Below, piece after piece: positions 1-64,000 of a stretch of 64,000 bases of DNA (within the stretch, counting starts at the first letter, position 1; every line of letters begins with the position of its first letter). Under the pieces are notes generated by a model. The model saw only the letters and a program-made list of their open reading frames with translations, did not search any database and was not told where the DNA came from. Source of the DNA: an uncultured Actinomycetes bacterium (GTDB taxonomy: Bacteria; Actinomycetota; Actinomycetes; Nanopelagicales; Nanopelagicaceae); NCBI GenBank assembly GCA_903838295.1, contig CAILXX010000002.1:62001-126000 (forward strand), given 5' to 3'. The position numbers were made by a program, and so were the translations under genes.

Positions 1-1151
1 AAGTCAGGGATGTCTATCTCGTCTTCTGTTACTAGCTCTTCAAAAGTAATTCTCCTACGTGCGGGAGCAACTACAGGAATTGCAACGGTGTCTTCCATCG
101 AGTCAAGATGCTGTGCAACCGAAATCGGATCGTTGGCAGCTATTGGATCTGCTTCGCCCGTCAAGGCGGCGCTATCAATAATTGGCATAGAAATCCGCTT
201 TGGCGCTCCGCCATCAAATCCGGCCGCTATTACAGTGATTCTCACTTCATCACCTAGGGCATCATCGATAACTGTTCCAAAAATAATATTAGCTTCGGGA
301 TGGGCGGATTTCGCCACAAGCTCTGCCGCTTCGCTAAGTTCAAATAACCCAAGGTCAGAGCCGCCGGCAATCGAAAGCAGTACGCCACGAGCACCATCAA
401 TGGAAGCTTCCAAAAGCGGACTAGCGATAGCAAGTTCTGCTGCTCGGGTTGCTCTCGCTTCACCACGTGCTGAACCAATACCCATCAACGCAGACCCGGC
501 ACCCGACATGACGCTCTTAACATCCGCGAAGTCCAAATTGATAAGCCCAGGAGTTGTTATTAAGTCTGTTATGCCTTGAACACCTGATAGTAGAACTTGA
601 TCAGCGCTTCGGAAAGCTTCAACCGCAGTAATAGAACGATCAGAGATTGCTAGAAGTCGATCATTTGGAATGACTATCAAAGTATCTACTTCAGCACGAA
701 GTAGATCAATTCCCTCTTCTGCTTGCAAAGTGCGATGCTTCGCTTCAAAAGAGAAGGGCTTTGTCACAACACCAACCGTTAAAGCGCCAAGATCTTTAGC
801 AATTTTGGCAATGATAGGAGCACCACCCGTGCCCGTACCGCCACCTTCGCCTGCGGTAACAAAAACCATATCTGCACCGCGCAATACTTCTTCGATCTCT
901 TCCATGTGATCAAGCGCTGCTTGACGACCAACCTCTGGAGATGCACCTGCACCTAACCCGCGAGTTGACTTGCGTCCAATATCTAATTTCACATCCGCAT
1001 CACTCATAATCAGCTGTTGCGCATCTGTATTAATAGCAATGAACTCAACACCTTTAAGTCCAGCTTCGATCATTCGATTGACAGCGTTAACTCCGCCACC
1101 ACCTATGCCAACAACTTTTATAACGGCCAAATAATTCTGCGGTGTTGCCAC
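1..1151 (-). CDS. ftsZ: Cell division protein FtsZ (3' end outside window)
   Basis: Tubulin-like GTPase that polymerises into the cytokinetic Z ring. The frame opens with GTG (1151-1149), preceded by a strong Shine-Dalgarno (AAGGAGAGG) about 7 nt upstream, and stays open to the window edge, giving 383 residues. The nucleotide-binding start [10 protein letters not shown] is at residues 15-24 and the tubulin signature GGGTGTG at 103-109. The globular GTPase core is complete and the C-terminal linker has begun; the FtsA/SepF-binding tail lies outside. It is the last dcw gene, separated from ftsQ by about 150 bp, so it may have its own promoter, as is common in actinobacteria. Confidence 0.97.
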
Positions 1152-1300
1152 GGTTAACCTCTCCTTGGACTCTAAATCTCTACTTGAGACTTAAAGCGCG
1201 CTCTGAATCTGATGCGTAAAAGTAGGACTCTTAGATACATGTATCAACAACCGACACGAAATTTGAAAAATCAATATCTCAATGGCAGATAGAGGGATAT

Positions 1301-1996
1301 CTACTTGACGATCGGAGAGAGCGGATTAGTTACATCAATAACAGTTATATTCTTATTTTCCTTCAATGCCAATAAAGCTTGTATTACTTGGACTTTGAGA
1401 GGTTCTTCGGTTCTGGTACCCCAGGCAATCAACAATTTGGAATGGCCACTAATCGATGCTGCCATTGAAATATTGCCATGAGCATCGATCTCAAGGGAGC
1501 TCATGTGCGCCACCAGATCCGCTGGGGCCGCTGAAAGGAACTGCGCAATAGCGCTTCTCAATGTTCCCGTAGAGCCGGTAAAAGTAACTACAGGTAGCGC
1601 GGGCATTGGATGTGGCGTCACAAATGTGTAACCACTCCGGTCAAAATATTTAGTGGATCCATCAAGATCGACATATTGCGCTACCGGAACTCGCGAAGTC
1701 ACATCAATCCTTAAATCTCTAGCTAGCCATCGCCGATTTACTATGACGTTAGCTACCCAAGTCTGATGCAAAATTTCGCGCCGAATTCTTTCGCTGCTTA
1801 CTCTAGCCATCGGAAGGCCAACTCGCGCAAGTGAGGGTTCGACAATGCTTGTGATAATCACTTCATTACCACCGGCGCTTATTTCGATCGATCGAATCGA
1901 AAGTAATCGGGACCATCCAAGTAAAAATGCAAAAAGAGAGATCAAAACAATTGCCAACAGGATAGCTGGTGCATTTTTAACTTTAGGCCTATGCAT
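1301..1996 (-). CDS. ftsQ: Cell division protein FtsQ/DivIB
   Basis: Bitopic membrane protein of the divisome that bridges FtsL/FtsB and the septal synthase FtsW-FtsI. From the chosen ATG it has 231 residues: a short basic cytoplasmic tail (HRPKVK), one transmembrane segment at about 10-31, a POTRA region (LLSIRSIEI onward) and an extracytoplasmic beta domain. I chose the ATG at 1996 because it overlaps the end of murC by 8 bp (ATGCATAG). An in-frame start at 2020 would add eight residues and lengthen the overlap. Sequence is divergent, as usual for FtsQ, so the call rests on topology plus position between murC and ftsZ. Confidence 0.9.
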   Translation of the reverse strand: MHRPKVKNAPAILLAIVLISLFAFLLGWSRLLSIRSIEISAGGNEVIITSIVEPSLARVGLPMARVSSERIRREILHQTWVANVIVNRRWLARDLRIDVTSRVPVAQYVDLDGSTKYFDRSGYTFVTPHPMPALPVVTFTGSTGTLRSAIAQFLSAAPADLVAHMSSLEIDAHGNISMAASISGHSKLLIAWGTRTEEPLKVQVIQALLALKENKNITVIDVTNPLSPIVK

Positions 1997-3380
1997 ATTT
2001 TTCTTCAAGCGCTTGCACAATCACTGGAGCAAGCGAACTAACATCACCTGCGCCAAGTGTAAGGATTAGATCACCTGCGACGGCCAGCGCAACGACTTCA
2101 TCCACTACCTTCAACATCGAAGGTTCGATCGTAATATTTTCTACATCTGCTTGTCTTGTAATAAGAGCTGAAGTGACACCAGGAATAGGAGCTTCGGATG
2201 CTGGATATATCTCTAAGACAAAGGTCCGATCAGCGAGCTTGAGCGCATCGGCAAAGTCTGATGCAAAGGCCTGGGTTCGTGAAAAGCGATGTGGCTGAAA
2301 AATCACTATTACCCTCCCCGACGGCACATAATTATTGGCGGCGGCTAGGGTTGCTCGAATTTCTGTCGGATGATGACCATAATCATCAATGACTTCTACT
2401 CCGCCAGCACCCCCTTTGTGTTCGAATCTACGGCGCGAACCCGAATATTTCCGTAAACCGAGAATGAGATCATCAATTTTTGCATCCAACAAAACCCCTG
2501 TAGCAAGTGCCGCAACCGCATTCAAAATGTTATGTCCGCCAGGAATCGACATGGATAGTTCGGGGAGAACCTTGCCCGTATGAGTTATGCGGGCGAGAGA
2601 GGATTTAGGTTCGAGTAACACCCTCGAAATAACGTAATCTGCCTCATTCAATCCGTAGGTCACTATCTGAATATCAGTTCGGGTTATTCGTCGCAGAAGT
2701 TCTCTTACTCCAGGGTCATCACCGCATGCGACTAGAAATCCACCAGTTTGAATCGTAGAAACGAAATCCTCAAAAGATTCGAAGACCGATTCAATTGTGG
2801 GGAAATGATCGACGTGATCTAATTCAATATTGGTAATAATTGCCCCATACGGCTTGTAGGCAGTGAATGACCCATCGGATTCATCAGCTTCTGCAATAAA
2901 AACATCGCCACTTCCAAGATGAGCATTGAGTCCGGAACTATTTATCAACCCACCAATCGAGAAAGATGGATCCAATCCAGCCTCCTGTAGTGCAACCGTC
3001 AACATAGATGTAGTTGTTGTCTTGCCATGCGTCCCTGCGACCGCAACAGATTTCTTACCCTTCATTAATTCGGAAAGTGCCCTGGCTCTACTCCAAATTG
3101 GAATTGATCTTTCCAAAGCAGCCAGAATCTCTGGATTTGTACCGGCAATTGCGCCAGAAGAGATGACCAAGTCCGCCCCAAGAACATTTTCGGTGCTATG
3201 CCCTATAAATACCTTAGCGCCTAGCGCATCTAGGGAATCTATAACCGTAGAACGCTTGACATCGCTTCCACTTACCGCCAAACCTTGAGCAAGCATTATG
3301 CGAGCAATTCCGCTCATACCTGAACCGCCAATTCCCACAAAGTGAATTCGCTTGTTCCGTAAATCTCCTAAGGCATCCAT
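1989..3380 (-). CDS. murC: UDP-N-acetylmuramate--L-alanine ligase MurC
   Basis: Cytoplasmic ATP-dependent ligase adding L-Ala to UDP-MurNAc, the first amino acid of the peptidoglycan stem. The 463 residues match the usual family length. A Rossmann-type N-terminus with GIGGSGMSGIA at 16-26 is typical of MurC, the Mur-ligase P-loop GTHGKTTTT is at 116-124, and the C-terminal domain has the DDYGHHPTEI motif. It follows murG with a 3-bp gap and overlaps ftsQ, consistent with one dcw transcript. Confidence 0.97.
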   Translation of the reverse strand: MDALGDLRNKRIHFVGIGGSGMSGIARIMLAQGLAVSGSDVKRSTVIDSLDALGAKVFIGHSTENVLGADLVISSGAIAGTNPEILAALERSIPIWSRARALSELMKGKKSVAVAGTHGKTTTTSMLTVALQEAGLDPSFSIGGLINSSGLNAHLGSGDVFIAEADESDGSFTAYKPYGAIITNIELDHVDHFPTIESVFESFEDFVSTIQTGGFLVACGDDPGVRELLRRITRTDIQIVTYGLNEADYVISRVLLEPKSSLARITHTGKVLPELSMSIPGGHNILNAVAALATGVLLDAKIDDLILGLRKYSGSRRRFEHKGGAGGVEVIDDYGHHPTEIRATLAAANNYVPSGRVIVIFQPHRFSRTQAFASDFADALKLADRTFVLEIYPASEAPIPGVTSALITRQADVENITIEPSMLKVVDEVVALAVAGDLILTLGAGDVSSLAPVIVQALEEKYA

Positions 3381-3383
3381 CTG

Positions 3384-4469
3384 CTAATTCTGCCCTGCAC
3401 GCCGAAGAAACTTCGCTATAACTAATCCAATGCGATATGTGGCGTCCATAGGAAACTCGACAGATTCACCAGATTCTTGCCGCGATATCGCCCGCTTCAT
3501 TAATGAGTCAAGACGCGAAACTAAATTCTCCGCAGTAAAGGCGGAATTTTCAATGATTTCACCACCACCTTGGCTCGAAACCGATTGAGCATTAAATAAC
3601 TGCTCACCATTGCCTATCGCCAAAGGTACATAGAGGCTATAGATCCCCAACACCCCCGTCTCGATCGTAGTTACTGCGCCACTTCGAGAGATAACAAAAT
3701 CTGCTGCTGCATATGCAGAAGCCATGTCATCGATATAGGAGAAGGGTGCATACCCTTTTTGTGCGTCCGGAAGATCATTGGTCTGGCCCACTGCATGAAT
3801 CACTTGAATTCCCTGCGGCAAAATTGATCTCAAGGCCTCCGAGATAACGCTGTTGAATTTAACGGAACCCATTGAGCCACCAAAAACCAAAATCGTTCGC
3901 TTATCTGGATCTAAACCGAATTCTTTTCTGGCAATAGTGCGCGACTCTTTGCGTTGTTGAATAGATTGCTTAGCCAAGCTGACGATAGAGGGTCGAAGCG
4001 GAATCCCTACAACGTCATACGATCCATTCACAAATGTGGTTAGTAGTGTGCCACCGAAAAAACCAGCTAATTTATTTGCCATGCCCATTTTTGCATTAGC
4101 TTCATGTCCGACCATCGGGACCTTACTTATTTTTGCAGCCAGATAAGCAGATGCAGAGACATAGCCACCGAACCCAACAACCAGATCCGATCCCTTTACA
4201 ATTCGAGCTGCCTGCATCAATGACTGCGCAAATCTAAATTTCCATGTAAATAGTTCCTTATTAAAATGGCGAGGGAAGGCCGCCTTCTTGATCAATGCCA
4301 ATTCAAAACCTGCTTGAGGTACCAACCTATTTTCAATTCCTTCTTTTGTGCCAATAAATGTCACTTGTACTTCCGGATAATGCTCCCGCAACCAATCACC
4401 GATAACGAGGGCTGGCTCAATATGACCAGCAGTCCCAGCACCTGCTATGACGACTCGCTGTGTTCTCAT
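3384..4469 (-). CDS. murG: Undecaprenyl-PP-MurNAc-pentapeptide GlcNAc transferase MurG
   Basis: Membrane-associated GT-B glycosyltransferase (GT28) that converts lipid I to lipid II using UDP-GlcNAc. The 361 residues carry the N-terminal glycine loop GAGTAGHIEP at 10-19, the GFGGYVS segment, the second glycine loop GGSMGS and the donor-binding SRSGAVTT motif. Its ATG overlaps the ftsW stop by 4 bp, and murC follows directly. The N-terminal motif has IE where many MurGs have a different pair after the His; otherwise the enzyme looks standard. Confidence 0.96.
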   Translation of the reverse strand: MRTQRVVIAGAGTAGHIEPALVIGDWLREHYPEVQVTFIGTKEGIENRLVPQAGFELALIKKAAFPRHFNKELFTWKFRFAQSLMQAARIVKGSDLVVGFGGYVSASAYLAAKISKVPMVGHEANAKMGMANKLAGFFGGTLLTTFVNGSYDVVGIPLRPSIVSLAKQSIQQRKESRTIARKEFGLDPDKRTILVFGGSMGSVKFNSVISEALRSILPQGIQVIHAVGQTNDLPDAQKGYAPFSYIDDMASAYAAADFVISRSGAVTTIETGVLGIYSLYVPLAIGNGEQLFNAQSVSSQGGGEIIENSAFTAENLVSRLDSLMKRAISRQESGESVEFPMDATYRIGLVIAKFLRRAGQN

Positions 4470-5665
4470 TTTTCTTGCGAGGATTTCTTACGACTACGAA
4501 GCGATGCACGCACTTGAGGGTCACCTCGCGCAACATTTAGCACAAAGCCAACTCCCAAGAAATTAGCAATTAAGGAAGATCCGCCATAGCTAATAAATGG
4601 CAACGTTACTCCGACCACGGGGAGGACTCCGATATCCGAACCGACATTCACAATAACTTGCATCAATATCCAAGTTGCGACACCAGCACATGCATAGCGT
4701 GAAAGTAAATCCTTGGTCTGCATCGATGTGCGATAAATACCATAGATCAGAGCTGCGTAAAGCAACAATACGATGAGAGTGCCAAGTAACCCGAGCTCTT
4801 CTCCAATAACCGAGAAGATGAAATCTGTATGTGCTTCAGAGAGATTGCCCCACTTTTGCCGACTTGCTCCAAGACCCACTCCAAATAATCCGCCACTTGC
4901 AAGTCCCATGACCGAATGCGCGGGTTGCCATCCAGCTAGCTTATAAACACCAGGAGCAAATGGATTTATGACTGCAGCAAATCGATGAAGTCGATACGGA
5001 GCAATTGCGACCAATAGACCTATGCCTGCGACGCCAAAGATTCCAAGTCCCATGAAATGGCGAAGGGGCAGACCACTAACAAAAAGCATGGCTGCTACTA
5101 CACCCAAAATAATAATCGTGGTTCCCAAGTCTCCGCCCTTAAGAATCAAACCGACTACCAAAAGGGTTCCTGGGAGCAAGAAAGCTATGTGGCGGGTGGC
5201 GGAGCGTTGGACAACGTTCTCGTCGTATTTTCTTAACTGACCAGCACACCATAAAATCAGCCCTAATTTTGCAAATTCACTTGGCTGCATCGTAAATCCG
5301 GCAAAATGAATCCAGTTGGTATTTCCGTTCACGGTTAATTTGATACCCGGAACCAAAGGCAGGCATAGGGCAAAGAAGCTCATCGCTAGCGAATAACGAG
5401 TGATCCAATCCCAGACTTGGGGCTTCCAATTGGCGGCTAAAAAAACTGCGAAAAGCGAAATCCCGAAGAACATCAATTGCTTAAGAAAAATTGAATACGT
5501 GGAGCCAGATTGCTGCAAGGAATACACGCTAGAGGCTGAAAGCACCATGACAATTCCCAGAGCTGACAGAAAAGTTAAGGCGCCAATAATCAAGTAGTAA
5601 GGGGAATCAACGCGGTGCAAGTAATTGGAGTATTGCTGACGTCTGCTCGTTGGACGTGTGGTCAC
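4466..5665 (-). CDS. ftsW: Lipid II polymerase / divisome SEDS protein FtsW
   Basis: SEDS-family glycosyltransferase that polymerises lipid II at the septum together with its cognate transpeptidase FtsI. The 399 residues form about ten transmembrane helices. Family hallmarks are visible: GNTNWIHFAGFTMQPSEFAK, the EAHTDFIFSVIGEELG loop with its conserved acidic residues, and GVTLPFISYGGSS near the C-terminus. The location between murD and murG, with 4-bp overlaps on both sides, marks it as FtsW rather than RodA. Confidence 0.96.
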   Translation of the reverse strand: MTTRPTSRRQQYSNYLHRVDSPYYLIIGALTFLSALGIVMVLSASSVYSLQQSGSTYSIFLKQLMFFGISLFAVFLAANWKPQVWDWITRYSLAMSFFALCLPLVPGIKLTVNGNTNWIHFAGFTMQPSEFAKLGLILWCAGQLRKYDENVVQRSATRHIAFLLPGTLLVVGLILKGGDLGTTIIILGVVAAMLFVSGLPLRHFMGLGIFGVAGIGLLVAIAPYRLHRFAAVINPFAPGVYKLAGWQPAHSVMGLASGGLFGVGLGASRQKWGNLSEAHTDFIFSVIGEELGLLGTLIVLLLYAALIYGIYRTSMQTKDLLSRYACAGVATWILMQVIVNVGSDIGVLPVVGVTLPFISYGGSSLIANFLGVGFVLNVARGDPQVRASLRSRKKSSQEK

Positions 5666-7014
5666 TTTCCCACCACCTCCCTCACCATATTTGCGAAAGT
5701 CTCTCCGCGATCTGCATAGTCACGAAACTGATCCATAGAAGCACAAGCTGGTGCCAGTAATACAGTATCCCCGCTAGATGATAACTCTTGGGCCTTCAAC
5801 ACCACATCTCGCATCAAGTTTTGGGAATTCCCATCGAAAGGCATAATGATATACGGGATGTGAGGTGCGTATTTAGATAACGCTGTGGCAATGACTGAAG
5901 CATCCTGACCGATCAGGATTGCGGATTTAATTCGACCCGCACATCGCTTCACTAAGTTATCCATTGCGGCACCTTTGGCTAGCCCGCCAGCTATCCAGAT
6001 AGCTGATAACTGAGACATCAATGCAGCGCTTGCTGCATGCGGGTTAGTGGCCTTGGAATCGTTAATCCAGGTAACACCATCCTGCTCGAGAACGCTCTCT
6101 AATCGATGATGGTCCAATGTAAAATTTTTAAGTCCATGTCGGACATCATCGTGGGTAAGCCCCACCGCAAGGGCTAACCCCGCAGCGGCCATGGCATTAG
6201 AAACATTGTGAGGAACCGTCGGCTTAATATCCGAGAGTTCCGCAAAATCCACAGCTTGTGATGGATCTCCAGTGAAAGCTCTATCAATCAACAGATTATC
6301 GACTAATCCGATTTCACCTGCTTGGGGTGTGTCAAGAGAATAAAAAGCTTTTGAACCACGCCATGAACTACTTCTCACCATCGTTTCAGGATCTTGAGCA
6401 TTAATGATGGCTTGGTCAGAGAAATCAAGTATTCGCAGCTTTGCGAAGGCATATCTATCGAAGGAGCCATGCCAATCAATGTGGTCGGGCGCAATATTTA
6501 ATATTGCACATGCAACGAATCGAGGAAGGTTGCTCCACTCTAATTGAAATGAAGAGAGTTCGATCGCCAAAATGTCATAATGATTGCCAGAGCCCAAAAC
6601 CGAAATCACCGGCTCGCCCACGTTGCCACAAGCAACACCAGAAACCGAACTTGCCTCCAAAATTGATTGCACCATTTGGATAGTCGTTGTCTTGCCGTTC
6701 GTGCCTGTGAGTCCAATCCACTTTTGATCTGGTGCGATCTCTTCTTTCACACGCCAGGAAAAATCAATCTCGCCGATTAATTCTTTAGAAGATTTCTGTA
6801 GAGCAAGAACAATCGGATGGTCCAATTTCCAACCTGGAGAAATTATTGCAAGATCATAATTAGCGCTAACTTCGCGTAACGCACCTGGCGCTTTATCATC
6901 ATATACATCCGCTTTGATATTTCTATTATCCAGAAATTGAAGAATAGCCTTGCCTGTGACTCCTGCCCCAACCACCGCAATCTTCTGCGAATCAAGTGAT
7001 TGCAAATATGACAT
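5662..7014 (-). CDS. murD: UDP-N-acetylmuramoyl-L-alanine--D-glutamate ligase MurD
   Basis: Adds D-Glu to UDP-MurNAc-L-Ala in the cytoplasm. The 450 residues show an N-terminal dinucleotide-type fold (AVVGAGVTGKA at 13-23), the P-loop GTNGKTTT at 104-111, the central NIAPDHIDWHG motif typical of MurD, and NDSKATNPHAA in the C-terminal domain. It begins one base past the mraY stop and overlaps ftsW by 4 bp. Confidence 0.96.
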   Translation of the reverse strand: MSYLQSLDSQKIAVVGAGVTGKAILQFLDNRNIKADVYDDKAPGALREVSANYDLAIISPGWKLDHPIVLALQKSSKELIGEIDFSWRVKEEIAPDQKWIGLTGTNGKTTTIQMVQSILEASSVSGVACGNVGEPVISVLGSGNHYDILAIELSSFQLEWSNLPRFVACAILNIAPDHIDWHGSFDRYAFAKLRILDFSDQAIINAQDPETMVRSSSWRGSKAFYSLDTPQAGEIGLVDNLLIDRAFTGDPSQAVDFAELSDIKPTVPHNVSNAMAAAGLALAVGLTHDDVRHGLKNFTLDHHRLESVLEQDGVTWINDSKATNPHAASAALMSQLSAIWIAGGLAKGAAMDNLVKRCAGRIKSAILIGQDASVIATALSKYAPHIPYIIMPFDGNSQNLMRDVVLKAQELSSSGDTVLLAPACASMDQFRDYADRGETFANMVREVVGK

Positions 7015-7015
7015 T

Positions 7016-8086
7016 TTAAGAAGTCACCCATTGGGCATAAAACAATCCCAAACCTGCCGCTACGCTAAATCCTGCGATAATCCAGAAGCGAACAACAATC
7101 GTAACTTCCGACCATCCCTTTAATTCAAAATGATGATGAAGCGGTGCCATTCTAAAAACCCGTTTGCCACCCGATATTTTAAAATATGTCGTCTGAATTA
7201 TCACTGACATCGTGATTATTACGAAAAGACCACCTAGCGCAATCAACAACATCTCAATTCGCAACATAATGGCAAGCCCTGCCAACGCTCCACCTAGTGC
7301 TAATGAGCCAACATCACCCATAAAAATTTGTGCTGGCGAAGTGTTCCACCATAAGAATCCAGCGCACGAGCCAGCAAACGCTGCTGCAAGTACTGCCAGA
7401 TCCAATGGATCACGAACTTGATAACACTTTGTCAGCGGAAAGGTTCCCTCAGAAAGCCCGCAACTTTGTCGGAACTCCCAAACCCCAATCAAAACGAAGG
7501 CAAGCAAAGTCATGATCGAAGTACCACTCGCTAAGCCATCCAGACCATCTGTGAGATTGACGCCATTACTTGTGCCTAAGACCAGAATGAGAACCCAAAT
7601 TATTACAAAAACTGTGCCCAGCGCCAGCGATGTATCGCGTACCGTTGATAAATGGAATGAGATTGGCGTCAGCTTGAAGGAATCTTTAAAGTGCAATCCG
7701 GCAAAGGCAAATCCAGCAGCAATTGCGGCTTGCGCCAATAATTTCTCCCTGGCTCGCAAACCTAAAGAGCGTTGCTTAACAATTTTTAACCAATCGTCAA
7801 GGAATCCGACTCCGCCGAGTCCAAGGACTAGCCCAATTATCAATAGCGCAGAAATGCTTACTCGCACTCCGTCAATAAGGTGCGAAGCGAAATACCCAGT
7901 AATCGCTGCGAAAATTAGAACAACTCCACCCATAGTCGGGGTGCCGCGTTTCACGTGGTGTGTGGTTGGTCCATCTTCACGAATATTTTGGCCATATTGT
8001 CGCCGGGCTAGGAATCGGATAAAAGCAGGCGTGAGAAACAAACTTAATATCGTCGCCACTGAACCTGCTACGAGAATCTCTTTCAC
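7016..8086 (-). CDS. mraY: Phospho-N-acetylmuramoyl-pentapeptide transferase MraY
   Basis: Integral membrane enzyme transferring phospho-MurNAc-pentapeptide to undecaprenyl phosphate to make lipid I. Key motifs are present: GTPTMGG near the N-terminus, [24 protein letters not shown] and the HHHFE motif ([11 protein letters not shown]). About ten transmembrane helices are expected. I chose the GTG at 8086 because it overlaps the murF stop as GTGA, the same 4-bp coupling used by neighbouring genes. An upstream ATG at 8104 would add MAGGPR and lengthen the overlap to 22 bp. Length 356 residues. Confidence 0.96.
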
Positions 8087-9474
8087 TCTTGGACCACCTG
8101 CCATTGTGCAATAATTTTTTCCGAAAGTTCATCTAGATGCTCTGCGCGTGATGCCTTCACGAGCACTACGTCACCAGGTTGCACATGAGGCAACATCCCC
8201 AATGCCTCCTCTTGAGTCAGAAAATAGTGAGTCAACATTTCATCCCCCGCCTGGATATCAAGTGCAAGACCATTGAGATAGAGGTCGCTCCCAATTGAGA
8301 CCAAGTGATCAACTCCTAGTTCAGAGGCGAGTCTGCCAATTTTTAGATGTTCTTCTTGTTCTGACTCGCCGAGTTCGTGCATTTTCCCGATGAATGCCCA
8401 TGATGAACCACCACGTTCTTGAGTTAAAAGTGCCAAAGTCCTTAAAGCTGCCTGCATACTCTCCGGATTTGCATTGTAGGAATCGTTGATGAGTAGTAGT
8501 TCATCAATATCATGCAATTCCATGCGCCACTTGCTTGCTATTTCTGCTGTAGAAAGTGCAGCTGCCACTGAATCCATGGACAGACCAACCTCTAGCGCGA
8601 CGGCTGCAGCTGCCAAAGCATTTGCCACCTGATGTAGTCCAAGGAGTCGAAGTGCAACTGGAGCCCTACCAGAAGATGAAACCAAGTCAAAGTGTGCCCG
8701 GCCTTCTCTAAATTCAAGATCTGCGGCTCGAACATCACATTCATTTTTCTCACCAAATAGAATTCGCTTACATCTCTTTCCATCTGCCATATGTGGTGTA
8801 AATGAATCATAATCTCCCAGGATTGCGGTACCAATTGGTGTCAATGCATCAATCAGTTCGCCCTTTGCCTTCGCAATCTCCTCGCGGCTTCCAAACTCCC
8901 CTACGTGAGCACTACCCACGACCAAGACCACCCCTATTTGGGGACGCGCGATTTCACAGAGAGAAGCGATATCCCCCCTATGCCTTGCGCCCATTTCAAC
9001 AACGCAAAACTTAGTTTTCTCCGTACATTTAAGTATTGTGAGTGGCACGCCAAGCTCGTTATTAAATGAACCTTCCGGTACGACAGTTTCTCCACTTACT
9101 GCAAGTAGATGACTTAATAAATCTTTAGTGGTTGTCTTGCCATGAGAGCCAGTTATTCCGATAAAGGTGCAGTGCTGCATACGATTTCTAACTTCGGTAG
9201 CAAGCAGTCCAAGCGCAACCATCGCATCAGCAACAACTATAGATGGGTAAGTAGTTTCGGAAGTTGTGAGTGCAAAACTAGCTCCTTGATTTATTGCTTG
9301 TTGAACATATTGATTTCCATCAACTCTCTCACCTGGTAGTGCAATAAAAAAGGTACCCGTCTCTGCTTTGCGGGAATCCAGCACAGCATGTTCGGTAATA
9401 ATTTTCGCTGGATCGATCCCTATTATTCGGCCACTCACGATTGTGGCGATTTCTGAAATTGTAAGTGGAATCAT
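8083..9474 (-). CDS. murF: UDP-N-acetylmuramoyl-tripeptide--D-alanyl-D-alanine ligase MurF
   Basis: Adds D-Ala-D-Ala to the UDP-MurNAc tripeptide, completing the pentapeptide precursor. The 463 residues carry the P-loop GSHGKTTTK at 109-117, the [10 protein letters not shown] motif characteristic of MurF, and [11 protein letters not shown] in the C-terminal domain. It overlaps murE by 4 bp upstream and mraY by 4 bp downstream. No ddl gene is found in the window, so the D-Ala-D-Ala ligase must be encoded elsewhere. Confidence 0.96.
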
Positions 9475-10964
9475 GAGAGTCCCTCAATGGCCCGCGCTAA
9501 TTCAATGCGATCATCAAAGGGTTGTTTAATACCATTTATTTCTTGCCCACGTTCGTGACCCTTGCCAAGAACGATAATGCAGTCGCCATCGTCGGCTTCC
9601 GCCACAGCTATAGCAATGGCTCCACGACGTTCTACTTCCACTATTTCATTTTTGCCAGTACCAGAGCCCACCATCTCATTAAGAATTACTAATGGGTCTT
9701 CACTGCGTGGGTTATCTGAAGTAAAGATTGCGAAATCGGCACCTTCGCGCAGAGCCTGGCCCATCAAAGGCCTCTTGGCTTTATCCCTGTCCCCGCCACA
9801 TCCCAAGACTGCAATTAAGCGCCCATGGGTCATCTGACGAGCCGTTGCCAAGGCGCGTGTCACAGCATCCGGAGTATGTGCAAAATCCACTAACGCAATG
9901 AATTTTTGACCAATCGAAACGGGTTCGAGTCGGCCCTGCGGGGCTGACAATGAATGCATGTTGGCCGAAATCACAAGGGGGTCTACGCCGGTGTTAACGG
10001 CTAACGCGATTGCAAGCAGTCCGTTATCTAAGTTATGCAACCCCAATAACGGGAACCGACCCTCGATCAGGATTCCGCCAGTACCGCGAATTACCACTTG
10101 ATATCCAGCACCATTATCTAATTGATAGTAAGTGTCATAATGCCATTGTGCACTCTTATCATCGCGTGAGAGTGATTGGGTATCCACTTGCGCCTCATCA
10201 AAGAGACGACGTCCGTGGACACTGTCGATATTCACAACCGCTTTCTCGGTAAATTCTGGCAAGAATAACTTCGATTTAGCCAAGAAGTAGTTTTCCATGG
10301 TTCCGTGAAAATCTAGATGATCCTGTGTCAGCTGTGTAAATCCGGCCACAGAGAACTTTGAACCATTCATCCGATGCTGCACTAATGCGTGGCTGCTAAC
10401 TTCCATTACTAAGTTGCGCACATGGCGTTCCCTCATTGTCGCCGCCACAGACTGCAAATCAGCGGCTTCCGGAGTCGTGAACGTGCTTTCAAATTCCTCA
10501 CCATCGATTGCAATTCCAATCGTGCCGATAAATCCGGTAGTTCGGTTGTTCATTCGCCATAGTTGTTCCAGTAAGGCCGACGTTGTGGTCTTGCCGTTTG
10601 TCCCAGTGATACCCACTGCATCTAACGAGAGAAATGGACCCTGATAGAACCACGAGGCAACATCCCCTGCGATCAAACGTGGATCATCAACCATTATGCA
10701 AGGAATGCGATCGCCAACAATCAACAGGCCCTGCTTGTCGGTCAGAACAGCTACAGCTCCCTTGGCGATAACGTCATCTACATATTTGGAACCGTGCATT
10801 GTGCCGCCAGGTAAAGCTAGGAACAAATCTCCAGATTCGACCTTACGTGAATCGTGTGTGAGTCCAGTAAAAGAAATATCCGGTGTGAATTCTTCAACAC
10901 CAAGAAATTTTGTTAAATCTTTAAGGGTTTTTTGAAAATTCCCAATAGGGCGCAACTGGCTCAT
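9471..10964 (-). CDS. murE: UDP-MurNAc-tripeptide synthetase MurE, meso-DAP type
   Basis: Adds the third residue of the stem peptide. The 497 residues show the P-loop GTNGKTTTS, the TQLTQDHLDFHGTMENY motif and, in the C-terminal domain, DNPRSEDP. In MurE the DNPR form is associated with meso-diaminopimelate, whereas L-lysine enzymes use a different sequence, so this organism should build mDAP peptidoglycan. That argues against Microbacteriaceae, many of which use other diamino acids. Overlaps of 4 bp link it to ftsI and murF. Confidence 0.96.
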   Translation of the reverse strand: MSQLRPIGNFQKTLKDLTKFLGVEEFTPDISFTGLTHDSRKVESGDLFLALPGGTMHGSKYVDDVIAKGAVAVLTDKQGLLIVGDRIPCIMVDDPRLIAGDVASWFYQGPFLSLDAVGITGTNGKTTTSALLEQLWRMNNRTTGFIGTIGIAIDGEEFESTFTTPEAADLQSVAATMRERHVRNLVMEVSSHALVQHRMNGSKFSVAGFTQLTQDHLDFHGTMENYFLAKSKLFLPEFTEKAVVNIDSVHGRRLFDEAQVDTQSLSRDDKSAQWHYDTYYQLDNGAGYQVVIRGTGGILIEGRFPLLGLHNLDNGLLAIALAVNTGVDPLVISANMHSLSAPQGRLEPVSIGQKFIALVDFAHTPDAVTRALATARQMTHGRLIAVLGCGGDRDKAKRPLMGQALREGADFAIFTSDNPRSEDPLVILNEMVGSGTGKNEIVEVERRGAIAIAVAEADDGDCIIVLGKGHERGQEINGIKQPFDDRIELARAIEGLS

Positions 10965-12748
10965 GGTTTAGCAATCATCAGAGCGGCTTGTGTCAACGGA
11001 TAAGGAATAGTTTTTGTTGGGGTGGGAGGAATCTGCTTTGATTGCAATACAAAACTCATGACCTTCTTAAAAACCGGTGCAGCTATTAACCCGCCAAAGT
11101 GTTGACCGCGTGGATTTTGGATAACTACGCTGACAACATATTTTGGTGCATCCGCTGGGGCCATCCCAATAAAGGATGCAACATACCCACGGTAGCAGCC
11201 ACATTTTGGATCAGAACGCATAGCAGTACCGGTCTTACCGGCGACTTGGTACCCAGGGATCTGTGCAGCAGGCGCTGTTCCTGCCTCGGAAACGACCCCT
11301 TGAAGCATCTTGCGAATCTTTTGAGCTGTTTGTGCGCTTATTGCACGTGTGCTGGTCGATGACGCTGATGGAGTGTAATTTCCATTGCTATCTACTACAC
11401 CCGCGACAACGTTAGGGGTCACGCGGACGCCATCATTGGCGATTGTTGCAAAGACATCTGTCGCCTGCATTGCAGTTACAGAATAACCCTGTCCAAATGA
11501 CATTGTCGGAGCTGAAGAATTGGACCAGGTGTCGACTGGATGCAGAATTCCTTGAGATTCGCCTGGAAGATTTGAACCTGTGCTCTGGCCAATCCCAAAT
11601 TTTTGAAGGTAGGAGAAGAAAGTGTTGTGTGACATTGTGGCACCGATTTGAATCGCACCGATATTGCTTGAGACCGCTAGCACTCCAGCCGTGGTTAGGT
11701 GTTCGGTTGCATGATTGATGTCATCATGAAAAATACGTCCCCCTGCTTTCAGGGTATTAGGGATGGTGTAAACCGTTGTCGGAGTAGTTGTACCTTCTTC
11801 AATTGCAGCAGATACGGTGATGACTTTTCCAGTTGAACCTGGCTCGTAAACATCTTGGACTGCTGGATTACGAATCTCATCCGACGTTATCTTGTTGCGG
11901 TGTGCAGGATCAAAAGTTGGTGCACTGGCTTGAGCCAATATTGCACCAGTCTTAGGATCCATCACAATCACGGTGCCTGAAGCCGCATTACTGCTCTTTA
12001 CGGCTGCAGAAATGGCATCTTGCGCTACCCATTGAATGTCACGATCAATTGTTAAACGTACGCTTGTTCCGGGTTTGGCAGAAGTAAGGAGTTGTTGTGA
12101 TCCAGGAATAATCGTGCCATCACCATTTGCGTAGTCATATTCTCCGTTTGCTCCCGCAAGAATGGAATTCATGCTTGCTTCAATTCCAGCGGCACCAGCA
12201 TTCATGGAATTAGTTAAACCCACCAACGATGCGGCCAAAGTCCCAGTGGGGTAATTGCGCGTATATGTTCGCTCTGAAAAGAATCCCACAATTCGCTTTG
12301 CCAGTCCCGCCGATGTTGCCAAAACTTGGTGGTTGTAAGTACTGATCGCGCTCTGCAAATTATCCCAAACAATAGGCGCTGCGGCATTTTCTACGATTCG
12401 GTAGCGTTTAGTACCAGTCAGAATATCCTGTAATTTCTGCACCGGCATTCCCAGCGCGGCCGCTGTTACTTGTGCTGTGGTAGCTGGATCAGAAATCATC
12501 GTCTGATCTACGACAATGTTTTCCGCTGCTTCGCTCCGAGCAAGCACAACGCCATTAATGTCGGTAACAGCTCCCCTGGGCGCCAATAGAACAGATCTGG
12601 TAATCATTTCGTTATTGGCGCGCTTGGTATATCCACCAGACTGGACCGCCTGAACGTCGATTAATCGAACCCCAAAGAGCATAAAGACTATGACGAAGGC
12701 AATTACTAACGTGCGAACCCTGCCCGCAAAGCCTTGAGAAGTCATCAT
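10961..12748 (-). CDS. ftsI: Septal peptidoglycan transpeptidase FtsI (class B PBP)
   Basis: Class B penicillin-binding protein that cross-links septal peptidoglycan in partnership with FtsW. The 595 residues comprise a short cytoplasmic tail, one membrane anchor at about 10-30, a dimerisation domain and the transpeptidase domain. The active-site triad is intact: SXXK as STGK (in EPGSTGKVIT), SXN as SSN and KTG as GKTGTAM. The start overlaps the ftsL stop by 4 bp. A Pro/Thr-rich C-terminal segment (PPTPTKTIPYP) is visible. Confidence 0.96.
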   Translation of the reverse strand: MMTSQGFAGRVRTLVIAFVIVFMLFGVRLIDVQAVQSGGYTKRANNEMITRSVLLAPRGAVTDINGVVLARSEAAENIVVDQTMISDPATTAQVTAAALGMPVQKLQDILTGTKRYRIVENAAAPIVWDNLQSAISTYNHQVLATSAGLAKRIVGFFSERTYTRNYPTGTLAASLVGLTNSMNAGAAGIEASMNSILAGANGEYDYANGDGTIIPGSQQLLTSAKPGTSVRLTIDRDIQWVAQDAISAAVKSSNAASGTVIVMDPKTGAILAQASAPTFDPAHRNKITSDEIRNPAVQDVYEPGSTGKVITVSAAIEEGTTTPTTVYTIPNTLKAGGRIFHDDINHATEHLTTAGVLAVSSNIGAIQIGATMSHNTFFSYLQKFGIGQSTGSNLPGESQGILHPVDTWSNSSAPTMSFGQGYSVTAMQATDVFATIANDGVRVTPNVVAGVVDSNGNYTPSASSTSTRAISAQTAQKIRKMLQGVVSEAGTAPAAQIPGYQVAGKTGTAMRSDPKCGCYRGYVASFIGMAPADAPKYVVSVVIQNPRGQHFGGLIAAPVFKKVMSFVLQSKQIPPTPTKTIPYPLTQAALMIAKP

Positions 12749-13149
12749 GGTTTTTTGGGCCCACTCAAGGTCAAAAAGTTGATACTCCCCTGGGGCGCCA
12801 TCCCTAACTTAATTGCATTCCGCGCAAGTTGATCAGGTGATGAATAGTGTGAGACTTGATTGAGCAAAGCATCACGCTGATCGTTGACAGAGGCTAAATG
12901 TAATTTCAGATTTTCCATCGTAAACGCTCCGGAAGTCAGAGCCGTATTTATTCCAAGCAGAACGAGCAACCCTATTCCAAATATTAGTGCAATGATTCCC
13001 ATGAAGGCACGATTACTAACTGCATCTGAATTCTCAACATCGAAATCAGGTACCAGATTAAGAACCGACCGAGCACTTTTAACTAATCCACGTGGTTTAA
13101 CTACTTCAACCGGAGTGGGTGCAGAAATCGCAAAATCTGGAATCGCCAT
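12745..13149 (-). CDS. ftsL: Putative cell division protein FtsL
   Basis: Small bitopic protein of 134 residues with a cytoplasmic N-terminal region, one transmembrane helix at about residues 49-70 (MGIIALIFGIGLLVLLGINT) and an extracytoplasmic coiled-coil-like stretch (LKLHLASVNDQRDALLNQV). FtsL proteins diverge strongly in sequence, so the call rests on topology, size and the position between rsmH and ftsI. Its ATG shares one base with the rsmH stop. Expected role: forms the FtsQLB complex that activates FtsWI. Confidence 0.85.
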   Translation of the reverse strand: MAIPDFAISAPTPVEVVKPRGLVKSARSVLNLVPDFDVENSDAVSNRAFMGIIALIFGIGLLVLLGINTALTSGAFTMENLKLHLASVNDQRDALLNQVSHYSSPDQLARNAIKLGMAPQGSINFLTLSGPKKP

Positions 13150-14108
13150 TATGCGGCCAACCTCTCGACGGCGCGCAAACGCATGGACGCAGCTCTAGGA
13201 TTAACTACGATTTCCTCATCAGAAGCGGCCTCGCTCCCACGCATCACTAAGGAATACTTTGCAGCGCTATTTGGAAGATCCATCGGTAAGCCTCTGGGAG
13301 TCTTAGACTCTGTAATAACCGCAAGTGCACTCTTAACTATCTTGTCCTCTAAAGATTGGTAAGCCATTACAACCAGGCGGCCCTTTATATCGAGTGCTTC
13401 CAGCGCGGCTGGGATTGCGATCTCGAGCAACGCGAGTTCTTGATTTACTTCGATACGTAGCGCCTGAAAAGTTCTTTTTGCGGGATTTCCGCCGGTTCGA
13501 CGAGCAGGAGCCGGTATCGATGTTTTTACGATTTCTGCCAAATCCTTTGTGCTATTTAAAGAACCATCGAGGCGAGCCGCGATAATGTTGTCAACAATCC
13601 TGGGAGCAAATTTCTCTTCGCCATATTTTCGAAGGATTTTTATCAGTGAATTGCGATCATATGTATCCAGAACTTCTTGAGCTGTGATTCCGCTACTTTG
13701 ATCCATTCGCATATCAAGTGGCGCATCATATGAGTAAGCAAAACCTCTTTCGCCATCATCCAACTGCATAGAGGAGACACCCAGGTCAAAGAGAATTCCT
13801 GCAACCGCAGTGACATTATTTTCGTTCAAAATCTCTGCAATCTGATCATACGTAGTATGTGCAATTATTAAACGATCACCAAATGGAGCAATATTCTCGC
13901 GTGCTATTGCAATTGCTGATTCATCTCGATCGATCCCAATTACTTTCAGTAATGGGAACTTGGCGAGCAATGCACGTGTGTGTCCGCCAAGTCCCAAAGT
14001 TGCATCGATGACAATGGTTTCTTTTTCATTAGCAAGTGAATACTCAATGGCAGGGGTAAGTAAATCGATACAACGCTCTAATGCGACCGGTACATGTACT
14101 TTGCTCAA
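13149..14108 (-). CDS. rsmH: 16S rRNA (cytosine-1402-N4)-methyltransferase RsmH (MraW)
   Basis: SAM-dependent methyltransferase modifying C1402 of 16S rRNA. The 319 residues show the SAM-binding DATLGLGGHTRALL motif, DLGVSSMQLDDGERGFAY and the basic segment RRTGGNPAKRTFQALRI, all typical of RsmH. The start is TTG (14108-14106), supported by a good Shine-Dalgarno (GGGGAAG) about 5-7 nt upstream; no ATG or GTG in frame gives a sensible N-terminus. A structured RNA element lies between this gene and mraZ. Confidence 0.96.
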   Translation of the reverse strand: MSKVHVPVALERCIDLLTPAIEYSLANEKETIVIDATLGLGGHTRALLAKFPLLKVIGIDRDESAIAIARENIAPFGDRLIIAHTTYDQIAEILNENNVTAVAGILFDLGVSSMQLDDGERGFAYSYDAPLDMRMDQSSGITAQEVLDTYDRNSLIKILRKYGEEKFAPRIVDNIIAARLDGSLNSTKDLAEIVKTSIPAPARRTGGNPAKRTFQALRIEVNQELALLEIAIPAALEALDIKGRLVVMAYQSLEDKIVKSALAVITESKTPRGLPMDLPNSAAKYSLVMRGSEAASDEEIVVNPRAASMRLRAVERLAA

Positions 14109-14191
14109 TTGCTTCCCCTTCCCTATTCCTTGATGTTTTAATTCCTTGAAGTTTTAATGCGTATTAATTTATTTACTTCTTTGTTCTGCAC

Positions 14192-14274
14192 TTAGGTCAC
14201 CGCCGACCGACGGATCTTGGGGGGAACGGCGCCGGGGAAGAGGCGTCGTTGTCATGAAGTCGGCGATGGCCTAA
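14192..14274 (-). ncRNA. Structured RNA upstream of rsmH (mraW RNA motif candidate)
   Basis: Read on the minus strand, the outer arms 14274-14259 and 14207-14192 form a 16-bp stem with one mismatch and one G-U pair. Inside it a second hairpin pairs AACGACGCC with GGCGCCGUU (8 of 9) around a UCUUCCCC loop. The element is far more GC-rich than its surroundings. Weinberg and co-workers described an 'mraW' RNA motif upstream of mraW operons in actinobacteria; the position and strand match, but I assign it by context and visible pairing only. Likely role is control of the dcw transcript downstream of mraZ. Confidence 0.65.
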
Positions 14275-14298
14275 ATACAGATCAGGCACATTTCATAG

Positions 14299-14730
14299 TT
14301 AGAAGAGTCCTGGCAACACCTCCGTTGAAACATCTGCAAAACCCTTTTCGCGATCCGCCAAATAGGTATTCCATGAAGTTGCATCCCAAATTTCTAGACG
14401 CGTGTTAGCACCAATGACTACGCATTCTTTTTCTAAAGCTGCGTATATACGTAAACCGGTAGGGATCGTGACTCTGCCTTGCTTATCGGGAACTTCGTCG
14501 TGAGCACCTGCGAACATGACGCGCATATAGTCGCGAGCCGCTTTCTCGGTGACCGGTGCTTGGCGGAGGCGTTCAGTAATAGTTGTGAATTCAGAGATCG
14601 GGAAGACGTACAGGCAACGTTCTTGACCTTTAGTTATGACCAAGCCCTGGGCTAATTCATCTCTAAACCGTGCAGGCAAGATCAGGCGACCCTTTTCATC
14701 GAGCTTTGGCTCGTGGGTCCCAAGAAACAT
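14299..14730 (-). CDS. mraZ: Transcriptional regulator MraZ
   Basis: First gene of the dcw cluster, 143 residues, with two tandem SpoVT-AbrB-like half-domains. The first has [17 protein letters not shown] and the second [14 protein letters not shown], each carrying the DxxGR signature of the family. MraZ forms ring-shaped oligomers that bind direct repeats in its own promoter and represses or tunes dcw transcription. Suitable repeats lie directly upstream. A G-rich Shine-Dalgarno (GGGGGAAA) precedes the ATG. Confidence 0.96.
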
Positions 14731-14783
14731 TTAATTTCCCCCTATTACGCCTATCAGACGCTTTATTCCCCCGAATAATGCGT

Positions 14784-14833
14784 TATCCACCACTTTACTC
14801 CCTTTTTCTCCATTTTCAACCACCAAGACCCAC
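14784..14833 (-). promoter_or_regulatory. MraZ operator: five 10-bp-spaced repeats
   Basis: On the minus strand five consecutive 10-mers begin GTGGG, GTGGT, ATGGA, AGGGA and GTGGT in exact 10-bp phase, ending about 50 bp before the mraZ start. MraZ is known to bind tandem TGGG-type boxes with 10-bp periodicity near its promoter, which matches this pattern. Two of the five units are weak. The same gap separates mraZ from the divergent ABC transporter, which could also be affected. Confidence 0.7.
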
Positions 14834-14913
14834 TTTCCTTCCCGCTCCTCCCCCTTAATCCACGGGCACATTCGAGCGCTCTGCTCTGTTAAAGGACCTA
14901 GGCTTGGCACCTC

Positions 14914-15855
14914 ATGGAAGACTTTTCACAGAACCCGGTCCTGATCCAGGCCAAGGGTCTCTCCAAGCGCTACGGGGAATTCGTGGCGGTAGCTGGTATC
15001 GATTTTGAAGTCAAAAAAGGCGAATCATTCGGATTTCTGGGGCCCAACGGCGCTGGCAAGTCGACGACTATGCGGATAATTGCTGCGACCCTGAATCGTT
15101 CGAGTGGTGAGATCACGATTTTGGGTAAAGATCCCGAGAAGTATGGACCTGAAATTAAGGCCCACCTAGGTGTCGTGCCGCAGACAGATAATCTTGATAA
15201 CAACCTGACGGTCGAAGAGAACTTGTTTGTGTACGGTCGATATTTTGGACTCTCAAAAAAGTTTATTAACGGCAAGATAGAGGAGTTGCTGGACTTCGCA
15301 CAATTAGTAGAAAAACGTTCGGTGAAAGTAGAAACTCTGAGTGGCGGAATGAAACGTCGCCTCACGATCGCACGTGCACTTGTAAGCGAACCAGAAATTT
15401 TGATGTTGGACGAACCGACAACTGGGCTGGATCCGCAAGCTCGTCACATCTTGTGGGATCGTCTCTTTCGCCTTAAAGAACAAGGCGTCACACTTTTGAT
15501 CACTACTCACTATATGGATGAAGCAGAGCAACTATGCGATCGCTTGATGGTGATGGATAAAGGTTTGATCATGGCCGAAGACTCCCCTGCCGGGTTGATA
15601 AAGAAATATTCAACCCGAGAAGTCTTGGAAGTTCGATTCGGTTCTGACCGAAATGCAACAATCGCACCCGAACTTCAAAAATTGGTAGAGAGAATTGAAG
15701 TTCTTCCAGATCGAATATTGATGTATGCCGATGATGGCGAAGCAATCCTTCATCTTCTCAAGGAGAAAGGGATGCATCCCATAACTTCTTTAGTCCGTAG
15801 AAGCTCACTGGAAGATGTTTTCCTAAGGCTCACGGGCAGAACTTTGATTGATTGA
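14914..15855 (+). CDS. ABC-2 type exporter, ATP-binding subunit
   Basis: Cytoplasmic ATPase of 313 residues in the DrrA/NodI-like group. Visible motifs are Walker A GPNGAGKST, Q-loop VPQTDN, the signature LSGGMKRRL, Walker B ILMLDEPTTGLD and the H-loop TTHYMDEAEQLCDR. It is followed without a gap by two different permease genes, so the complete exporter is probably a heterodimeric permease plus two ATPases. Substrate is unknown; relatives export drugs, lipids or polysaccharides. It is transcribed divergently from mraZ. Confidence 0.93.
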   Translation: MEDFSQNPVLIQAKGLSKRYGEFVAVAGIDFEVKKGESFGFLGPNGAGKSTTMRIIAATLNRSSGEITILGKDPEKYGPEIKAHLGVVPQTDNLDNNLTVEENLFVYGRYFGLSKKFINGKIEELLDFAQLVEKRSVKVETLSGGMKRRLTIARALVSEPEILMLDEPTTGLDPQARHILWDRLFRLKEQGVTLLITTHYMDEAEQLCDRLMVMDKGLIMAEDSPAGLIKKYSTREVLEVRFGSDRNATIAPELQKLVERIEVLPDRILMYADDGEAILHLLKEKGMHPITSLVRRSSLEDVFLRLTGRTLID

Positions 15856-16685
15856 TGTCGAATAATTTGCGCCAAGGTTCACTTCATATTGTGAATGTTT
15901 CTCGCATTCGTAAAAGAGGTGCTCTGTCGATCAGCGAAGGTCGAATTCGGGTAATGATCAAGTGGTTTTGGAGCAACCTTGCATCAGCTGCTTTGAGCCC
16001 TACGCTCTATTTACTTTCGATCGGCATAGGAGTCGGCAAACTCATCAACACACATTCTGGTGGGGTCGATGGGGTCAAATACCTAACGTTTTTAGCGCCA
16101 GCTCTTCTTGCTACAGCTGCAATTCAAAATGCAATGGATGAAGCCGTATTCCCTACTTTGGACGGGTTCAAGTGGAGCAAAAGCTTCTTTGCCATGAACG
16201 CAACCCCGATATCTTCGTCACAAATTGCAGACGGAATTTTGATCGCAGCCCTCGTCCGTACTTTCTTCTCGGTAACTATTTACGGCTGTGCTATTTATTT
16301 CTTCGGCGGTTTTAGCTCATTACGTGGTTGGTTAGCGATCCCCACTGCACTCTTTGCCGCAGCCGCATTTGGCGCCTTCATCTTGGGCATAGCGGCAGCC
16401 ACAAAGAACGATGATTCCTTCTTTATGATTCTGGGGCGTTTTGTAATGATGCCGCTCTTCTTATTCTCTGGAACTTTTTACCAGCTTGCCACTATGCCGA
16501 TCTATCTACGTTGGATCGGGTGGATTTCTCCCTTGTGGCATGCAACCGAACTAAGCCGCTACTTCACATATGGGCACAGATTAAGTGGAGTCATGGTTCT
16601 TGTTCACGCTGGATTCTTGATAGCAATGTTTATTTTTGGTTTACATAATGCCCGCAAGCAATTTACGAAACGGTTGAGCAAGTGA
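15855..16685 (+). CDS. ABC-2 type permease subunit 1
   Basis: Membrane subunit of 276 residues with about six transmembrane helices and the ABC-2 pattern LFLFSGTFYQL followed by PLWHATEL near the C-terminus. The ATG at 15855 overlaps the upstream stop (TGATG). A TTG at 15852 is also in frame. It pairs with the next gene as a likely heterodimeric channel. Confidence 0.9.
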   Translation: MSNNLRQGSLHIVNVSRIRKRGALSISEGRIRVMIKWFWSNLASAALSPTLYLLSIGIGVGKLINTHSGGVDGVKYLTFLAPALLATAAIQNAMDEAVFPTLDGFKWSKSFFAMNATPISSSQIADGILIAALVRTFFSVTIYGCAIYFFGGFSSLRGWLAIPTALFAAAAFGAFILGIAAATKNDDSFFMILGRFVMMPLFLFSGTFYQLATMPIYLRWIGWISPLWHATELSRYFTYGHRLSGVMVLVHAGFLIAMFIFGLHNARKQFTKRLSK

Positions 16686-17512
16686 TGCACGATAGCGCGG
16701 TCGAAATTGCAGAAGCCAGGCGGGAAAAATTAGGCGCAAGGATCTATGCGGGCAGACCGCAAGTACTCCTTGAACGAAGCCTTCTCGCATTTAAGAATTC
16801 TGTCTGGATTGCAGTGGTTTCAGGCTTTTTTGAGCCAGTGCTCTACTTGCTCTCCTTTGGATATGGTTTAGGGCATTTGATTGGCAAAATTCCACTACAA
16901 AACGGAATGATAGTCAGCTATGCCATGTATATCGCTCCTGGGTTACTGGCGACCAGCGCGATGAATGGCGCAATTTACGATTCCACATGGAATGTATTCT
17001 TTAAACTCAAGAGTGATCGAATTTATCAAGGAATGTTGCAAACTTCCCTCGGACCACTTGACGTAGCTCTTGGAGAAATTTCGACAGCTCTTCTACGTGG
17101 GTTTGCTTATGCGATTGGGTTTATGTGCGTGGTTGTACCAATGGGTTTAATCCGAAGTTGGTGGAGTCTTTTAGCGGTCCCAGCCGCAGTACTGATTGCA
17201 TTTGGCTTTGCATCCATTGGCATGGGAATTACATCGTGCTTCCACTCTTATCAACAGATGGATTTTATAAATATTGCCATGCTGCCGATGTTCCTATTTT
17301 CAGGGACTTTCTATCCATTAACCGTTTATCCAGGGTATCTTCAGGGGATCATCAAATCACTGCCCCTGTGGCAAGCAATTTCATTGGTACGCGATCTAAC
17401 CTTAGGAATGATCGGACCTGGCGTTATCTTGCATGTGGCCTATTTTGTGGTGATGATCTGCTTTGGTCTGGTAATAACGACGAAACGACTTACTAAACTT
17501 TTCTTACGTTAG
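16685..17512 (+). CDS. ABC-2 type permease subunit 2
   Basis: Second membrane subunit, 275 residues, homologous in layout to the previous gene: six predicted helices, an MFLFSGTFYPL segment and SLPLWQAISLVRDLT at the matching place. The ATG at 16685 overlaps the previous stop by one base (a GTG at 16682 would give a 4-bp overlap). Its stop overlaps the convergent DUF3040 gene by 4 bp. Confidence 0.9.
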   Translation: MHDSAVEIAEARREKLGARIYAGRPQVLLERSLLAFKNSVWIAVVSGFFEPVLYLLSFGYGLGHLIGKIPLQNGMIVSYAMYIAPGLLATSAMNGAIYDSTWNVFFKLKSDRIYQGMLQTSLGPLDVALGEISTALLRGFAYAIGFMCVVVPMGLIRSWWSLLAVPAAVLIAFGFASIGMGITSCFHSYQQMDFINIAMLPMFLFSGTFYPLTVYPGYLQGIIKSLPLWQAISLVRDLTLGMIGPGVILHVAYFVVMICFGLVITTKRLTKLFLR

Positions 17513-17865
17513 CTTTCGTTATTCCTTCGGTCCCAACGATGTTCCAAACGGTCACTCCACTTGGCTTTTTTATTTTTAGGAACACCCTGCTTTCCACCAC
17601 GTCCAAATCTCACATTTGTAATGATCAAGAACGCTCCGGTCAGGGCGACCACAAATCCAAATAACCCGACAGCTATCAATTTCGAGACTAGGCCACCGAA
17701 GAGGATCGCCATTCCGAGTAATAATCCGACAATTCCAATTAGGACGCGGCTACCCTGACGAGTTCTCGCGTTGCCAGTTAGAGTCGAAACTAAACGTGGA
17801 TCCTCTTGTGCGAAGGCAGCTTCCATCTCCGCAAGAAGTTGACGTTCGTGTTCAGAAAGGGCCAT
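17509..17865 (-). CDS. DUF3040 family membrane protein
   Basis: Small actinobacterial protein of 118 residues. It begins MALSEHERQLLAEMEAAF, the usual opening of DUF3040, then has two adjacent transmembrane helices (about 40-60 and 63-83) and a basic, hydrophilic C-terminus rich in Lys/Arg. Function is unknown. A TATTCT hexamer ends exactly 6 nt before the ATG, so the mRNA is probably leaderless. Its 3' end overlaps the convergent ABC permease by 4 bp. Confidence 0.88.
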   Translation of the reverse strand: MALSEHERQLLAEMEAAFAQEDPRLVSTLTGNARTRQGSRVLIGIVGLLLGMAILFGGLVSKLIAVGLFGFVVALTGAFLIITNVRFGRGGKQGVPKNKKAKWSDRLEHRWDRRNNES

Positions 17866-17871
17866 AGGGAA

Positions 17872-17877
17872 AGAATA
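17872..17877 (-). promoter_or_regulatory. -10 element of the DUF3040 gene (leaderless)
   Basis: TATTCT followed by 6 nt and the ATG, which places the expected transcription start on the start codon. No convincing -35 hexamer is visible and no Shine-Dalgarno precedes the gene. Confidence 0.55.
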
Positions 17878-17931
17878 GGGCAGGCGTGGTCAAACTCGCT
17901 ATCCGAGCATAAGGAGCTGGGGTCGAATGGG

Positions 17932-19122
17932 TCACTCCTGATCTTCTGCTGAGAGAAGTCGCGCAGGACGGACACTTCCATCGCCAAAGCGGGCGGTTGC
18001 TCGATCCATCGCCTTGGTCGCTTGCCGCCAACCTTTCTCCCGTTCTCCCAGCTCCAATTGGACTGGGGCGCCCGCGGAATCCGATAAACCTTCTAACGAA
18101 ATTCCGATAAGGCGAATCCGAGCACGATCTAATTTCAGAGCTAAAAATAACTTTTTTGCAATCTCATAGGTGTCTTGTAACCCATCAATTGCTAATGGCA
18201 AGGTTTTTGAACGAGATATAGTTTTAAAATCTGCAAAGCGGACTTTGATAGAAATTGTCTGTGCCGACATTTGGCGTGCGCGCAAACGAGCAGTCGCCTT
18301 CTCGGTAAGTCGCAAGAGTTCGCGCAAAATCTCTTCGGTATCCTCTAGATCTGATGCAAAAGTTTCGGCAGCGCTAATACTTTTATCTGGTTCATCGGGG
18401 GTAACCGCCCGATAATCACGCCCCCAGGCAAGTTCGTGAAGATGGGCACCGCTCGCTTCGCCAAGAGCTCTAATCAAAGTATGGCGAGGTGTGCGGGCGA
18501 TGTCTCCCACAGTGCGTAGCCCCATCCGTAACAACTCTTCATTTGTCTTTGGACCGACTCCCCAAACCGCTCCGACGGGAAGAGGGTGCAGAAAATCTAA
18601 AACTTTCTCGTCTTTTACATGAAGTAACCCATTAGGTTTGCAATTGCCTGATGCAAGTTTTGCAATAAATTTTGTAGTCGCGATTCCAACCGAACAGGTA
18701 ATACCAGCTTGCTCTTCAACTTGAGCACGAATCTTTATAGCAATCTCAAGACCAGAGCCCAACAATTTTTGCGACCCAGTGACATCTAGAAATGCCTCAT
18801 CGAGTGAGATCGGTTCTACGAGCGGTGTGAAGCTAGCAAAGATCTCCATAATTTCACTCGAGATTTCGCTATAGCGTTGATGATCAGGTGGCACAAATGT
18901 GGCGTGAGGTGCCATTCGCTGAGCCCTGCCTACGGGCATCGCTGCTCTGATACCAAATTTGCGTGCTTCGTAATTTGCAGAGAGAACAACGCTTCGCGGA
19001 CCAGTTCCAACAACAACCGCCTTACCGCGCAGAGTGGGGTCATCTTTCTCTGCTACAGATGCATAAAAAGCATCCATATCAACATGAAGAATCGTGGTGC
19101 TCTCGAAACTATCCATGCTCAT
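17932..19122 (-). CDS. dinB: DNA polymerase IV (Y-family, DinB)
   Basis: Error-prone lesion-bypass polymerase, 396 residues. The catalytic carboxylates are intact: HVDMDAFYASV at the N-terminus and SLDEAFLDV later, so this is an active DinB and not the inactive ImuB type. The helix-hairpin-helix region (GVGPKTNEELLRMG) and little-finger domain follow. QLELGE near the C-terminus may be a weak sliding-clamp motif. The start lies inside the dnaE2 gene (14-bp overlap, or 8 bp from the ATG at 19116), making it the last gene of the SOS operon. Confidence 0.94.
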   Translation of the reverse strand: MSMDSFESTTILHVDMDAFYASVAEKDDPTLRGKAVVVGTGPRSVVLSANYEARKFGIRAAMPVGRAQRMAPHATFVPPDHQRYSEISSEIMEIFASFTPLVEPISLDEAFLDVTGSQKLLGSGLEIAIKIRAQVEEQAGITCSVGIATTKFIAKLASGNCKPNGLLHVKDEKVLDFLHPLPVGAVWGVGPKTNEELLRMGLRTVGDIARTPRHTLIRALGEASGAHLHELAWGRDYRAVTPDEPDKSISAAETFASDLEDTEEILRELLRLTEKATARLRARQMSAQTISIKVRFADFKTISRSKTLPLAIDGLQDTYEIAKKLFLALKLDRARIRLIGISLEGLSDSAGAPVQLELGEREKGWRQATKAMDRATARFGDGSVRPARLLSAEDQE

Positions 19123-22100
19123 AAACTCTCAGGTTACGCCACTTCTCGTAAGACTCCGCGAGTTCCCACGCATCCGTGGCCCGCAAAGAGAGTCCACGCG
19201 GGCCAGTGCGTCTTATCTCGCCACGAACCAAGAAGAGTGATGAGTTAAAGAGCAAGGTCCCACGGCTCTGCTGAATATCTTCGAAGAATGTGATGTCATT
19301 ACATCCGTAACCATCATCGAGAGTAAGAAAGATTACTCGTTTGCCAGAACGAATAGGCGGCATCTGTAGCGCAACCTTCACCCCAGCAACAAGAACAGAA
19401 GTTCCGGTTCGTTGGCGAATGAGCTCTGAAGACCTAATAGCACCAACGTGATTAAGAAATTCTCCATAAAAATCCAGCATGTGACGAGAGATATCCATTC
19501 CAGTCAAATCTATCTCGTGGCGCACCCGTTCTGCCAAAGTAAGATCTGGGAGCCCACTTGAAGTAAGTGGTGGTGGGGTTAGGCCTAAAAGCATTTGATT
19601 GCTACTTGTCGTTCGTTTTGAGTTACTTCTCAACGTATAGAGATCTTGCAGATGCAATAGTAAATCTCGGTGATTGAGCGCACCTTCACCTAGTGAATGA
19701 AGATTATCAAAAGCTCCTACCAAAATAAGTGCTTCGCATATTGGCCTACTGGCACCAGAGCGTGCTACAAAATCTGCCAGATCGATATATGGCCGTGCGC
19801 TAATAATCTGCTCGATCTCAGATTCATTTATTCCTTGAATATCGCTTAAACCGATTCTAATCGCAAATCCACGAGCATCTGGCAAGATCAGAGGTTCGCC
19901 AGTGCTGATGAGATTCGGAGCCGTATATGGAATCCGTGCATCTGAATCTGTCCGTTCAGCTCGGTAGTTGCGTTCTGATTTATTGATATCGATGGGGGCA
20001 ATCTCTATTCCCCATTGTCTAGCATCATCAAGAATCAAACGTTTGGGATACATACCTGGATCATGTGTAAGTAAACCCGCGATAAAAGGTGCAGTGTGAT
20101 GCGCCTTCAACCAAGCAGATTGGTATGTTGGTAAAGCAAAGGCTGCTGCATGAGCCTTGCAAAAACCAAATGATGCAAAGGAGCGCAATATCTCCCAGAC
20201 TTCGTCGATAACGTCCCTGTCATATCCCAGCGCTATCGCAGCTGGATAAAACCAATCACGGACTTCTACTTGACCATCAGGTGCACCCATCTGGCGCCGT
20301 CTCTCATCGCCTTCGGCAAGAGTTATGCCACCCATGATAGAAATTATGCGAATAACTTGTTCATGGAAGACGACAACACCTTCGGTCTCGCGCAAAACTT
20401 CATGTAAATCAGGATGAATAAGAGCGCGCGATTTAAAACCCTGCCTACCGTTAAGAAAAGGCGTAATCATGTCGCTCTTCACCGGTCCAGGACGAAAGAG
20501 TGAGATATCAATAATCAAATCGGTAAATGTTTGGGGAGCAAATTTGCCAATAAGTTCACGTTGCCCCGGACTCTCAATTTGAAAAACACCCAGAGTCCTT
20601 GTTGATTTGATCAGGTCAAAGGTAGCTGAATCATTGAGTGGTATTGCATCAATATCAACCTCGGTTCCATCTAATCTCTTAATCTCTTCAAGAGCATAAG
20701 AGATTGCTGACTGCATTCGTACACCCAAGATATCAAGTTTTAGGAGACCAATCGCTTCAACATCATCTTTGTCGAATTGAAGCATGGGATAACCGCTGGC
20801 ATTAATTTCTAGAGGTGCATAGTTAAGAAGGTGGGAGTCGGAGAGAACAACTGCACATGGATGCATTGATAGATGTCGAGGAAGTCCATCAAGACGTGCC
20901 GCTAGATTAATTGCCATTTTAAGGATCGGGGTATCCAATTTAAGGCTTTTAAGTTCCGGTAAATTTTCTAGTGCACCCGCGATATTACGTGCCCTAATAT
21001 GTGGCATAGACTTTGCGATGAGATCAATCTCCATAGGGGCGATACCTAGCGCCGCGCCAACATCTCTAATTGCATGGCGCGCTCGATACGTTTCGACCAT
21101 GGCTACAGTGGCACTCCCTGAATCATCTCCAGGCTTGTACTGTTTCTCTTTAAATCCATATCTTGCAAAGAGCGCATCATAAATTTCTAGCCGTCGATCA
21201 GATTCCACATCTATATCGATATCGGGAAGTTCTGCACGCAAGACAGAGCAGAAGCGCTCCATCAACAACCCTTGTGCTATTGGTTCGACTCCCGAAATTC
21301 CTAAGAGATAACAGATAAGCGAACCCGCGCCACTTCCCCGTGCTGCCACCCGAATTCCCTTTGCGCGAGCCATATCAGCAACATCAGCGACGGTGAGAAA
21401 ATATGGTTCAAAACCAAGGGTTGTTACGGTAGCAAGCTCTTCTTCTAATCGTTTTGCGGCAATAACGGAGAGTTCGCCAGTGTATTTACTGAGCCCGGCA
21501 GAGCTACGTCGACGTAGCTCTGATAAATCAGCTACGCGCGGTAAATGAATGCCACCTAGTCCAATATCCGTACGAGCAGATAACAGAAGTTTTTGAGCAA
21601 GATCTTCTGTATCTGCAAGTAAACGATTGCCGTTTCGCTCTCCTGCCGAACGCGCAATTTCATCCGCAACCCATGCCATCTCTGCTGGGGATTTGAGATA
21701 AGCCTCGCTATTGCTGCGTTCGACATGCTTGTGATGCAATGGGACTAATTTACGTGCCGCATCTAAAACATCGGCGACTGGACCATCTCTGCGATCTCGC
21801 ATGCGTACAGCATTAGTAAGTACTGCAGAAATATTATGGTCACGGGCAAAGCCCAACATCTTTGAAGCATATATAGTCGAAAGTGGACCAATTCCAGAGC
21901 GTAAGTGTGACGTGCTTTCAATAACTTGGTCAGCAAAGAAGGGTGCTGTGGCGGAAAATATTGAGAACGCCTCTTTGTACCGTCGAGCATTAATGGCCGC
22001 ACCTAGTTGAGAGTAAGCGCCATGCATCAGAATCAGATGTGATGAATACTGCGAAGATGCGCGAAGCGTCTCAAAGGTAAGCAATTTTTCTTCACTAAAA

Positions 22101-22402
22101 TTTATGCTGGTGATGAGACGGTAGAGCGCATCGAGGGATCCTGGCTGTGCAAAAATCGTGACCCGATACTTGCGCTGCAAAAATGGCACATCGACACCAA
22201 GGATCGGCGCGATGCCATTACTCTCGCAACTTTGAGCAAAGCGAATTGCGCCAGCCATTCCATCTCGATCGGTAAGGGCGAGCGCAGTTGCACCATTTTC
22301 TGCAGCACGCTCTACAAGGTGTTGTGGCAGAGCAGTGCCATATTTAAATGAGTAGCCACTGGCTAGATGCAGATGCGTGAAAGAAATTTTTGTGTTGCTC
22401 AT
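19109..22402 (-). CDS. dnaE2: Error-prone DNA polymerase DnaE2
   Basis: C-family replicative-type polymerase of 1097 residues. It shows an N-terminal PHP domain (FTHLHLASGYSF, then ALTDRDGMAGAIRF), the palm motif PDIDIDVESDRRLEIYDAL, a FGFCKAHAAAFALPTYQSAWLK-like segment and a C-terminal OB domain. The short HLHLASGYS opening and length near 1,100 fit DnaE2 (ImuC) rather than replicative DnaE1. I chose the ATG at 22402, which overlaps the DUF6504 stop as ATGA; an ATG at 22426 would add eight residues. It lies between DUF6504 and dinB in one LexA-controlled unit. Confidence 0.92.
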   Translation of the reverse strand: MSNTKISFTHLHLASGYSFKYGTALPQHLVERAAENGATALALTDRDGMAGAIRFAQSCESNGIAPILGVDVPFLQRKYRVTIFAQPGSLDALYRLITSINFSEEKLLTFETLRASSQYSSHLILMHGAYSQLGAAINARRYKEAFSIFSATAPFFADQVIESTSHLRSGIGPLSTIYASKMLGFARDHNISAVLTNAVRMRDRRDGPVADVLDAARKLVPLHHKHVERSNSEAYLKSPAEMAWVADEIARSAGERNGNRLLADTEDLAQKLLLSARTDIGLGGIHLPRVADLSELRRRSSAGLSKYTGELSVIAAKRLEEELATVTTLGFEPYFLTVADVADMARAKGIRVAARGSGAGSLICYLLGISGVEPIAQGLLMERFCSVLRAELPDIDIDVESDRRLEIYDALFARYGFKEKQYKPGDDSGSATVAMVETYRARHAIRDVGAALGIAPMEIDLIAKSMPHIRARNIAGALENLPELKSLKLDTPILKMAINLAARLDGLPRHLSMHPCAVVLSDSHLLNYAPLEINASGYPMLQFDKDDVEAIGLLKLDILGVRMQSAISYALEEIKRLDGTEVDIDAIPLNDSATFDLIKSTRTLGVFQIESPGQRELIGKFAPQTFTDLIIDISLFRPGPVKSDMITPFLNGRQGFKSRALIHPDLHEVLRETEGVVVFHEQVIRIISIMGGITLAEGDERRRQMGAPDGQVEVRDWFYPAAIALGYDRDVIDEVWEILRSFASFGFCKAHAAAFALPTYQSAWLKAHHTAPFIAGLLTHDPGMYPKRLILDDARQWGIEIAPIDINKSERNYRAERTDSDARIPYTAPNLISTGEPLILPDARGFAIRIGLSDIQGINESEIEQIISARPYIDLADFVARSGASRPICEALILVGAFDNLHSLGEGALNHRDLLLHLQDLYTLRSNSKRTTSSNQMLLGLTPPPLTSSGLPDLTLAERVRHEIDLTGMDISRHMLDFYGEFLNHVGAIRSSELIRQRTGTSVLVAGVKVALQMPPIRSGKRVIFLTLDDGYGCNDITFFEDIQQSRGTLLFNSSLFLVRGEIRRTGPRGLSLRATDAWELAESYEKWRNLRVYEHG

Positions 22403-22725
22403 CGTGAGGTAGGGCGAATCTGCCATCTCCCGGTTATCTCATCGAGTTCAATTTCAAAGGTAGTGAGAGCCCCTTCGGGCGCCGCCTCTACTCGCCAGAT
22501 TGCTTTGCCCCCATCGTCAAAGATCAGATCTTCTAGCGGCTCTTTTTTGAGGCGACCATCATCAATTCGATTCCACCACCCACCTGATTCGCGCCATCTT
22601 GAGACAACTGCATGGACATGAAAACGTCGCCCCTTATAGATGAACTCCAATGGCTCCCCTTCTGGCGCGAGCACGCGGGCACCAGGTACTGGGGTGGGAG
22701 CTGGGTCGAGGTTTGATTCGAACAT
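22399..22725 (-). CDS. DUF6504 family protein, first gene of SOS operon
   Basis: 108 residues of unknown function. The middle carries YKGRRFHVHAVVSRWRESGGWWNR and later KAIWRVEAA, the pattern of DUF6504 proteins found beside dnaE2 in actinobacteria. The ATG lies inside the LexA box, 8 nt after a TATCTT -10, so translation probably begins at the very 5' end of a leaderless mRNA. An upstream in-frame extension to 22872 exists but would run through the promoter and into the divergent gene, so I reject it. Context suggests an accessory role in mutagenic repair. Confidence 0.8.
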   Translation of the reverse strand: MFESNLDPAPTPVPGARVLAPEGEPLEFIYKGRRFHVHAVVSRWRESGGWWNRIDDGRLKKEPLEDLIFDDGGKAIWRVEAAPEGALTTFEIELDEITGRWQIRPTSR

Positions 22726-22733
22726 ATGTTCGA
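22718..22733. promoter_or_regulatory. LexA (SOS) box
   Basis: TCGAACATATGTTCGA, a perfect palindrome matching the actinobacterial LexA consensus TCGAAC-N4-GTTCGA. It overlaps the space between the -10 hexamer and the start codon of the DUF6504 gene and includes that ATG. LexA bound here would cover the transcription start. The TauE gene begins 48 bp away on the other strand and could be co-regulated, though its promoter is not evident. Confidence 0.93.
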
Positions 22734-22762
22734 AAGATAGTGGGGAGTACCGACAGGGGCAA
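22734..22762 (-). promoter_or_regulatory. Promoter of DUF6504-dnaE2-dinB
   Basis: On the minus strand TTGCCC (22762-22757), a 17-nt spacer and TATCTT (22739-22734). The -10 ends 8 nt before the ATG at 22725. The LexA box begins immediately after the -10, so repression by steric block is expected. Confidence 0.7.
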
Positions 22763-22780
22763 GTAGGGCAAGATTCAAGC

Positions 22781-23533
22781 ATGGATGCCCTTCTAGCCGT
22801 GATCAGTGGAGCCTTTATCGGCTCCGTTTTGGGCTTCGTCGGCGCTGGCGGGGCGATGGTCTCTGTCCCCATCCTGCTCTACCTCTTCCACTTCACCCCG
22901 ACACAGGCGACAACCGCCGCCTTGGCCGTGGTCTTGCTGGCAGCTCTCTCTGGGGCAATTCCAAAAATGCGTACCCACGAAGTCCTCTACCGAGAAGCAT
23001 TCTCAATATGGGGAATCGGCTTGATAACCAACATCGGCGGGGCAACTCTTTCGAAACATTTTCCAAATTCTGTGATCACCGGTGGATTCGCAATCATTTT
23101 AATCGGCGCTGGAATCGCGACAATGCGCGGCCCCATCAAAACTGCACCAGAAAAAAGGATGTCACTTGGTGTTTTAATACTTACCGCACTAACAGTTGGC
23201 GCGATGACCGGAATATTCGGAGTTGGTGGTGGATTCTTAGCAATTCCGGTTCTAGTCCTCTTTTACAATACGCCTCAAAACAAAGCTGCTGGCACATCGC
23301 TACTTATTATCTCGATCAATAGCATGACTTCCTTCTTGGGCCACCATGCCGTCTGGCACGAAGTCCACTGGCATATACCAGTAATCATTGGCGCGATAGC
23401 AGTCGTTGTCTCAATCTTTGCCTCACATCACAGTAAGCGCGCACCAACAGCCCTCCTGCGAAAACTTTTCTCCATCCTGCTTTTTGCGATCGCAGCATTC
23501 ACAATCGCCAAGACCTGGTTTATTCACGGATAG
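22781..23533 (+). CDS. TauE/SafE family sulfite/anion exporter-like permease
   Basis: Polytopic membrane protein of 250 residues with about eight helices in two homologous halves. Each half has the glycine-rich motif of the family: SVLGFVGAGGAMVSVPIL near the N-terminus and GIFGVGGGFLAIPVLV in the middle. Family members move sulfite, sulfonates or other small anions, but the substrate here cannot be read from sequence. I chose the ATG at 22781; the longer frame upstream would cross the SOS promoter. It is divergent from the SOS operon and leads into the hydrolase gene. Confidence 0.88.
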   Translation: MDALLAVISGAFIGSVLGFVGAGGAMVSVPILLYLFHFTPTQATTAALAVVLLAALSGAIPKMRTHEVLYREAFSIWGIGLITNIGGATLSKHFPNSVITGGFAIILIGAGIATMRGPIKTAPEKRMSLGVLILTALTVGAMTGIFGVGGGFLAIPVLVLFYNTPQNKAAGTSLLIISINSMTSFLGHHAVWHEVHWHIPVIIGAIAVVVSIFASHHSKRAPTALLRKLFSILLFAIAAFTIAKTWFIHG

Positions 23534-23536
23534 AAT
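23531..23536 (+). promoter_or_regulatory. -10 element of the hydrolase gene
   Basis: TAGAAT, whose first three bases are the TauE stop codon, ends 7 nt before the ATG at 23544. This suggests a (near-)leaderless start for the hydrolase-crtA-cruF unit. Confidence 0.45.
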
Positions 23537-23543
23537 TAATGTC

Positions 23544-24332
23544 ATGACGCTCTCCTATGAATCTTCAGGCACAGGCGAGCCATTGGTTTTACTACATGGC
23601 ATGGGTTCGGCCAGCACTATCTGGAAACAGATCATGCCCCAACTCACAGAACGTTTTCGAGTGATTGCATTGGACCTTCCAGGGCATGGGAAGAGTTCTT
23701 ATGATCCCAAGCAGAATATGGATCCTCATTCGTTAGCAGTACTTATCAAAGATGAGTTAGCCAAACTTGGAATAGAAAAAGCACATTTTGTAGGGAATTC
23801 GCTCGGAGGTTGGATTGCGATGGATTTCGCTGCAACCTACCCAGAGCAGACTTTAAGCGTCGTCGGATTGGCTCCAGCTGGCTTGTGGCTAGTTCCAACT
23901 ATGCAACGTACTGCTCTCGGCGCAAAGTCGCGACTCATAGCCAGATTTGTATATCCGTTTGCGGATCAATTACTAAAAGAAGACTGGGCGCGCAAATTCG
24001 CCTTTGGGTTAGTAAGTCCAGAATGGAGAACACTTCCTCGCGAAACTTTAGTTGATGCGGTAGTTGCATACGGTTCATCAAGTGGCTATTTCCCTGCCTG
24101 GGATGGCATGCTAAAGCGTCGCTTTGATAAACCAATCAGCAAGATGGTTCCAGTTACAATCATCTTTGGTGATAGCGACAACACCCTTCCGGCCCAAACT
24201 TCTCAAGAACGTACCTTGGCGCCCGAGCATGCGCGATGGGTGTTCCTCACTCGATCTGGTCACGCTCCAATGTGGGATCGACCGACAGAGGTAATTTCAG
24301 AAATATTTCTGACGACTGATAACGTTTCATGA
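23544..24332 (+). CDS. Alpha/beta-fold hydrolase
   Basis: 262 residues with the complete alpha/beta hydrolase pattern: the HGMGSAS oxyanion loop at about 18-24, the nucleophile elbow GNSLGG with Ser86, and a late His in SGHAPMWDRP; the acid is probably the Asp in IIFGDSDNT. Substrate is unknown. It overlaps crtA by 4 bp (ATGA), so it is translationally coupled to the carotenoid cluster and might act on an ester, lipid or pigment intermediate. That last point is context inference only. Confidence 0.85.
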   Translation: MTLSYESSGTGEPLVLLHGMGSASTIWKQIMPQLTERFRVIALDLPGHGKSSYDPKQNMDPHSLAVLIKDELAKLGIEKAHFVGNSLGGWIAMDFAATYPEQTLSVVGLAPAGLWLVPTMQRTALGAKSRLIARFVYPFADQLLKEDWARKFAFGLVSPEWRTLPRETLVDAVVAYGSSSGYFPAWDGMLKRRFDKPISKMVPVTIIFGDSDNTLPAQTSQERTLAPEHARWVFLTRSGHAPMWDRPTEVISEIFLTTDNVS

Positions 24333-25015
24333 TAACTGTTATTTATATATGGGAGATTCATACCCATCAACTTCTTAAAGCGATCTGGCGGATGGCAATG
24401 GATCGCAGGTCGCTCAAAAGAGATTCTTCGGTTGCCTTCTTTAAACTTCTTGGAACTGGAAGCGGTGATACCTTTACGCCCGGTGATGCAAATCCACGTG
24501 TTTGGGCGCTACTCGTAACTTTGGATCCCAAGAATGCAAATAATCAAAATAAATTAAAAGAGCTCGATTCGAGCAAAGTTGTTACCGCTTGGCGCAAGTT
24601 CGCACATAACGAAGTTCGTCTAATAGCTTCGCCAATATCCTCACACGGCCATTGGTCAAAGCAACAACCTTTTTTAGTAACTAAACAAGAGTGGGATGGA
24701 AAAATTTTGGCGATTACACGAGCTCGAATTGCTTGGCGTCAAAACCTAAAATTCTGGCGCGCAGTTCCACCAGTCATCGAAAGTCTAAGAAAGAGCCCAG
24801 GGCTAGAACTTGCTATTGGGATTGGCGAAGCGCCTGTCGGTTTGCAAGGAACGTTATCCATCTGGCGGGATTCTGAATCCCTGCGCGAATTTGCCTATAA
24901 AAGCGCTGCTCATACCGCCGTTATCAAGCGTACAGAGCTAGCTCAATGGTATTCCGAAGAGTTATTTGCCCGCTTTGCGCTCCTGGAGATTCGTGGCTTA
25001 CTGACCCAGCCTTAG
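24329..25015 (+). CDS. crtA: Spheroidene monooxygenase-like protein (CrtA family)
   Basis: 228 residues resembling the CrtA family of haem-dependent carotenoid monooxygenases, which place a keto group at C-2 of acyclic carotenoids. Recognisable blocks are FFKLLGTGSGDTFTPGDAN near the N-terminus, LELAIGIGEAPVGLQGTLSIW in the middle, and FAYKSAAHTAVI followed by WYSEELFARFALLEI at the end. It sits between the hydrolase (4-bp overlap) and the CruF homologue (17-bp gap), a sensible setting for tailoring of acyclic carotenoids. Confidence 0.82.
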   Translation: MITVIYIWEIHTHQLLKAIWRMAMDRRSLKRDSSVAFFKLLGTGSGDTFTPGDANPRVWALLVTLDPKNANNQNKLKELDSSKVVTAWRKFAHNEVRLIASPISSHGHWSKQQPFLVTKQEWDGKILAITRARIAWRQNLKFWRAVPPVIESLRKSPGLELAIGIGEAPVGLQGTLSIWRDSESLREFAYKSAAHTAVIKRTELAQWYSEELFARFALLEIRGLLTQP

Positions 25016-25032
25016 TACGGCAGAATTACCAC

Positions 25033-25845
25033 ATGTCCATTCGCCAATATCGTCCGCGCGGTCGAGAGCATAATGGTGCGTCACGGAATCAGACTATCGT
25101 TTTAATGTCAGCCACCTTTCTAGCAATCGGTTTACAGATTTTTTATCCGCTGGTGCATGGCGATGTACTTCGTGTCCTTACAATTGCAACGGTCTACAGC
25201 GCCGCCTTCGTAGCAGTGTTCCATTCATTTCTTTCGTTTGGGTTACGATTTGCTTCCACTTTTCTCGCCGTCACTTTAATTTACGCACTAACTGTTGAAG
25301 CAATAGGTGTAAAAAGTGGATGGCCATTTGGCACATATTTCTATGACAGCTCCCTTGGGTATCAGATTTACGGAGTACCACTCTTGGTTCCGTTTGCTTG
25401 GGTAATGCTCAGCTATCCAATTTTTGTCGCGGCACGTCGTACCGCACAGAAGTGGGTTTTTCTTTACGGAGGCCTTGGACTGATGGCTTGGGATCTCTTT
25501 TTGGATCCTCAGATGGTTAATGCCGGTAGATGGCACTGGAAAGTCGTGGGTCCGCACCTTCCGTTTGCACCGAATATTCCACTATCTAATTCGGCTGGAT
25601 GGCTCTTTGCGGGAATGGGGCTCATGTCGCTATTGAATGTGACCCTGCCCAAAGGACATCGCAAAGATGGAACGACATCGCTAATACCAAATGTATTCCT
25701 CTTCTGGTCGCTCTTCGCTGGGATTGTGGGAAATGCGTTCTTCTTTCATCGTCCCGGGACCGCTTGCTTCGGAGGGCTAATTTTTGCAATGGTGTTGTCC
25801 CCATATTTCTTCCAATTGCGCTTCGGTCGACCCGACGCATTCTGA
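25033..25845 (+). CDS. cruF: CruF-like carotenoid 1,2-hydratase
   Basis: Integral membrane protein of 270 residues in the CruF/bisanhydrobacterioruberin-hydratase family (DUF422), which adds water across the terminal double bond of acyclic carotenoid ends. Signatures are GWPFGTYFYDSSLGYQIYGVP, VPFAWVM and WDLFLDPQMVNAGRWHW; about seven helices are predicted. The ATG at 25033 is preceded by CAGAAT ending 6 nt before it, a weak possible -10. The stop codon lies in the first unit of a 10-bp triple repeat. Confidence 0.88.
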   Translation: MSIRQYRPRGREHNGASRNQTIVLMSATFLAIGLQIFYPLVHGDVLRVLTIATVYSAAFVAVFHSFLSFGLRFASTFLAVTLIYALTVEAIGVKSGWPFGTYFYDSSLGYQIYGVPLLVPFAWVMLSYPIFVAARRTAQKWVFLYGGLGLMAWDLFLDPQMVNAGRWHWKVVGPHLPFAPNIPLSNSAGWLFAGMGLMSLLNVTLPKGHRKDGTTSLIPNVFLFWSLFAGIVGNAFFFHRPGTACFGGLIFAMVLSPYFFQLRFGRPDAF

Positions 25846-25871
25846 TTATTACTGATTATTACTGATTATTA
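25842..25871 (+). repeat. Three tandem 10-bp repeats at the cruF/glycosyltransferase junction
   Basis: CTGATTATTA occurs three times head to tail. The first copy contains the cruF stop (TGA) and the last base of the third copy is the A of the next gene's ATG. The repeat fills the whole intergenic gap and leaves no recognisable Shine-Dalgarno for the glycosyltransferase. Confidence 0.95.
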
Positions 25872-26944
25872 TGCGTTACATCGCGGCGCTAGCAGCTCTT
25901 CCGCTCCTCATTGTCATCCTAAATTCACTAACGATGCGAACAATCAAGGCTTCGACGGCAAAAACAATAACCGAACTTGTCTCGATCTTAATTCCGATGC
26001 GCAACGAAGAAAGAAATGCCTCAAAAGTTATTGAGGCAGTAGGCGCTCAAGTAGGACTTCAAAAATCCGAATTCTTAGTTCTCAACGACCACTCACAGGA
26101 TTTAACACAGTCGATTCTGCAAAATTATAACTCCGTGAATTCTCTCACCGGTCAAGACCTTCCCGATGGGTGGCTAGGAAAAAATTACGCCTGCCACCAA
26201 TTGGTCGCACATAGTAAAGGCGAGTATCTGGTCTTTCTCGATGCGGATGTTCGAATTGCCCCTAGAGCTATCTCTGCTTCAATTACATCAATGAAATATT
26301 GGGGTTGGGATTTTGTTTCGCCCTATCCCAGGCAGATTGCATTCACCTTCATCGAACGATTGATCCAACCACTTTTACAATGGTCGTGGCTTTCCTCTGT
26401 GTTTCTTCGTTTAGCTGAAAAATTGCGTTTTAAATCTATGGTCATAGCTAATGGCCAATTCTTTGTTGTTAAGCGTTCGGCCTATATTGCTTCTGGCGGG
26501 CACAAAGCTATAAAGTCAGAAATACTTGATGACTTAGAGCTAGCTCGGTTGCTGGTTTTATCTGGTTTTAAGGGTGGCGTCGCTGACGGAAGTAGCGTTG
26601 CCGAATGTCGCATGTATAACAATGGGAAAGAGTTATTTGGCGGGTATTCAAAATCGTTGTGGCGGGCTTTCGGTGGAATCCCCGGAACCATTTTTGCTCT
26701 TACCTTCTTATTCCTAACCGGAACCTTGCCCTTCGTTATTGCACTCACTGGAAATCGATGGGCATGGGTTGGATATACCTTCATAGTTATATCCAGATTG
26801 ATCGCCGCACTTAAAACTCGATCTACAATCAGCACCGCTTTCTTGCACCCGTTGTCCATTCTTTTATTTATATTTCTTAACCTAAACTCCTGGACCAAGA
26901 AAGCCCGCGGCACACTTACCTGGCGCGATCGGAGCGTTGCTTAG
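25871..26944 (+). CDS. Family 2 glycosyltransferase, carotenoid (CruG/CrtQ-like)
   Basis: 357 residues: an N-terminal membrane helix (about 1-20), a GT-A catalytic domain with SILIPMRNEE, the donor-binding FLDADVR (DxD type) and LDDLELARLL, then C-terminal hydrophobic helices (about 285-345). This arrangement matches the carotenoid glucosyltransferases CruG/CrtQ and fits the neighbours cruF and crtD. Expected reaction is transfer of a sugar to a hydroxyl at the psi end of the carotenoid. Sugar donor and acceptor position are inferred. It ends directly against the next gene (stop 26944, start 26945). Confidence 0.82.
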   Translation: MRYIAALAALPLLIVILNSLTMRTIKASTAKTITELVSILIPMRNEERNASKVIEAVGAQVGLQKSEFLVLNDHSQDLTQSILQNYNSVNSLTGQDLPDGWLGKNYACHQLVAHSKGEYLVFLDADVRIAPRAISASITSMKYWGWDFVSPYPRQIAFTFIERLIQPLLQWSWLSSVFLRLAEKLRFKSMVIANGQFFVVKRSAYIASGGHKAIKSEILDDLELARLLVLSGFKGGVADGSSVAECRMYNNGKELFGGYSKSLWRAFGGIPGTIFALTFLFLTGTLPFVIALTGNRWAWVGYTFIVISRLIAALKTRSTISTAFLHPLSILLFIFLNLNSWTKKARGTLTWRDRSVA

Positions 26945-28477
26945 ATGGCAAAGATAATTGTCATAGGAGCAGGCGTAGGCGGAATGAGCGCAGCCGCACG
27001 ATTGGCTAAACAAGGTCATTCGGTCGAAATATTTGAAGCCAGCAACCGAACAGGTGGTAAATGCCGAACTGAATGGATTGGTGATTATGCATTTGATACC
27101 GGACCATCGCTATTAACAATCCCAGCTGTTTATAAGGATCTCTTCATAAAGACCGGTCCGCGTTTTGAAAAAGTATTAACTATCAAGCCAGTCGATCCTG
27201 CCTTCAGCTATCACTTTGCAGATGGTAAATCGGTGGATTTTATAAATGTAGATCTCTCAAAAACATGTCTGGCTATTGATGCTGCGCTAGGTGTTGAAGC
27301 CGGCAACGCTTGGCACGCAATAATGCAGCGCGCAGAAGTAATGTGGGATATCTCTAGAGTCCCCTTTGTGCAGTCAGAATTATCCTCGATCTGGAAACTG
27401 GCACGGCATAAAGGTTTTATAAAAAATATTAAACACATCGCTCCACATAAATCATTGCGTAAATTAACAAGCAATTATACAAAGGACCCTTACATTCAGA
27501 AGATCGTGGATCGCTACGCAACTTACACGGGTTCTGACCCCAGACTGGCTCCAGCGGCGCTCCTGACAATCGCTTTTGTCGAATCATCTTTTGGAGCTTG
27601 GCATATTTCAGGCGGTATCGGAAAACTCAGTGAAGCACTTGAAGACCGGTGTCGATCATTAGGCGTTCAGATTCACCTCAACTCCGCGGTCACTGAAATA
27701 ACCACCAACAATAATTCCGTCACCGGGATAAGGCTCAAAGATGGGGAGGCCGCTGCGGCAGATATCGTTGTGGCCAACGCAGATGCAGAAGTTATTTATA
27801 ACCAATTGCTAAAGCCAGATGTCAGCGGGGCCAAGAAAGAGCGCAAGAAATTGAAGCAATCACAAAAATCTCTGGCCGGCTTCTCTTTATTGCTGGGCCT
27901 TGATAACAGCAAGGTTTCGGGAGAAATACCAGTTATGAATCACCACAACGTTTACTTCCCCTCAGATTACGATTTTGAATTCGATCAAATCTTTACGGAA
28001 CAAGTCCCAGTTTCAGATCCAACAATTTATATTTGTTCTCCGAATGACCCAGCGATGATTAAACGCACCGATACTGAAAGTTGGTTCGTGCTCGTAAATG
28101 CTCCTCGTCATGATCCAGACGGTGGATGGGATTGGAGTAAAGGTGGAGAGGACTATGCGAAGAAAATTATTGCCAAGTTAGACGCCCTAGGACTTCGAGT
28201 CTCGGAACGACTAGACGTGATGGAGATTCGAACACCGCTTGATTTACAAAATTCTGTTAATGCGCCAGGAGGTTCCATCTATGGAACTTCGAGCAATGGC
28301 GCTAAATCTGCATTCTTACGGGCGAAGAATCGTTCTGATGTAAAGGGACTTTACTGCGTAGGAGGTTCGGCGCACCCTGGTGGTGGTCTTCCCTTAGTTG
28401 GGATCAGCGCTGAACTAGTTGCCGATGCTATCGGCTTCACGGAGTCTGCGGAACCCGCTGCGCGACACCATCACTAA
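26945..28477 (+). CDS. Phytoene desaturase-family FAD oxidoreductase (CrtD-like)
   Basis: 510-residue flavoprotein of the CrtI/CrtD/CrtN superfamily. It has the FAD-binding VIGAGVGGMSAAARLAKQG at about 6-24, a TGGKCRTE motif, and the C-terminal FAD signature GLYCVGGSAHPGGGLPLVGISAEL. A second CrtI homologue downstream has the features expected of the true phytoene desaturase, so this one is more likely the carotenoid 3,4-desaturase CrtD acting after CruF. The alternative is that the two share successive desaturations. Its last 63 bp overlap the convergent CDP-alcohol transferase gene. Confidence 0.8.
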   Translation: MAKIIVIGAGVGGMSAAARLAKQGHSVEIFEASNRTGGKCRTEWIGDYAFDTGPSLLTIPAVYKDLFIKTGPRFEKVLTIKPVDPAFSYHFADGKSVDFINVDLSKTCLAIDAALGVEAGNAWHAIMQRAEVMWDISRVPFVQSELSSIWKLARHKGFIKNIKHIAPHKSLRKLTSNYTKDPYIQKIVDRYATYTGSDPRLAPAALLTIAFVESSFGAWHISGGIGKLSEALEDRCRSLGVQIHLNSAVTEITTNNNSVTGIRLKDGEAAAADIVVANADAEVIYNQLLKPDVSGAKKERKKLKQSQKSLAGFSLLLGLDNSKVSGEIPVMNHHNVYFPSDYDFEFDQIFTEQVPVSDPTIYICSPNDPAMIKRTDTESWFVLVNAPRHDPDGGWDWSKGGEDYAKKIIAKLDALGLRVSERLDVMEIRTPLDLQNSVNAPGGSIYGTSSNGAKSAFLRAKNRSDVKGLYCVGGSAHPGGGLPLVGISAELVADAIGFTESAEPAARHHH

Positions 28478-29050
28478 GGAAATAACTTGAAAAAATAACC
28501 AGATCCAAGCGGTTTGCGTCACCAGATTAATTTTCAAAAGATCCACAACCATTGCGATACCCAGAAAAGATGCGCGTACTGGACGTTCCGAAATTGTGAC
28601 TATATCAATCCTAAAATCTCCTAATCCAGCAATTCTTGCACGTACATATTCCTGACTGAAAGCGGCAACCCAAGCAACTCCAATAATCCAGATTGGTGCT
28701 CCCAGTAAATAGAATGCTACGAGCCAAAAGAATTCGCCAATGCGATCAGCAACAGAATCCAACATCGCGCCTCGAGCTGAATCCTTTGATGTGATTATTG
28801 CCAAAGTGCCATCAATCCCGTCACAGATTAAAGAGAAGACTAAAAACACTATCCCCCAAAAACTGTGATGTGTAATACAAATACAAGCAGAAGCTAGAAC
28901 TCCGCAGAGAGTGAGGAAATTGGGAGTTACTTTTGCCGCCGCCAGCGGGCGACAAAGAAAGTACGAAATAGTTAGCCATCCTTTTACGAGTCCGGTTACG
29001 GCGACTCCGCCGTGTAGCGAACTCCATCGGTCAAAGAATTCATCCTTCAT
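28415..29050 (-). CDS. CDP-alcohol phosphatidyltransferase family protein
   Basis: Integral membrane enzyme of 211 residues that would condense a CDP-activated lipid or alcohol with a second alcohol. The catalytic signature spans DGIDG...G...D...D with all four Asp residues present (DGIDGTLAIITS then GAMLDSVADRIGE), but the Arg of the usual D-G-x-x-A-R segment is replaced by Ile. About five to six helices are predicted. It lies on the opposite strand inside the carotenoid cluster, overlapping the crtD-like gene by 63 bp. The ATG at 29050 is preferred over an in-frame TTG at 29056. Confidence 0.82.
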   Translation of the reverse strand: MKDEFFDRWSSLHGGVAVTGLVKGWLTISYFLCRPLAAAKVTPNFLTLCGVLASACICITHHSFWGIVFLVFSLICDGIDGTLAIITSKDSARGAMLDSVADRIGEFFWLVAFYLLGAPIWIIGVAWVAAFSQEYVRARIAGLGDFRIDIVTISERPVRASFLGIAMVVDLLKINLVTQTAWIWLFFQVISLVMVSRSGFRRLREADSIGN

Positions 29051-29062
29051 AGCCAATCAGGG

Positions 29063-29068
29063 TACCGT
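29063..29068 (+). promoter_or_regulatory. -10 element of crtE (leaderless)
   Basis: TACCGT ends exactly 6 nt before the GTG start at 29075. On the other strand TACCCT overlaps the same GGTACC core and ends 8-9 nt before the ATG of the CDP-alcohol transferase, so the site may fire in both directions. Confidence 0.5.
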
Positions 29069-29074
29069 TACCAT

Positions 29075-30142
29075 GTGGATTTAAACGATATTCGAGGGCT
29101 CACTGACGCCATAAATGGAGAGCTTCGGCTCTTCTTCGAACGCGAATCTGCCTATCTCTCCGACATTGGTAGCGAATTGGAGCCAGTCGCAGATTCGATT
29201 GGTCATTTCTTGCTCGACAGCGGCAAACGACTGCGTCCATTATTTGCAGCTATCGGGTATCTGGGCGTCGGTGGTGGCATTACCCCTCAAGCAATCAAGG
29301 CGCTATCGTCTTTAGAACTTGTACACGTATGTGCGCTAATGCACGACGATGTAATGGACGCATCTGACACAAGACGTGGGGCTCCTTCGATACATAAGCA
29401 ATTTGAGGAACTCCACAGAACCAATAATCTCCATGGTAGTTCTGCGCAGTTTGGTGTGGCCTCCGCAATTCTGCTAGGCGATCTTGCGCTTATCTGGTCG
29501 GCAAAAATGCTGCATGAATCTGGCCTTGCATCGGATCAAATACTTCAGTCGTTACCAATTTATGATGAGATGCGCGTCGAACTGATGGCTGGCCAATACC
29601 TTGACGTATATGAACAGGCCCTTGCCAGCGAAAGTCTCGAGCGGTCTCTCAAAGTTGCTCGCTATAAATCAGGTAAGTACAGCATCGAACGTCCGCTCCA
29701 TTTTGGGGCAACACTTGCCCCAAAGTATTCACAAGAACAACTAAATGTCTATTCTCGATATGGCCTACCTTTAGGGGAAGCTTTCCAATTGCGTGATGAT
29801 GTCATCGGAGTCTTTGGAGATCCAGCAATAACTGGCAAGCCAGCGGGAGATGACCTGCGCGAGGGTAAACGAACTGTCCTCATTGCTATCACCTCCTCTG
29901 AAGTTAATTCTTCCCAGAGAAACGAATTCGCTAAATATTTTGGCCAGAACGACTTAGATCTGCGCGGTGTCGAAAAGCTGCGCCAAATCATCGTCGACAC
30001 GGGGGCTTTAAAGAGAGTAGAAACGTTGATAGAAGAGATGACTTCCAACGCGCGGAATGCGCTTAATAATGATGGAATTGCCCCACAGGCAAAAACCCTG
30101 CTCGAGGAGATGATCACGGCTGCTACAAAGCGCAGCTCGTAA
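29075..30142 (+). CDS. crtE: Geranylgeranyl diphosphate synthase (polyprenyl synthetase)
   Basis: 355-residue trans-prenyltransferase making the C20 precursor of phytoene. Both aspartate-rich motifs are present: the first as HDDVMDASD (DDxxxxD form after LMHDD) and the second as LRDDVIGVFGD. GKRLRP near residue 51 and KTAxYS-like KSGKYSIERP are also visible. The start is GTG with a TACCGT -10 six bases upstream and no Shine-Dalgarno. Product chain length cannot be proven from sequence, but the setting before crtI-crtB supports GGPP. Confidence 0.9.
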   Translation: MDLNDIRGLTDAINGELRLFFERESAYLSDIGSELEPVADSIGHFLLDSGKRLRPLFAAIGYLGVGGGITPQAIKALSSLELVHVCALMHDDVMDASDTRRGAPSIHKQFEELHRTNNLHGSSAQFGVASAILLGDLALIWSAKMLHESGLASDQILQSLPIYDEMRVELMAGQYLDVYEQALASESLERSLKVARYKSGKYSIERPLHFGATLAPKYSQEQLNVYSRYGLPLGEAFQLRDDVIGVFGDPAITGKPAGDDLREGKRTVLIAITSSEVNSSQRNEFAKYFGQNDLDLRGVEKLRQIIVDTGALKRVETLIEEMTSNARNALNNDGIAPQAKTLLEEMITAATKRSS

Positions 30143-30158
30143 TTTAAAAGGAGAATTC

Positions 30159-31640
30159 GTGCGGCAAGTTACGGGTAAGACAGACCATGTAGTAATTGTT
30201 GGCGCTGGCCTAGGTGGGTTAAGCGCTGCTCTGCGCTTGGCAGGGGCCGGAAGAAAAGTGACTGTCATCGAGAGAGAATCCGTCCCGGGTGGCCGCAATG
30301 GGTTATTGGAAAAAGATGGCTACTCATTCGATACTGGACCATCTGTTTTAACAATGCCCGAGCTTATTTCTGATGCTCTGGCCTGTGTTGGCGAAGATAT
30401 TAAAGATTGGCTAGACCTAATCCCTGTTGACCCGCTCTATCGAGCCTTTTATCACGATGGTTCTCATTTAGATGTTCACGCCGATACTAAGCGGATGCAG
30501 GACGAAATTGCAAAAACTATTGGTGGCGCAGAAGCGATTGGTTACGGCAAGTATGTAGATTTTGTGACCAAACTTTATAAATATGAAATGAAAGATTTCA
30601 TCGACCGAAATATCGATTCTCCCCTCAATCTCTTAACTCCAAATTTGGCAAAATTGGTCGCGCTCGGTGGATTCAAACGTCTTGCGCCAAAGGTAAATCA
30701 ATTCCTGAAAGATCCTCGAACCCAGAAAGTTTATTCTTTCCAGGCGATGTATGCGGGAGTAAGCCCACAGCAGGCGTTGGCAATATATGCAGTTATTGCT
30801 TATATGGATTCGGTTAATGGCGTCTTCTTCCCTAAGGGTGGAATGCATGCCGTACCTCGTGCACTAGCTGGAGCCGCAGCCAAACACGGTGTGACATTTA
30901 TGTATGACACGACAGTCTCATCAATCGAACATTCCGCAAAGCGTGCGCGTGCAGTCATTACCGAATCAGGTGAACGGATCGAATGCGACGTCGTAATCTT
31001 GAATCCAGATCTACCTGTTGCCTATCGAGATTTACTCGGTAAGGTTCCTGCAAAGGTAAAGCGATTGAAGTACTCCCCTTCCTGCGTGACTTTGTTGGTC
31101 GGAACGCAGAAGAAATATGGTCATCTTGCTCATCACAACATTCATTTCGGAGAGTCTTGGGATGGTGTCTTTGATGAATTAATAAATAAAAAGGTTCTCA
31201 TGACCGACCCAAGTCTCTTGGTTACAGTTCCAACTCATGATGATCCAGATTTGGCGCCAAAAGATAAGTCCTCCTATTACATCCTCTTCCCGACTCCCAA
31301 TCTAGATGCTGACATCGACTGGAAAACACAGGCACCGAAGTATCGAGATCAGATGCTACGCACCATGGAAGCTCGTGGATATGAAGGATTCGCAGATTCA
31401 ATAGAAATCGAACAGATGACGACGCCCCTAGATTGGGAACGACAAGGGATGGAACGAGGAGCGCCTTTTGCAAGTGCACATACCTTCTTTCAGACTGGCC
31501 CATTTCGACCATCAAATATGGCTGAAGGTTTTGAGAATGTGGTCTTTGCAGGTTCTGGAACCCAACCTGGAGTTGGTGTACCCATGGTCTTAATTTCTGG
31601 TCGGTTAGCAGCAGAACGTATCGTTGGGTCACTTTCTTAA
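30159..31640 (+). CDS. crtI: Phytoene desaturase CrtI
   Basis: 493-residue FAD-dependent desaturase converting phytoene to lycopene by successive desaturations. The N-terminal VIVGAGLGGLSAALRLAGAG and GGRNG motifs bind FAD, FDTGPSVLTMPEL is the classic CrtI segment, and the C-terminal FAGSGTQPGVGVPMVLISGRLAAE closes the FAD site. The GTG start is fixed by an AAAAGGAG Shine-Dalgarno 5 nt upstream. It is between crtE and crtB with gaps of 16 and 1 bp. Confidence 0.92.
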   Translation: MRQVTGKTDHVVIVGAGLGGLSAALRLAGAGRKVTVIERESVPGGRNGLLEKDGYSFDTGPSVLTMPELISDALACVGEDIKDWLDLIPVDPLYRAFYHDGSHLDVHADTKRMQDEIAKTIGGAEAIGYGKYVDFVTKLYKYEMKDFIDRNIDSPLNLLTPNLAKLVALGGFKRLAPKVNQFLKDPRTQKVYSFQAMYAGVSPQQALAIYAVIAYMDSVNGVFFPKGGMHAVPRALAGAAAKHGVTFMYDTTVSSIEHSAKRARAVITESGERIECDVVILNPDLPVAYRDLLGKVPAKVKRLKYSPSCVTLLVGTQKKYGHLAHHNIHFGESWDGVFDELINKKVLMTDPSLLVTVPTHDDPDLAPKDKSSYYILFPTPNLDADIDWKTQAPKYRDQMLRTMEARGYEGFADSIEIEQMTTPLDWERQGMERGAPFASAHTFFQTGPFRPSNMAEGFENVVFAGSGTQPGVGVPMVLISGRLAAERIVGSLS

Positions 31641-31641
31641 T

Positions 31642-32541
31642 ATGGATGAGTTGAGCGCCGCTGGAATAACAGATCCAGAGCTCCGCGCTTCCTATGCAGA
31701 GTGCAAAAGACTCAACTCACTTCATGGCAAGACCTATTACCTAGCAACACTTCTTCTACCAAAAGAGAAACGGCCATTTGTTCACGCTCTCTATGGTTTT
31801 GCTAGATATGCCGACGAAATCGTGGATGATTTAGCCTCGACTCTTTCGATTGAAGAGAAAGCTGAAGCCTTAAAGAGTTGGGGCGATGGAGTTCTCAATG
31901 ATTTACGCCAAGGAAAAAGTAAAGACCACATTGGTCGCGCGCTAGTCGATACGGTCAATCGATTCAATATTCCGATCGAGCATTTTGAATCTTTCTTGCA
32001 TTCGATGACGATGGATTTAACCGTCACGGAGTACCAGACATACGAGGACTTACTGGAATATGTATATGGGAGCGCGGCAGTTATAGGTCTGCAAATGGTT
32101 CCGATTCTTGGCGCTTCAGATATCAAGGCCTACGATGCAGCTCAGAAGCTTGGCATCGCATTTCAGTTAGCCAACTTTATTCGTGACGTTGACGAGGATT
32201 TAGACCGTGGGCGGGTGTACCTTCCCATCCTTGAACTTAAGGAACACGGAGTTACCTGGGAAATGTTAAATGCACGCACTGTAACTCCAGAAATTAAATC
32301 TGCGCTGCAATTCCAAATTTCTCGGGTTCGATCGCTTCAGCGAGAAGCTTCGGCTGGGATTTTGCTGCTGGATGCTTCCAGCAGGCCTTGTATTAATGCC
32401 GCTTCAGAGTTGTATTGCGGCATCGTCGATGAGGTGGAAAGAATTGATTATCAAATCTTCACACATCGTGCTCAAACTTCCACTGCTAGACGACTTAAAG
32501 TCGCAATTCCAGCCTACCTACAAGCTGTGCGCGCCAGATAA
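31642..32541 (+). CDS. crtB: Phytoene synthase CrtB
   Basis: 299-residue squalene/phytoene synthase joining two GGPP molecules head to head. The two acidic motifs are ARYADEIVDD and FIRDVDEDLDRGRVYLP, and YVYGSAAVIGLQM is the usual middle block. The ATG at 31642 begins one base after the crtI stop; an upstream in-frame start at 31624 would overlap crtI. It is the last carotenoid gene here. Confidence 0.95.
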   Translation: MDELSAAGITDPELRASYAECKRLNSLHGKTYYLATLLLPKEKRPFVHALYGFARYADEIVDDLASTLSIEEKAEALKSWGDGVLNDLRQGKSKDHIGRALVDTVNRFNIPIEHFESFLHSMTMDLTVTEYQTYEDLLEYVYGSAAVIGLQMVPILGASDIKAYDAAQKLGIAFQLANFIRDVDEDLDRGRVYLPILELKEHGVTWEMLNARTVTPEIKSALQFQISRVRSLQREASAGILLLDASSRPCINAASELYCGIVDEVERIDYQIFTHRAQTSTARRLKVAIPAYLQAVRAR

Positions 32542-32572
32542 GCTAGATGAGTTAGGTGAGTTAGAGTACGAC

Positions 32573-32657
32573 TAACGGGAGCCGCTATATGGCTGAGAGG
32601 ACCTGATCGCCAGGTCGACCGTAAGACCAGTTCGGTAATGCGAATTGGAAAGGGGTC
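32573..32657 (+). promoter_or_regulatory. TPP riboswitch (THI element)
   Basis: The aptamer has the conserved pyrimidine-sensing arm GCC-loop-GGCTGAGAG, a variable hairpin (GGACCT paired with AGGTC), and the diphosphate-sensing arm in which CCAGTTCG pairs with CGAATTGG around GGTAATG. The 3' end (GGAAAGGGG) contains the probable Shine-Dalgarno of the transporter, 6-8 nt before its ATG, so TPP binding would most simply block translation initiation. No terminator hairpin with a U-run follows. Confidence 0.9.
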
Positions 32658-32662
32658 CATCA

Positions 32663-33277
32663 ATGCATTCTTTTTCACACTCAATCATGACCGTCATGTT
32701 TACTGCTTGGGGTTACCAACTAACCTACCTAGAGTTCTTTGCCTTCATAACTTCGGTAGTGGGAGTCGCCTATGGCATCTTTGGACCGCGAATAACCTGG
32801 CCGTGGTGGAATATAAGCAGTTTGCTCTATGCGGGATTATTTTTTGAGCAAAAATATTATGCAAGCGCGCTTTTACAATTTGTATTTGTCGCTGGCGGTA
32901 TCTGGGGATGGTTTGGCTGGGGTCCAAAGGGTGCCAAGCCCGCTAAGTTAACTTTAAAACTTAATCTTTATTGGATTGTAGGATATGCAGTTGCTTGGTT
33001 CGCGTTATACCCAGGTTTGGTTCATATCGGTGCTGCGGCTTCTTTGACCGATGCATTCGGATTTGTCGGTAGTTGCATTGCGCAAATATTAATGTGCCTA
33101 GAAAGATACGAAGCCTGGCCACTCTGGTTCATCGTTGATGCGGTCTACACCTACCAGTTTTGGCATGGAAAGAGTTATCTCACCTCCATTCTATATTTCA
33201 TCTTTGTTCTGTTGGCGATCGGCGGCTGGAAACGCTGGCTTCGAATCGCTAATGCGCAAAATGATCGTAACAATTGA
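32663..33277 (+). CDS. pnuT: PnuC-family transporter, thiamine type (PnuT)
   Basis: 204-residue membrane protein of the PnuC fold with about seven helices. Trp-rich motifs typical of the family include WPWWNISSLLYAGLFFEQKYYASALLQF, GIWGWFGW and LWFIVDAVYTYQFWHGKSYL. PnuC relatives facilitate diffusion of vitamins that are trapped by phosphorylation. The TPP riboswitch directly upstream makes thiamine the likely substrate rather than nicotinamide riboside. The next gene, a kinase, overlaps it by 26 bp, consistent with the trap-by-phosphorylation model. Confidence 0.88.
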   Translation: MHSFSHSIMTVMFTAWGYQLTYLEFFAFITSVVGVAYGIFGPRITWPWWNISSLLYAGLFFEQKYYASALLQFVFVAGGIWGWFGWGPKGAKPAKLTLKLNLYWIVGYAVAWFALYPGLVHIGAAASLTDAFGFVGSCIAQILMCLERYEAWPLWFIVDAVYTYQFWHGKSYLTSILYFIFVLLAIGGWKRWLRIANAQNDRNN

Positions 33278-33755
33278 TGGAACAGCGGGTGCTGGGAAAA
33301 CCACGCTCGCCGAATATATGTGCGAACAATATAAAGATCAGATGAGTGTTGCCGTCGTGCATATGGATGATCTTTATGATGGTTGGGATGACGCCTTAGG
33401 TCTCAAACTCACATTAAAACTTGAAGGTATTGTCAGCGCGCACAAATCAGGAGAAGAATTTCGTACGACAGCATTTGATTGGAGACGCAACGAACCAGGT
33501 TCAGAATTAGTGATCCCACCCGTGGATTTACTAATACTTGAAGGAGTCGGTGCCGGGCAGAGCGCCATTCGCGATGCGGTAGAGACCAAAATATGGATAG
33601 ACCTAGAGCCGATTGTTGGACTGCGACGGGTCTTGGCGCGTGACGGGCATAACATCGAAGAGCAGATGCTTGCCTTCTTAGAACTCGAGCGAATTCATTT
33701 TTTAGAAGAAGGCACGCGCGATGCCGCTGAATTTCACCTGAATGGACTCAACTAA
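33252..33755 (+). CDS. P-loop kinase (uridine kinase-like), candidate thiamine kinase
   Basis: 167-residue cytoplasmic protein with Walker A GTAGAGKTT (near residues 10-18), the metal/base region VVHMDDLYDGW, and a LILEGVGAG Walker-B-like strand, as in small uridine-kinase-type enzymes. The family label says nothing firm about substrate. It overlaps pnuT by 26 bp and lies behind the TPP riboswitch, so a role in phosphorylating imported thiamine or a precursor moiety is a reasonable inference. ATGs at 33252 and 33261 are both possible starts. Confidence 0.75.
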   Translation: MRKMIVTIDGTAGAGKTTLAEYMCEQYKDQMSVAVVHMDDLYDGWDDALGLKLTLKLEGIVSAHKSGEEFRTTAFDWRRNEPGSELVIPPVDLLILEGVGAGQSAIRDAVETKIWIDLEPIVGLRRVLARDGHNIEEQMLAFLELERIHFLEEGTRDAAEFHLNGLN

Positions 33756-33759
33756 CCTC

Positions 33760-33765
33760 TAAGAT
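33760..33765 (+). promoter_or_regulatory. -10 element of pknB (leaderless)
   Basis: TAAGAT ends exactly 6 nt before the GTG at 33772, placing the expected transcription start on the start codon. There is no Shine-Dalgarno. Confidence 0.55.
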
Positions 33766-33771
33766 TTCATC

Positions 33772-35574
33772 GTGTCAGACCTCACCGGAGAAGTAATTGA
33801 TGGGCGTTACCAGCTCCTTGAGTTGATTGCATCGGGTGGAATGGCCTCCATCTATAAGGCAACAGACCTTCGATTAGACCGTCACGTTGCCGTGAAGATC
33901 ATGCACCCACATCTGGCTAATGACGAAGACTTTGTTAATCGATTTATTCGTGAGGCTAAGGCTACGGCGGCTCTATCTCATCCCAACGTAGTTTCAATTC
34001 AGGATCAAGGATGGAACGAAGGTGGCGCTCCAGCGGTCTTTATCGTAATGGAATACATCGACGGTTTTACATTGCGTGATTTGCTTGTCGACCACGGTCC
34101 ACTCTCTATAGATGACTTTCTTCGTTACATGGTTCCAGTGACCAGCGCACTAGCTGAAGCGCATCGACTTGGAATCAATCATCGGGATCTCAAACCAGAG
34201 AATATCTTGATCTCCAAAGATGGTCGGATCAAAATCGCGGACTTTGGATTGGCCCAGGGGGGCGTCGTAGGAAACACAATGACCGCTGAATCAAGCATAG
34301 TTTTGGGAAGCGTCTCTTACCTTTCTCCAGAACAAGTACAACGAGGAATCTCTGATGCCAGGAGTGATATCTACTCTCTTGGCGTAGTTTTTTTTGAATT
34401 GCTTACCGGTGAGAAGCCATACGAAGGCGAATCTCCAATTCAAATTGCTTACAAGCACGTGAATGAACGCATTGGGGCGCCATCATCAAGACGTTCTGGA
34501 ATTCCTGAAGCCCTAGATAAAATCGTCATGAAGGCTACCTCACCAAATCCAGATGAGCGTCAGAAGAATGGGGCAGAACTCCTAGAAGATCTTCGACAAC
34601 TCCAGGTGACAATCGATCCTAAACGCAAACAAATGAGTTTGGAATTAGATCTTCCATTACCTCCATCTACGCGGAAGAAAAAGCGTGCACATGCAGAGGT
34701 TCGGATAGGCAACACAATTGTTGAGAGAATTAAGTCATCCACCGAACCAATACGTCCAGATTTCACTAAAGCGCAGCCGAAAGAAGAAGCCATGAGTAAA
34801 ACAGACCAAATTCGACGCAAGACCTCGCGTCGTGTCCGTCGCAATCGAATCCTCGCATTTCTTTTGATCACCCTGCTAGCAGTTGGCGGTTGGTACAAAT
34901 TATCTGGACCAGGAGCTGGGATATCGATTCCTTCTGTTGCTGGCATGAGCAAAAAAGATGCAACATCCACTCTGTCAGCATTGGGAATTAAAGCCACAGT
35001 CGGTTCTCAAAATTATGATCCTTCAATTCCTGCTGGCGAAGTCATCTCCTCAGATCCCGGCGGTGGCGGACATGTAAAGAAGGGCGGAACTGTTTCTCTG
35101 ACAATTTCGCAGGGGCAGCAACCGGTTCCAACACCGACTCCAACACCGACTCCAACTCCAACTGCAACTGCAACTGCAACACCAACTCCTTCGCCGATCT
35201 CAATCGCCTCTTATATAAACAAGAGTGGCGATCAAGCACAGAGTGAATTAACTGCTGTGGGGCTTACCGTTAAACAAACCTTTGGATTTAGCGACACCGT
35301 CGCCGCAGGTAATGTTATGTCGCAAAATCCCGATGGCTCTGCTCCTGTAGATGCTGGAAGCACGATTAATATCGTGATTTCTCAAGGGTCCTCACTGGTT
35401 TACATTCCAAATATTTATTCTTTGTCGAGAAGTGCGGCCAGCACTGCCCTGGAAAACCTTCAACTCAAAGTTGTCATTCGCAAGATTGGTAATGGGAAGC
35501 ACGTCACAAATGTCTCCCCAAAGGTTGGGACTCAGGTTAAACGTGGATCCACGGTAGTGATAACGCTCGGGTAG
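33772..35574 (+). CDS. pknB: PASTA-domain Ser/Thr protein kinase (PknB/StkP type)
   Basis: 600-residue membrane kinase that senses muropeptides or lipid II and phosphorylates growth and division proteins. The N-terminal Hanks kinase is complete: glycine loop ASGGMAS, Lys42 in VAVKIM, HRDLKPEN at 137-144, DFG at 157-159 and GSVSYLSPEQ. After a basic juxtamembrane stretch one helix spans about 359-375. Three extracellular PASTA repeats follow (about 384-448, 476-541, 542-600). Unusually, a Pro/Thr/Ala repeat linker of about 27 residues separates the first PASTA from the other two. The GTG start has no Shine-Dalgarno. Confidence 0.95.
   Translation: MSDLTGEVIDGRYQLLELIASGGMASIYKATDLRLDRHVAVKIMHPHLANDEDFVNRFIREAKATAALSHPNVVSIQDQGWNEGGAPAVFIVMEYIDGFTLRDLLVDHGPLSIDDFLRYMVPVTSALAEAHRLGINHRDLKPENILISKDGRIKIADFGLAQGGVVGNTMTAESSIVLGSVSYLSPEQVQRGISDARSDIYSLGVVFFELLTGEKPYEGESPIQIAYKHVNERIGAPSSRRSGIPEALDKIVMKATSPNPDERQKNGAELLEDLRQLQVTIDPKRKQMSLELDLPLPPSTRKKKRAHAEVRIGNTIVERIKSSTEPIRPDFTKAQPKEEAMSKTDQIRRKTSRRVRRNRILAFLLITLLAVGGWYKLSGPGAGISIPSVAGMSKKDATSTLSALGIKATVGSQNYDPSIPAGEVISSDPGGGGHVKKGGTVSLTISQGQQPVPTPTPTPTPTPTATATATPTPSPISIASYINKSGDQAQSELTAVGLTVKQTFGFSDTVAAGNVMSQNPDGSAPVDAGSTINIVISQGSSLVYIPNIYSLSRSAASTALENLQLKVVIRKIGNGKHVTNVSPKVGTQVKRGSTVVITLG
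35131..35196 (+). repeat. Hexanucleotide-like repeat encoding the PASTA linker
   Basis: In-frame tandem ACTCCA/ACACCG/ACTGCA units encode alternating Pro-Thr then Ala-Thr residues (about 453-475 of the kinase). Unit number could vary by slippage without changing frame. Confidence 0.85.
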
Positions 35575-35577
35575 GCT
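35572..35577 (+). promoter_or_regulatory. -10 element of nfo (leaderless)
   Basis: TAGGCT begins with the pknB stop codon and ends exactly 6 nt before the nfo ATG at 35584. Confidence 0.5.
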
Positions 35578-35583
35578 CACCCA

Positions 35584-36450
35584 ATGAGCTCACTTAGTCC
35601 AAGGATCGGTGCCCACACTCCTACTTCAGGTGGGATGGCCAAACGTTCAATCGAATATGCATTGACTACTGAAGCAGAGGCGATTCAAGTCTTTGCATCC
35701 AATCCACGAGGCTGGGCGATGCCCGAGGCCAATCTCGAAGCTGATACCGCCTTCAGGGACCGTGCCGAGGAACTAGACATTCACACTTATGTGCATGCGC
35801 CTTTCTTAATAAATTTAGGTTCACCAACAATAGGAACCTACGAAAACTCACTTGCCTCCACTGCTTATTCGCTCAAGAGAGCGAAAGAAATTGGCGCATT
35901 GGGAACTGTAATTCATACCGGGTCCGCAGTTGATGAAAAGCATATTCCAACTGCCTGGAAACAAATTCATGAAGGCATGATGCCTGTACTCAATAATCTA
36001 CAAGAGAATGATCCTTGGCTACTACTAGAGCCCACGGCTGGTCAAGGACAATCTTTAGTTAAAAAATTAGATGACCTCACTAAATATTTTGAGGCTATGG
36101 AATGGCATCCTAAGGTTGGCGTATGCCTCGATACATGCCATGTTTTTGCGGCAGGTCATGACATCTCTAAAAAGGGTGGAATGACAGAAACTTTAGATCT
36201 CCTGGTTTCACTTGTCGGAATCGATCGAATCAAATTAATCCACACTAATGACTCGATGGATGTCTGTGGAGCACTCAAAGATAGACATCAAAATCTGGGT
36301 GACGGTGAAATAGGACTTAAGGCATTTGAAGAATTGATTGCGCATCCTGCTGTCGCCAATGCGCCGCTTATCCTAGAAACTCCAGGCCAAGAAAGCGAAC
36401 ATGGTGCAGAGATAAAAATCCTGAAAAAAATGCGTGCGCAGCGTAAATGA
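35584..36450 (+). CDS. nfo: Endonuclease IV (AP endonuclease)
   Basis: 288-residue TIM-barrel metalloenzyme that incises abasic sites in base-excision repair. It begins RIGAHTPTSGG, the usual endonuclease IV opening, and keeps the metal-ligand motifs YVHAPFLINL, LLEPTAGQG, VCLDTCHVFAAGHDI and KLIHTNDSMDVCGALKDRHQNLGDGEIG. Family length is about 280. It overlaps the next gene by 4 bp (ATGA). Confidence 0.95.
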   Translation: MSSLSPRIGAHTPTSGGMAKRSIEYALTTEAEAIQVFASNPRGWAMPEANLEADTAFRDRAEELDIHTYVHAPFLINLGSPTIGTYENSLASTAYSLKRAKEIGALGTVIHTGSAVDEKHIPTAWKQIHEGMMPVLNNLQENDPWLLLEPTAGQGQSLVKKLDDLTKYFEAMEWHPKVGVCLDTCHVFAAGHDISKKGGMTETLDLLVSLVGIDRIKLIHTNDSMDVCGALKDRHQNLGDGEIGLKAFEELIAHPAVANAPLILETPGQESEHGAEIKILKKMRAQRK

Positions 36451-37319
36451 GTCAGCAGAAAAGTAGATTTCTTCCGACATTTCTACTTCTATTCGTAGCT
36501 GTTATCTGGGGTAGCACATTTGCCATCATGAAGAACTCGCTAAACCGAATTAATGTTGATTCTTTTCTTGCCTGGAGATTCATCCTTGCCGCACTTTTAA
36601 TGGCAATCGTTCGACCAAAATCCATACGGCACATAACTCCAAATTTTTTGATGAAAGGTGTGGTTCTAGGACTTTTATTGGGTGGAGGTTATATCTTTCA
36701 GACCTTCGGACTCACTCTGACCACAGTGGCAAAGACTGGATTTGTTACTGGACTTTACGCAATCTTTGTGCCACTAATTGCTGCCGGATTTTTCAAAGAA
36801 GTGGTGACTAAATTGCAGTGGCTTGCGGTTACACTCGCGGTCATCGGCATGGCCATTCTTTCACTTAAAGGTTTGAGCATTGGCTTAGGCGAATTTCTTG
36901 TTTTGGTTTGTGCGCTGCTTTTTGCTTGCCACATAATCGGACTGAGCTACTGGAGTCCCGGTCGTGACGCTTATGCGCTTACGATGATTCAAATGGCCAC
37001 AGTTGGCGTGCTTTCATTGATTTCAACTGCCCGCACCGGATTCCAAACTCCGCATGACCATGGTGTCTGGATAGCGATCATCTACTGCGCCATTTTTGCT
37101 AGTGCCTTCGCATTCATCATTCAAACCTGGGCGCAATCATTCATGTCTGCGACTGGGGTTGGCATAGTTTTAACTATGGAATATATCTTTGCAGCAATTT
37201 TTGGAATCCTGCTTGTACACGAGCGGCTGACCTGGCGAACCGTTGTAGGCGGACTGTGTGTAATGACGGGGCTCTATGTGGTGATGCTGGTGAATAGTCG
37301 TGAGAAGATAGAGTCATGA
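36447..37319 (+). CDS. EamA/DMT-family transporter
   Basis: 290-residue membrane protein with ten predicted helices in two EamA repeats; FVAVIWGSTFAIMK and the second-half SAFAFIIQTWAQ...MEYIFAAIFGILLVHERLTWR are typical. Such transporters export or import amino acids and other small metabolites; the substrate is unknown. It is coupled by 4-bp overlaps to nfo upstream and the threonine aldolase downstream, so an amino-acid link is possible. Confidence 0.88.
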   Translation: MSQQKSRFLPTFLLLFVAVIWGSTFAIMKNSLNRINVDSFLAWRFILAALLMAIVRPKSIRHITPNFLMKGVVLGLLLGGGYIFQTFGLTLTTVAKTGFVTGLYAIFVPLIAAGFFKEVVTKLQWLAVTLAVIGMAILSLKGLSIGLGEFLVLVCALLFACHIIGLSYWSPGRDAYALTMIQMATVGVLSLISTARTGFQTPHDHGVWIAIIYCAIFASAFAFIIQTWAQSFMSATGVGIVLTMEYIFAAIFGILLVHERLTWRTVVGGLCVMTGLYVVMLVNSREKIES

Positions 37320-38362
37320 TCGATCTACGCTCTGATACCGTCACCCGGCCGAGCCAAGAAATGCGCGCCGTTATGGCATCGGCGCCCGTCGGAGATGACG
37401 TCTACGGAGAAGATCCAACAATCAATGCTTTGGAAGAGCGTATTGCAAGCATGTTCGGCGTTGAGGCAGCGCTATTTACGCCGACCGGTTCACTTGCCAA
37501 TCAATTAGCCATTAGACAGCTGGTTAAACCGGGCGAGGAATTAATCACCGAAACCTTCTCTCATATTGTGCGGGCAGAACTAGGTGCAGGCGCAGTATTT
37601 AGTGGGATCTCAACTCGAACCTGGTTCTCTCCTCGTGGCTTATTACGCGCACAAGACCCGTTGGCAATTTCTTATCCAGATGCCGGTCCATACCAAGTTT
37701 CAACTACAGCGATTGCCATCGAAAATACTCATAATTTTGGCGGAGGTACCGTTCAGCCACTTGCAGAGATTCAAAAGCTACGCGAAGCAACTTCAAAGGT
37801 TGGAATCGCAATGCATTTGGATGGGGCACGTCTGTGGAATGCTCACGTCGCAACCGGGATCTCGCTCAAAGACTACGCAAAGAACTTTGACACAATTTCT
37901 ATCTGCCTCTCTAAAGGGCTAGGTGCTCCTGCCGGATCGCTCATGCTTTCTACTAAGGATCGAGTTGCATCAGCGCGAGTCTGGCGAAAAAGATACGGCT
38001 CTGGAATGCGACAGATTGGTATCTTAGGCGCGGCCGGAAATTTTGCTCTGGACCACAACATTGACCGCCTTTCAGATGACCATAACCATGCACACTCATT
38101 GGCGCTCGCCGCGCATAGTGTTTCCCCAATATTTGTTAACCCAGATCATGTTGATACCAATATTGTTGCTATCGATTTAACTGGGGTTAAGTTAAGTGCA
38201 GCAGAATTGAGCGCGCAGCTTAAAGAGGCAGGAATTCTAGCTAGTGCAATGGGTGTCAATGTATTGCGCTTAGTAACACATCTGGATATCAGCACAGAAG
38301 ATATTTCAAAAGTTAATGAAGTGCTCTCTGAATTGCTACAGCGCGCCCTCGTGACGCAATAA
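37316..38362 (+). CDS. ltaE: Threonine aldolase (LtaE family)
   Basis: 348-residue PLP enzyme cleaving L-threonine or L-allo-threonine to glycine and acetaldehyde. It begins MIDLRSDTVTRPSQEMR, the family hallmark, and has GDDVYGEDPT, HLDGARLWNA and the PLP lysine in SICLSKGLGAPAGS. Its start overlaps the transporter gene by 4 bp and its 3' end overlaps ogt by 27 bp on the other strand. Stereospecificity cannot be read from sequence. Confidence 0.93.
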   Translation: MIDLRSDTVTRPSQEMRAVMASAPVGDDVYGEDPTINALEERIASMFGVEAALFTPTGSLANQLAIRQLVKPGEELITETFSHIVRAELGAGAVFSGISTRTWFSPRGLLRAQDPLAISYPDAGPYQVSTTAIAIENTHNFGGGTVQPLAEIQKLREATSKVGIAMHLDGARLWNAHVATGISLKDYAKNFDTISICLSKGLGAPAGSLMLSTKDRVASARVWRKRYGSGMRQIGILGAAGNFALDHNIDRLSDDHNHAHSLALAAHSVSPIFVNPDHVDTNIVAIDLTGVKLSAAELSAQLKEAGILASAMGVNVLRLVTHLDISTEDISKVNEVLSELLQRALVTQ

Positions 38363-38827
38363 TTCTTCTTTAAAACTTAAACCGTAGGCATAATTGCCAA
38401 GTGCTCCACCAGACTTCACGACTCTGTGGCAAGGAATTATTGGAGCAATCAAATTACGTGCACACGCACTTCCTGCTGCCCGAACGGCTGCCGGCGATCC
38501 AGCGCGCGCCGCTAAATCTGCATAACTCATGGTCTTACCTGCTGGGATTTTCCTCATAACTTTCCAGACCACCTGAGAAAATTCTGCACCGGGTTGGCGA
38601 ACCTGAATCCCATTAAAAGCTGTCAAATCTCCATCAAAATAATCACTAATCAGATCAGAAATAATAGGGAGAGTTTTGACTGCTGTGAATCCACGTTCGT
38701 AATCGGTGGAATCTAATCGCGCGGTGAGGTCTCCTAGCGGACCGAATCCAGCTGCAAGCAAGATGTGCTCGTGGGCAACCAATGTAAGGGTGCCGATCGG
38801 CGTCTTCATGATGCTGGTTAGTAGCAC
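38336..38827 (-). CDS. ogt: Methylated-DNA--protein-cysteine methyltransferase
   Basis: 163-residue suicide repair protein removing O6-alkyl groups from guanine. The active-site PCHRVV with its acceptor Cys and the preceding AARAGSPAAVRAAGSA helix are present; the N-terminal domain is short, as in Ogt. The GTG at 38827 is favoured because TAGGGT ends exactly 6 nt before it; an in-frame ATG at 38809 is the alternative. It is convergent with ltaE. Confidence 0.93.
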   Translation of the reverse strand: MLLTSIMKTPIGTLTLVAHEHILLAAGFGPLGDLTARLDSTDYERGFTAVKTLPIISDLISDYFDGDLTAFNGIQVRQPGAEFSQVVWKVMRKIPAGKTMSYADLAARAGSPAAVRAAGSACARNLIAPIIPCHRVVKSGGALGNYAYGLSFKEELLRHEGAL

Positions 38828-38833
38828 GGGAAA

Positions 38834-38862
38834 ACCCTATGCCTTTTACCAGTTTTTGGTAA
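38834..38862 (-). promoter_or_regulatory. Promoter of ogt (leaderless)
   Basis: TTACCA, a 17-nt spacer and TAGGGT on the minus strand; the -10 ends exactly 6 nt before the GTG start. The -35 matches four of six consensus bases. Confidence 0.6.
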
Positions 38863-38881
38863 TAAGCGTTTTGCCGGTCGC

Positions 38882-40225
38882 TTATCTGTCCCTAAGCATC
38901 TCGGCCACCAAAAAGGCAAGCTCAAGTGATTGCGTGTGATTCAAGCGAGGATCGCAGGCGGTTTCATAACGGCTAGCAAGATCTGCTTCAGAAATCTGCT
39001 CCCCTCCACCAACACACTCGGTGACATCATCGCCAGTCAGTTCGATATGGATACCACCAGGATGAGTCCCCAATTTCTTGTGAACTTCAAAGAATCCTCT
39101 GACCTCATCCATGACATCGTCAAAGCGACGCGTCTTGTAGCCACTAGGAGCTTCATACGTGTTTCCGTGCATGGGGTCACAGACCCAAAGAATGTGTGCA
39201 CCGGATTTTGCAACAGTTTCTACAATTTCTGGCAACTTCTCACGGATCAGACCTGCGCCCATTCGAGTGATAAATGTAAGTCGACCTGGTTCGTTCGTTG
39301 GATTGAGTTTCGCAATGATTGCTAACGCATCTGCACCAGTTGTCTTTGGTCCAAGCTTGACGCCAATAGGGTTTTGAACTTTTGCAGCAAAATCCATATG
39401 GGCACCATCTAATTGACGCGTGCGTTCACCAATCCAGACAAAGTGTCCTGAAACATCGTAAGCAAGTCCAGTTCGAGAATCGATTCGAGTTAAAGCTTTC
39501 TCATATTCCAAAATCAGAGCTTCGTGGCTTGCGTAAAAATCAACTTTCTTGAAACTCTCGGGATCTACTCCTGCCGAGCTCATAAAGTTTAAAGCGCGCC
39601 CAATTTCTCCCGCCATCTGTTCATAGCGCTGTCCAAATCGAGGGTCATTTGTGAATCCCTTGTTCCACTCGTGGACTTGACGGAGATCGGCAAATCCACC
39701 TTGAGTGAAGGCACGTACTAAGTTAAGGGTTGAAGCAGATGTGTTATAGACCTGAACTAAACGCTGTGGATCTGGATTACGGGATTCGGGGGTGAACTCA
39801 ATATCATTTACTGCATCTCCGCGATAAGCGGGAAGGGTGACATCCCCACGAGTTTCAGTTCCACTACTACGAGGCTTCGCAAACTGACCCGCCATGCGTC
39901 CAACCTTAATTACCGGCATAGACGATGCATACTGCAGCACTGCCGCCATCTGCAAAATTGTCTTGATGCGATTACGTATCGAGTCTGCCGTTGCTGATGC
40001 AAAAGTTTCTGCACAATCCCCGCCCTGTAACCAAAAGGCACGACCTGCTTGGGCTTCTGCAACTTTTGCCTTGAGGTTGTCACATTCACCAGCAAAGACA
40101 AGTGGTGGCAACTTCTTAAGCGCAGTAACAGCTTTTGCAATGGGCTCCCCGGTTGGTCCACCTGGCCACTCAGGCTGCTGCGCAGCGATTAGACCTGGGG
40201 TAAAGAGCGTCTGAAGATTCGTCAT
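38882..40225 (-). CDS. aroG: Class II 3-deoxy-7-phosphoheptulonate (DAHP) synthase
   Basis: 447-residue enzyme for the first step of the shikimate pathway (phosphoenolpyruvate plus erythrose 4-phosphate). It is the class II, plant/mycobacterial type: AGRAFWLQGGDCAETFA, VGRMAGQFAKPRS, the ILWVCDPMHGNT metal site and GGIHIELTGDDVTECVGG. Length is as expected for the class. TAGGCT ends exactly 6 nt before the ATG, so the mRNA should be leaderless. Confidence 0.96.
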   Translation of the reverse strand: MTNLQTLFTPGLIAAQQPEWPGGPTGEPIAKAVTALKKLPPLVFAGECDNLKAKVAEAQAGRAFWLQGGDCAETFASATADSIRNRIKTILQMAAVLQYASSMPVIKVGRMAGQFAKPRSSGTETRGDVTLPAYRGDAVNDIEFTPESRNPDPQRLVQVYNTSASTLNLVRAFTQGGFADLRQVHEWNKGFTNDPRFGQRYEQMAGEIGRALNFMSSAGVDPESFKKVDFYASHEALILEYEKALTRIDSRTGLAYDVSGHFVWIGERTRQLDGAHMDFAAKVQNPIGVKLGPKTTGADALAIIAKLNPTNEPGRLTFITRMGAGLIREKLPEIVETVAKSGAHILWVCDPMHGNTYEAPSGYKTRRFDDVMDEVRGFFEVHKKLGTHPGGIHIELTGDDVTECVGGGEQISEADLASRYETACDPRLNHTQSLELAFLVAEMLRDR

Positions 40226-40231
40226 AAGAGT

Positions 40232-40237
40232 AGCCTA
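40232..40237 (-). promoter_or_regulatory. -10 element of aroG (leaderless)
   Basis: TAGGCT on the minus strand, six nt upstream of the ATG at 40225. No Shine-Dalgarno is present. Confidence 0.55.
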
Positions 40238-40267
40238 GGGAATTTAGCAGTCACGAGGACGACTAAT

Positions 40268-41293
40268 TTATCCGAAGAAGACCTGCGCTTCTGCATATAG
40301 TGATGGGTCAACCAGCTTTAGCTCACCCGTCGCAGATTCCAACGGCACGGTCTCAATCTTTGTACCGTGGAGCGCAACCATCTTGCCCCAATCACCATTA
40401 TGAGCAGCAGTGATAGCGGCCAAACCAAAACGTGTTGAAAGAACTCGATCAAATGCCGTTGGCGTGCCACCCCGTTGAATGTGACCGAGTACAACCGTAC
40501 GTGTCTCTTTTCCGGTCTTTGCCTCGATCTCTTGCGCCAACCAATCACCAATACCCGAAAGCTTCACATGGCCAAATGCATCAAGTGTTTGATCTTTAAT
40601 CTTCATATCGCCATCTTGTGGGATCGCTCCTTCTGCAATAACAATGATCGGAGCGAAACCGTCAGCGAAACGAGAATTAACCCAAGCTGCAACTTTATCG
40701 GTTGAAAATTTAACTTCTGGAATAAGAACACAGGCCGCTCCCCCGGCGATGCCAGCGTGAAGCGCGATCCAGCCAGCATGACGTCCCATAACTTCGACAA
40801 CCAAGGCACGATGATGTGACTCTGCAGTTGTGTGAAGACGATCGATGGCTTCCATGGCGATATTTACAGAGGTATCAAATCCAAATGTGTAATCAGTATT
40901 ATTGAGATCGTTATCGATTGTCTTTGGAACACCGATTACTTTCACACCCAAAGCATCGAGCTTTGTAGCAACTCCAAGCGTGTCTTCCCCACCAATCGCA
41001 ATAAGTGCGTCGATCCCGAGCTTCTTAAGGTTCTCTTGGATTTTCTCAACTCCGCCGTCGATTTTAAAAGGATTGGTACGTGAAGAACCGAGAATGGTTC
41101 CTCCCTTAGGCAGTATTCCGCGCGTTGCAGGTAAATCTAGAGTCATCGTGAGACCTTCTAGTGGGCCCTTCCATCCATCGCGAAAACCGACGAACTCGTA
41201 GCCGTATTCCTTGATTCCCTTGCGGACAACTGCGCGAATAACCCCATTTAATCCTGGGCAATCTCCACCACCGGTTAGCACTCCAAAACGCAT
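40268..41293 (-). CDS. pfp: 6-phosphofructokinase, probably PPi-dependent
   Basis: 341-residue glycolytic enzyme of the PFK-A family: GGGDCPGLNGVIRA at 8-21, TIDNDL at 125-130, MGRHAGW and the HIQRGGTPTAFDR motif. At the phosphoryl-donor site it has Asp104 (GGEDT) and Lys124 (PKTIDND), where ATP enzymes such as E. coli PfkA have glycines. This pair is characteristic of pyrophosphate-dependent enzymes, as in Amycolatopsis. The ATG at 41293 has a GGAG Shine-Dalgarno; an upstream in-frame start would add 13 atypical residues. Divergent from xylB. Confidence 0.9.
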   Translation of the reverse strand: MRFGVLTGGGDCPGLNGVIRAVVRKGIKEYGYEFVGFRDGWKGPLEGLTMTLDLPATRGILPKGGTILGSSRTNPFKIDGGVEKIQENLKKLGIDALIAIGGEDTLGVATKLDALGVKVIGVPKTIDNDLNNTDYTFGFDTSVNIAMEAIDRLHTTAESHHRALVVEVMGRHAGWIALHAGIAGGAACVLIPEVKFSTDKVAAWVNSRFADGFAPIIVIAEGAIPQDGDMKIKDQTLDAFGHVKLSGIGDWLAQEIEAKTGKETRTVVLGHIQRGGTPTAFDRVLSTRFGLAAITAAHNGDWGKMVALHGTKIETVPLESATGELKLVDPSLYAEAQVFFG

Positions 41294-41356
41294 TTTAAGC
41301 TCCAGATCAAATCTCAAAAAAGGTAATTGCATTGGTCAACATTGACTGGCGCAGTC

Positions 41357-41362
41357 TACCCT
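41357..41362 (+). promoter_or_regulatory. -10 element of xylB (leaderless)
   Basis: TACCCT ends exactly 6 nt before the ATG at 41369. No convincing -35 at 17 bp. Confidence 0.5.
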
Positions 41363-41368
41363 TGCCCC

Positions 41369-42763
41369 ATGGCCCTTGTTGCAGGCGTGGACTCCTCTAC
41401 CCAATCCGTAAAGATTGTGATTCGAGATGCCCACACTGGCGCCTTGGTCCGAGAGGCCCGAGCCGCACATCCGGACGGCACAGAAGTCGACCCGCAATAT
41501 TGGTGGAAAGCCCTCAACGAGGCGATCTCGAGTGCTGGCGGCTTAGACGATGTCGAAGCGATCTCTGTGGGCGGCCAACAACATGGTTTGGTTCTTATGG
41601 ATAGCAAGGGAGAAGTGATTCGTCCCGCACTTTTATGGAATGACACTCGTTCTGCTCAATCTGCCGCAGACCTCAACCGCGAAATCGGCGGCGACCAAGG
41701 GATGGCTGATCGAACCGGTTCGGTTTTGGTTGCCTCTTTTACAGCAAGCAAAGTTAGATGGGTGGCGGAGAACGAAGGCGAGAACGCGGAAAAAATAGCC
41801 GCTATCTCACTCCCCCATGATTGGTTATCATGGAAATTACAAGGTGCTAATAATTTTCAAGAGTTGTTTACTGATCGAAGTGATGCTTCCGGCACCGGCT
41901 ATTTCAACTCAGTCACAAATACCTATGACCGAGAACTATTGGCGCTTGCACTAAAGAGTGATCGCGAAATCCATCTACCAAAAATAGTTTCTAGCAATCT
42001 ATTCGGGGGAGAAACTCCGCATGGAGTCAAAATTGCTGCGGGTGCTGGCGACAATGCGGGTGCTGCACTCGGATTACAAGCACAACCAGGTGATGTCGTA
42101 GTTTCACTCGGTACCAGTGGAACCGCTTTCTCCGTTTCTCGCACACCAACACATGACGGATCTGGTTTCGTAGCAGGATTTGCCGATGCCTCTGGACTTT
42201 ATCTTCCATTGGTTTGCACTTTGAACGCTGCCCGGATTTTGGATGCTGCTTCGCGCATCCTTGGAGTTGATTTTGATCGACTTTCACAATTAGCACTTAG
42301 CGCCCCTGCTGGTTCCGGGGGACTTACTCTCCTTCCATATTTTGAGGGTGAGCGGACTCCTAATCGTCCCGAAGCAACTGGGGTCTTCTCTGGTATGAAT
42401 CTTGCAAATTCACATCCAGAAAATATTGCCCGCGCGATGATTGAAGGAATGCTTGCTGGTTTAGTTGATGCCGTTGACGCACTGGTCCGACAGGGGGTAG
42501 CCGTAAATCGCATCCTTTTAATCGGTGGGGCTGCAAAAAATCCTGCAGTGTCAGCGATCGCTTCATCATTATTTGGCAGAGAAGTACTGCTTCCACCGAC
42601 TGGTGAATACGTTGCCAACGGTGCGGCTCGACAGGCGGCATGGGCGCTTCTAGGTGAAGCTCCTACGTGGGATCTTGGAAATATCCAGCAAATCAATAGC
42701 GAACCAACACCACATGTGATGGATGCGTATCGAACGCTTCGTGATCAAACTGTAAATTGGTAA
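41369..42763 (+). CDS. xylB: Xylulokinase
   Basis: 464-residue FGGY-family sugar kinase. It begins VAGVDSSTQSVKIVIRD (phosphate loop), has the substrate motif GGQQHGLVLMD and LLWNDTRSAQSA typical of xylulokinases, the second ATP motif SLGTSGTAFSV, and GGAAKNPAVSAI near the C-terminus. It would feed D-xylulose into the pentose phosphate pathway as xylulose 5-phosphate. No xylose isomerase or transporter is adjacent. The ATG at 41369 is chosen over an upstream in-frame ATG because its N-terminus matches the family. Confidence 0.9.
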   Translation: MALVAGVDSSTQSVKIVIRDAHTGALVREARAAHPDGTEVDPQYWWKALNEAISSAGGLDDVEAISVGGQQHGLVLMDSKGEVIRPALLWNDTRSAQSAADLNREIGGDQGMADRTGSVLVASFTASKVRWVAENEGENAEKIAAISLPHDWLSWKLQGANNFQELFTDRSDASGTGYFNSVTNTYDRELLALALKSDREIHLPKIVSSNLFGGETPHGVKIAAGAGDNAGAALGLQAQPGDVVVSLGTSGTAFSVSRTPTHDGSGFVAGFADASGLYLPLVCTLNAARILDAASRILGVDFDRLSQLALSAPAGSGGLTLLPYFEGERTPNRPEATGVFSGMNLANSHPENIARAMIEGMLAGLVDAVDALVRQGVAVNRILLIGGAAKNPAVSAIASSLFGREVLLPPTGEYVANGAARQAAWALLGEAPTWDLGNIQQINSEPTPHVMDAYRTLRDQTVNW

Positions 42764-42767
42764 ATGC

Positions 42768-43640
42768 GTGAAACGAAGTAGCTGGATACTTTTTGGCGCT
42801 ACAGGTTTTCTCTGGGGAATTCCTTATCTTCTGATTAAAGTGGCGGTTGCCCCCGGCGAATTTACGCCAGCGTTCGTAGTATTTAGTCGTGTCGCAATAG
42901 GTGCGTTAATTTTAATTCCATATGCAATTCATACCGGAAAACTTAAAGGCGCATTACCTCACCTTAAATGGATATTCGCATATGCGATTCTTGAAATGGT
43001 AATACCTTGGTGGTTTATTTCTAATAGCGAAAAGAAAGTTACTTCTGGGCTTGCTGGTTTACTCATTGCGACCGTGGCATTTTGGACCACTCTTGTAGCC
43101 GCGGCACTGGGAGACAGAACAGTTTGGCGTTTAAAGCGAGTTATCGGACTTGTGATTGGGTTTCTCGGCTTGGTTCTTGTAGTTGGTTTAGAAAGTTTGC
43201 GCGGAAATCAATCTATATTTGCGCTTTTAGAACTTCTCATCGCATCCTTCGGTTATGCCTTGGCTCCAACTTTGGTGAATCGCAAGATTCCACAAGTGGA
43301 TGGGGCTGCCATCAACGGTCTTGCAACATTAATGACGGCTATCATTTATCTACCTTTTGCAATCACGCAATTTCCTAAACATCTTCCATCTGGCCATGCT
43401 ATTGAATCCTTAATCTCTTTAGGTATATTCCCTACTGCGATCTGTTTTGTACTCTTTTTCAAGCTTCTCTCCGATGTTGGGCCTGCCCGTGCATCCCTTG
43501 TCGTTTACATGAATACGGCGATTGCTGTTGTTTTAGGCGTTCTCATACTCCACGAAAAATTAACGATTGGAATTATTTCGGGTCTTCCACTTGTCTTGGT
43601 TGGATCATATTTTGCAACACGTAAAGAAGTTACTCCGTAA
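42768..43640 (+). CDS. EamA/DMT-family transporter
   Basis: 290-residue membrane protein with ten predicted helices in two EamA halves (FGATGFLWGIPYLLIKVAV at the start; GPARASLVVYMNTAIAVVLGVLILHEKLT in the second half). Substrate unknown. It starts with GTG 4 bp after the xylB stop, so the two are probably co-transcribed; a link to sugar uptake or efflux is not supported by family knowledge. Its 3' end overlaps era by 11 bp. Confidence 0.88.
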   Translation: MKRSSWILFGATGFLWGIPYLLIKVAVAPGEFTPAFVVFSRVAIGALILIPYAIHTGKLKGALPHLKWIFAYAILEMVIPWWFISNSEKKVTSGLAGLLIATVAFWTTLVAAALGDRTVWRLKRVIGLVIGFLGLVLVVGLESLRGNQSIFALLELLIASFGYALAPTLVNRKIPQVDGAAINGLATLMTAIIYLPFAITQFPKHLPSGHAIESLISLGIFPTAICFVLFFKLLSDVGPARASLVVYMNTAIAVVLGVLILHEKLTIGIISGLPLVLVGSYFATRKEVTP

Positions 43641-44538
43641 ATCCAAGTCTGGCCAAGGCTTTTGGATCACGCTGCCATTCCTTAGAAACTTTTACATGCA
43701 GACCCAAATAACTCTTTCCATCCAAGAATGTCTCGATCGAGGCACGAGCACGCATCCCAATATCTTTTAGTCGGCTCCCCTGAGGGCCGATGATGATTGA
43801 TTTTTGACTGTCGCGCTCGACGTGAATGGTTGCGTGGATATCATAAAAATTCTTCCCCTCACGTTTGCTCATCTCATCAATCGTGACCATCACGGAATGT
43901 GGCAGTTCTTCATATAAATCTTGGATCGCTGCTTCGCGAATTAGTTCGGTGATATGTAATTCTGCGGCCTGATCGGTATCTATATCTTCAGGGTATAAGG
44001 ACGGCGAAACAGGGAGCGCTTTTACCAGTAGTTCCAGCAATAAATCGGTTTGTTCTAAGTTTTTGGCAGAAATCGGAACGATCTCGTCAACGGTGATTCC
44101 GGTCTTTGCTACAAAATTCGAGATTTCCACCAATTTTTCAACAAGGCCATCATTTTTGGTGGTATCGACCTTGGTTACTGCAACATACAAATGGCGAATA
44201 TGTCCTAACTGCTTGACGATGTATTCATCTCCTGCACCAATTGCTTCGTCCGCGGGTAAGCAGAGAAGCGCAGCATCCACTGACTCTAAATTCTCTTGAA
44301 CCATCGCATTGAGGCGACTTCCTAGCAAAGTTTTTGGTTTATGAATTCCAGGAGTATCTACCAATATCATCTGAAAATCTGCTCGAGAAATAATTCCGCG
44401 GATTGGATTACGCGTAGTATTCGGATGACTAGAGGTGATGACAATCTTCTTACCAACAAGGGCGTTAACGAGCGTAGACTTACCTACGTTTGGGCGGCCA
44501 ATAACGGCTACAAACCCGGCGCGATGCTCGTTAGTCAT
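43630..44538 (-). CDS. era: GTPase Era
   Basis: 302-residue ribosome-assembly GTPase binding the 3' end of 16S rRNA. G motifs are clear: G1 GRPNVGKST, G2 in NTTRNPIRG, G3 DTPG and G4 TKVD. The C-terminal KH domain follows, with GPQGSRLKDIGMRAR. The second residue of the GxxNVGKS loop region and overall length are standard. It lies 15 bp downstream of dprA and is convergent with the EamA gene. Confidence 0.96.
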   Translation of the reverse strand: MTNEHRAGFVAVIGRPNVGKSTLVNALVGKKIVITSSHPNTTRNPIRGIISRADFQMILVDTPGIHKPKTLLGSRLNAMVQENLESVDAALLCLPADEAIGAGDEYIVKQLGHIRHLYVAVTKVDTTKNDGLVEKLVEISNFVAKTGITVDEIVPISAKNLEQTDLLLELLVKALPVSPSLYPEDIDTDQAAELHITELIREAAIQDLYEELPHSVMVTIDEMSKREGKNFYDIHATIHVERDSQKSIIIGPQGSRLKDIGMRARASIETFLDGKSYLGLHVKVSKEWQRDPKALARLGFTE

Positions 44539-44553
44539 AACCGTAGTCTCCCA

Positions 44554-45435
44554 CTATTGGCTGAGCGGTCCTACCAATTCCATAAAATCAGAGATGGATG
44601 TAACTAGCTCTGCGGTCCGATCGGCTATCAATCGATGACATCCATCGCTCGTAGGTGAAGTAATTTGCCCAGGTATAGCCATAACTGGTCGAAAAATCTC
44701 TGCCGCATCTCTTGCTGTCCGTAGTGAACCACTTCGGAAAGCGGCTTCTACAACAACGGTTGCTCGCGAAATCCCTGCAATTAAACGATTTCTCGTCAAG
44801 AATCTTGCTGGAATTGCATGAACGTTTGGTAGCACTTCAGAGACCAATAGACCAGATTCTACGATCTCTCGGAAGAGTCGATCATTGCCACTTGGGAAGA
44901 TCGAATTAACTCCTCCCCCAAGTATTGCAATCGTGATTCCTTCGGCAACTATCGCGCCTCTGTGCGCAGCGCTATCTATCCCAAAAGCGCCACCGCTAAC
45001 AACAGACCATTCGCGATCAACCGCACCAGCCGCAAAATCACCAGCGACTCTGATTCCATAGTTAGTGGGATTTCTTGTACCAACAATTGACATCGAATTT
45101 GCGATTTCCTGTAGGGCTTCGCGACGTCCGCGTCCTATCAAGGCTATCGGCGGCGCCTTTAGATCATCTAGCCGAATTGGCCAATCCGCGTCTCTCCTGG
45201 TGATCAAAAAGGCATCTGATTTTCCTATTTGTTCGGTCAGCGATTTGAGATCTAACGCGTGAAGTGCGGGTTGCAATCGCGCACCACTTTTCTTGTGTTG
45301 TGCATAGGCGCCGCTCTCAATCTGCTGTAAAAATTGCTCTGCACCTAAATCACGATATTGGTTACTCCAATATTCTGATCCACCTTCAAATAGAGCTAGT
45401 AGCTGCAAATGAATAGCATCCCAATCGGAAATCAC
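44554..45435 (-). CDS. dprA: DNA-processing protein DprA
   Basis: 293-residue Rossmann-fold protein that loads RecA on incoming single-stranded DNA during transformation. Family motifs are SIVGTRNPTNYG, VVSGGAFGIDSAAHRGA, LGGGVNSIFPSGNDRLF, PARFLTRNRLIAG and VVVEAAFRSGSLRTA. The C-terminal winged-helix domain of longer DprA proteins is missing, leaving SAM-like and Rossmann parts. It overlaps comM by 4 bp. No DNA-uptake genes are in the window. Confidence 0.93.
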   Translation of the reverse strand: MISDWDAIHLQLLALFEGGSEYWSNQYRDLGAEQFLQQIESGAYAQHKKSGARLQPALHALDLKSLTEQIGKSDAFLITRRDADWPIRLDDLKAPPIALIGRGRREALQEIANSMSIVGTRNPTNYGIRVAGDFAAGAVDREWSVVSGGAFGIDSAAHRGAIVAEGITIAILGGGVNSIFPSGNDRLFREIVESGLLVSEVLPNVHAIPARFLTRNRLIAGISRATVVVEAAFRSGSLRTARDAAEIFRPVMAIPGQITSPTSDGCHRLIADRTAELVTSISDFMELVGPLSQ

Positions 45436-46952
45436 AAGAATTCGGCCCCTTCACGAAGGTGGTAGGCCATCTCTACATCTTCATAATTTGGCACAGTTCG
45501 ACCGAATCGATCCGCGATTGACCATGATAGGCGGAGAACTTTATGAAATCCACGAGCGCTTAATCGCTCCTTTTCGAGTTCGTTGTGCAGAAATATCATT
45601 CCGTCTTTGCCTGCCCTGTACTTGTGGCGAAGTTGGCTAGCAGGAATTCTAGAATTAAGAGTCCATGACATTCCATGAAACCTTTCTGCGGCCATAGCTC
45701 TCGCCGTAATGACGCGCTCCCGAACAACAGCACTACTTTCGCCAAGATCGGACTGCATCATTTCTGTCCGAGTCGGCGCCTCTACATAAGTACGAATATC
45801 AATTCGATCTAATAGCGGGCCAGAGAGTTTTTGAAGATAGCGGCGGATTTGAGCCGCAGAACATGTACAACTTCGCCCTCGTCCACTGTATTTTCCACAT
45901 GGACAGGGGTTAGCGGCCAGAACTAAAAGGAAATTGGCCGGAAAGGAGATCGTTCCCGAAGCCCTAGAAATTGTTACTGATCCAGATTCAAGCGGTTGAC
46001 GTAGGGCATCTAGGACGCCGGAATTGCATTCCGGGGCTTCATCGATGAAGAGAACACCTTCATTTGCAAGGGAACATGCACCAGGGCGAATGACATGTGC
46101 GCCGCCGCCGATCATGGCGGTTGACGTTGTGGTGTGATGAGGAGCTATAAATGGTGGCAAAGTTGAAAGTACACCGCGTTCATCTAAAGCACCTGCAATC
46201 GAATGTATCGCCCCAACTGCTAAAACATTGGCCTGGGACAAGGGGGGTAACAGAGTTGGAATTCTCTCTGCGAGCATCGTCTTGCCAGTACCTGGTGGTC
46301 CGATAAAGAGAAGGTGGTGTGATCCGATGGCAGCAATTTCTAAAGCAAAGCGTGCCCGTCCTTGGCCGACCACATCGCTGAGATCTAGTTGGCTGTAAGT
46401 ACTCTGCGGAGTCACAGAATAAATCTGTTCGGGAATTTCACCGGTCTCCAAGAACGAAATCACTTCGGTTAAAGTTTTAATACCAACAACTTCGATTTCT
46501 TTCACCGCCCTTGCCTCAGCAAGATTTGCATCGGGTACAACTGCGCCATCAATTCCTAGATGAGAAGCAGCCAGAAGTGCTGGCAACACTCCTCGTATTG
46601 GCTTGACCCCACCATCCAGTGCTAATTCACCCATAAGGACGGTTCGACTCATATCGCCCTGCGCAATCAATCCCTGGGCAATAAGCAGTGCGACCGCTAT
46701 TGGTAGATCAAATCCGGATCCACTCTTAGGTAACCAGGCAGGGGAAAGTGAAACAGTTACTCGTTTATTGGGCCAAGGTGCTCCGGAATTCAATAACGCA
46801 GAACGAACACGTTCTCGAGATTCTGATAGCGCAGCATCTGGGAGACCAAGCAATGTATAGCCGGGTAGGCCATCAGAAATATCTACTTCGATATCAATCA
46901 GATGTCCTGTCAAACCGACAAGTGCAATACTTTTGATGCGGGCTAAAGTCAT
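45432..46952 (-). CDS. comM: Mg-chelatase-like AAA ATPase ComM/YifB
   Basis: 506-residue hexameric helicase-like ATPase that promotes branch migration in natural transformation. The N-terminal ChlI-like domain has DGLPGYTLLGLPDAALSESRERVRSAL, the AAA core has Walker A GPPGTGKTM and Walker B LFIDEAPE, and LAANPCPCGKYSGRG is the typical cysteine cluster. It lies in yraN-comM-dprA order with 1- and 4-bp overlaps, a common bacterial arrangement. Confidence 0.95.
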   Translation of the reverse strand: MTLARIKSIALVGLTGHLIDIEVDISDGLPGYTLLGLPDAALSESRERVRSALLNSGAPWPNKRVTVSLSPAWLPKSGSGFDLPIAVALLIAQGLIAQGDMSRTVLMGELALDGGVKPIRGVLPALLAASHLGIDGAVVPDANLAEARAVKEIEVVGIKTLTEVISFLETGEIPEQIYSVTPQSTYSQLDLSDVVGQGRARFALEIAAIGSHHLLFIGPPGTGKTMLAERIPTLLPPLSQANVLAVGAIHSIAGALDERGVLSTLPPFIAPHHTTTSTAMIGGGAHVIRPGACSLANEGVLFIDEAPECNSGVLDALRQPLESGSVTISRASGTISFPANFLLVLAANPCPCGKYSGRGRSCTCSAAQIRRYLQKLSGPLLDRIDIRTYVEAPTRTEMMQSDLGESSAVVRERVITARAMAAERFHGMSWTLNSRIPASQLRHKYRAGKDGMIFLHNELEKERLSARGFHKVLRLSWSIADRFGRTVPNYEDVEMAYHLREGAEFL

Positions 46953-47308
46953 TACAAGACACCACGGCGATAATCAATCTGTGGCTCCAAATTACCATTC
47001 AAGATAACAGCTGCACAATCAATCCGATATTCACTCCCCCATTTGTCGTGGAGAGAGATCCACGCCAAGGCCAATCGTTGTAACCGAAATGCCTTATGTC
47101 TATCTATCGCTTCAAGTGGATGTCCAAACTTCCCAGTTGTCCGGGTCTTTACTTCGACAAATAGTATGACACCGCTCTCCCGGGCAACTAGATCTATCTC
47201 GCCATCTTTGATCCGCCAGTTACGTTCGATGATAAACGCACCTTGGCTGGCAAGGTACGCCGCAACATACGCTTCGCCCGTGGCGCCAATTTCTTGAAGT
47301 TTTTTCAT
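46952..47308 (-). CDS. YraN family endonuclease-like protein (UPF0102)
   Basis: 118-residue protein with the Holliday-junction-resolvase-like fold. GATGEAYVAAYLASQGAFIIERNWR opens it, and the nuclease-type motif GEIDLVARESGVILFVEVKTR keeps the D and ExK residues. Function is unproven; the genes around it concern DNA uptake and processing. Its stop shares a base with the comM start. Confidence 0.92.
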   Translation of the reverse strand: MKKLQEIGATGEAYVAAYLASQGAFIIERNWRIKDGEIDLVARESGVILFVEVKTRTTGKFGHPLEAIDRHKAFRLQRLALAWISLHDKWGSEYRIDCAAVILNGNLEPQIDYRRGVL

Positions 47309-47446
47309 AGTGAAGTGACTCTATGGAGTTGTGAGTTTTCAGATTCTAAAAATGCCTCACCTTGTGGATCTATTGAAACTGTGGATTATCTCGTTGAGTG
47401 TTCTTGGCGAATCGAGCACCCAATAAAATTACTCAATACGTACTGC

Positions 47447-47911
47447 TTACTTTTTAATGATTACAACTGGACATTCGGCATTGGCGATACAATGAGCACT
47501 TACCGAACCAATCAAAGTTTCTACTATTGGACTGTGTCCCCTATTGCCTAGAACTAATAAATCTGCGCCCTTGCTCTTCTCGATCAACACCAATGCTGGA
47601 TAACCCTCTTCAGTGGACGCAAGCACGCCGGTTGGATGGGGATCTCCAAAGACCTCCTTCATCTCTTTATCAAGTTGATACTGAGCAATCCTGGCTGGCT
47701 TTACTTTCATTTCTTCAACATCCATCCCATATCCAATGGAAGCCAACTCCAAACTTGGGAATCCAATCTGCCAGGCCCAAACAACTTCCAACTGCGCCCC
47801 TTGCTTCTTAGAAAATTCCCAGGCCCAATGCAGAGCAGCACTAGAATTCGCGGATCCGTCAATACCAACAACGACTCTCTTAAAGTCAGTACCAGAATTT
47901 TTATACGTCAT
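47447..47911 (-). CDS. Universal stress protein UspA family
   Basis: 154-residue single-domain Usp. VVVGIDGSANSSAALHWAWEFSK opens it and the ATP-binding pattern G-x2-G-x9-G-S is present as GNRGHSPIVETLIGS, so it should bind ATP. It stands alone with its own promoter and a strong Shine-Dalgarno (AAAGGAG). A role in starvation or stress response is known for the family; nothing more specific is visible. Confidence 0.92.
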   Translation of the reverse strand: MTYKNSGTDFKRVVVGIDGSANSSAALHWAWEFSKKQGAQLEVVWAWQIGFPSLELASIGYGMDVEEMKVKPARIAQYQLDKEMKEVFGDPHPTGVLASTEEGYPALVLIEKSKGADLLVLGNRGHSPIVETLIGSVSAHCIANAECPVVIIKK

Positions 47912-47937
47912 TTTCAGCTCCTTTTTTCAATACTCTA

Positions 47938-47966
47938 TCTGTACGCCTACATAGAAGTCTTGTCAA
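47938..47966 (-). promoter_or_regulatory. Promoter of the uspA-like gene
   Basis: On the minus strand a perfect -35 TTGACA (47966-47961), 17 nt, then TACAGA (47943-47938). The leader is roughly 20-25 nt with a Shine-Dalgarno, in contrast to the leaderless genes of this window. Confidence 0.6.
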
Positions 47967-48020
47967 AGAAGTTCAGTCAGCCGATTAATTATTAAGCGTA
48001 GGAATAATTTAATTGTTCAT

Positions 48021-48635
48021 TTAAAGAGTGCTAGCGCCTAAAGCAATAATATTTGCGAATGATTTCCGATGGATTTCACAAATTCCTAATCTGCTCAAGG
48101 CCTGTGTGTGGGCTGCTGTTATGTAACCCTTATGTTTTGCGAAGCCATAACCAGGATACTTTGCATCATTTTCAATCATGATTCGATCTCTATAGACCTT
48201 TGCCAAGATCGATGCTGCGCTAATTGACTGCGCGACCTGATCGCCTTTCCATACCGCTAAATTTGGAATTGCCAATCCCTCGATTGCGTATCCATCTGTC
48301 AATATATATTCGGGAGTTACCGCCAAAGAATTGATAGCCCTTCTCATGCCTTCGATATTCGATTTATGTAATCCGATTTGATCGATTTCGTTGGGTGAAA
48401 TTTCGATAATTGACCAGGCAACCGCTTCTAACTTGATTACATCAAAGAGCTGTTCTCGAACTTTTTCTGTGAGCGCCTTAGAGTCAGCAACTCTGGAGAG
48501 TAATTGCGAATCTGCATTGTTAAGTGCAACAGCCGCAATCACTAACGGGCCCGCACAAGGGCCTCTCCCAGCTTCATCAACGCCAGCAATGATGGATATG
48601 CCGCTATCTCGCAATGAACTTTCGATCCCGATCAT
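48021..48635 (-). CDS. rnhB: Ribonuclease HII
   Basis: 204-residue nuclease removing ribonucleotides from RNA-DNA hybrids. It has the catalytic opening IIAGVDEAGRGPCAGPLVIAAV, with D and E of the DEAGRG motif, then VADSKALTEKVRE and the later SAASILAKVYRD motif. Its start shares one base with the lepB stop. Confidence 0.96.
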   Translation of the reverse strand: MIGIESSLRDSGISIIAGVDEAGRGPCAGPLVIAAVALNNADSQLLSRVADSKALTEKVREQLFDVIKLEAVAWSIIEISPNEIDQIGLHKSNIEGMRRAINSLAVTPEYILTDGYAIEGLAIPNLAVWKGDQVAQSISAASILAKVYRDRIMIENDAKYPGYGFAKHKGYITAAHTQALSRLGICEIHRKSFANIIALGASTL

Positions 48636-49318
48636 CAGGAGTGCTTTGTGACCGGAATCCTTGAAAGGTCATGTGCTACAGAGAGGAAAGACAAATGATT
48701 TAGGGGCCAGACAATTGCTTCAGCTCGACCAACAACATCGCCAAGTGGAACCATGCCTTTATGAACATCATCGGTGTGGAAACGCGAATCAGCGCTTGCG
48801 CCTCGATGATCGCCCATGACCCAAATAAAACCTGTTGGAACCGTTACATCAAACTTTGAGTCGCTAGGTGCGTTGCCGGGATAGAGATAACTTTCATTTA
48901 TTGATGTTCCGTTTATCTGCAAGTGGCCCTTTGCGTCGCAACAGAGAACATGATCGCCACCAACACCAATAACTCGTTTTACTAAATATTGGGTAGCTGG
49001 ATCAGGCAAAATACCTACATCAACCATTGCCGTCTTGAGATCACGAGTCAGAATTTTGCCGGTAGGTTCAGGTGCTGCCCCTAACCAATTATCTGGATCC
49101 TTAAAAACAACGACTTCACCACGACGAATATCGCTAAAAATTGCTGAAAATTTATTGACTGCAATGCGGTCACCGATTGATAGCGTGTTCTGCATCGAAC
49201 CTGAAGGCACAAAAAAGAAATGCACAAAGAAGGTTTTGATTATGATAGAGACGACCAGCGCCGAAATAACAATTATCGGAACTTCGCGAAGCAGCGATCC
49301 CTTCTTAGGAAGGCGCAT
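48635..49318 (-). CDS. lepB: Signal peptidase I
   Basis: 227-residue membrane-anchored protease cleaving Sec and Tat signal peptides. One N-terminal helix (about 12-32) is followed by box B with the nucleophile in PSGSMQNTL, box D with the general-base Lys in LVKRVIGVGGD, and box E GDHRGASADSR. The position between rplS and rnhB is the usual actinobacterial arrangement. It starts 11 bp after rplS ends. Confidence 0.95.
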   Translation of the reverse strand: MRLPKKGSLLREVPIIVISALVVSIIIKTFFVHFFFVPSGSMQNTLSIGDRIAVNKFSAIFSDIRRGEVVVFKDPDNWLGAAPEPTGKILTRDLKTAMVDVGILPDPATQYLVKRVIGVGGDHVLCCDAKGHLQINGTSINESYLYPGNAPSDSKFDVTVPTGFIWVMGDHRGASADSRFHTDDVHKGMVPLGDVVGRAEAIVWPLNHLSFLSVAHDLSRIPVTKHS

Positions 49319-49329
49319 ACAGGAAGTGC

Positions 49330-49854
49330 TTAGGCTTGTTCGGTCTCAGCAGCGGCTTCTGGAGCAGTCTCTTCGACTGCTACTTCTGCAACCACTTCTT
49401 CAACCACAGCTTCAACAACAACTGGAGTTTCGACTACTGCCGGAGCTATTTGTACTTCTTCGATCTCGACAATATCTTCAACGATATCTTCAACGATGAA
49501 CTCGTTATTAGCGCCACGACGTTCTTTGATCTTTGAAGCCTTACCGCGAAGATCGCGGAGGTAATAAAGCTTCGCGCGACGGACATCACCGCGACGGACC
49601 ATTTCAAACTTTTCGATAACTGGAGTGTGTACAGGGAATGTACGTTCTACTCCGACACCATAAGAGAGTTTGCGGATTGTGAAGGTTTCGCGGACTCCGG
49701 CACCTTGGCGGCGGATAACTACACCTTGGAAAACCTGAATACGGCTCTTGGAGCCTTCGATAACACGAACGTGGACTTTGATCTCGTCGCCGGAGCGGAA
49801 ATTGATAATGCCCTTGCGGAGCGAGGCGGCATCAACCGCATCTAAGACGTTCAT
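49330..49854 (-). CDS. rplS: 50S ribosomal protein L19 with acidic C-terminal extension
   Basis: 174 residues. The first ~112 are standard L19 (DIxFRxGD-like [66 protein letters not shown]). After that comes a tail of about 60 residues made almost only of Glu, Val, Ala, Ile, Pro and Thr with no Lys or Arg; L19 normally stops near residue 115. The ATG at 49854 has an AAAGGA Shine-Dalgarno; an ATG at 49872 is less likely. The usual trmD and rimM neighbours are absent. Confidence 0.95.
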
Positions 49855-49934
49855 GGGTAATCCTTTGTTCATTGAGTTAAATGCTCATTAAGCAGCTATT
49901 TCCGAAGTACGTATCTTGCCACAATTTGGCGAGG

Positions 49935-50720
49935 CTAGCCAATTTCGCGAATTAGGGCCGAATGTAGGGCTGGACCAGCCGCAATGACCATCTCCACGCC
50001 CGCCGGACCACCATTGCGACCCGTAACAAGGGCTCCCGCCTCACGGGCTATCAATCCTCCGGCAGCGAGGTCCCATTCCTTCAGACTGGCCTCAAAATAG
50101 CCATCGACCATACCGCTGGCTACGTGGCATAAATCCACCGCAGCGGCGCCGAATCGACGAACATCTCTGACTTTTGGGATTAACTCCGCAATCTTGGCGG
50201 CTTGCTCACTGCGTTGTTCGGAGTCGTAAGAAAATCCAGTTGAAATCAGCGCATCCATCAATTGAGGTGTATCGCTACATTGGATTTTTCTACCGTTCAA
50301 AAATGCACCGCCATCACGAACCGCGTGCCAGAGTGAATTAATCGTAGGCGCATACACAACTCCAATTAGTACTCCTTCCGAATCCTTCGCAGCGATGCTT
50401 ATGTTCCACCCTGGTAGCCCATAAAAATAGTTGACTGTTCCATCTATCGGATCAATAACCCAGGTGATTCCAGATTTACTCTCTCGCTCTGCGCCCTCTT
50501 CGCCAATAATCCCGTCATCGGGGCGCGCCTGCAAAAGTGCATTAACAATGAGTTCTTCACTTGCATGATCCATATGTGTTGCAAAATCTCGTGCAGAACT
50601 CTTCTGATTGATATCGAACCCATCCGGGCGATTACTCAATAATTCACCAGCCTTTTGTGCAATACCTTCGGCAAGTACAAGTAACTCTTGACTAAGAAGA
50701 GAATTTCTGGAAGAAGTCAT
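49935..50720 (-). CDS. Inositol monophosphatase family protein (SuhB-like)
   Basis: 261-residue metal-dependent sugar phosphatase. The metal-binding motifs are GEEGAE (in IIGEEGAERESK), WVIDPIDGTVNY and WDLAAGGLIAREAGA. Substrate could be inositol 1-phosphate, histidinol phosphate or another small phosphate; sequence alone does not decide. Transcribed divergently from the MFS gene with start codons 15 bp apart and probably leaderless. Confidence 0.9.
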   Translation of the reverse strand: MTSSRNSLLSQELLVLAEGIAQKAGELLSNRPDGFDINQKSSARDFATHMDHASEELIVNALLQARPDDGIIGEEGAERESKSGITWVIDPIDGTVNYFYGLPGWNISIAAKDSEGVLIGVVYAPTINSLWHAVRDGGAFLNGRKIQCSDTPQLMDALISTGFSYDSEQRSEQAAKIAELIPKVRDVRRFGAAAVDLCHVASGMVDGYFEASLKEWDLAAGGLIAREAGALVTGRNGGPAGVEMVIAAGPALHSALIREIG

Positions 50721-50723
50721 GGC

Positions 50724-50732
50724 TAGAATCTA
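50724..50732. promoter_or_regulatory. Symmetric bidirectional -10 between inositol phosphatase and MFS gene
   Basis: TAGAATCTA. On the plus strand TAGAAT (50724-50729) ends exactly 6 nt before the MFS ATG at 50736. On the minus strand TAGATT (50732-50727) ends exactly 6 nt before the phosphatase ATG at 50720. Both transcripts should be leaderless and start from the same nine base pairs. Confidence 0.65.
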
Positions 50733-50735
50733 TGT

Positions 50736-51932
50736 ATGTTTACGCCGTATCGCAAACTCCTTGCCACCCCGGGTGCGTTGCGATTTTCTATAGCTGGCAG
50801 CTTGGCGCGGCTACCCATTTCTATGACGGGCTTATCCATCACCTTCGTTATTGTCCACATAAAGCACTCCTATACCTTGGCGGGAACCGTTGCTGCAGGT
50901 GCGGCACTAATCGCCACAATGTTTAGCCCAATCTGGTCAAGATACGCCGACCGCCTTGGCCAGCGTAAAGTCTTACGTTTCACCATTCCTTTTTACATCA
51001 TCTTTGACCTGATCTTCTTACTGACAATCAGCAAACATGCTCCGACGTACATCTGGATGTCATCCATATTTATTGCAGAAATCTTCCTCCCCAACATCGG
51101 AGGTCTAGTCCGTCGCAGATGGCTATGGAGCTTGGGCGAAGACAGGGTCCTGATAAATACGGCGTATTCCTACGAAGCCTTCATCGATGAACTCATTTTT
51201 ATGATTGGACCGCTTCTGGCAAGTACAGCAGCAACTTTTATTGCTCCAGCGGCTGGAATGATCCTGGCTTTCACCTTCATGGCGATCGGAACAACGTTAT
51301 TCATCTCTCAGCGAGCAACAGAACCAGCTCCGTTTGTTCAACCCAAGGATGTAAAGCGCACACATGTTTTAGGTAACCCAATCGTCAGGGCGGTCTTCTT
51401 TCCATTTATATTTCTTGGAGCTTTCTTCGGGTCCGTCACGCTGGTGATTGTTGCCTACGCCCAGGAACATCACGACACAGCATGGACCGGATTGTTGCTA
51501 GCCATCTGGGCGGCGGGTAGTGGAATTGCAGCAATCATTAACGGGATTATTAAATGGAAGATCAGCGACGCAAGCCGGTTCCGACTGAATTTGATTGGGA
51601 TCGTTGTCGTGACAATTCCTCTACCCTTTATTCATTCCCTATGGATGCTAGGAATTGCGCTGTTCATATCTGGGTTTGGTGTCGCACCACTCATTGTCGC
51701 CGGGTATAACGTTGCTGAGAAATCGGCAGCTCCTGAAAAGGTCACCGAAACCTTGGCATGGGTCATTGCAGGTCTTACCTTGGGAAGTGTGTTGCCCGGA
51801 ACTTTGACGGGCCACATCATTGATCACAGTGGCGCAACACGAGCCTTCTTGATCCCGTTTGCGACGCTAGTTTTAGCAAATATCACCACCCTGCCTTTCT
51901 TGCGGACGTGGCGCAGAATTGCTGAACATTAA
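50736..51932 (+). CDS. MFS transporter
   Basis: 398-residue membrane protein with about twelve helices in two halves. The loop 2-3 motif is SRYADRLGQRKVLR and similar hydrophobic segments fill the rest. It resembles drug or metabolite exporters in overall pattern but the substrate is unknown. Start and promoter geometry point to a leaderless mRNA. Confidence 0.88.
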   Translation: MFTPYRKLLATPGALRFSIAGSLARLPISMTGLSITFVIVHIKHSYTLAGTVAAGAALIATMFSPIWSRYADRLGQRKVLRFTIPFYIIFDLIFLLTISKHAPTYIWMSSIFIAEIFLPNIGGLVRRRWLWSLGEDRVLINTAYSYEAFIDELIFMIGPLLASTAATFIAPAAGMILAFTFMAIGTTLFISQRATEPAPFVQPKDVKRTHVLGNPIVRAVFFPFIFLGAFFGSVTLVIVAYAQEHHDTAWTGLLLAIWAAGSGIAAIINGIIKWKISDASRFRLNLIGIVVVTIPLPFIHSLWMLGIALFISGFGVAPLIVAGYNVAEKSAAPEKVTETLAWVIAGLTLGSVLPGTLTGHIIDHSGATRAFLIPFATLVLANITTLPFLRTWRRIAEH

Positions 51933-51995
51933 TTTTTTGCTACATGGCCCCGCTAACTCCCCTCAATTAGCCTCGTTCTGTGGCACTCTTTCCCC

Positions 51996-52856
51996 GTGAG
52001 TGATCTACGCCTGATTGGCCGTTCCGAAGATGGAACCGAGCTCGAACTGCAAACCCAAGATGGGGTCTCCTTTACCCTTCGAATAAGCGACCATCTGCGT
52101 TCTCTTGTGAACCAACCACGACTTGTAGCGGTAGAAAATATTGATGAGCGATCGACTGTGACAGTAAAAGATGTTCAATCACGATTGCGCGGCGGAGAGA
52201 CTATTGATTCGATTGCTCGGAGCACCGATTGGTCACTGGATAAGATTGAAAAATTCTCTGGGCCCATACTTCAAGAGCGCGCATACATAATCGGGTTGGC
52301 CCTTGAAGCCCAGCTCCGAAAAGAGAAACATTCTCCGACTTTAGTCACCGCGGTTATCTCGCAACTTGCTCCACGTGGCGTTGATATGTCATTGGTTGAT
52401 TGGAACACATGGCGCGAGGCAGATGGCTCATGGAATATTTTGTTGAGCTATCCGATTAAGGAAGATTCAACCAGCGAAGCCAACTGGAGCTTTGATGTAA
52501 ACAACCGATCCTTGTCTGCGCTCGACGATGGCGCGGCTTGGATTTCTGGCGAGGACCAAGGTGCTCGCCAAACTTCACCATCACATGGCATTGTCGCAAA
52601 TACTCCAGCACCTCGTTTGGTCTCGGTCAAAGAGAGTGAAGTTGTAGAAACTATTCGCATCTCTTCACTTGATGCGATTATTGATAGTGGGCCAAGCATT
52701 GAAGAGCCGGTTCCAGAAGATGCAAAACGGGATGGTGTCACAAGGCGACTAAAGATCCCATCATGGGATGACATTATGTTTGGTGGACCTAAAGAGATAT
52801 TTGGTGGTCCCAAAGAGATATTTGGTGGACCTAAAGAGCCTTCAGAAGAGGAATAG
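51996..52856 (+). CDS. sepH: Septation protein SepH (DUF3071)
   Basis: 286-residue actinobacterial cell-division regulator known to stimulate FtsZ assembly. The N-terminal DUF3071 domain has the helix-turn-helix-like segment DVQSRLRGGETIDSIARSTDWSLDKIEKFSGPILQER, closely as in the family. The C-terminal part is acidic and probably disordered and ends in three copies of a seven-residue unit, IFGGPKE. The GTG start lacks a Shine-Dalgarno; CACTCT ends 6 nt before it. The 3' end overlaps the next gene by 26 bp on the other strand. Confidence 0.92.
   Translation: MSDLRLIGRSEDGTELELQTQDGVSFTLRISDHLRSLVNQPRLVAVENIDERSTVTVKDVQSRLRGGETIDSIARSTDWSLDKIEKFSGPILQERAYIIGLALEAQLRKEKHSPTLVTAVISQLAPRGVDMSLVDWNTWREADGSWNILLSYPIKEDSTSEANWSFDVNNRSLSALDDGAAWISGEDQGARQTSPSHGIVANTPAPRLVSVKESEVVETIRISSLDAIIDSGPSIEEPVPEDAKRDGVTRRLKIPSWDDIMFGGPKEIFGGPKEIFGGPKEPSEEE
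52778..52840 (+). repeat. Three in-frame 21-bp repeats at the sepH 3' end
   Basis: Three 21-bp units encode MFGGPKE, IFGGPKE and IFGGPKE. The copies differ at a few third positions (GGACCT against GGTCCC), so the array is not brand new. The final copy overlaps the 3' end of the convergent gene. Confidence 0.92.
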
Positions 52857-53964
52857 CCACTTCGTTTTCGGTCACCCCACCATGGTGCCCCACCATTGCA
52901 GATTCTTGGGCTATGCGGCTTGGATCAATCAGAATTACATCAGTCGAAGGAATCGCGATGACATCCCCCATACGTTCATAACTATCTTCACTTATCACCG
53001 GTCCAAATAAACCCTCGTGGATTGCCTCTTCTTTTGTGTAAATAAGCGCACGATTCTGCAAATATTCACGCCAAGTGATCGCGGTTTCGTTAATGCAACC
53101 TTGCTGGACGTAGATGTGACGCGCCCTGGGCTCCCCGCCAACAAGGGTGACGTTTTCCATCAACGGATTATCTTCTCCGAGAATTATTTTTTCACCAGCA
53201 TTGACCATCCCATGATCTGCGGTAATAAAAAATTGAGTGTTTCGGGGAAGTTCCGAGATCAAGAGTGTGATTAACCCTGCGATCGATTCAAGAGCAACTA
53301 ACCATTTTTCGCTACCTACGCCATCGTTGTGACCGGCGTGGTCGAGAGAATTTATGTATAGGTAAGCAAATGAATTGGGCTCTGCAAGCGCCACCTTTGC
53401 CTGCGCAACCATATCTGGAATTCGATTTGCTCCTAAATATTTAGCTCCACGTAAAGATGCCTGAGTAAATGCGCTCTCTTCGTAGCGCTTCTCTGCAATA
53501 TTCGCAACGGAAATTCCATGCGCAACGGCCCGCTCAAAGAGAGTTGGTATCTTCTGCCAAAAAAGCGGATCAACTCTGTCATCCCATTTGAGCGCATTAA
53601 GTAATCGACCAGGAGTCCCAGAATGCGGAACCCTTACGGTGTATCCCAACATTCCATGAACTCCGGGTAATTCACCGGTACCCAGTGATGTCAGATTAGT
53701 AACTGTTGTAGAAGGAAAATGCGAAGTGAGAGCGGCGACGGAGACGATCTCCTTAAAGATCGGAAATTCGGCACGGTACTGAGACAGGGCCTCTAAACCC
53801 ATTCCATCGACTAAAAGTAGGCAGGTTCTTTTTGATTCGGGTAGCGAGAGTGGATTGGTGCCCCCTGGCAATCCCAACGATGCAAAGATCGATTGCGACA
53901 GATCTGACAGTCCAAAGCCCACATCCCCATCCTGCCGTAATTTGCGTGGCAAGATACGCGTCAT
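52831..53964 (-). CDS. Alkaline phosphatase superfamily / nucleotide pyrophosphatase-like protein
   Basis: 377 residues from the ATG at 53964. The metal and nucleophile region is CLLLVDGMGLEAL followed by SHFPSTTVTNLTSLGTG, with later YINSLDHAGHNDG and ITADHGMVN metal motifs, as in the type I phosphodiesterase/nucleotide pyrophosphatase family. There is no clear signal peptide. A GTG at 53922 is an alternative start and would leave 40 bp for promoters. The gene sits between sepH and parC as in other actinobacteria; its substrate is unknown. Confidence 0.85.
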   Translation of the reverse strand: MTRILPRKLRQDGDVGFGLSDLSQSIFASLGLPGGTNPLSLPESKRTCLLLVDGMGLEALSQYRAEFPIFKEIVSVAALTSHFPSTTVTNLTSLGTGELPGVHGMLGYTVRVPHSGTPGRLLNALKWDDRVDPLFWQKIPTLFERAVAHGISVANIAEKRYEESAFTQASLRGAKYLGANRIPDMVAQAKVALAEPNSFAYLYINSLDHAGHNDGVGSEKWLVALESIAGLITLLISELPRNTQFFITADHGMVNAGEKIILGEDNPLMENVTLVGGEPRARHIYVQQGCINETAITWREYLQNRALIYTKEEAIHEGLFGPVISEDSYERMGDVIAIPSTDVILIDPSRIAQESAMVGHHGGVTENEVAIPLLKAL

Positions 53965-55465
53965 GGCACGTACCCCTAAAGCCGTTCTCCCGAAAGCTGG
54001 CGAGAACCCAGGCAAGATCGTTGATATTGATGTCTCGCAGGAGATGTCGGAGTCATTCCTCGAATATGCCTACTCCGTTATTTATTCTCGAGCACTCCCA
54101 GATGCTCGAGATGGATTAAAGCCAGTTCAGCGCCGTATCTTGCACATGATGTTCGAAATGGGTCTTCGCCCAGATAAGGGTCACGTTAAATGCGCCCGAG
54201 TCGTCGGTGAGGTGATGGGTAAATTGCACCCCCACGGAGATGGTGCAATTTATGATGCCGCCGTCCGTCTGGCCCAACCATTCACGACCCGACTCCCCCT
54301 CATTGATGGTCACGGAAATTTTGGATCCTTAGATGCTGGCCCCGCTGCCATGCGTTACACAGAGGCCCGTTTGGCCGCAGCTGCCATGGCTATGGTTGAC
54401 GAAGCGGATGAAAATACCGTTGATTTCGGCGGCAATTATGATGGACAACTATTGGAACCATTGGTTCTCCCAGCGGCATTCCCGAATCTGCTCGTAAATG
54501 GAGCGACCGGTATCGCTGTTGGCATGGCGACAAATATGCCGCCACATAATCTTGGCGAAGTAGTGGCGGCCACAAAGTATTTGATTGACAACCCAAAGGC
54601 GACACTGAAGCAATTAATGAAATTAGTTCCTGCGCCAGATTTCCCCACTGGTGGAGAGATCGTTGGACTTGAAGGAGTCGCAGATGCGTACTCAAATGGT
54701 CGAGGCTCTTTTAAAGTTCGTGCGACGGCAGTCATAGAAAAAGTTACCAGCCGTAAACAAGGAATTATCATCACAGAATTCCCATTCAACATTGGTCCAG
54801 AAAAAGTTGTTGAAAAGATTGCCGACCTTGTCAAAAGTAAGAAAATCCTTGGTATCTCAGACATTGTGGATCTTTCCGACGGGCAACAGGGAACTAAAGT
54901 GGTTATCGAGATCAAGAATGGATACGAGCCAGAAGAAATTCTCGAGAAGTTGTACAAGTTGACACCTATGGAAGATCAATTTTCCGTTAACGCGGTAGCG
55001 CTCGTAAATGGCAAGCCGCTTACTTTAGGACTTAAAGAATTACTCCAGGTCTTCATCGAACATCGAATCGAGGTGGTCCGACGCCGCTCCGAATTTCGTA
55101 AGGCCAAGGCCGAAGGTCGCCTAACCCTTGTCGATGGACTGCTAAAAGCGATCGTCGATATAGATAAAGTTATAAAGATCATTCGAGCTTCTGATGACGC
55201 CGCTGTCGCAAAAGCAGCGTTAATTAAGGGTTTTAAGCTGTCAGACGAGCAAGCCAACTATATCTTGGATATGCCTCTGCGTCGTCTCACGAAGATGAGC
55301 AAGTTAGAACTTGAAACAGAGCAGAAGGAATTGAGCACAATAATCGCTCACTTAAAAAAGCTTCTATCTAGTGAAGAGAATATTAAGGCCCAAGTTTCAG
55401 AAGAATTAACGCAAGTGTCTAAAAACTTTGCAACTCCCCGTCGCACCAGGATTGGTGCTGCTTAA
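53963..55465 (+). CDS. parC: DNA topoisomerase IV subunit A, lacking C-terminal domain
   Basis: 500-residue type IIA topoisomerase subunit that cleaves and religates DNA. The winged-helix domain holds RALPDARDGLKPVQRRIL, the quinolone-region HPHGDGAIYD and the catalytic Tyr in AAMRYTEARL. Tower and coiled-coil parts are complete to about residue 490, then the protein stops at TPRRTRIGAA. The C-terminal beta-pinwheel (about 250-300 residues in most ParC/GyrA proteins) is absent, with no remnant downstream. The start ATG overlaps the divergent gene's start in CATG. Confidence 0.92.
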   Translation: MARTPKAVLPKAGENPGKIVDIDVSQEMSESFLEYAYSVIYSRALPDARDGLKPVQRRILHMMFEMGLRPDKGHVKCARVVGEVMGKLHPHGDGAIYDAAVRLAQPFTTRLPLIDGHGNFGSLDAGPAAMRYTEARLAAAAMAMVDEADENTVDFGGNYDGQLLEPLVLPAAFPNLLVNGATGIAVGMATNMPPHNLGEVVAATKYLIDNPKATLKQLMKLVPAPDFPTGGEIVGLEGVADAYSNGRGSFKVRATAVIEKVTSRKQGIIITEFPFNIGPEKVVEKIADLVKSKKILGISDIVDLSDGQQGTKVVIEIKNGYEPEEILEKLYKLTPMEDQFSVNAVALVNGKPLTLGLKELLQVFIEHRIEVVRRRSEFRKAKAEGRLTLVDGLLKAIVDIDKVIKIIRASDDAAVAKAALIKGFKLSDEQANYILDMPLRRLTKMSKLELETEQKELSTIIAHLKKLLSSEENIKAQVSEELTQVSKNFATPRRTRIGAA

Positions 55466-57534
55466 GCGTCGATCCGATCTCGATCAATCTCTGCATTCGA
55501 AATAAATTCTTTGCGGGGAGCAACTTCGTTTCCCATAAGTAATTCAAAGATCTCTTCTGCCGCCTTCGCATCCTTCATGGTTACGCGACGTAAAGTGCGC
55601 TTCTCCGGGTCCATGGTGGTTTCGCGCAATTGATCCGCATCCATTTCGCCGAGGCCTTTGTAGCGCTGAACCGGTTCTTTCCAACGCTTGCCAGCAGCAG
55701 TTAAATCAGCAAGAATTTTCTTCATCTCATCATCACTGTATGTGTAGTGCAATTCTCCGCGCTTGCCACCGACGACATCAATACGATGAAGAGGCGGAAT
55801 TGCCGCAAAGACTCGGCCATCTTCAATCAGCGGGCGCATATAACGATAAACCAAGGTTAAGAGAAGGCAGCGAATATGCGCTCCATCAACGTCCGCATCG
55901 GACATCAGGATTACTCGGCCATAACGAGCATCATTCAAAGTAAAGGATGCGCCAGAGCCGGCACCAATAACCTGAATAATTGAAGCACACTCATTGTTCT
56001 CTAACATCTGTGAGAGCGAAGCCTTTTGAACATTCAAGATTTTTCCGCGGATCGGAAGGATCGCCTGGAACTCAGAGTTACGCGCAGCTTTAGTGGTGCC
56101 AAGCGCCGAGTCTCCCTCTACGATGAAGAGTTCGGTGCGAGCTGTGTCATCGGAGCGGCAGTCCGATAATTTGGTGGGCAGAGAGCTGCTCTCTAATGCA
56201 TTCTTGCGGCGCTGAAGATCCTTGTGCGCCCGAGCCGAAATGCGCGTGCGCGATGCGGCAGCCACTTTCTCCAGAATCGAACGACCGGTGGCTTTATCTA
56301 TCCGCTTACTAGAATTGAAAAAATTCTTGAGTTCCTCTCCAACAACTGCGGCAACGATCTTGGTCGCGGCAGCAGTTCCCAAAACTTCCTTTGTCTGACC
56401 CTCAAATTGCGGTTCGGACATACGAACCGTGACTACCGCTGTGAGGCCCTCAAGTACATCATCCTTGATGACATCAACTTCGTTGTTCTTAAGCGTCTTA
56501 GAGGCCCGTAGAGCATCGTTGAAGGCCTTAGTGATTGCCCGTTCAAAGCCTGCAGTGTGTGTTCCGCCCTTGGGGGTCGAAATAATATTAACGAAAGAGG
56601 CCATATTGCTATCGAAACCGTTGCCCCACTGCATCGCGATATCCACGCCCATGGTCCGACTAACTTCTGTCGGCATCATGTGTCCCTTGTCATCCAAGAC
56701 AGGAACTGTTTCTAAATAATCACCGTTGCCTGAAATTCGAATTACTTCACCAACGGGCTCATCGGGGCGCAAGAACGAACAGAACTCTGAAATTCCACCT
56801 TTGTGCAGGAAGGTCTCAGAAGTTTTGGAACGTGCTCGGTTGTCGTTAACAATTAATTCGAGTCCGGGTACCAAAAATGAAGTTTGACGAGCCCTTGCAT
56901 AAATATCTTCAATGGCAAGTTCGGCTTCCTTGAGGAAAATCTGCTTATCGGCCCACCACTTAACACGAGTTCCAGTGACCTTGGCTGCGACTTTACCGAT
57001 GATCCGTAAGCCAGATTTTTCTTCGAAGGGAGCTTTCGGGCCATCACCATCAAATATTCCTGCATTTCCGCGCTGGAATGACATCCAATAAATTTTTCCA
57101 TCGCGGTCAACTTCTACATCCAATCGAGATGAGAGTGCATTTACTACAGATGCACCTACGCCATGAAGCCCACCCGAAGCTGCATACGAACCGCCACCAA
57201 ATTTTCCACCGGCGTGCAATTTAGTCATGACTACTTCTACGCCCGTAAGACCAGTCTTTGGCTCTTTATCAACCGGAATTCCGCGACCATTGTCATGTAC
57301 TTCTACTGAACCATCGGCTTCCAAATTAATTTCGATTTTGTTGCAATGCCCTGCAAGTGCTTCATCTACAGAGTTGTCGATGATTTCCCAGAGACAATGC
57401 ATGAGACCACGTGAGTCAGTTGTGCCGATATACATTCCTGGGCGCTTACGAACGGCATCAAGACCTTCGAGAACGGCAAGGTCTTTGGCTGTGTAGCCAT
57501 TAGCTGTCGTCGCGGTTTTATCATCGGTTGCCAT
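55462..57534 (-). CDS. parE: DNA topoisomerase IV subunit B (ParE)
   Basis: 690-residue ATPase subunit partnering ParC. The GHKL ATPase has EIIDNSVDEALAGH, DNGRGIPVD and GGLHGVGASVVNALS; the TOPRIM domain has EGDSALG, PIRGKILNV and MSDADVDGAHIR. It is convergent with parC and their stop codons share the palindrome TTAA. I chose the ATG at 57534; the frame is open further upstream but without family similarity. The adjacent CTD-less parC indicates this is the topo IV set, with gyrase encoded elsewhere. Confidence 0.93.
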   Translation of the reverse strand: MATDDKTATTANGYTAKDLAVLEGLDAVRKRPGMYIGTTDSRGLMHCLWEIIDNSVDEALAGHCNKIEINLEADGSVEVHDNGRGIPVDKEPKTGLTGVEVVMTKLHAGGKFGGGSYAASGGLHGVGASVVNALSSRLDVEVDRDGKIYWMSFQRGNAGIFDGDGPKAPFEEKSGLRIIGKVAAKVTGTRVKWWADKQIFLKEAELAIEDIYARARQTSFLVPGLELIVNDNRARSKTSETFLHKGGISEFCSFLRPDEPVGEVIRISGNGDYLETVPVLDDKGHMMPTEVSRTMGVDIAMQWGNGFDSNMASFVNIISTPKGGTHTAGFERAITKAFNDALRASKTLKNNEVDVIKDDVLEGLTAVVTVRMSEPQFEGQTKEVLGTAAATKIVAAVVGEELKNFFNSSKRIDKATGRSILEKVAAASRTRISARAHKDLQRRKNALESSSLPTKLSDCRSDDTARTELFIVEGDSALGTTKAARNSEFQAILPIRGKILNVQKASLSQMLENNECASIIQVIGAGSGASFTLNDARYGRVILMSDADVDGAHIRCLLLTLVYRYMRPLIEDGRVFAAIPPLHRIDVVGGKRGELHYTYSDDEMKKILADLTAAGKRWKEPVQRYKGLGEMDADQLRETTMDPEKRTLRRVTMKDAKAAEEIFELLMGNEVAPRKEFISNAEIDRDRIDA

Positions 57535-57717
57535 GAGGCGCAAGGTTATCGGTGAGATCGACACGAATTGCCCTTTTGGGACCCTAGTCAGCGAGAAATT
57601 TCTGTGAAATTCAAGAAAAATCACTTTCAAGGCGCGGGGAATAAAAGAGACATGGTTTACTGTTCCACTAGGAAGAAGAAATAAGGCCAAACCACAGAAC
57701 TAAAAAAGGAGCAGACG

Positions 57718-57939
57718 ATGACCGAACAAATGATCCTCGAACCTACCCCTCTCAATGCGATCGATCGCTGTGATCGTTGCGGTGCTCAGGCCTATGTCCG
57801 CGCCACTTTACTTAATGGTGGGGAATTACTTTTCTGCGGCCACCATGCAAAGGAATATTCTGAAGGTTTGAAATCTGTCGTTGCGACGATTCAGGATGAG
57901 ACCTCGAAGCTGGTAGAAACTCCTACATCTTCGCTCTGA
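57718..57939 (+). CDS. DUF7455 family small zinc-ribbon-like protein
   Basis: 73-residue protein with IDRCDRCGAQAYVRA and LLFCGHHAKEY, that is, a CxxC plus CxHH set suitable for one zinc ion. It is preceded by a strong Shine-Dalgarno (AAAAAGGAG). Small proteins of this type occur near the primary sigma factor gene in actinobacteria; function is unknown. The gene lies alone between parE and tetR. Confidence 0.85.
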   Translation: MTEQMILEPTPLNAIDRCDRCGAQAYVRATLLNGGELLFCGHHAKEYSEGLKSVVATIQDETSKLVETPTSSL

Positions 57940-57964
57940 GCGCCTAAAAATAACTGAAGAGACG

Positions 57965-58588
57965 CTAAGCAACCGGGAATATTACGGTCTCTAAAACGAG
58001 GTTCACTGCTTCACTCCAATTCTCATTATTCATGTGATTTGGAGTGATGTCGTCGATGATTTTTCCGACGGTGCAGGACTGAATCATTACGGCTACGGTA
58101 CGTGGTTCTAACTCTGAATTTCCCCAACCTTTCGCAACGATTTCGCGGTACAAATTTGCAATAGAAGTGGTAAGCCTCTCTTGCTCTAGCCCAAGTGCGT
58201 CCGCCATCCGTGGGTTGTGAATAGCGCGTGAAATCACAGTAATTCTATGCATTCGAAGGGCCCGCATTTCATCGGTTTCTTTTAGCGTGGCTATTTCGCG
58301 GAACTTGGTAATCATCTCTTCACGAGTTCCACTTGTGGTCGCAATTGTCTGCAATGTTTCAATAGTTCTATCGACAAAAGTGCCGAACCTACGAATCTTT
58401 GCGACTTCTATTAACTCTGGAAAATCAGCAAAATGATGGTAGAGCGACCCCCGAGAAATTCCCGCGAAGGCGAGTACTTCTTCACTGGTGATCTGATCAG
58501 CTTCCTTGCTCTGCAAAAGAGTCATCACTGTTTCGATAAGAAATTCTTTAGTCGGGTGGACCATCTGCGTAGACATACTGACCATCAT
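57965..58588 (-). CDS. TetR-family transcriptional regulator
   Basis: About 207 residues. The N-terminal helix-turn-helix reads TSEEVLAFAGISRGSLYHHFADFPELIE, typical of TetR, followed by an all-helical ligand-binding domain with no recognisable ligand. Several starts are possible (ATGs at 58588, 58585 and further in). It lies directly downstream of rpoD on the same strand and may be autoregulated through a palindrome in the 43-bp gap. No obvious target gene is adjacent. Confidence 0.88.
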   Translation of the reverse strand: MMVSMSTQMVHPTKEFLIETVMTLLQSKEADQITSEEVLAFAGISRGSLYHHFADFPELIEVAKIRRFGTFVDRTIETLQTIATTSGTREEMITKFREIATLKETDEMRALRMHRITVISRAIHNPRMADALGLEQERLTTSIANLYREIVAKGWGNSELEPRTVAVMIQSCTVGKIIDDITPNHMNNENWSEAVNLVLETVIFPVA

Positions 58589-58598
58589 GCCCTAGAAA

Positions 58599-58608
58599 TG
58601 ACCAGTCA
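58599..58608. promoter_or_regulatory. Short palindrome upstream of tetR
   Basis: TGACCAGTCA, a 10-bp perfect inverted repeat (TGAC-N2-GTCA) between rpoD and tetR. A related half-site, CTGACCATC, overlaps the tetR start. It is a possible TetR operator but the evidence is only proximity and symmetry. Confidence 0.3.
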
Positions 58609-58631
58609 GCGAATTTTAAGTGGAGATTCTC

Positions 58632-60116
58632 TTAATCGAGATAGTCACGCAAAACTTGCGAACGACTTGGATGACGTAACTTGGACATGGTTTTTGATTC
58701 AATCTGGCGAATGCGCTCACGGGTTACACCGTAAACCTTGCCAATTTCGTCCAAAGTTTTTGGCTGGCCATCTGTAAGTCCAAATCGCATAGCCACTACC
58801 CCGGCTTCGCGCTCAGACAAAGTATCGAGCACCGAATGCAATTGCTCTTGGAGCAAGGTGAAAGAGACGGCATCAGCAGGGACGATCGCCTCAGAATCTT
58901 CGATCAAATCTCCGAATTCAGAATCGCCTTCTTCGCCGAGTGGCGTGTGCAAGGAGATCGGCTCTCGACCATATTTCTGAACTTCGACAACCTTTTCAGG
59001 TGTCATATCCAGCTCTTTGGCCAATTCTTCTGGGGTAGGTTCGCGACCAAGATCCTGAAGCATCTGCCTCTGAACACGAGCAAGTTTGTTAATGACTTCG
59101 ACCATGTGAACCGGAATACGGATCGTACGAGCCTGGTCAGCCATCGCGCGAGTGATAGCCTGGCGAATCCACCAGGTCGCATACGTCGAAAACTTGTATC
59201 CCTTTGTGTAGTCAAACTTTTCTACAGCACGGATCAGGCCAAGGTTTCCTTCTTGAATGAGATCCAAGAAGAGCATTCCACGTCCGGTATAACGTTTTGC
59301 CAAAGACACTACTAAGCGAAGGTTCGCCTCCAGCAAGTGATTCTTAGCTCTACGCCCCTGAAGCACTAGCTGTTCATATTCGCGCTTTAATTTCTTATCA
59401 ATTTTCTTATCGTGAGCGAGCTTCTCTTCTGCGAAAAGGCCTGCCTCGACTTGTAGTGATAGCTCAACTTCCATTTCGGCATTAAGAAGCGGAACACGGC
59501 CAATCAACTTGAGGTAATCCTTGACCGGATCGGCAGTTGCACCGGCAGTAAGGACTGTCTGCGCTGGTGCATCGTCTTCTTCTGAATCTTTGATCGTGAA
59601 CGCGTTCTCTTCGTTCTGGGATTCTTCCGCTACGTTAACAACGCGGATTTCTGCCTTCTCATCTTCTTCGGCAACAATCTCTTTAACTTCTTCTACAAGT
59701 GTTTCTAAATCTTCTAATTCAATTTCTTCAAGTTCGACTTCTTCGCCATCAATCTTTGTGATAACGGTCTTACCTGGCTTGGCAGGATTCTTCTCGACTA
59801 CCTCTGCAACCCGTCGTGCTTCCAACTCTGCCTTAGTAGGAAATAGTTTTCTGCCCGCCGCCTTCTTCTCTGCCGCAGCTTTCGCATCCGCATCCTTTTT
59901 CAAACGAAGTGCTTCAAGTTCGGCCTTCGTTGGAAAACGATGTGGGCCTGTCGAAGCTTTATTCGCGGCTGCTTTTTTAGCAGGAGCTTTTTTAGCAGCA
60001 ACTTTCTTCGCAGTTGTTTTGGTCGCAGTAACTTTTTTTACAGCGCTCTTCTTAGGTGCAGCGCTACTTGCCTTTACTGCCTTGTCGCCTTTTTTGGGCG
60101 CACGAATTACAGCCAC
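58632..60116 (-). CDS. rpoD: Primary RNA polymerase sigma factor (SigA/HrdB type)
   Basis: 494-residue housekeeping sigma-70. Regions 1.2 to 4.2 are complete: [16 protein letters not shown], region 2 with [24 protein letters not shown], region 3 and region 4.2 with [14 protein letters not shown]. The N-terminal ~200 residues are unusual in composition: a Lys/Ala repeat stretch at about 8-52 resembling histone H1 tails, then a very acidic stretch. The GTG start at 60116 has an AAAGGATG Shine-Dalgarno. Confidence 0.96.
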
Positions 60117-60173
60117 GGAACATCCTTTGGTTTGCCTGGCCCAACTTTGCCGACCAGTCGAATCGTTACCCAT

Positions 60174-60179
60174 ATTATA
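60174..60179 (-). promoter_or_regulatory. -10 element of rpoD
   Basis: A perfect TATAAT on the minus strand about 58 nt upstream of the GTG. The -35 is poor (GTGCAA at 18 bp is the best). It predicts a leader of about 50 nt with a Shine-Dalgarno. Confidence 0.5.
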
Positions 60180-60277
60180 ATTTGTCCACAGCCTACTTTG
60201 CACATCCGAACTCGATTTTGACCATGGCGCGTCAAAGATTCTGATCTTTATCGGATCTTTATAGGGGTTTTACCGTG

Positions 60278-61363
60278 TTATCGGGTTTGCAGCGCCTCAC
60301 GGAGCAATTCACCCATAGTTTCGACCTCGATGAGGAAGCCATCATGGCCAAATGGAGAGTTTATTGTCGATAGCGGCCTTGCCGTCGGAGTTAGCTCCAC
60401 AATCTCCTCCTGAAGTCTGACGGGGAAAAGTCGATCGGTATCAATCGAAACGACCGAGACCGGCACGGTGACCCCGGCCAACGCGGCAGCGACACCTCCA
60501 CGACCCCGTCCCACATCATGGCCGTTCATAGCTTCGGTCAACACGATATATGTATTTGCGTCAAAGCGCTTCGCAAGCTTGTTGGCCTGGTGGTCTAGGT
60601 AGGACTCAACTGCATATCGACCTGTGTCATCACCCTGTAATTCGCGACCGAATCGAACATCCATTTCAGATTCTGTTCGATACGTCAGGTGGGCAATCCG
60701 ACGTGCGATTCCCATACCTTCTGTAGGGCCAACTTCTTGCTCGTAGTAATCCCCGCTATTGAAATATGGATCTGTCTTGATCGCCCGAATCTGAATAGAG
60801 GCAGCCCCGATCTGATCTCCGGTTGCAACCGCGGAAGACCCAATAGTGCAAATTGCTTTAACTCGCTCTGGATAATCGATCGCCCACTCCAAAGAGCGCA
60901 TGCCGCCCAATGATGGGCCGACTGAAAGTAAATAACTCTTTATTCCAAGGAGATTCGTCAGTTGCAACTCTGCTGCAACCATGTCCCGGATCGTAACTGT
61001 TGGAAACCTCGAACCCCAACGTTTTCCATCTGGGGCCAAGGACGATGGACCAGTACTTCCTTGGCAACCGCCAATAACATTTGGACAAATAATAAAATAT
61101 TTATTCGAGTCTAAAGGCAAGCCTGGGCCAACAATTGAAGGCCACCAGCCAGGGATATCGGACCAGCCAGTTAAAGCATGATTAACAAGAATCGCATTGT
61201 CACGATTGTCGTTGAGAGCGCCCCATGTTTGATAAGCAATAGTTATATCGGGAAGGACCTCGCCGGATTCCAAGGCAAGGTCCCCGATATTTATGAATTG
61301 GCGATCTCCGGGATCGTGGTTTTCTAACCAAGCTCCCGTAACAGGACTATCGCCATCATTCAT
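60278..61363 (-). CDS. metX: Homoserine O-acetyltransferase
   Basis: 361-residue alpha/beta-hydrolase-fold enzyme acetylating homoserine for methionine synthesis. NHALTGWSD and NVIGGCQGSTGPSS are family motifs; the nucleophile is Ser151 in VGPSLGGM, the acid Asp in SIDTDRLFP and the His in FGHDGF. It follows metY by 6 bp and shares the SAM-IV riboswitch. Its product is the substrate of MetY, so the two genes form a direct-sulfhydrylation route. Confidence 0.94.
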   Translation of the reverse strand: MNDGDSPVTGAWLENHDPGDRQFINIGDLALESGEVLPDITIAYQTWGALNDNRDNAILVNHALTGWSDIPGWWPSIVGPGLPLDSNKYFIICPNVIGGCQGSTGPSSLAPDGKRWGSRFPTVTIRDMVAAELQLTNLLGIKSYLLSVGPSLGGMRSLEWAIDYPERVKAICTIGSSAVATGDQIGAASIQIRAIKTDPYFNSGDYYEQEVGPTEGMGIARRIAHLTYRTESEMDVRFGRELQGDDTGRYAVESYLDHQANKLAKRFDANTYIVLTEAMNGHDVGRGRGGVAAALAGVTVPVSVVSIDTDRLFPVRLQEEIVELTPTARPLSTINSPFGHDGFLIEVETMGELLREALQTR

Positions 61364-61369
61364 AGACTT

Positions 61370-62689
61370 TTACTTCGCCGCAGCAAAGCCTCCTTCAAGG
61401 TCAGCTTTAATGTCGATGATGTTCTCAAGTCCCACAGAGAGTCGAACCAAACCAGGTGTGACTCCAGCGCTGTTTTGCTCGTCTGGGCTCAATTGCGAGT
61501 GAGTTGTTGACGCGGGATGAATGACCAAGGAACGCACGTCACCGATATTTGCAACGTGTGAATGTAGCTTGAGACCTTCTACAAACTTCTTGCCAGCTTC
61601 GATTCCGCCCTTAATTTCGAAGGAGAGGACTGCTCCAGAACCACTCGGAGCATACTTCTTGGCCAATGCATTCCACGGCGATGAAGCCAGGCTTGCATAA
61701 TTAACTTTTTCGACCTGTGGGTGCGCCTCCAAAAATGCAGCAACAGCCTGAGCATTTTGCACGTGACGCTCAATACGCAATGAAAGAGTTTCCAGGCCGA
61801 TCGCCAATAGCCATGCGTTGAACGGACTAACAGCTGCGCCTGTATCACGAAGCAAGGTCAGGCGAATTTTGAAGATGTAGGAGAGATTGGCTCCAAAAGC
61901 AGAACCCACACCGAGAGCCTGCGCATAAACCAAGCCGTGATACGAAGGATCTGGCTCGTTAAAACCAGGGAACTTAGTTTTGAACTGGGCGTAATCGAAC
62001 TTACCCGAATCAACAATCGCACCAACAACAGAATTTCCGTGACCAGACAAGAACTTTGTTGCCGAATGGACTACTACGTCGGCGCCGTGTTCGATTGGGC
62101 GGATCAAGAATGGTGTCGCAACGGTGTTATCGATAATCAGTGGAACGCCATTCTCATGGGCGATCTTGGAAACAGTCTCGATATCGAGAATATCGTTTTT
62201 TGGATTAGAAATAGATTCGCCAAAAAATGCTTTGGTATTTGGGCGTACCGCCTTGCGCCATGACTCAGGATCATCTGGATTCTCTACGAAAGTTACTTCG
62301 ATACCAAATTTCGGCAATGTGTAATGGAACAAGTTATAAGTTCCGCCGTAAAGACTTGGTGAAGAAACAATGTGATCGCCAGCTTCAGCAACGTTTAAGA
62401 CGGCGTATGTGGTTGCAGCTGAACCAGAGGCTAGAAGAAGCGCTGCTACTCCACCTTCTAGTGCAGCGATGCGCTGTTCGACAGCATCTTGTGTTGGGTT
62501 CATCAACCGGGTGTAAATATTTCCAAGCTCTGCAAGGCCAAATAGATCAGCCGCATGCTTTGTATCGCGGAAGACATAAGCGGTTGTCTGAAATAGTGGC
62601 AAGGCGCGAGCACCTGTAGTTGGATCCGGTACTTGACCAGCGTGAATCTGACGTGTTTCGAAAGCTGCATTTTCGGATGAAAATGACAT
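61370..62689 (-). CDS. metY: O-acetylhomoserine sulfhydrylase
   Basis: 439-residue PLP enzyme making homocysteine from O-acetylhomoserine and sulfide. Motifs include ETRQIHAGQVPDPTTGARALPLFQTTAYVF, NIYTRLMNPTQDAVEQRIAALEGG and the PLP lysine in HSATKFLSGHG. Length and the LPLFQTTAY opening favour MetY over cystathionine synthase. The ATG at 62689 has a GGGAGG Shine-Dalgarno; an upstream in-frame ATG lies in the riboswitch leader. First gene of metY-metX. Confidence 0.95.
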   Translation of the reverse strand: MSFSSENAAFETRQIHAGQVPDPTTGARALPLFQTTAYVFRDTKHAADLFGLAELGNIYTRLMNPTQDAVEQRIAALEGGVAALLLASGSAATTYAVLNVAEAGDHIVSSPSLYGGTYNLFHYTLPKFGIEVTFVENPDDPESWRKAVRPNTKAFFGESISNPKNDILDIETVSKIAHENGVPLIIDNTVATPFLIRPIEHGADVVVHSATKFLSGHGNSVVGAIVDSGKFDYAQFKTKFPGFNEPDPSYHGLVYAQALGVGSAFGANLSYIFKIRLTLLRDTGAAVSPFNAWLLAIGLETLSLRIERHVQNAQAVAAFLEAHPQVEKVNYASLASSPWNALAKKYAPSGSGAVLSFEIKGGIEAGKKFVEGLKLHSHVANIGDVRSLVIHPASTTHSQLSPDEQNSAGVTPGLVRLSVGLENIIDIKADLEGGFAAAK

Positions 62690-62730
62690 GACATACCTCC
62701 CAGAAAATAAGGGGGCATAAATGGATTGGG

Positions 62731-62744
62731 GAAATATCCCCTGA
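62731..62744 (-). promoter_or_regulatory. Hairpin between SAM-IV aptamer and metY
   Basis: GGGGATATTTCCCC is an inverted repeat just 3' of the aptamer and about 40 nt before the metY start. No U-run follows, so it is not a standard terminator. Along with the C-run before the Shine-Dalgarno it may belong to a translational expression platform. Confidence 0.4.
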
Positions 62745-62764
62745 TCATTTTTACCCACGCTTGC

Positions 62765-62866
62765 CGATTACCCTTTGTAATCGACCTGGTCTTCACCCGG
62801 AGCACCCCACCGTGGTGGAGGGTTGCCGTCCAGTAAGCCGGGGCTAAAACCTGGAACTCGTGACCT
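62765..62866 (-). promoter_or_regulatory. SAM-IV riboswitch
   Basis: The minus strand reads GGTCACGAG, then AGCCCCGGCTTACTGG, CGGCAACCCTCC, GGGGTGCTCCGGGTGA and AGACC, the ordered conserved blocks of the SAM-IV aptamer known from actinobacteria. The first and last blocks (GGTC/GACC) close the P1 stem. A further hairpin (CGATTAC paired with GTAATCG) follows the core. It lies about 75-100 nt upstream of metY and should turn off metY-metX when SAM is abundant. Confidence 0.9.
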
Positions 62867-62913
62867 AGGTAAATACTAAAGAACTAGCGGGGCAATTGCA
62901 AAATCATGGCTGC

Positions 62914-63636
62914 TTATTCCGAGGCGACCGCCGCAGCAAAATCTGCCATTGAGTTAAAAGTCCATTCAATATCCAGCGAGCCGCCCGGGTCAGGGGTTGC
63001 GCCCCATCCTGGGACGTCGTGCCGACGATTAATCCATAAGCTGGCAATTCCCCGGCGCTTGGCCGGAACATGGTCGTGGAACAAACTTTGGGCCACATGA
63101 AGTAGTTGCTCTTTCTGTATCCCTAGGCGCTGGATTTCTGCTTCTAGATATTCAAAATTTCGGTCGGCGGGCTTGTATGACCCAATATCTTCAGCGGTCA
63201 GAATAGATGTGAATTGCACGTCAAGCCTCTTATTTGAACCTGCAAATGATTGGCGATCGACGTTTGAGAGAATGATCAATTGAAATTTTCTCGCAAGATA
63301 AGTCAGGGCTTCATGGCTGTCAGGGAATGCGGGCCAATCGGGTACCGATGCTCCAAAAGATCTGGCTTGCGCATCGCTCACCGATGCTCCCAATTCAATC
63401 CCTAATTGTCGCAAACTCTTGGCCAAGATCGATGGATATTTCTCGGCTGGAAATTCTGCCTCCGCAGTTGCTTCATGTTTTGAATAAGCGGTCAATAGCT
63501 CCTCCGCCGACAGCGGTAATCCATTGCTTGCTGCCCATGGAAGTAAAAATTGTGCAATCCCGGTTTCCCAATCAATAAGGGTCCCGTAACAATCAAAGCT
63601 CAGAGCTTTAAAATCTTTCAAATCTTTGCGATTCAT
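62914..63636 (-). CDS. HAD-superfamily hydrolase (haloacid dehalogenase type II-like)
   Basis: 240-residue hydrolase with motif I SFDCYGTLIDWE (nucleophile Asp), motif II LSNVD and motif III with Lys in SYKPADRNFEY. The pattern matches type II haloacid dehalogenases or related phosphatases; the real substrate is unknown. The ATG at 63636 overlaps the nadE stop (ATGA); a start at 63657 would lie inside nadE. Confidence 0.85.
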   Translation of the reverse strand: MNRKDLKDFKALSFDCYGTLIDWETGIAQFLLPWAASNGLPLSAEELLTAYSKHEATAEAEFPAEKYPSILAKSLRQLGIELGASVSDAQARSFGASVPDWPAFPDSHEALTYLARKFQLIILSNVDRQSFAGSNKRLDVQFTSILTAEDIGSYKPADRNFEYLEAEIQRLGIQKEQLLHVAQSLFHDHVPAKRRGIASLWINRRHDVPGWGATPDPGGSLDIEWTFNSMADFAAAVASE

Positions 63637-64000
63637 TTTTGAGTGACTTCTCGCCACCCAGATGTAATTGGAAGTCGACGATCTTTTCCAAAAGCACGCC
63701 GACTTATTTTTGTGCCAGGAGGATATTGACGTCGCTTGTATTCGGCCTTGTCCACCATCTGAATCACGCGAGTTGCAAGTACTTCGTCAAAACCTGCTTG
63801 CAGCAATCCCTGCATGCCACCGTCGTTTTCGATGTAAATCGTAAGAATGCGATCCAGAAGTTCGTACTCTGGCAATGAATCACTGTCTTTCTGATCTGGC
63901 CGTAGTTCTGCGCTGGGCTCTTTGGTAATCGAATTTTCGGGAATTGGCGGTATTTCTCCGCGTTCGGCGGCAGCCTTATTTCGCCACCGTGCGATCGCCC
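63633..64000 (-). CDS. nadE: NAD+ synthetase NadE, C-terminal part (5' end outside window)
   Basis: Only the last 122 codons are inside the window. They read NKAAAERGEIPPIP, SAELRPDQKDSDSLPEY, YKRRQYPPGTKIS and FGKDRRLPITSGW, the ending of glutamine-dependent NAD+ synthetases of the ATP-pyrophosphatase family. The enzyme amidates nicotinic acid adenine dinucleotide to NAD+. Whether the N-terminal glutaminase domain is present cannot be seen. The HAD gene follows with a 4-bp overlap. Confidence 0.9.
   Translation of the reverse strand, partial: AIARWRNKAAAERGEIPPIPENSITKEPSAELRPDQKDSDSLPEYELLDRILTIYIENDGGMQGLLQAGFDEVLATRVIQMVDKAEYKRRQYPPGTKISRRAFGKDRRLPITSGWREVTQK

Follow-up and report, generated by a model that had tools for sequence, protein, structure and literature searches.

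A variant TPP-type aptamer, a PnuT transporter and a uridine-kinase-like enzyme in a candidate thiamine uptake-and-trap operon of the Nanopelagicaceae

In an acI-type genome of the Nanopelagicaceae (1.46 Mb, 99.28% complete), whose close relatives carry the names acI, Planktophila and Nanopelagicaceae in public records, a gene for a PnuC-fold transporter is preceded by an RNA aptamer and followed by a gene for a small P-loop kinase. These elements lie near the middle of the stretch of 64,000 nucleotides that was analysed (hereafter, the window), in the order crtB, aptamer, pnuT, kinase and Ser/Thr protein kinase gene, and the order of the three middle parts is conserved. The features of the locus are as follows.

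31642 to 32541, + strand: crtB, phytoene synthase, the upstream flank (named from its recognisable sequence; syntenic in relatives)
32569 to 32662, + strand: variant TPP-type (THI) aptamer before pnuT (RF00059 match, model R1 and covariation)
32593 to 32598, + strand: CUGAGA pyrimidine-sensor element, invariant in 22 aligned sites (role from PMC4112796)
32627 to 32648, + strand: P4-P5 hairpin, CCAGUUCG-GUAAUG-CGAAUUGG, base-paired at the position of the canonical J4/5-J5/4 loop
32649 to 32658, + strand: purine-rich ribosome-binding stretch directly 3' of the aptamer helix, as read from the sequence
32663 to 33277, + strand: pnuT, PnuC-fold transporter and proposed thiamine importer (PF04973, 4QTN fold, THI-element context)
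33252 to 33755, + strand: P-loop kinase resembling uridine kinases, the proposed thiamine kinase (could also start at 33261)
33772 to 35574, + strand: Ser/Thr protein kinase, the downstream flank (named from its recognisable sequence; syntenic in relatives)

The interval given for this module in the original prediction, 32573-33755, proves right to within a few bases, and its three parts (aptamer, PnuC-fold transporter and uridine-kinase-like enzyme) are borne out by profiles, covariation and predicted folds. The two genes, described there as fused by overlap, do overlap by 26 bp (33252-33277) if the kinase begins at its first ATG, and by 17 bp if it begins at the ATG at 33261; this is an ordinary overlap of reading frames, however, and not a gene fusion. 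Elsewhere in the window, an ordinary SAM-IV riboswitch (62752-62865, - strand, 105.9 bits) is followed downstream by a gene resembling O-acetylhomoserine sulfhydrylase and by a metX-like gene.

The transporter, of 204 amino acids, belongs to the family of PF04973 (110.6 bits against a cut-off of 27.3), and its predicted fold matches that of PnuC (4QTN, TM 0.74). Its proposed role as a thiamine importer is suggested by the riboswitch and by gene content, and has a precedent in the same group: Kang 2017, in its accessible parts, reports that acI strains lack nearly all enzymes of thiamine synthesis and salvage, and proposes a putative PnuT for acI from a THI element at a pnuC-like gene (PMC5301498). 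The THI element and PnuT of acI have thus already been proposed, and strain IMCC26103 of that study corresponds to one of our loci (L156); the transporter and leader are shared, whereas those parts of the paper make no mention of the kinase or of the unusual aptamer (PMC5301498). A second PnuC-type transporter, 30% identical, is encoded in the genome at 40593-41165 of contig C1 (locus L063, 7573-8235, - strand); no Rfam riboswitch was found with it at the gathering threshold, and it possibly serves nicotinamide riboside.

The kinase has 167 amino acids, a Walker A motif and an RVLxRD lid, and was modelled with a pLDDT of 96.5. The solved structures nearest to the model are uridine-cytidine kinases (UCK2, 1UEJ: Z 18.8, rmsd 2.4, 165 residues aligned), and this fold, together with the invariant D39, R126 and R130, places the protein among the uridine kinase-like P-loop enzymes. 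Across 68 homologues D39, Y42, G44, W45, W77, E97, R126, R130 and D131 are invariant; the two tryptophans, W45 and W77, fall in the expected acceptor region of the model and may stack on thiamine. The protein does not score as a uridine kinase itself (udk, TIGR00235: 33.9 against 220.3), and the DHPDA nucleoside motif of the Thermus uridine kinase has no counterpart in an alignment with the kinase profile. Its best family match is NCBIfam PRK06547, a family of hypothetical proteins whose function is unnamed, of which it is a relative below the cut-off (88.5 bits against 173). Thiamine pyrophosphokinase (TPK, PF04263) is not matched among the families listed for the kinase, and the predicted fold is that of uridine-cytidine kinases, so that the original placement of the enzyme outside the TPK-type partners holds. 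ThiK of E. coli is an APH-fold kinase, whereas the enzyme described here is predicted to have a uridine-kinase-like P-loop fold.

The aptamer is found at full length by the Rfam TPP model RF00059 at a permissive threshold (32565-32669, + strand, 36.4 bits, E 1.2e-5), which is below the gathering score of 54.3 bits, and a scan of the whole window at the gathering threshold accordingly misses it; the pnuT sites listed in relatives all score below the RF00059 cut-off as well. A model built from 22 homologous aptamer sites (R1) matches 32569-32662 with 103.7 bits, and among 87 distinct homologues the covariation score is 0.383, compared with 0.187 for shuffled alignments (none of 500 shuffles scored as high). 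Because of the R1 score and the strong covariation, the aptamer is not a chance match. Calling it simply a TPP aptamer, as was first done, goes too far: it is a real aptamer of the TPP type, but a diverged and non-standard one from which the pyrophosphate-sensor motifs are gone.

In the canonical TPP RNA, P2, J2-3 and P3 make up the pyrimidine-sensor helix and P4, J4-5 and P5 the pyrophosphate-sensor helix, and its affinity for thiamine itself is lower than that for TPP by a factor of about a thousand (PMC4112796). The aptamers before pnuT have in common with RF00059 the overall shape and the CUGAGA and UAAUG elements, and the pyrimidine sensor is present, with P2, P3 and an invariant CUGAGA; P3 covaries and is paired in 100% of cells. 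By contrast, base pairs take the place of the J4/5-J5/4 pyrophosphate-sensor loop. The canonical J4/5 and J5/4 motifs each occur in 0/89 pnuT aptamers, as against 32/32 and 31/32 of the comparison aptamers, a contrast that is partly one of selection, as the comparison sites were chosen by their RF00059 score. The latter come from the Nanopelagicaceae and their class and precede thiBP, thiC, thiO, cytX or ykoE (at one site the gene is unidentified). The two pairs at the pocket position are formed in 87/89 and 89/89 pnuT aptamers, percentages biased toward pairing by an alignment fitted to a model already holding these pairs. The pairing is nevertheless considered real, since one of the pairs exchanges among A-U, C-G and G-C and since slid controls support it. 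A plain deletion of J5/4 was rejected, the wider set having base pairing and some extra bases instead; YGY is retained in J5/4 of some lineages, and we do not claim that identical residues were lost at every pnuT site. As the ribosome-binding stretch lies directly 3' of the last aptamer helix, control of pnuT is likely to be translational.

Throughout the family, the kinase accompanies thiamine import. Among 80 kinase loci in public genomes, pnuT lies directly upstream in 77, in most cases with an overlap or a gap of no more than some tens of bases, while one of the other three is cut by the end of a contig and two lack pnuT; the genome survey called for in the original prediction thus places the kinase beside a gene for thiamine import, and not, as would have spoken against it, away from thiamine genes. 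(Six Nanopelagicaceae-type loci, L152, L180, L182, L185, L200 and L223, stand under Bifidobacterium breve or Streptomyces griseus titles that look wrong.) In 201 genomes of the family the kinase occurs in 186 and matches to the pnuT-type aptamer model in 182, those weak matches that were inspected proving to be canonical TPP sites. For the 99 genomes of high quality, the kinase is present in all 96 with a thiamine importer and in none of the three without. The importers belong to three unrelated types: PnuT in 87 (86 from a strong aptamer match, and G143 by direct inspection, which found pnuT at a contig end and so removed this genome as an importer-less case), ThiBP in eight, and YkoE in one, G123. 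Neither kinase nor importer was seen in two incomplete genomes (G008 and G005).

The kinase is therefore a partner of thiamine import in general rather than, as first thought, of PnuT alone, and a strict pairing with PnuT is rejected. ThiB exceeds its cut-off in 12 genomes, all of which carry the kinase and none a strong match to the pnuT aptamer, and in ThiBP genomes the kinase has no TPP riboswitch of its own. In the kinase tree the presence of PnuT changes about eight times, at least six of these changes being forced by well-supported branches, and throughout them the kinase is kept at its locus, beside the carotenoid and protein-kinase genes. These swaps of importer with retention of the kinase are more telling than the contrast with the three kinase-less genomes (G036, G073 and G084), for which Fisher's test (95/95 vs 0/3) gives 6.6e-6 but which belong to one genus and hence represent one event. 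That genus has ThiE, ThiO and a CytX-like importer of hydroxymethylpyrimidine (HMP) under canonical TPP riboswitches, and in G036 (L131, 3473-6759) thiE and thiO-thiS-thiG fill the slot between crtB and the protein kinase gene that holds pnuT and the kinase in other genera.

A sample of 60 relatives was examined for ThiL, TPK, ThiE and ThiC. ThiL is present in nearly all of them and in the genome of the window (205.1 against a cut-off of 184.15). TPK was not found in any sampled Nanopelagicaceae genome, which leaves no separate TPK-type partner for PnuT among them. Apart from G034 and G036, no sampled Nanopelagicaceae genome has ThiE above the cut-off (G020 has one weak match below it), and ThiE was found neither in the genome of the window nor in any PnuT genome of the sample; ThiC is absent from sampled Nanopelagicaceae except G034. 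As ThiL requires thiamine monophosphate (TMP), and ThiE, ThiC and TPK were not found to supply it, the step from thiamine to TMP is a hole in the pathway. G034 combines ThiC and ThiE with ThiBP and the kinase, a set that fits import. Outside the family, two genomes of the same class (G040 and G044) have ThiL but neither ThiE nor TPK, and no relative of the kinase was detected in them; they imply other thiamine solutions, and a further thiamine kinase may be missing from the picture there.

Given the hole in the pathway, the adjacency to pnuT, the importer swaps and the absence of the kinase from the importer-less genus, we consider it probable that the locus is an operon by which a thiamine auxotroph takes up and traps the vitamin, with a kinase that makes TMP at the expense of ATP (thiamine kinase, EC 2.7.1.89). 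Judged from sequence comparisons, this is the simplest account and stands as a prediction, in which we infer the substrate, product, transport and regulation of the operon. Thiamine would enter through PnuT by facilitated diffusion and be converted, by the P-loop kinase encoded downstream, to TMP, which would be held inside the cell; ThiL, encoded elsewhere, would turn TMP into TPP; and the leader aptamer would lower translation of pnuT when a thiamine compound is plentiful.

It is unlikely, by our estimate, that the kinase acts on an unrelated metabolite, such as a nucleoside or nicotinamide riboside, and stands beside pnuT through inherited synteny. The nearest folds being uridine-cytidine kinases, with NRK1 also listed, such a role would suit the structure; the kinase remains at the locus without pnuT, the wider family is annotated as hypothetical, and part of the conservation of the kinase could reflect synteny alone. 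Against it, the kinase is missing from the genus that has no recognised thiamine importer and has thiE and thiOSG in the slot, the uridine-kinase DHPDA motif is missing, and thiamine would otherwise reach TMP without a recognised enzyme, ThiE, ThiC and TPK having been looked for.

The original prediction of an undescribed thiamine kinase is supported by the survey and by the failure to find TPK, whereas the HMP or hydroxyethylthiazole kinase that it offered as an alternative, with PnuT importing a thiamine precursor, is most improbable. Aquatic bacteria commonly salvage precursors, and importers of precursors also stand under TPP riboswitches, for example the CytX-like gene of G036; however, the genomes with this HMP importer lack the kinase, and with ThiE (which joins both precursors) and ThiC missing, the phosphates of HMP and thiazole would be dead ends. 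We give equally little credence to a one-step thiamine pyrophosphokinase that makes TPP and leaves ThiL a leftover, as uridine-kinase-like enzymes transfer a single phosphate and ThiL is kept in nearly all sampled genomes. What speaks for such an enzyme is the PnuT partner in Bacteroides, Tnr3, which is of the TPK type (PMC5613172).

A thiamine kinase making TMP would set the locus between two known systems. In the pnuT-tnr3 operon of Bacteroides, as here, a PnuT associated with a TPP riboswitch is followed by a thiamine-phosphorylating enzyme, of TPK type there and here an unrelated P-loop kinase that probably makes TMP for ThiL (PMC5613172). The proposed chemistry, thiamine to TMP and by ThiL to TPP, is that of ThiK and ThiL in E. 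coli (PMC4112796, PMC12632268). The kinase family is not one known for a thiamine kinase role, and a literature search on thiamine kinase and on salvage to TMP in Actinobacteria returned nothing relevant.

Given its altered pyrophosphate sensor, the RNA before pnuT may respond to thiamine or TMP, or else recognise TPP by another route. That the operon combines a new thiamine kinase family with a leader related to the TPP riboswitch but altered in its ligand, responding to thiamine or TMP, is a possibility we put forward tentatively and regard as rather doubtful; if the ligand is indeed altered, it would be the substrate or product of an enzyme in the same operon. Canonical and altered aptamers coexist in one bacterial family, which offers a natural test of riboswitch ligand change.

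The acI bacteria, which rank with the most abundant cells of lakes, have to import their vitamin B1; if correct, the assignment of the kinase would fill their missing thiamine step and name part of a family of hypothetical proteins. A distant relative of the kinase was also observed in genome G038, where it opens a frame of 702 codons (L058, 6051-8159, - strand) about 25 kb away from a YkoE-like gene and its TPP riboswitch.
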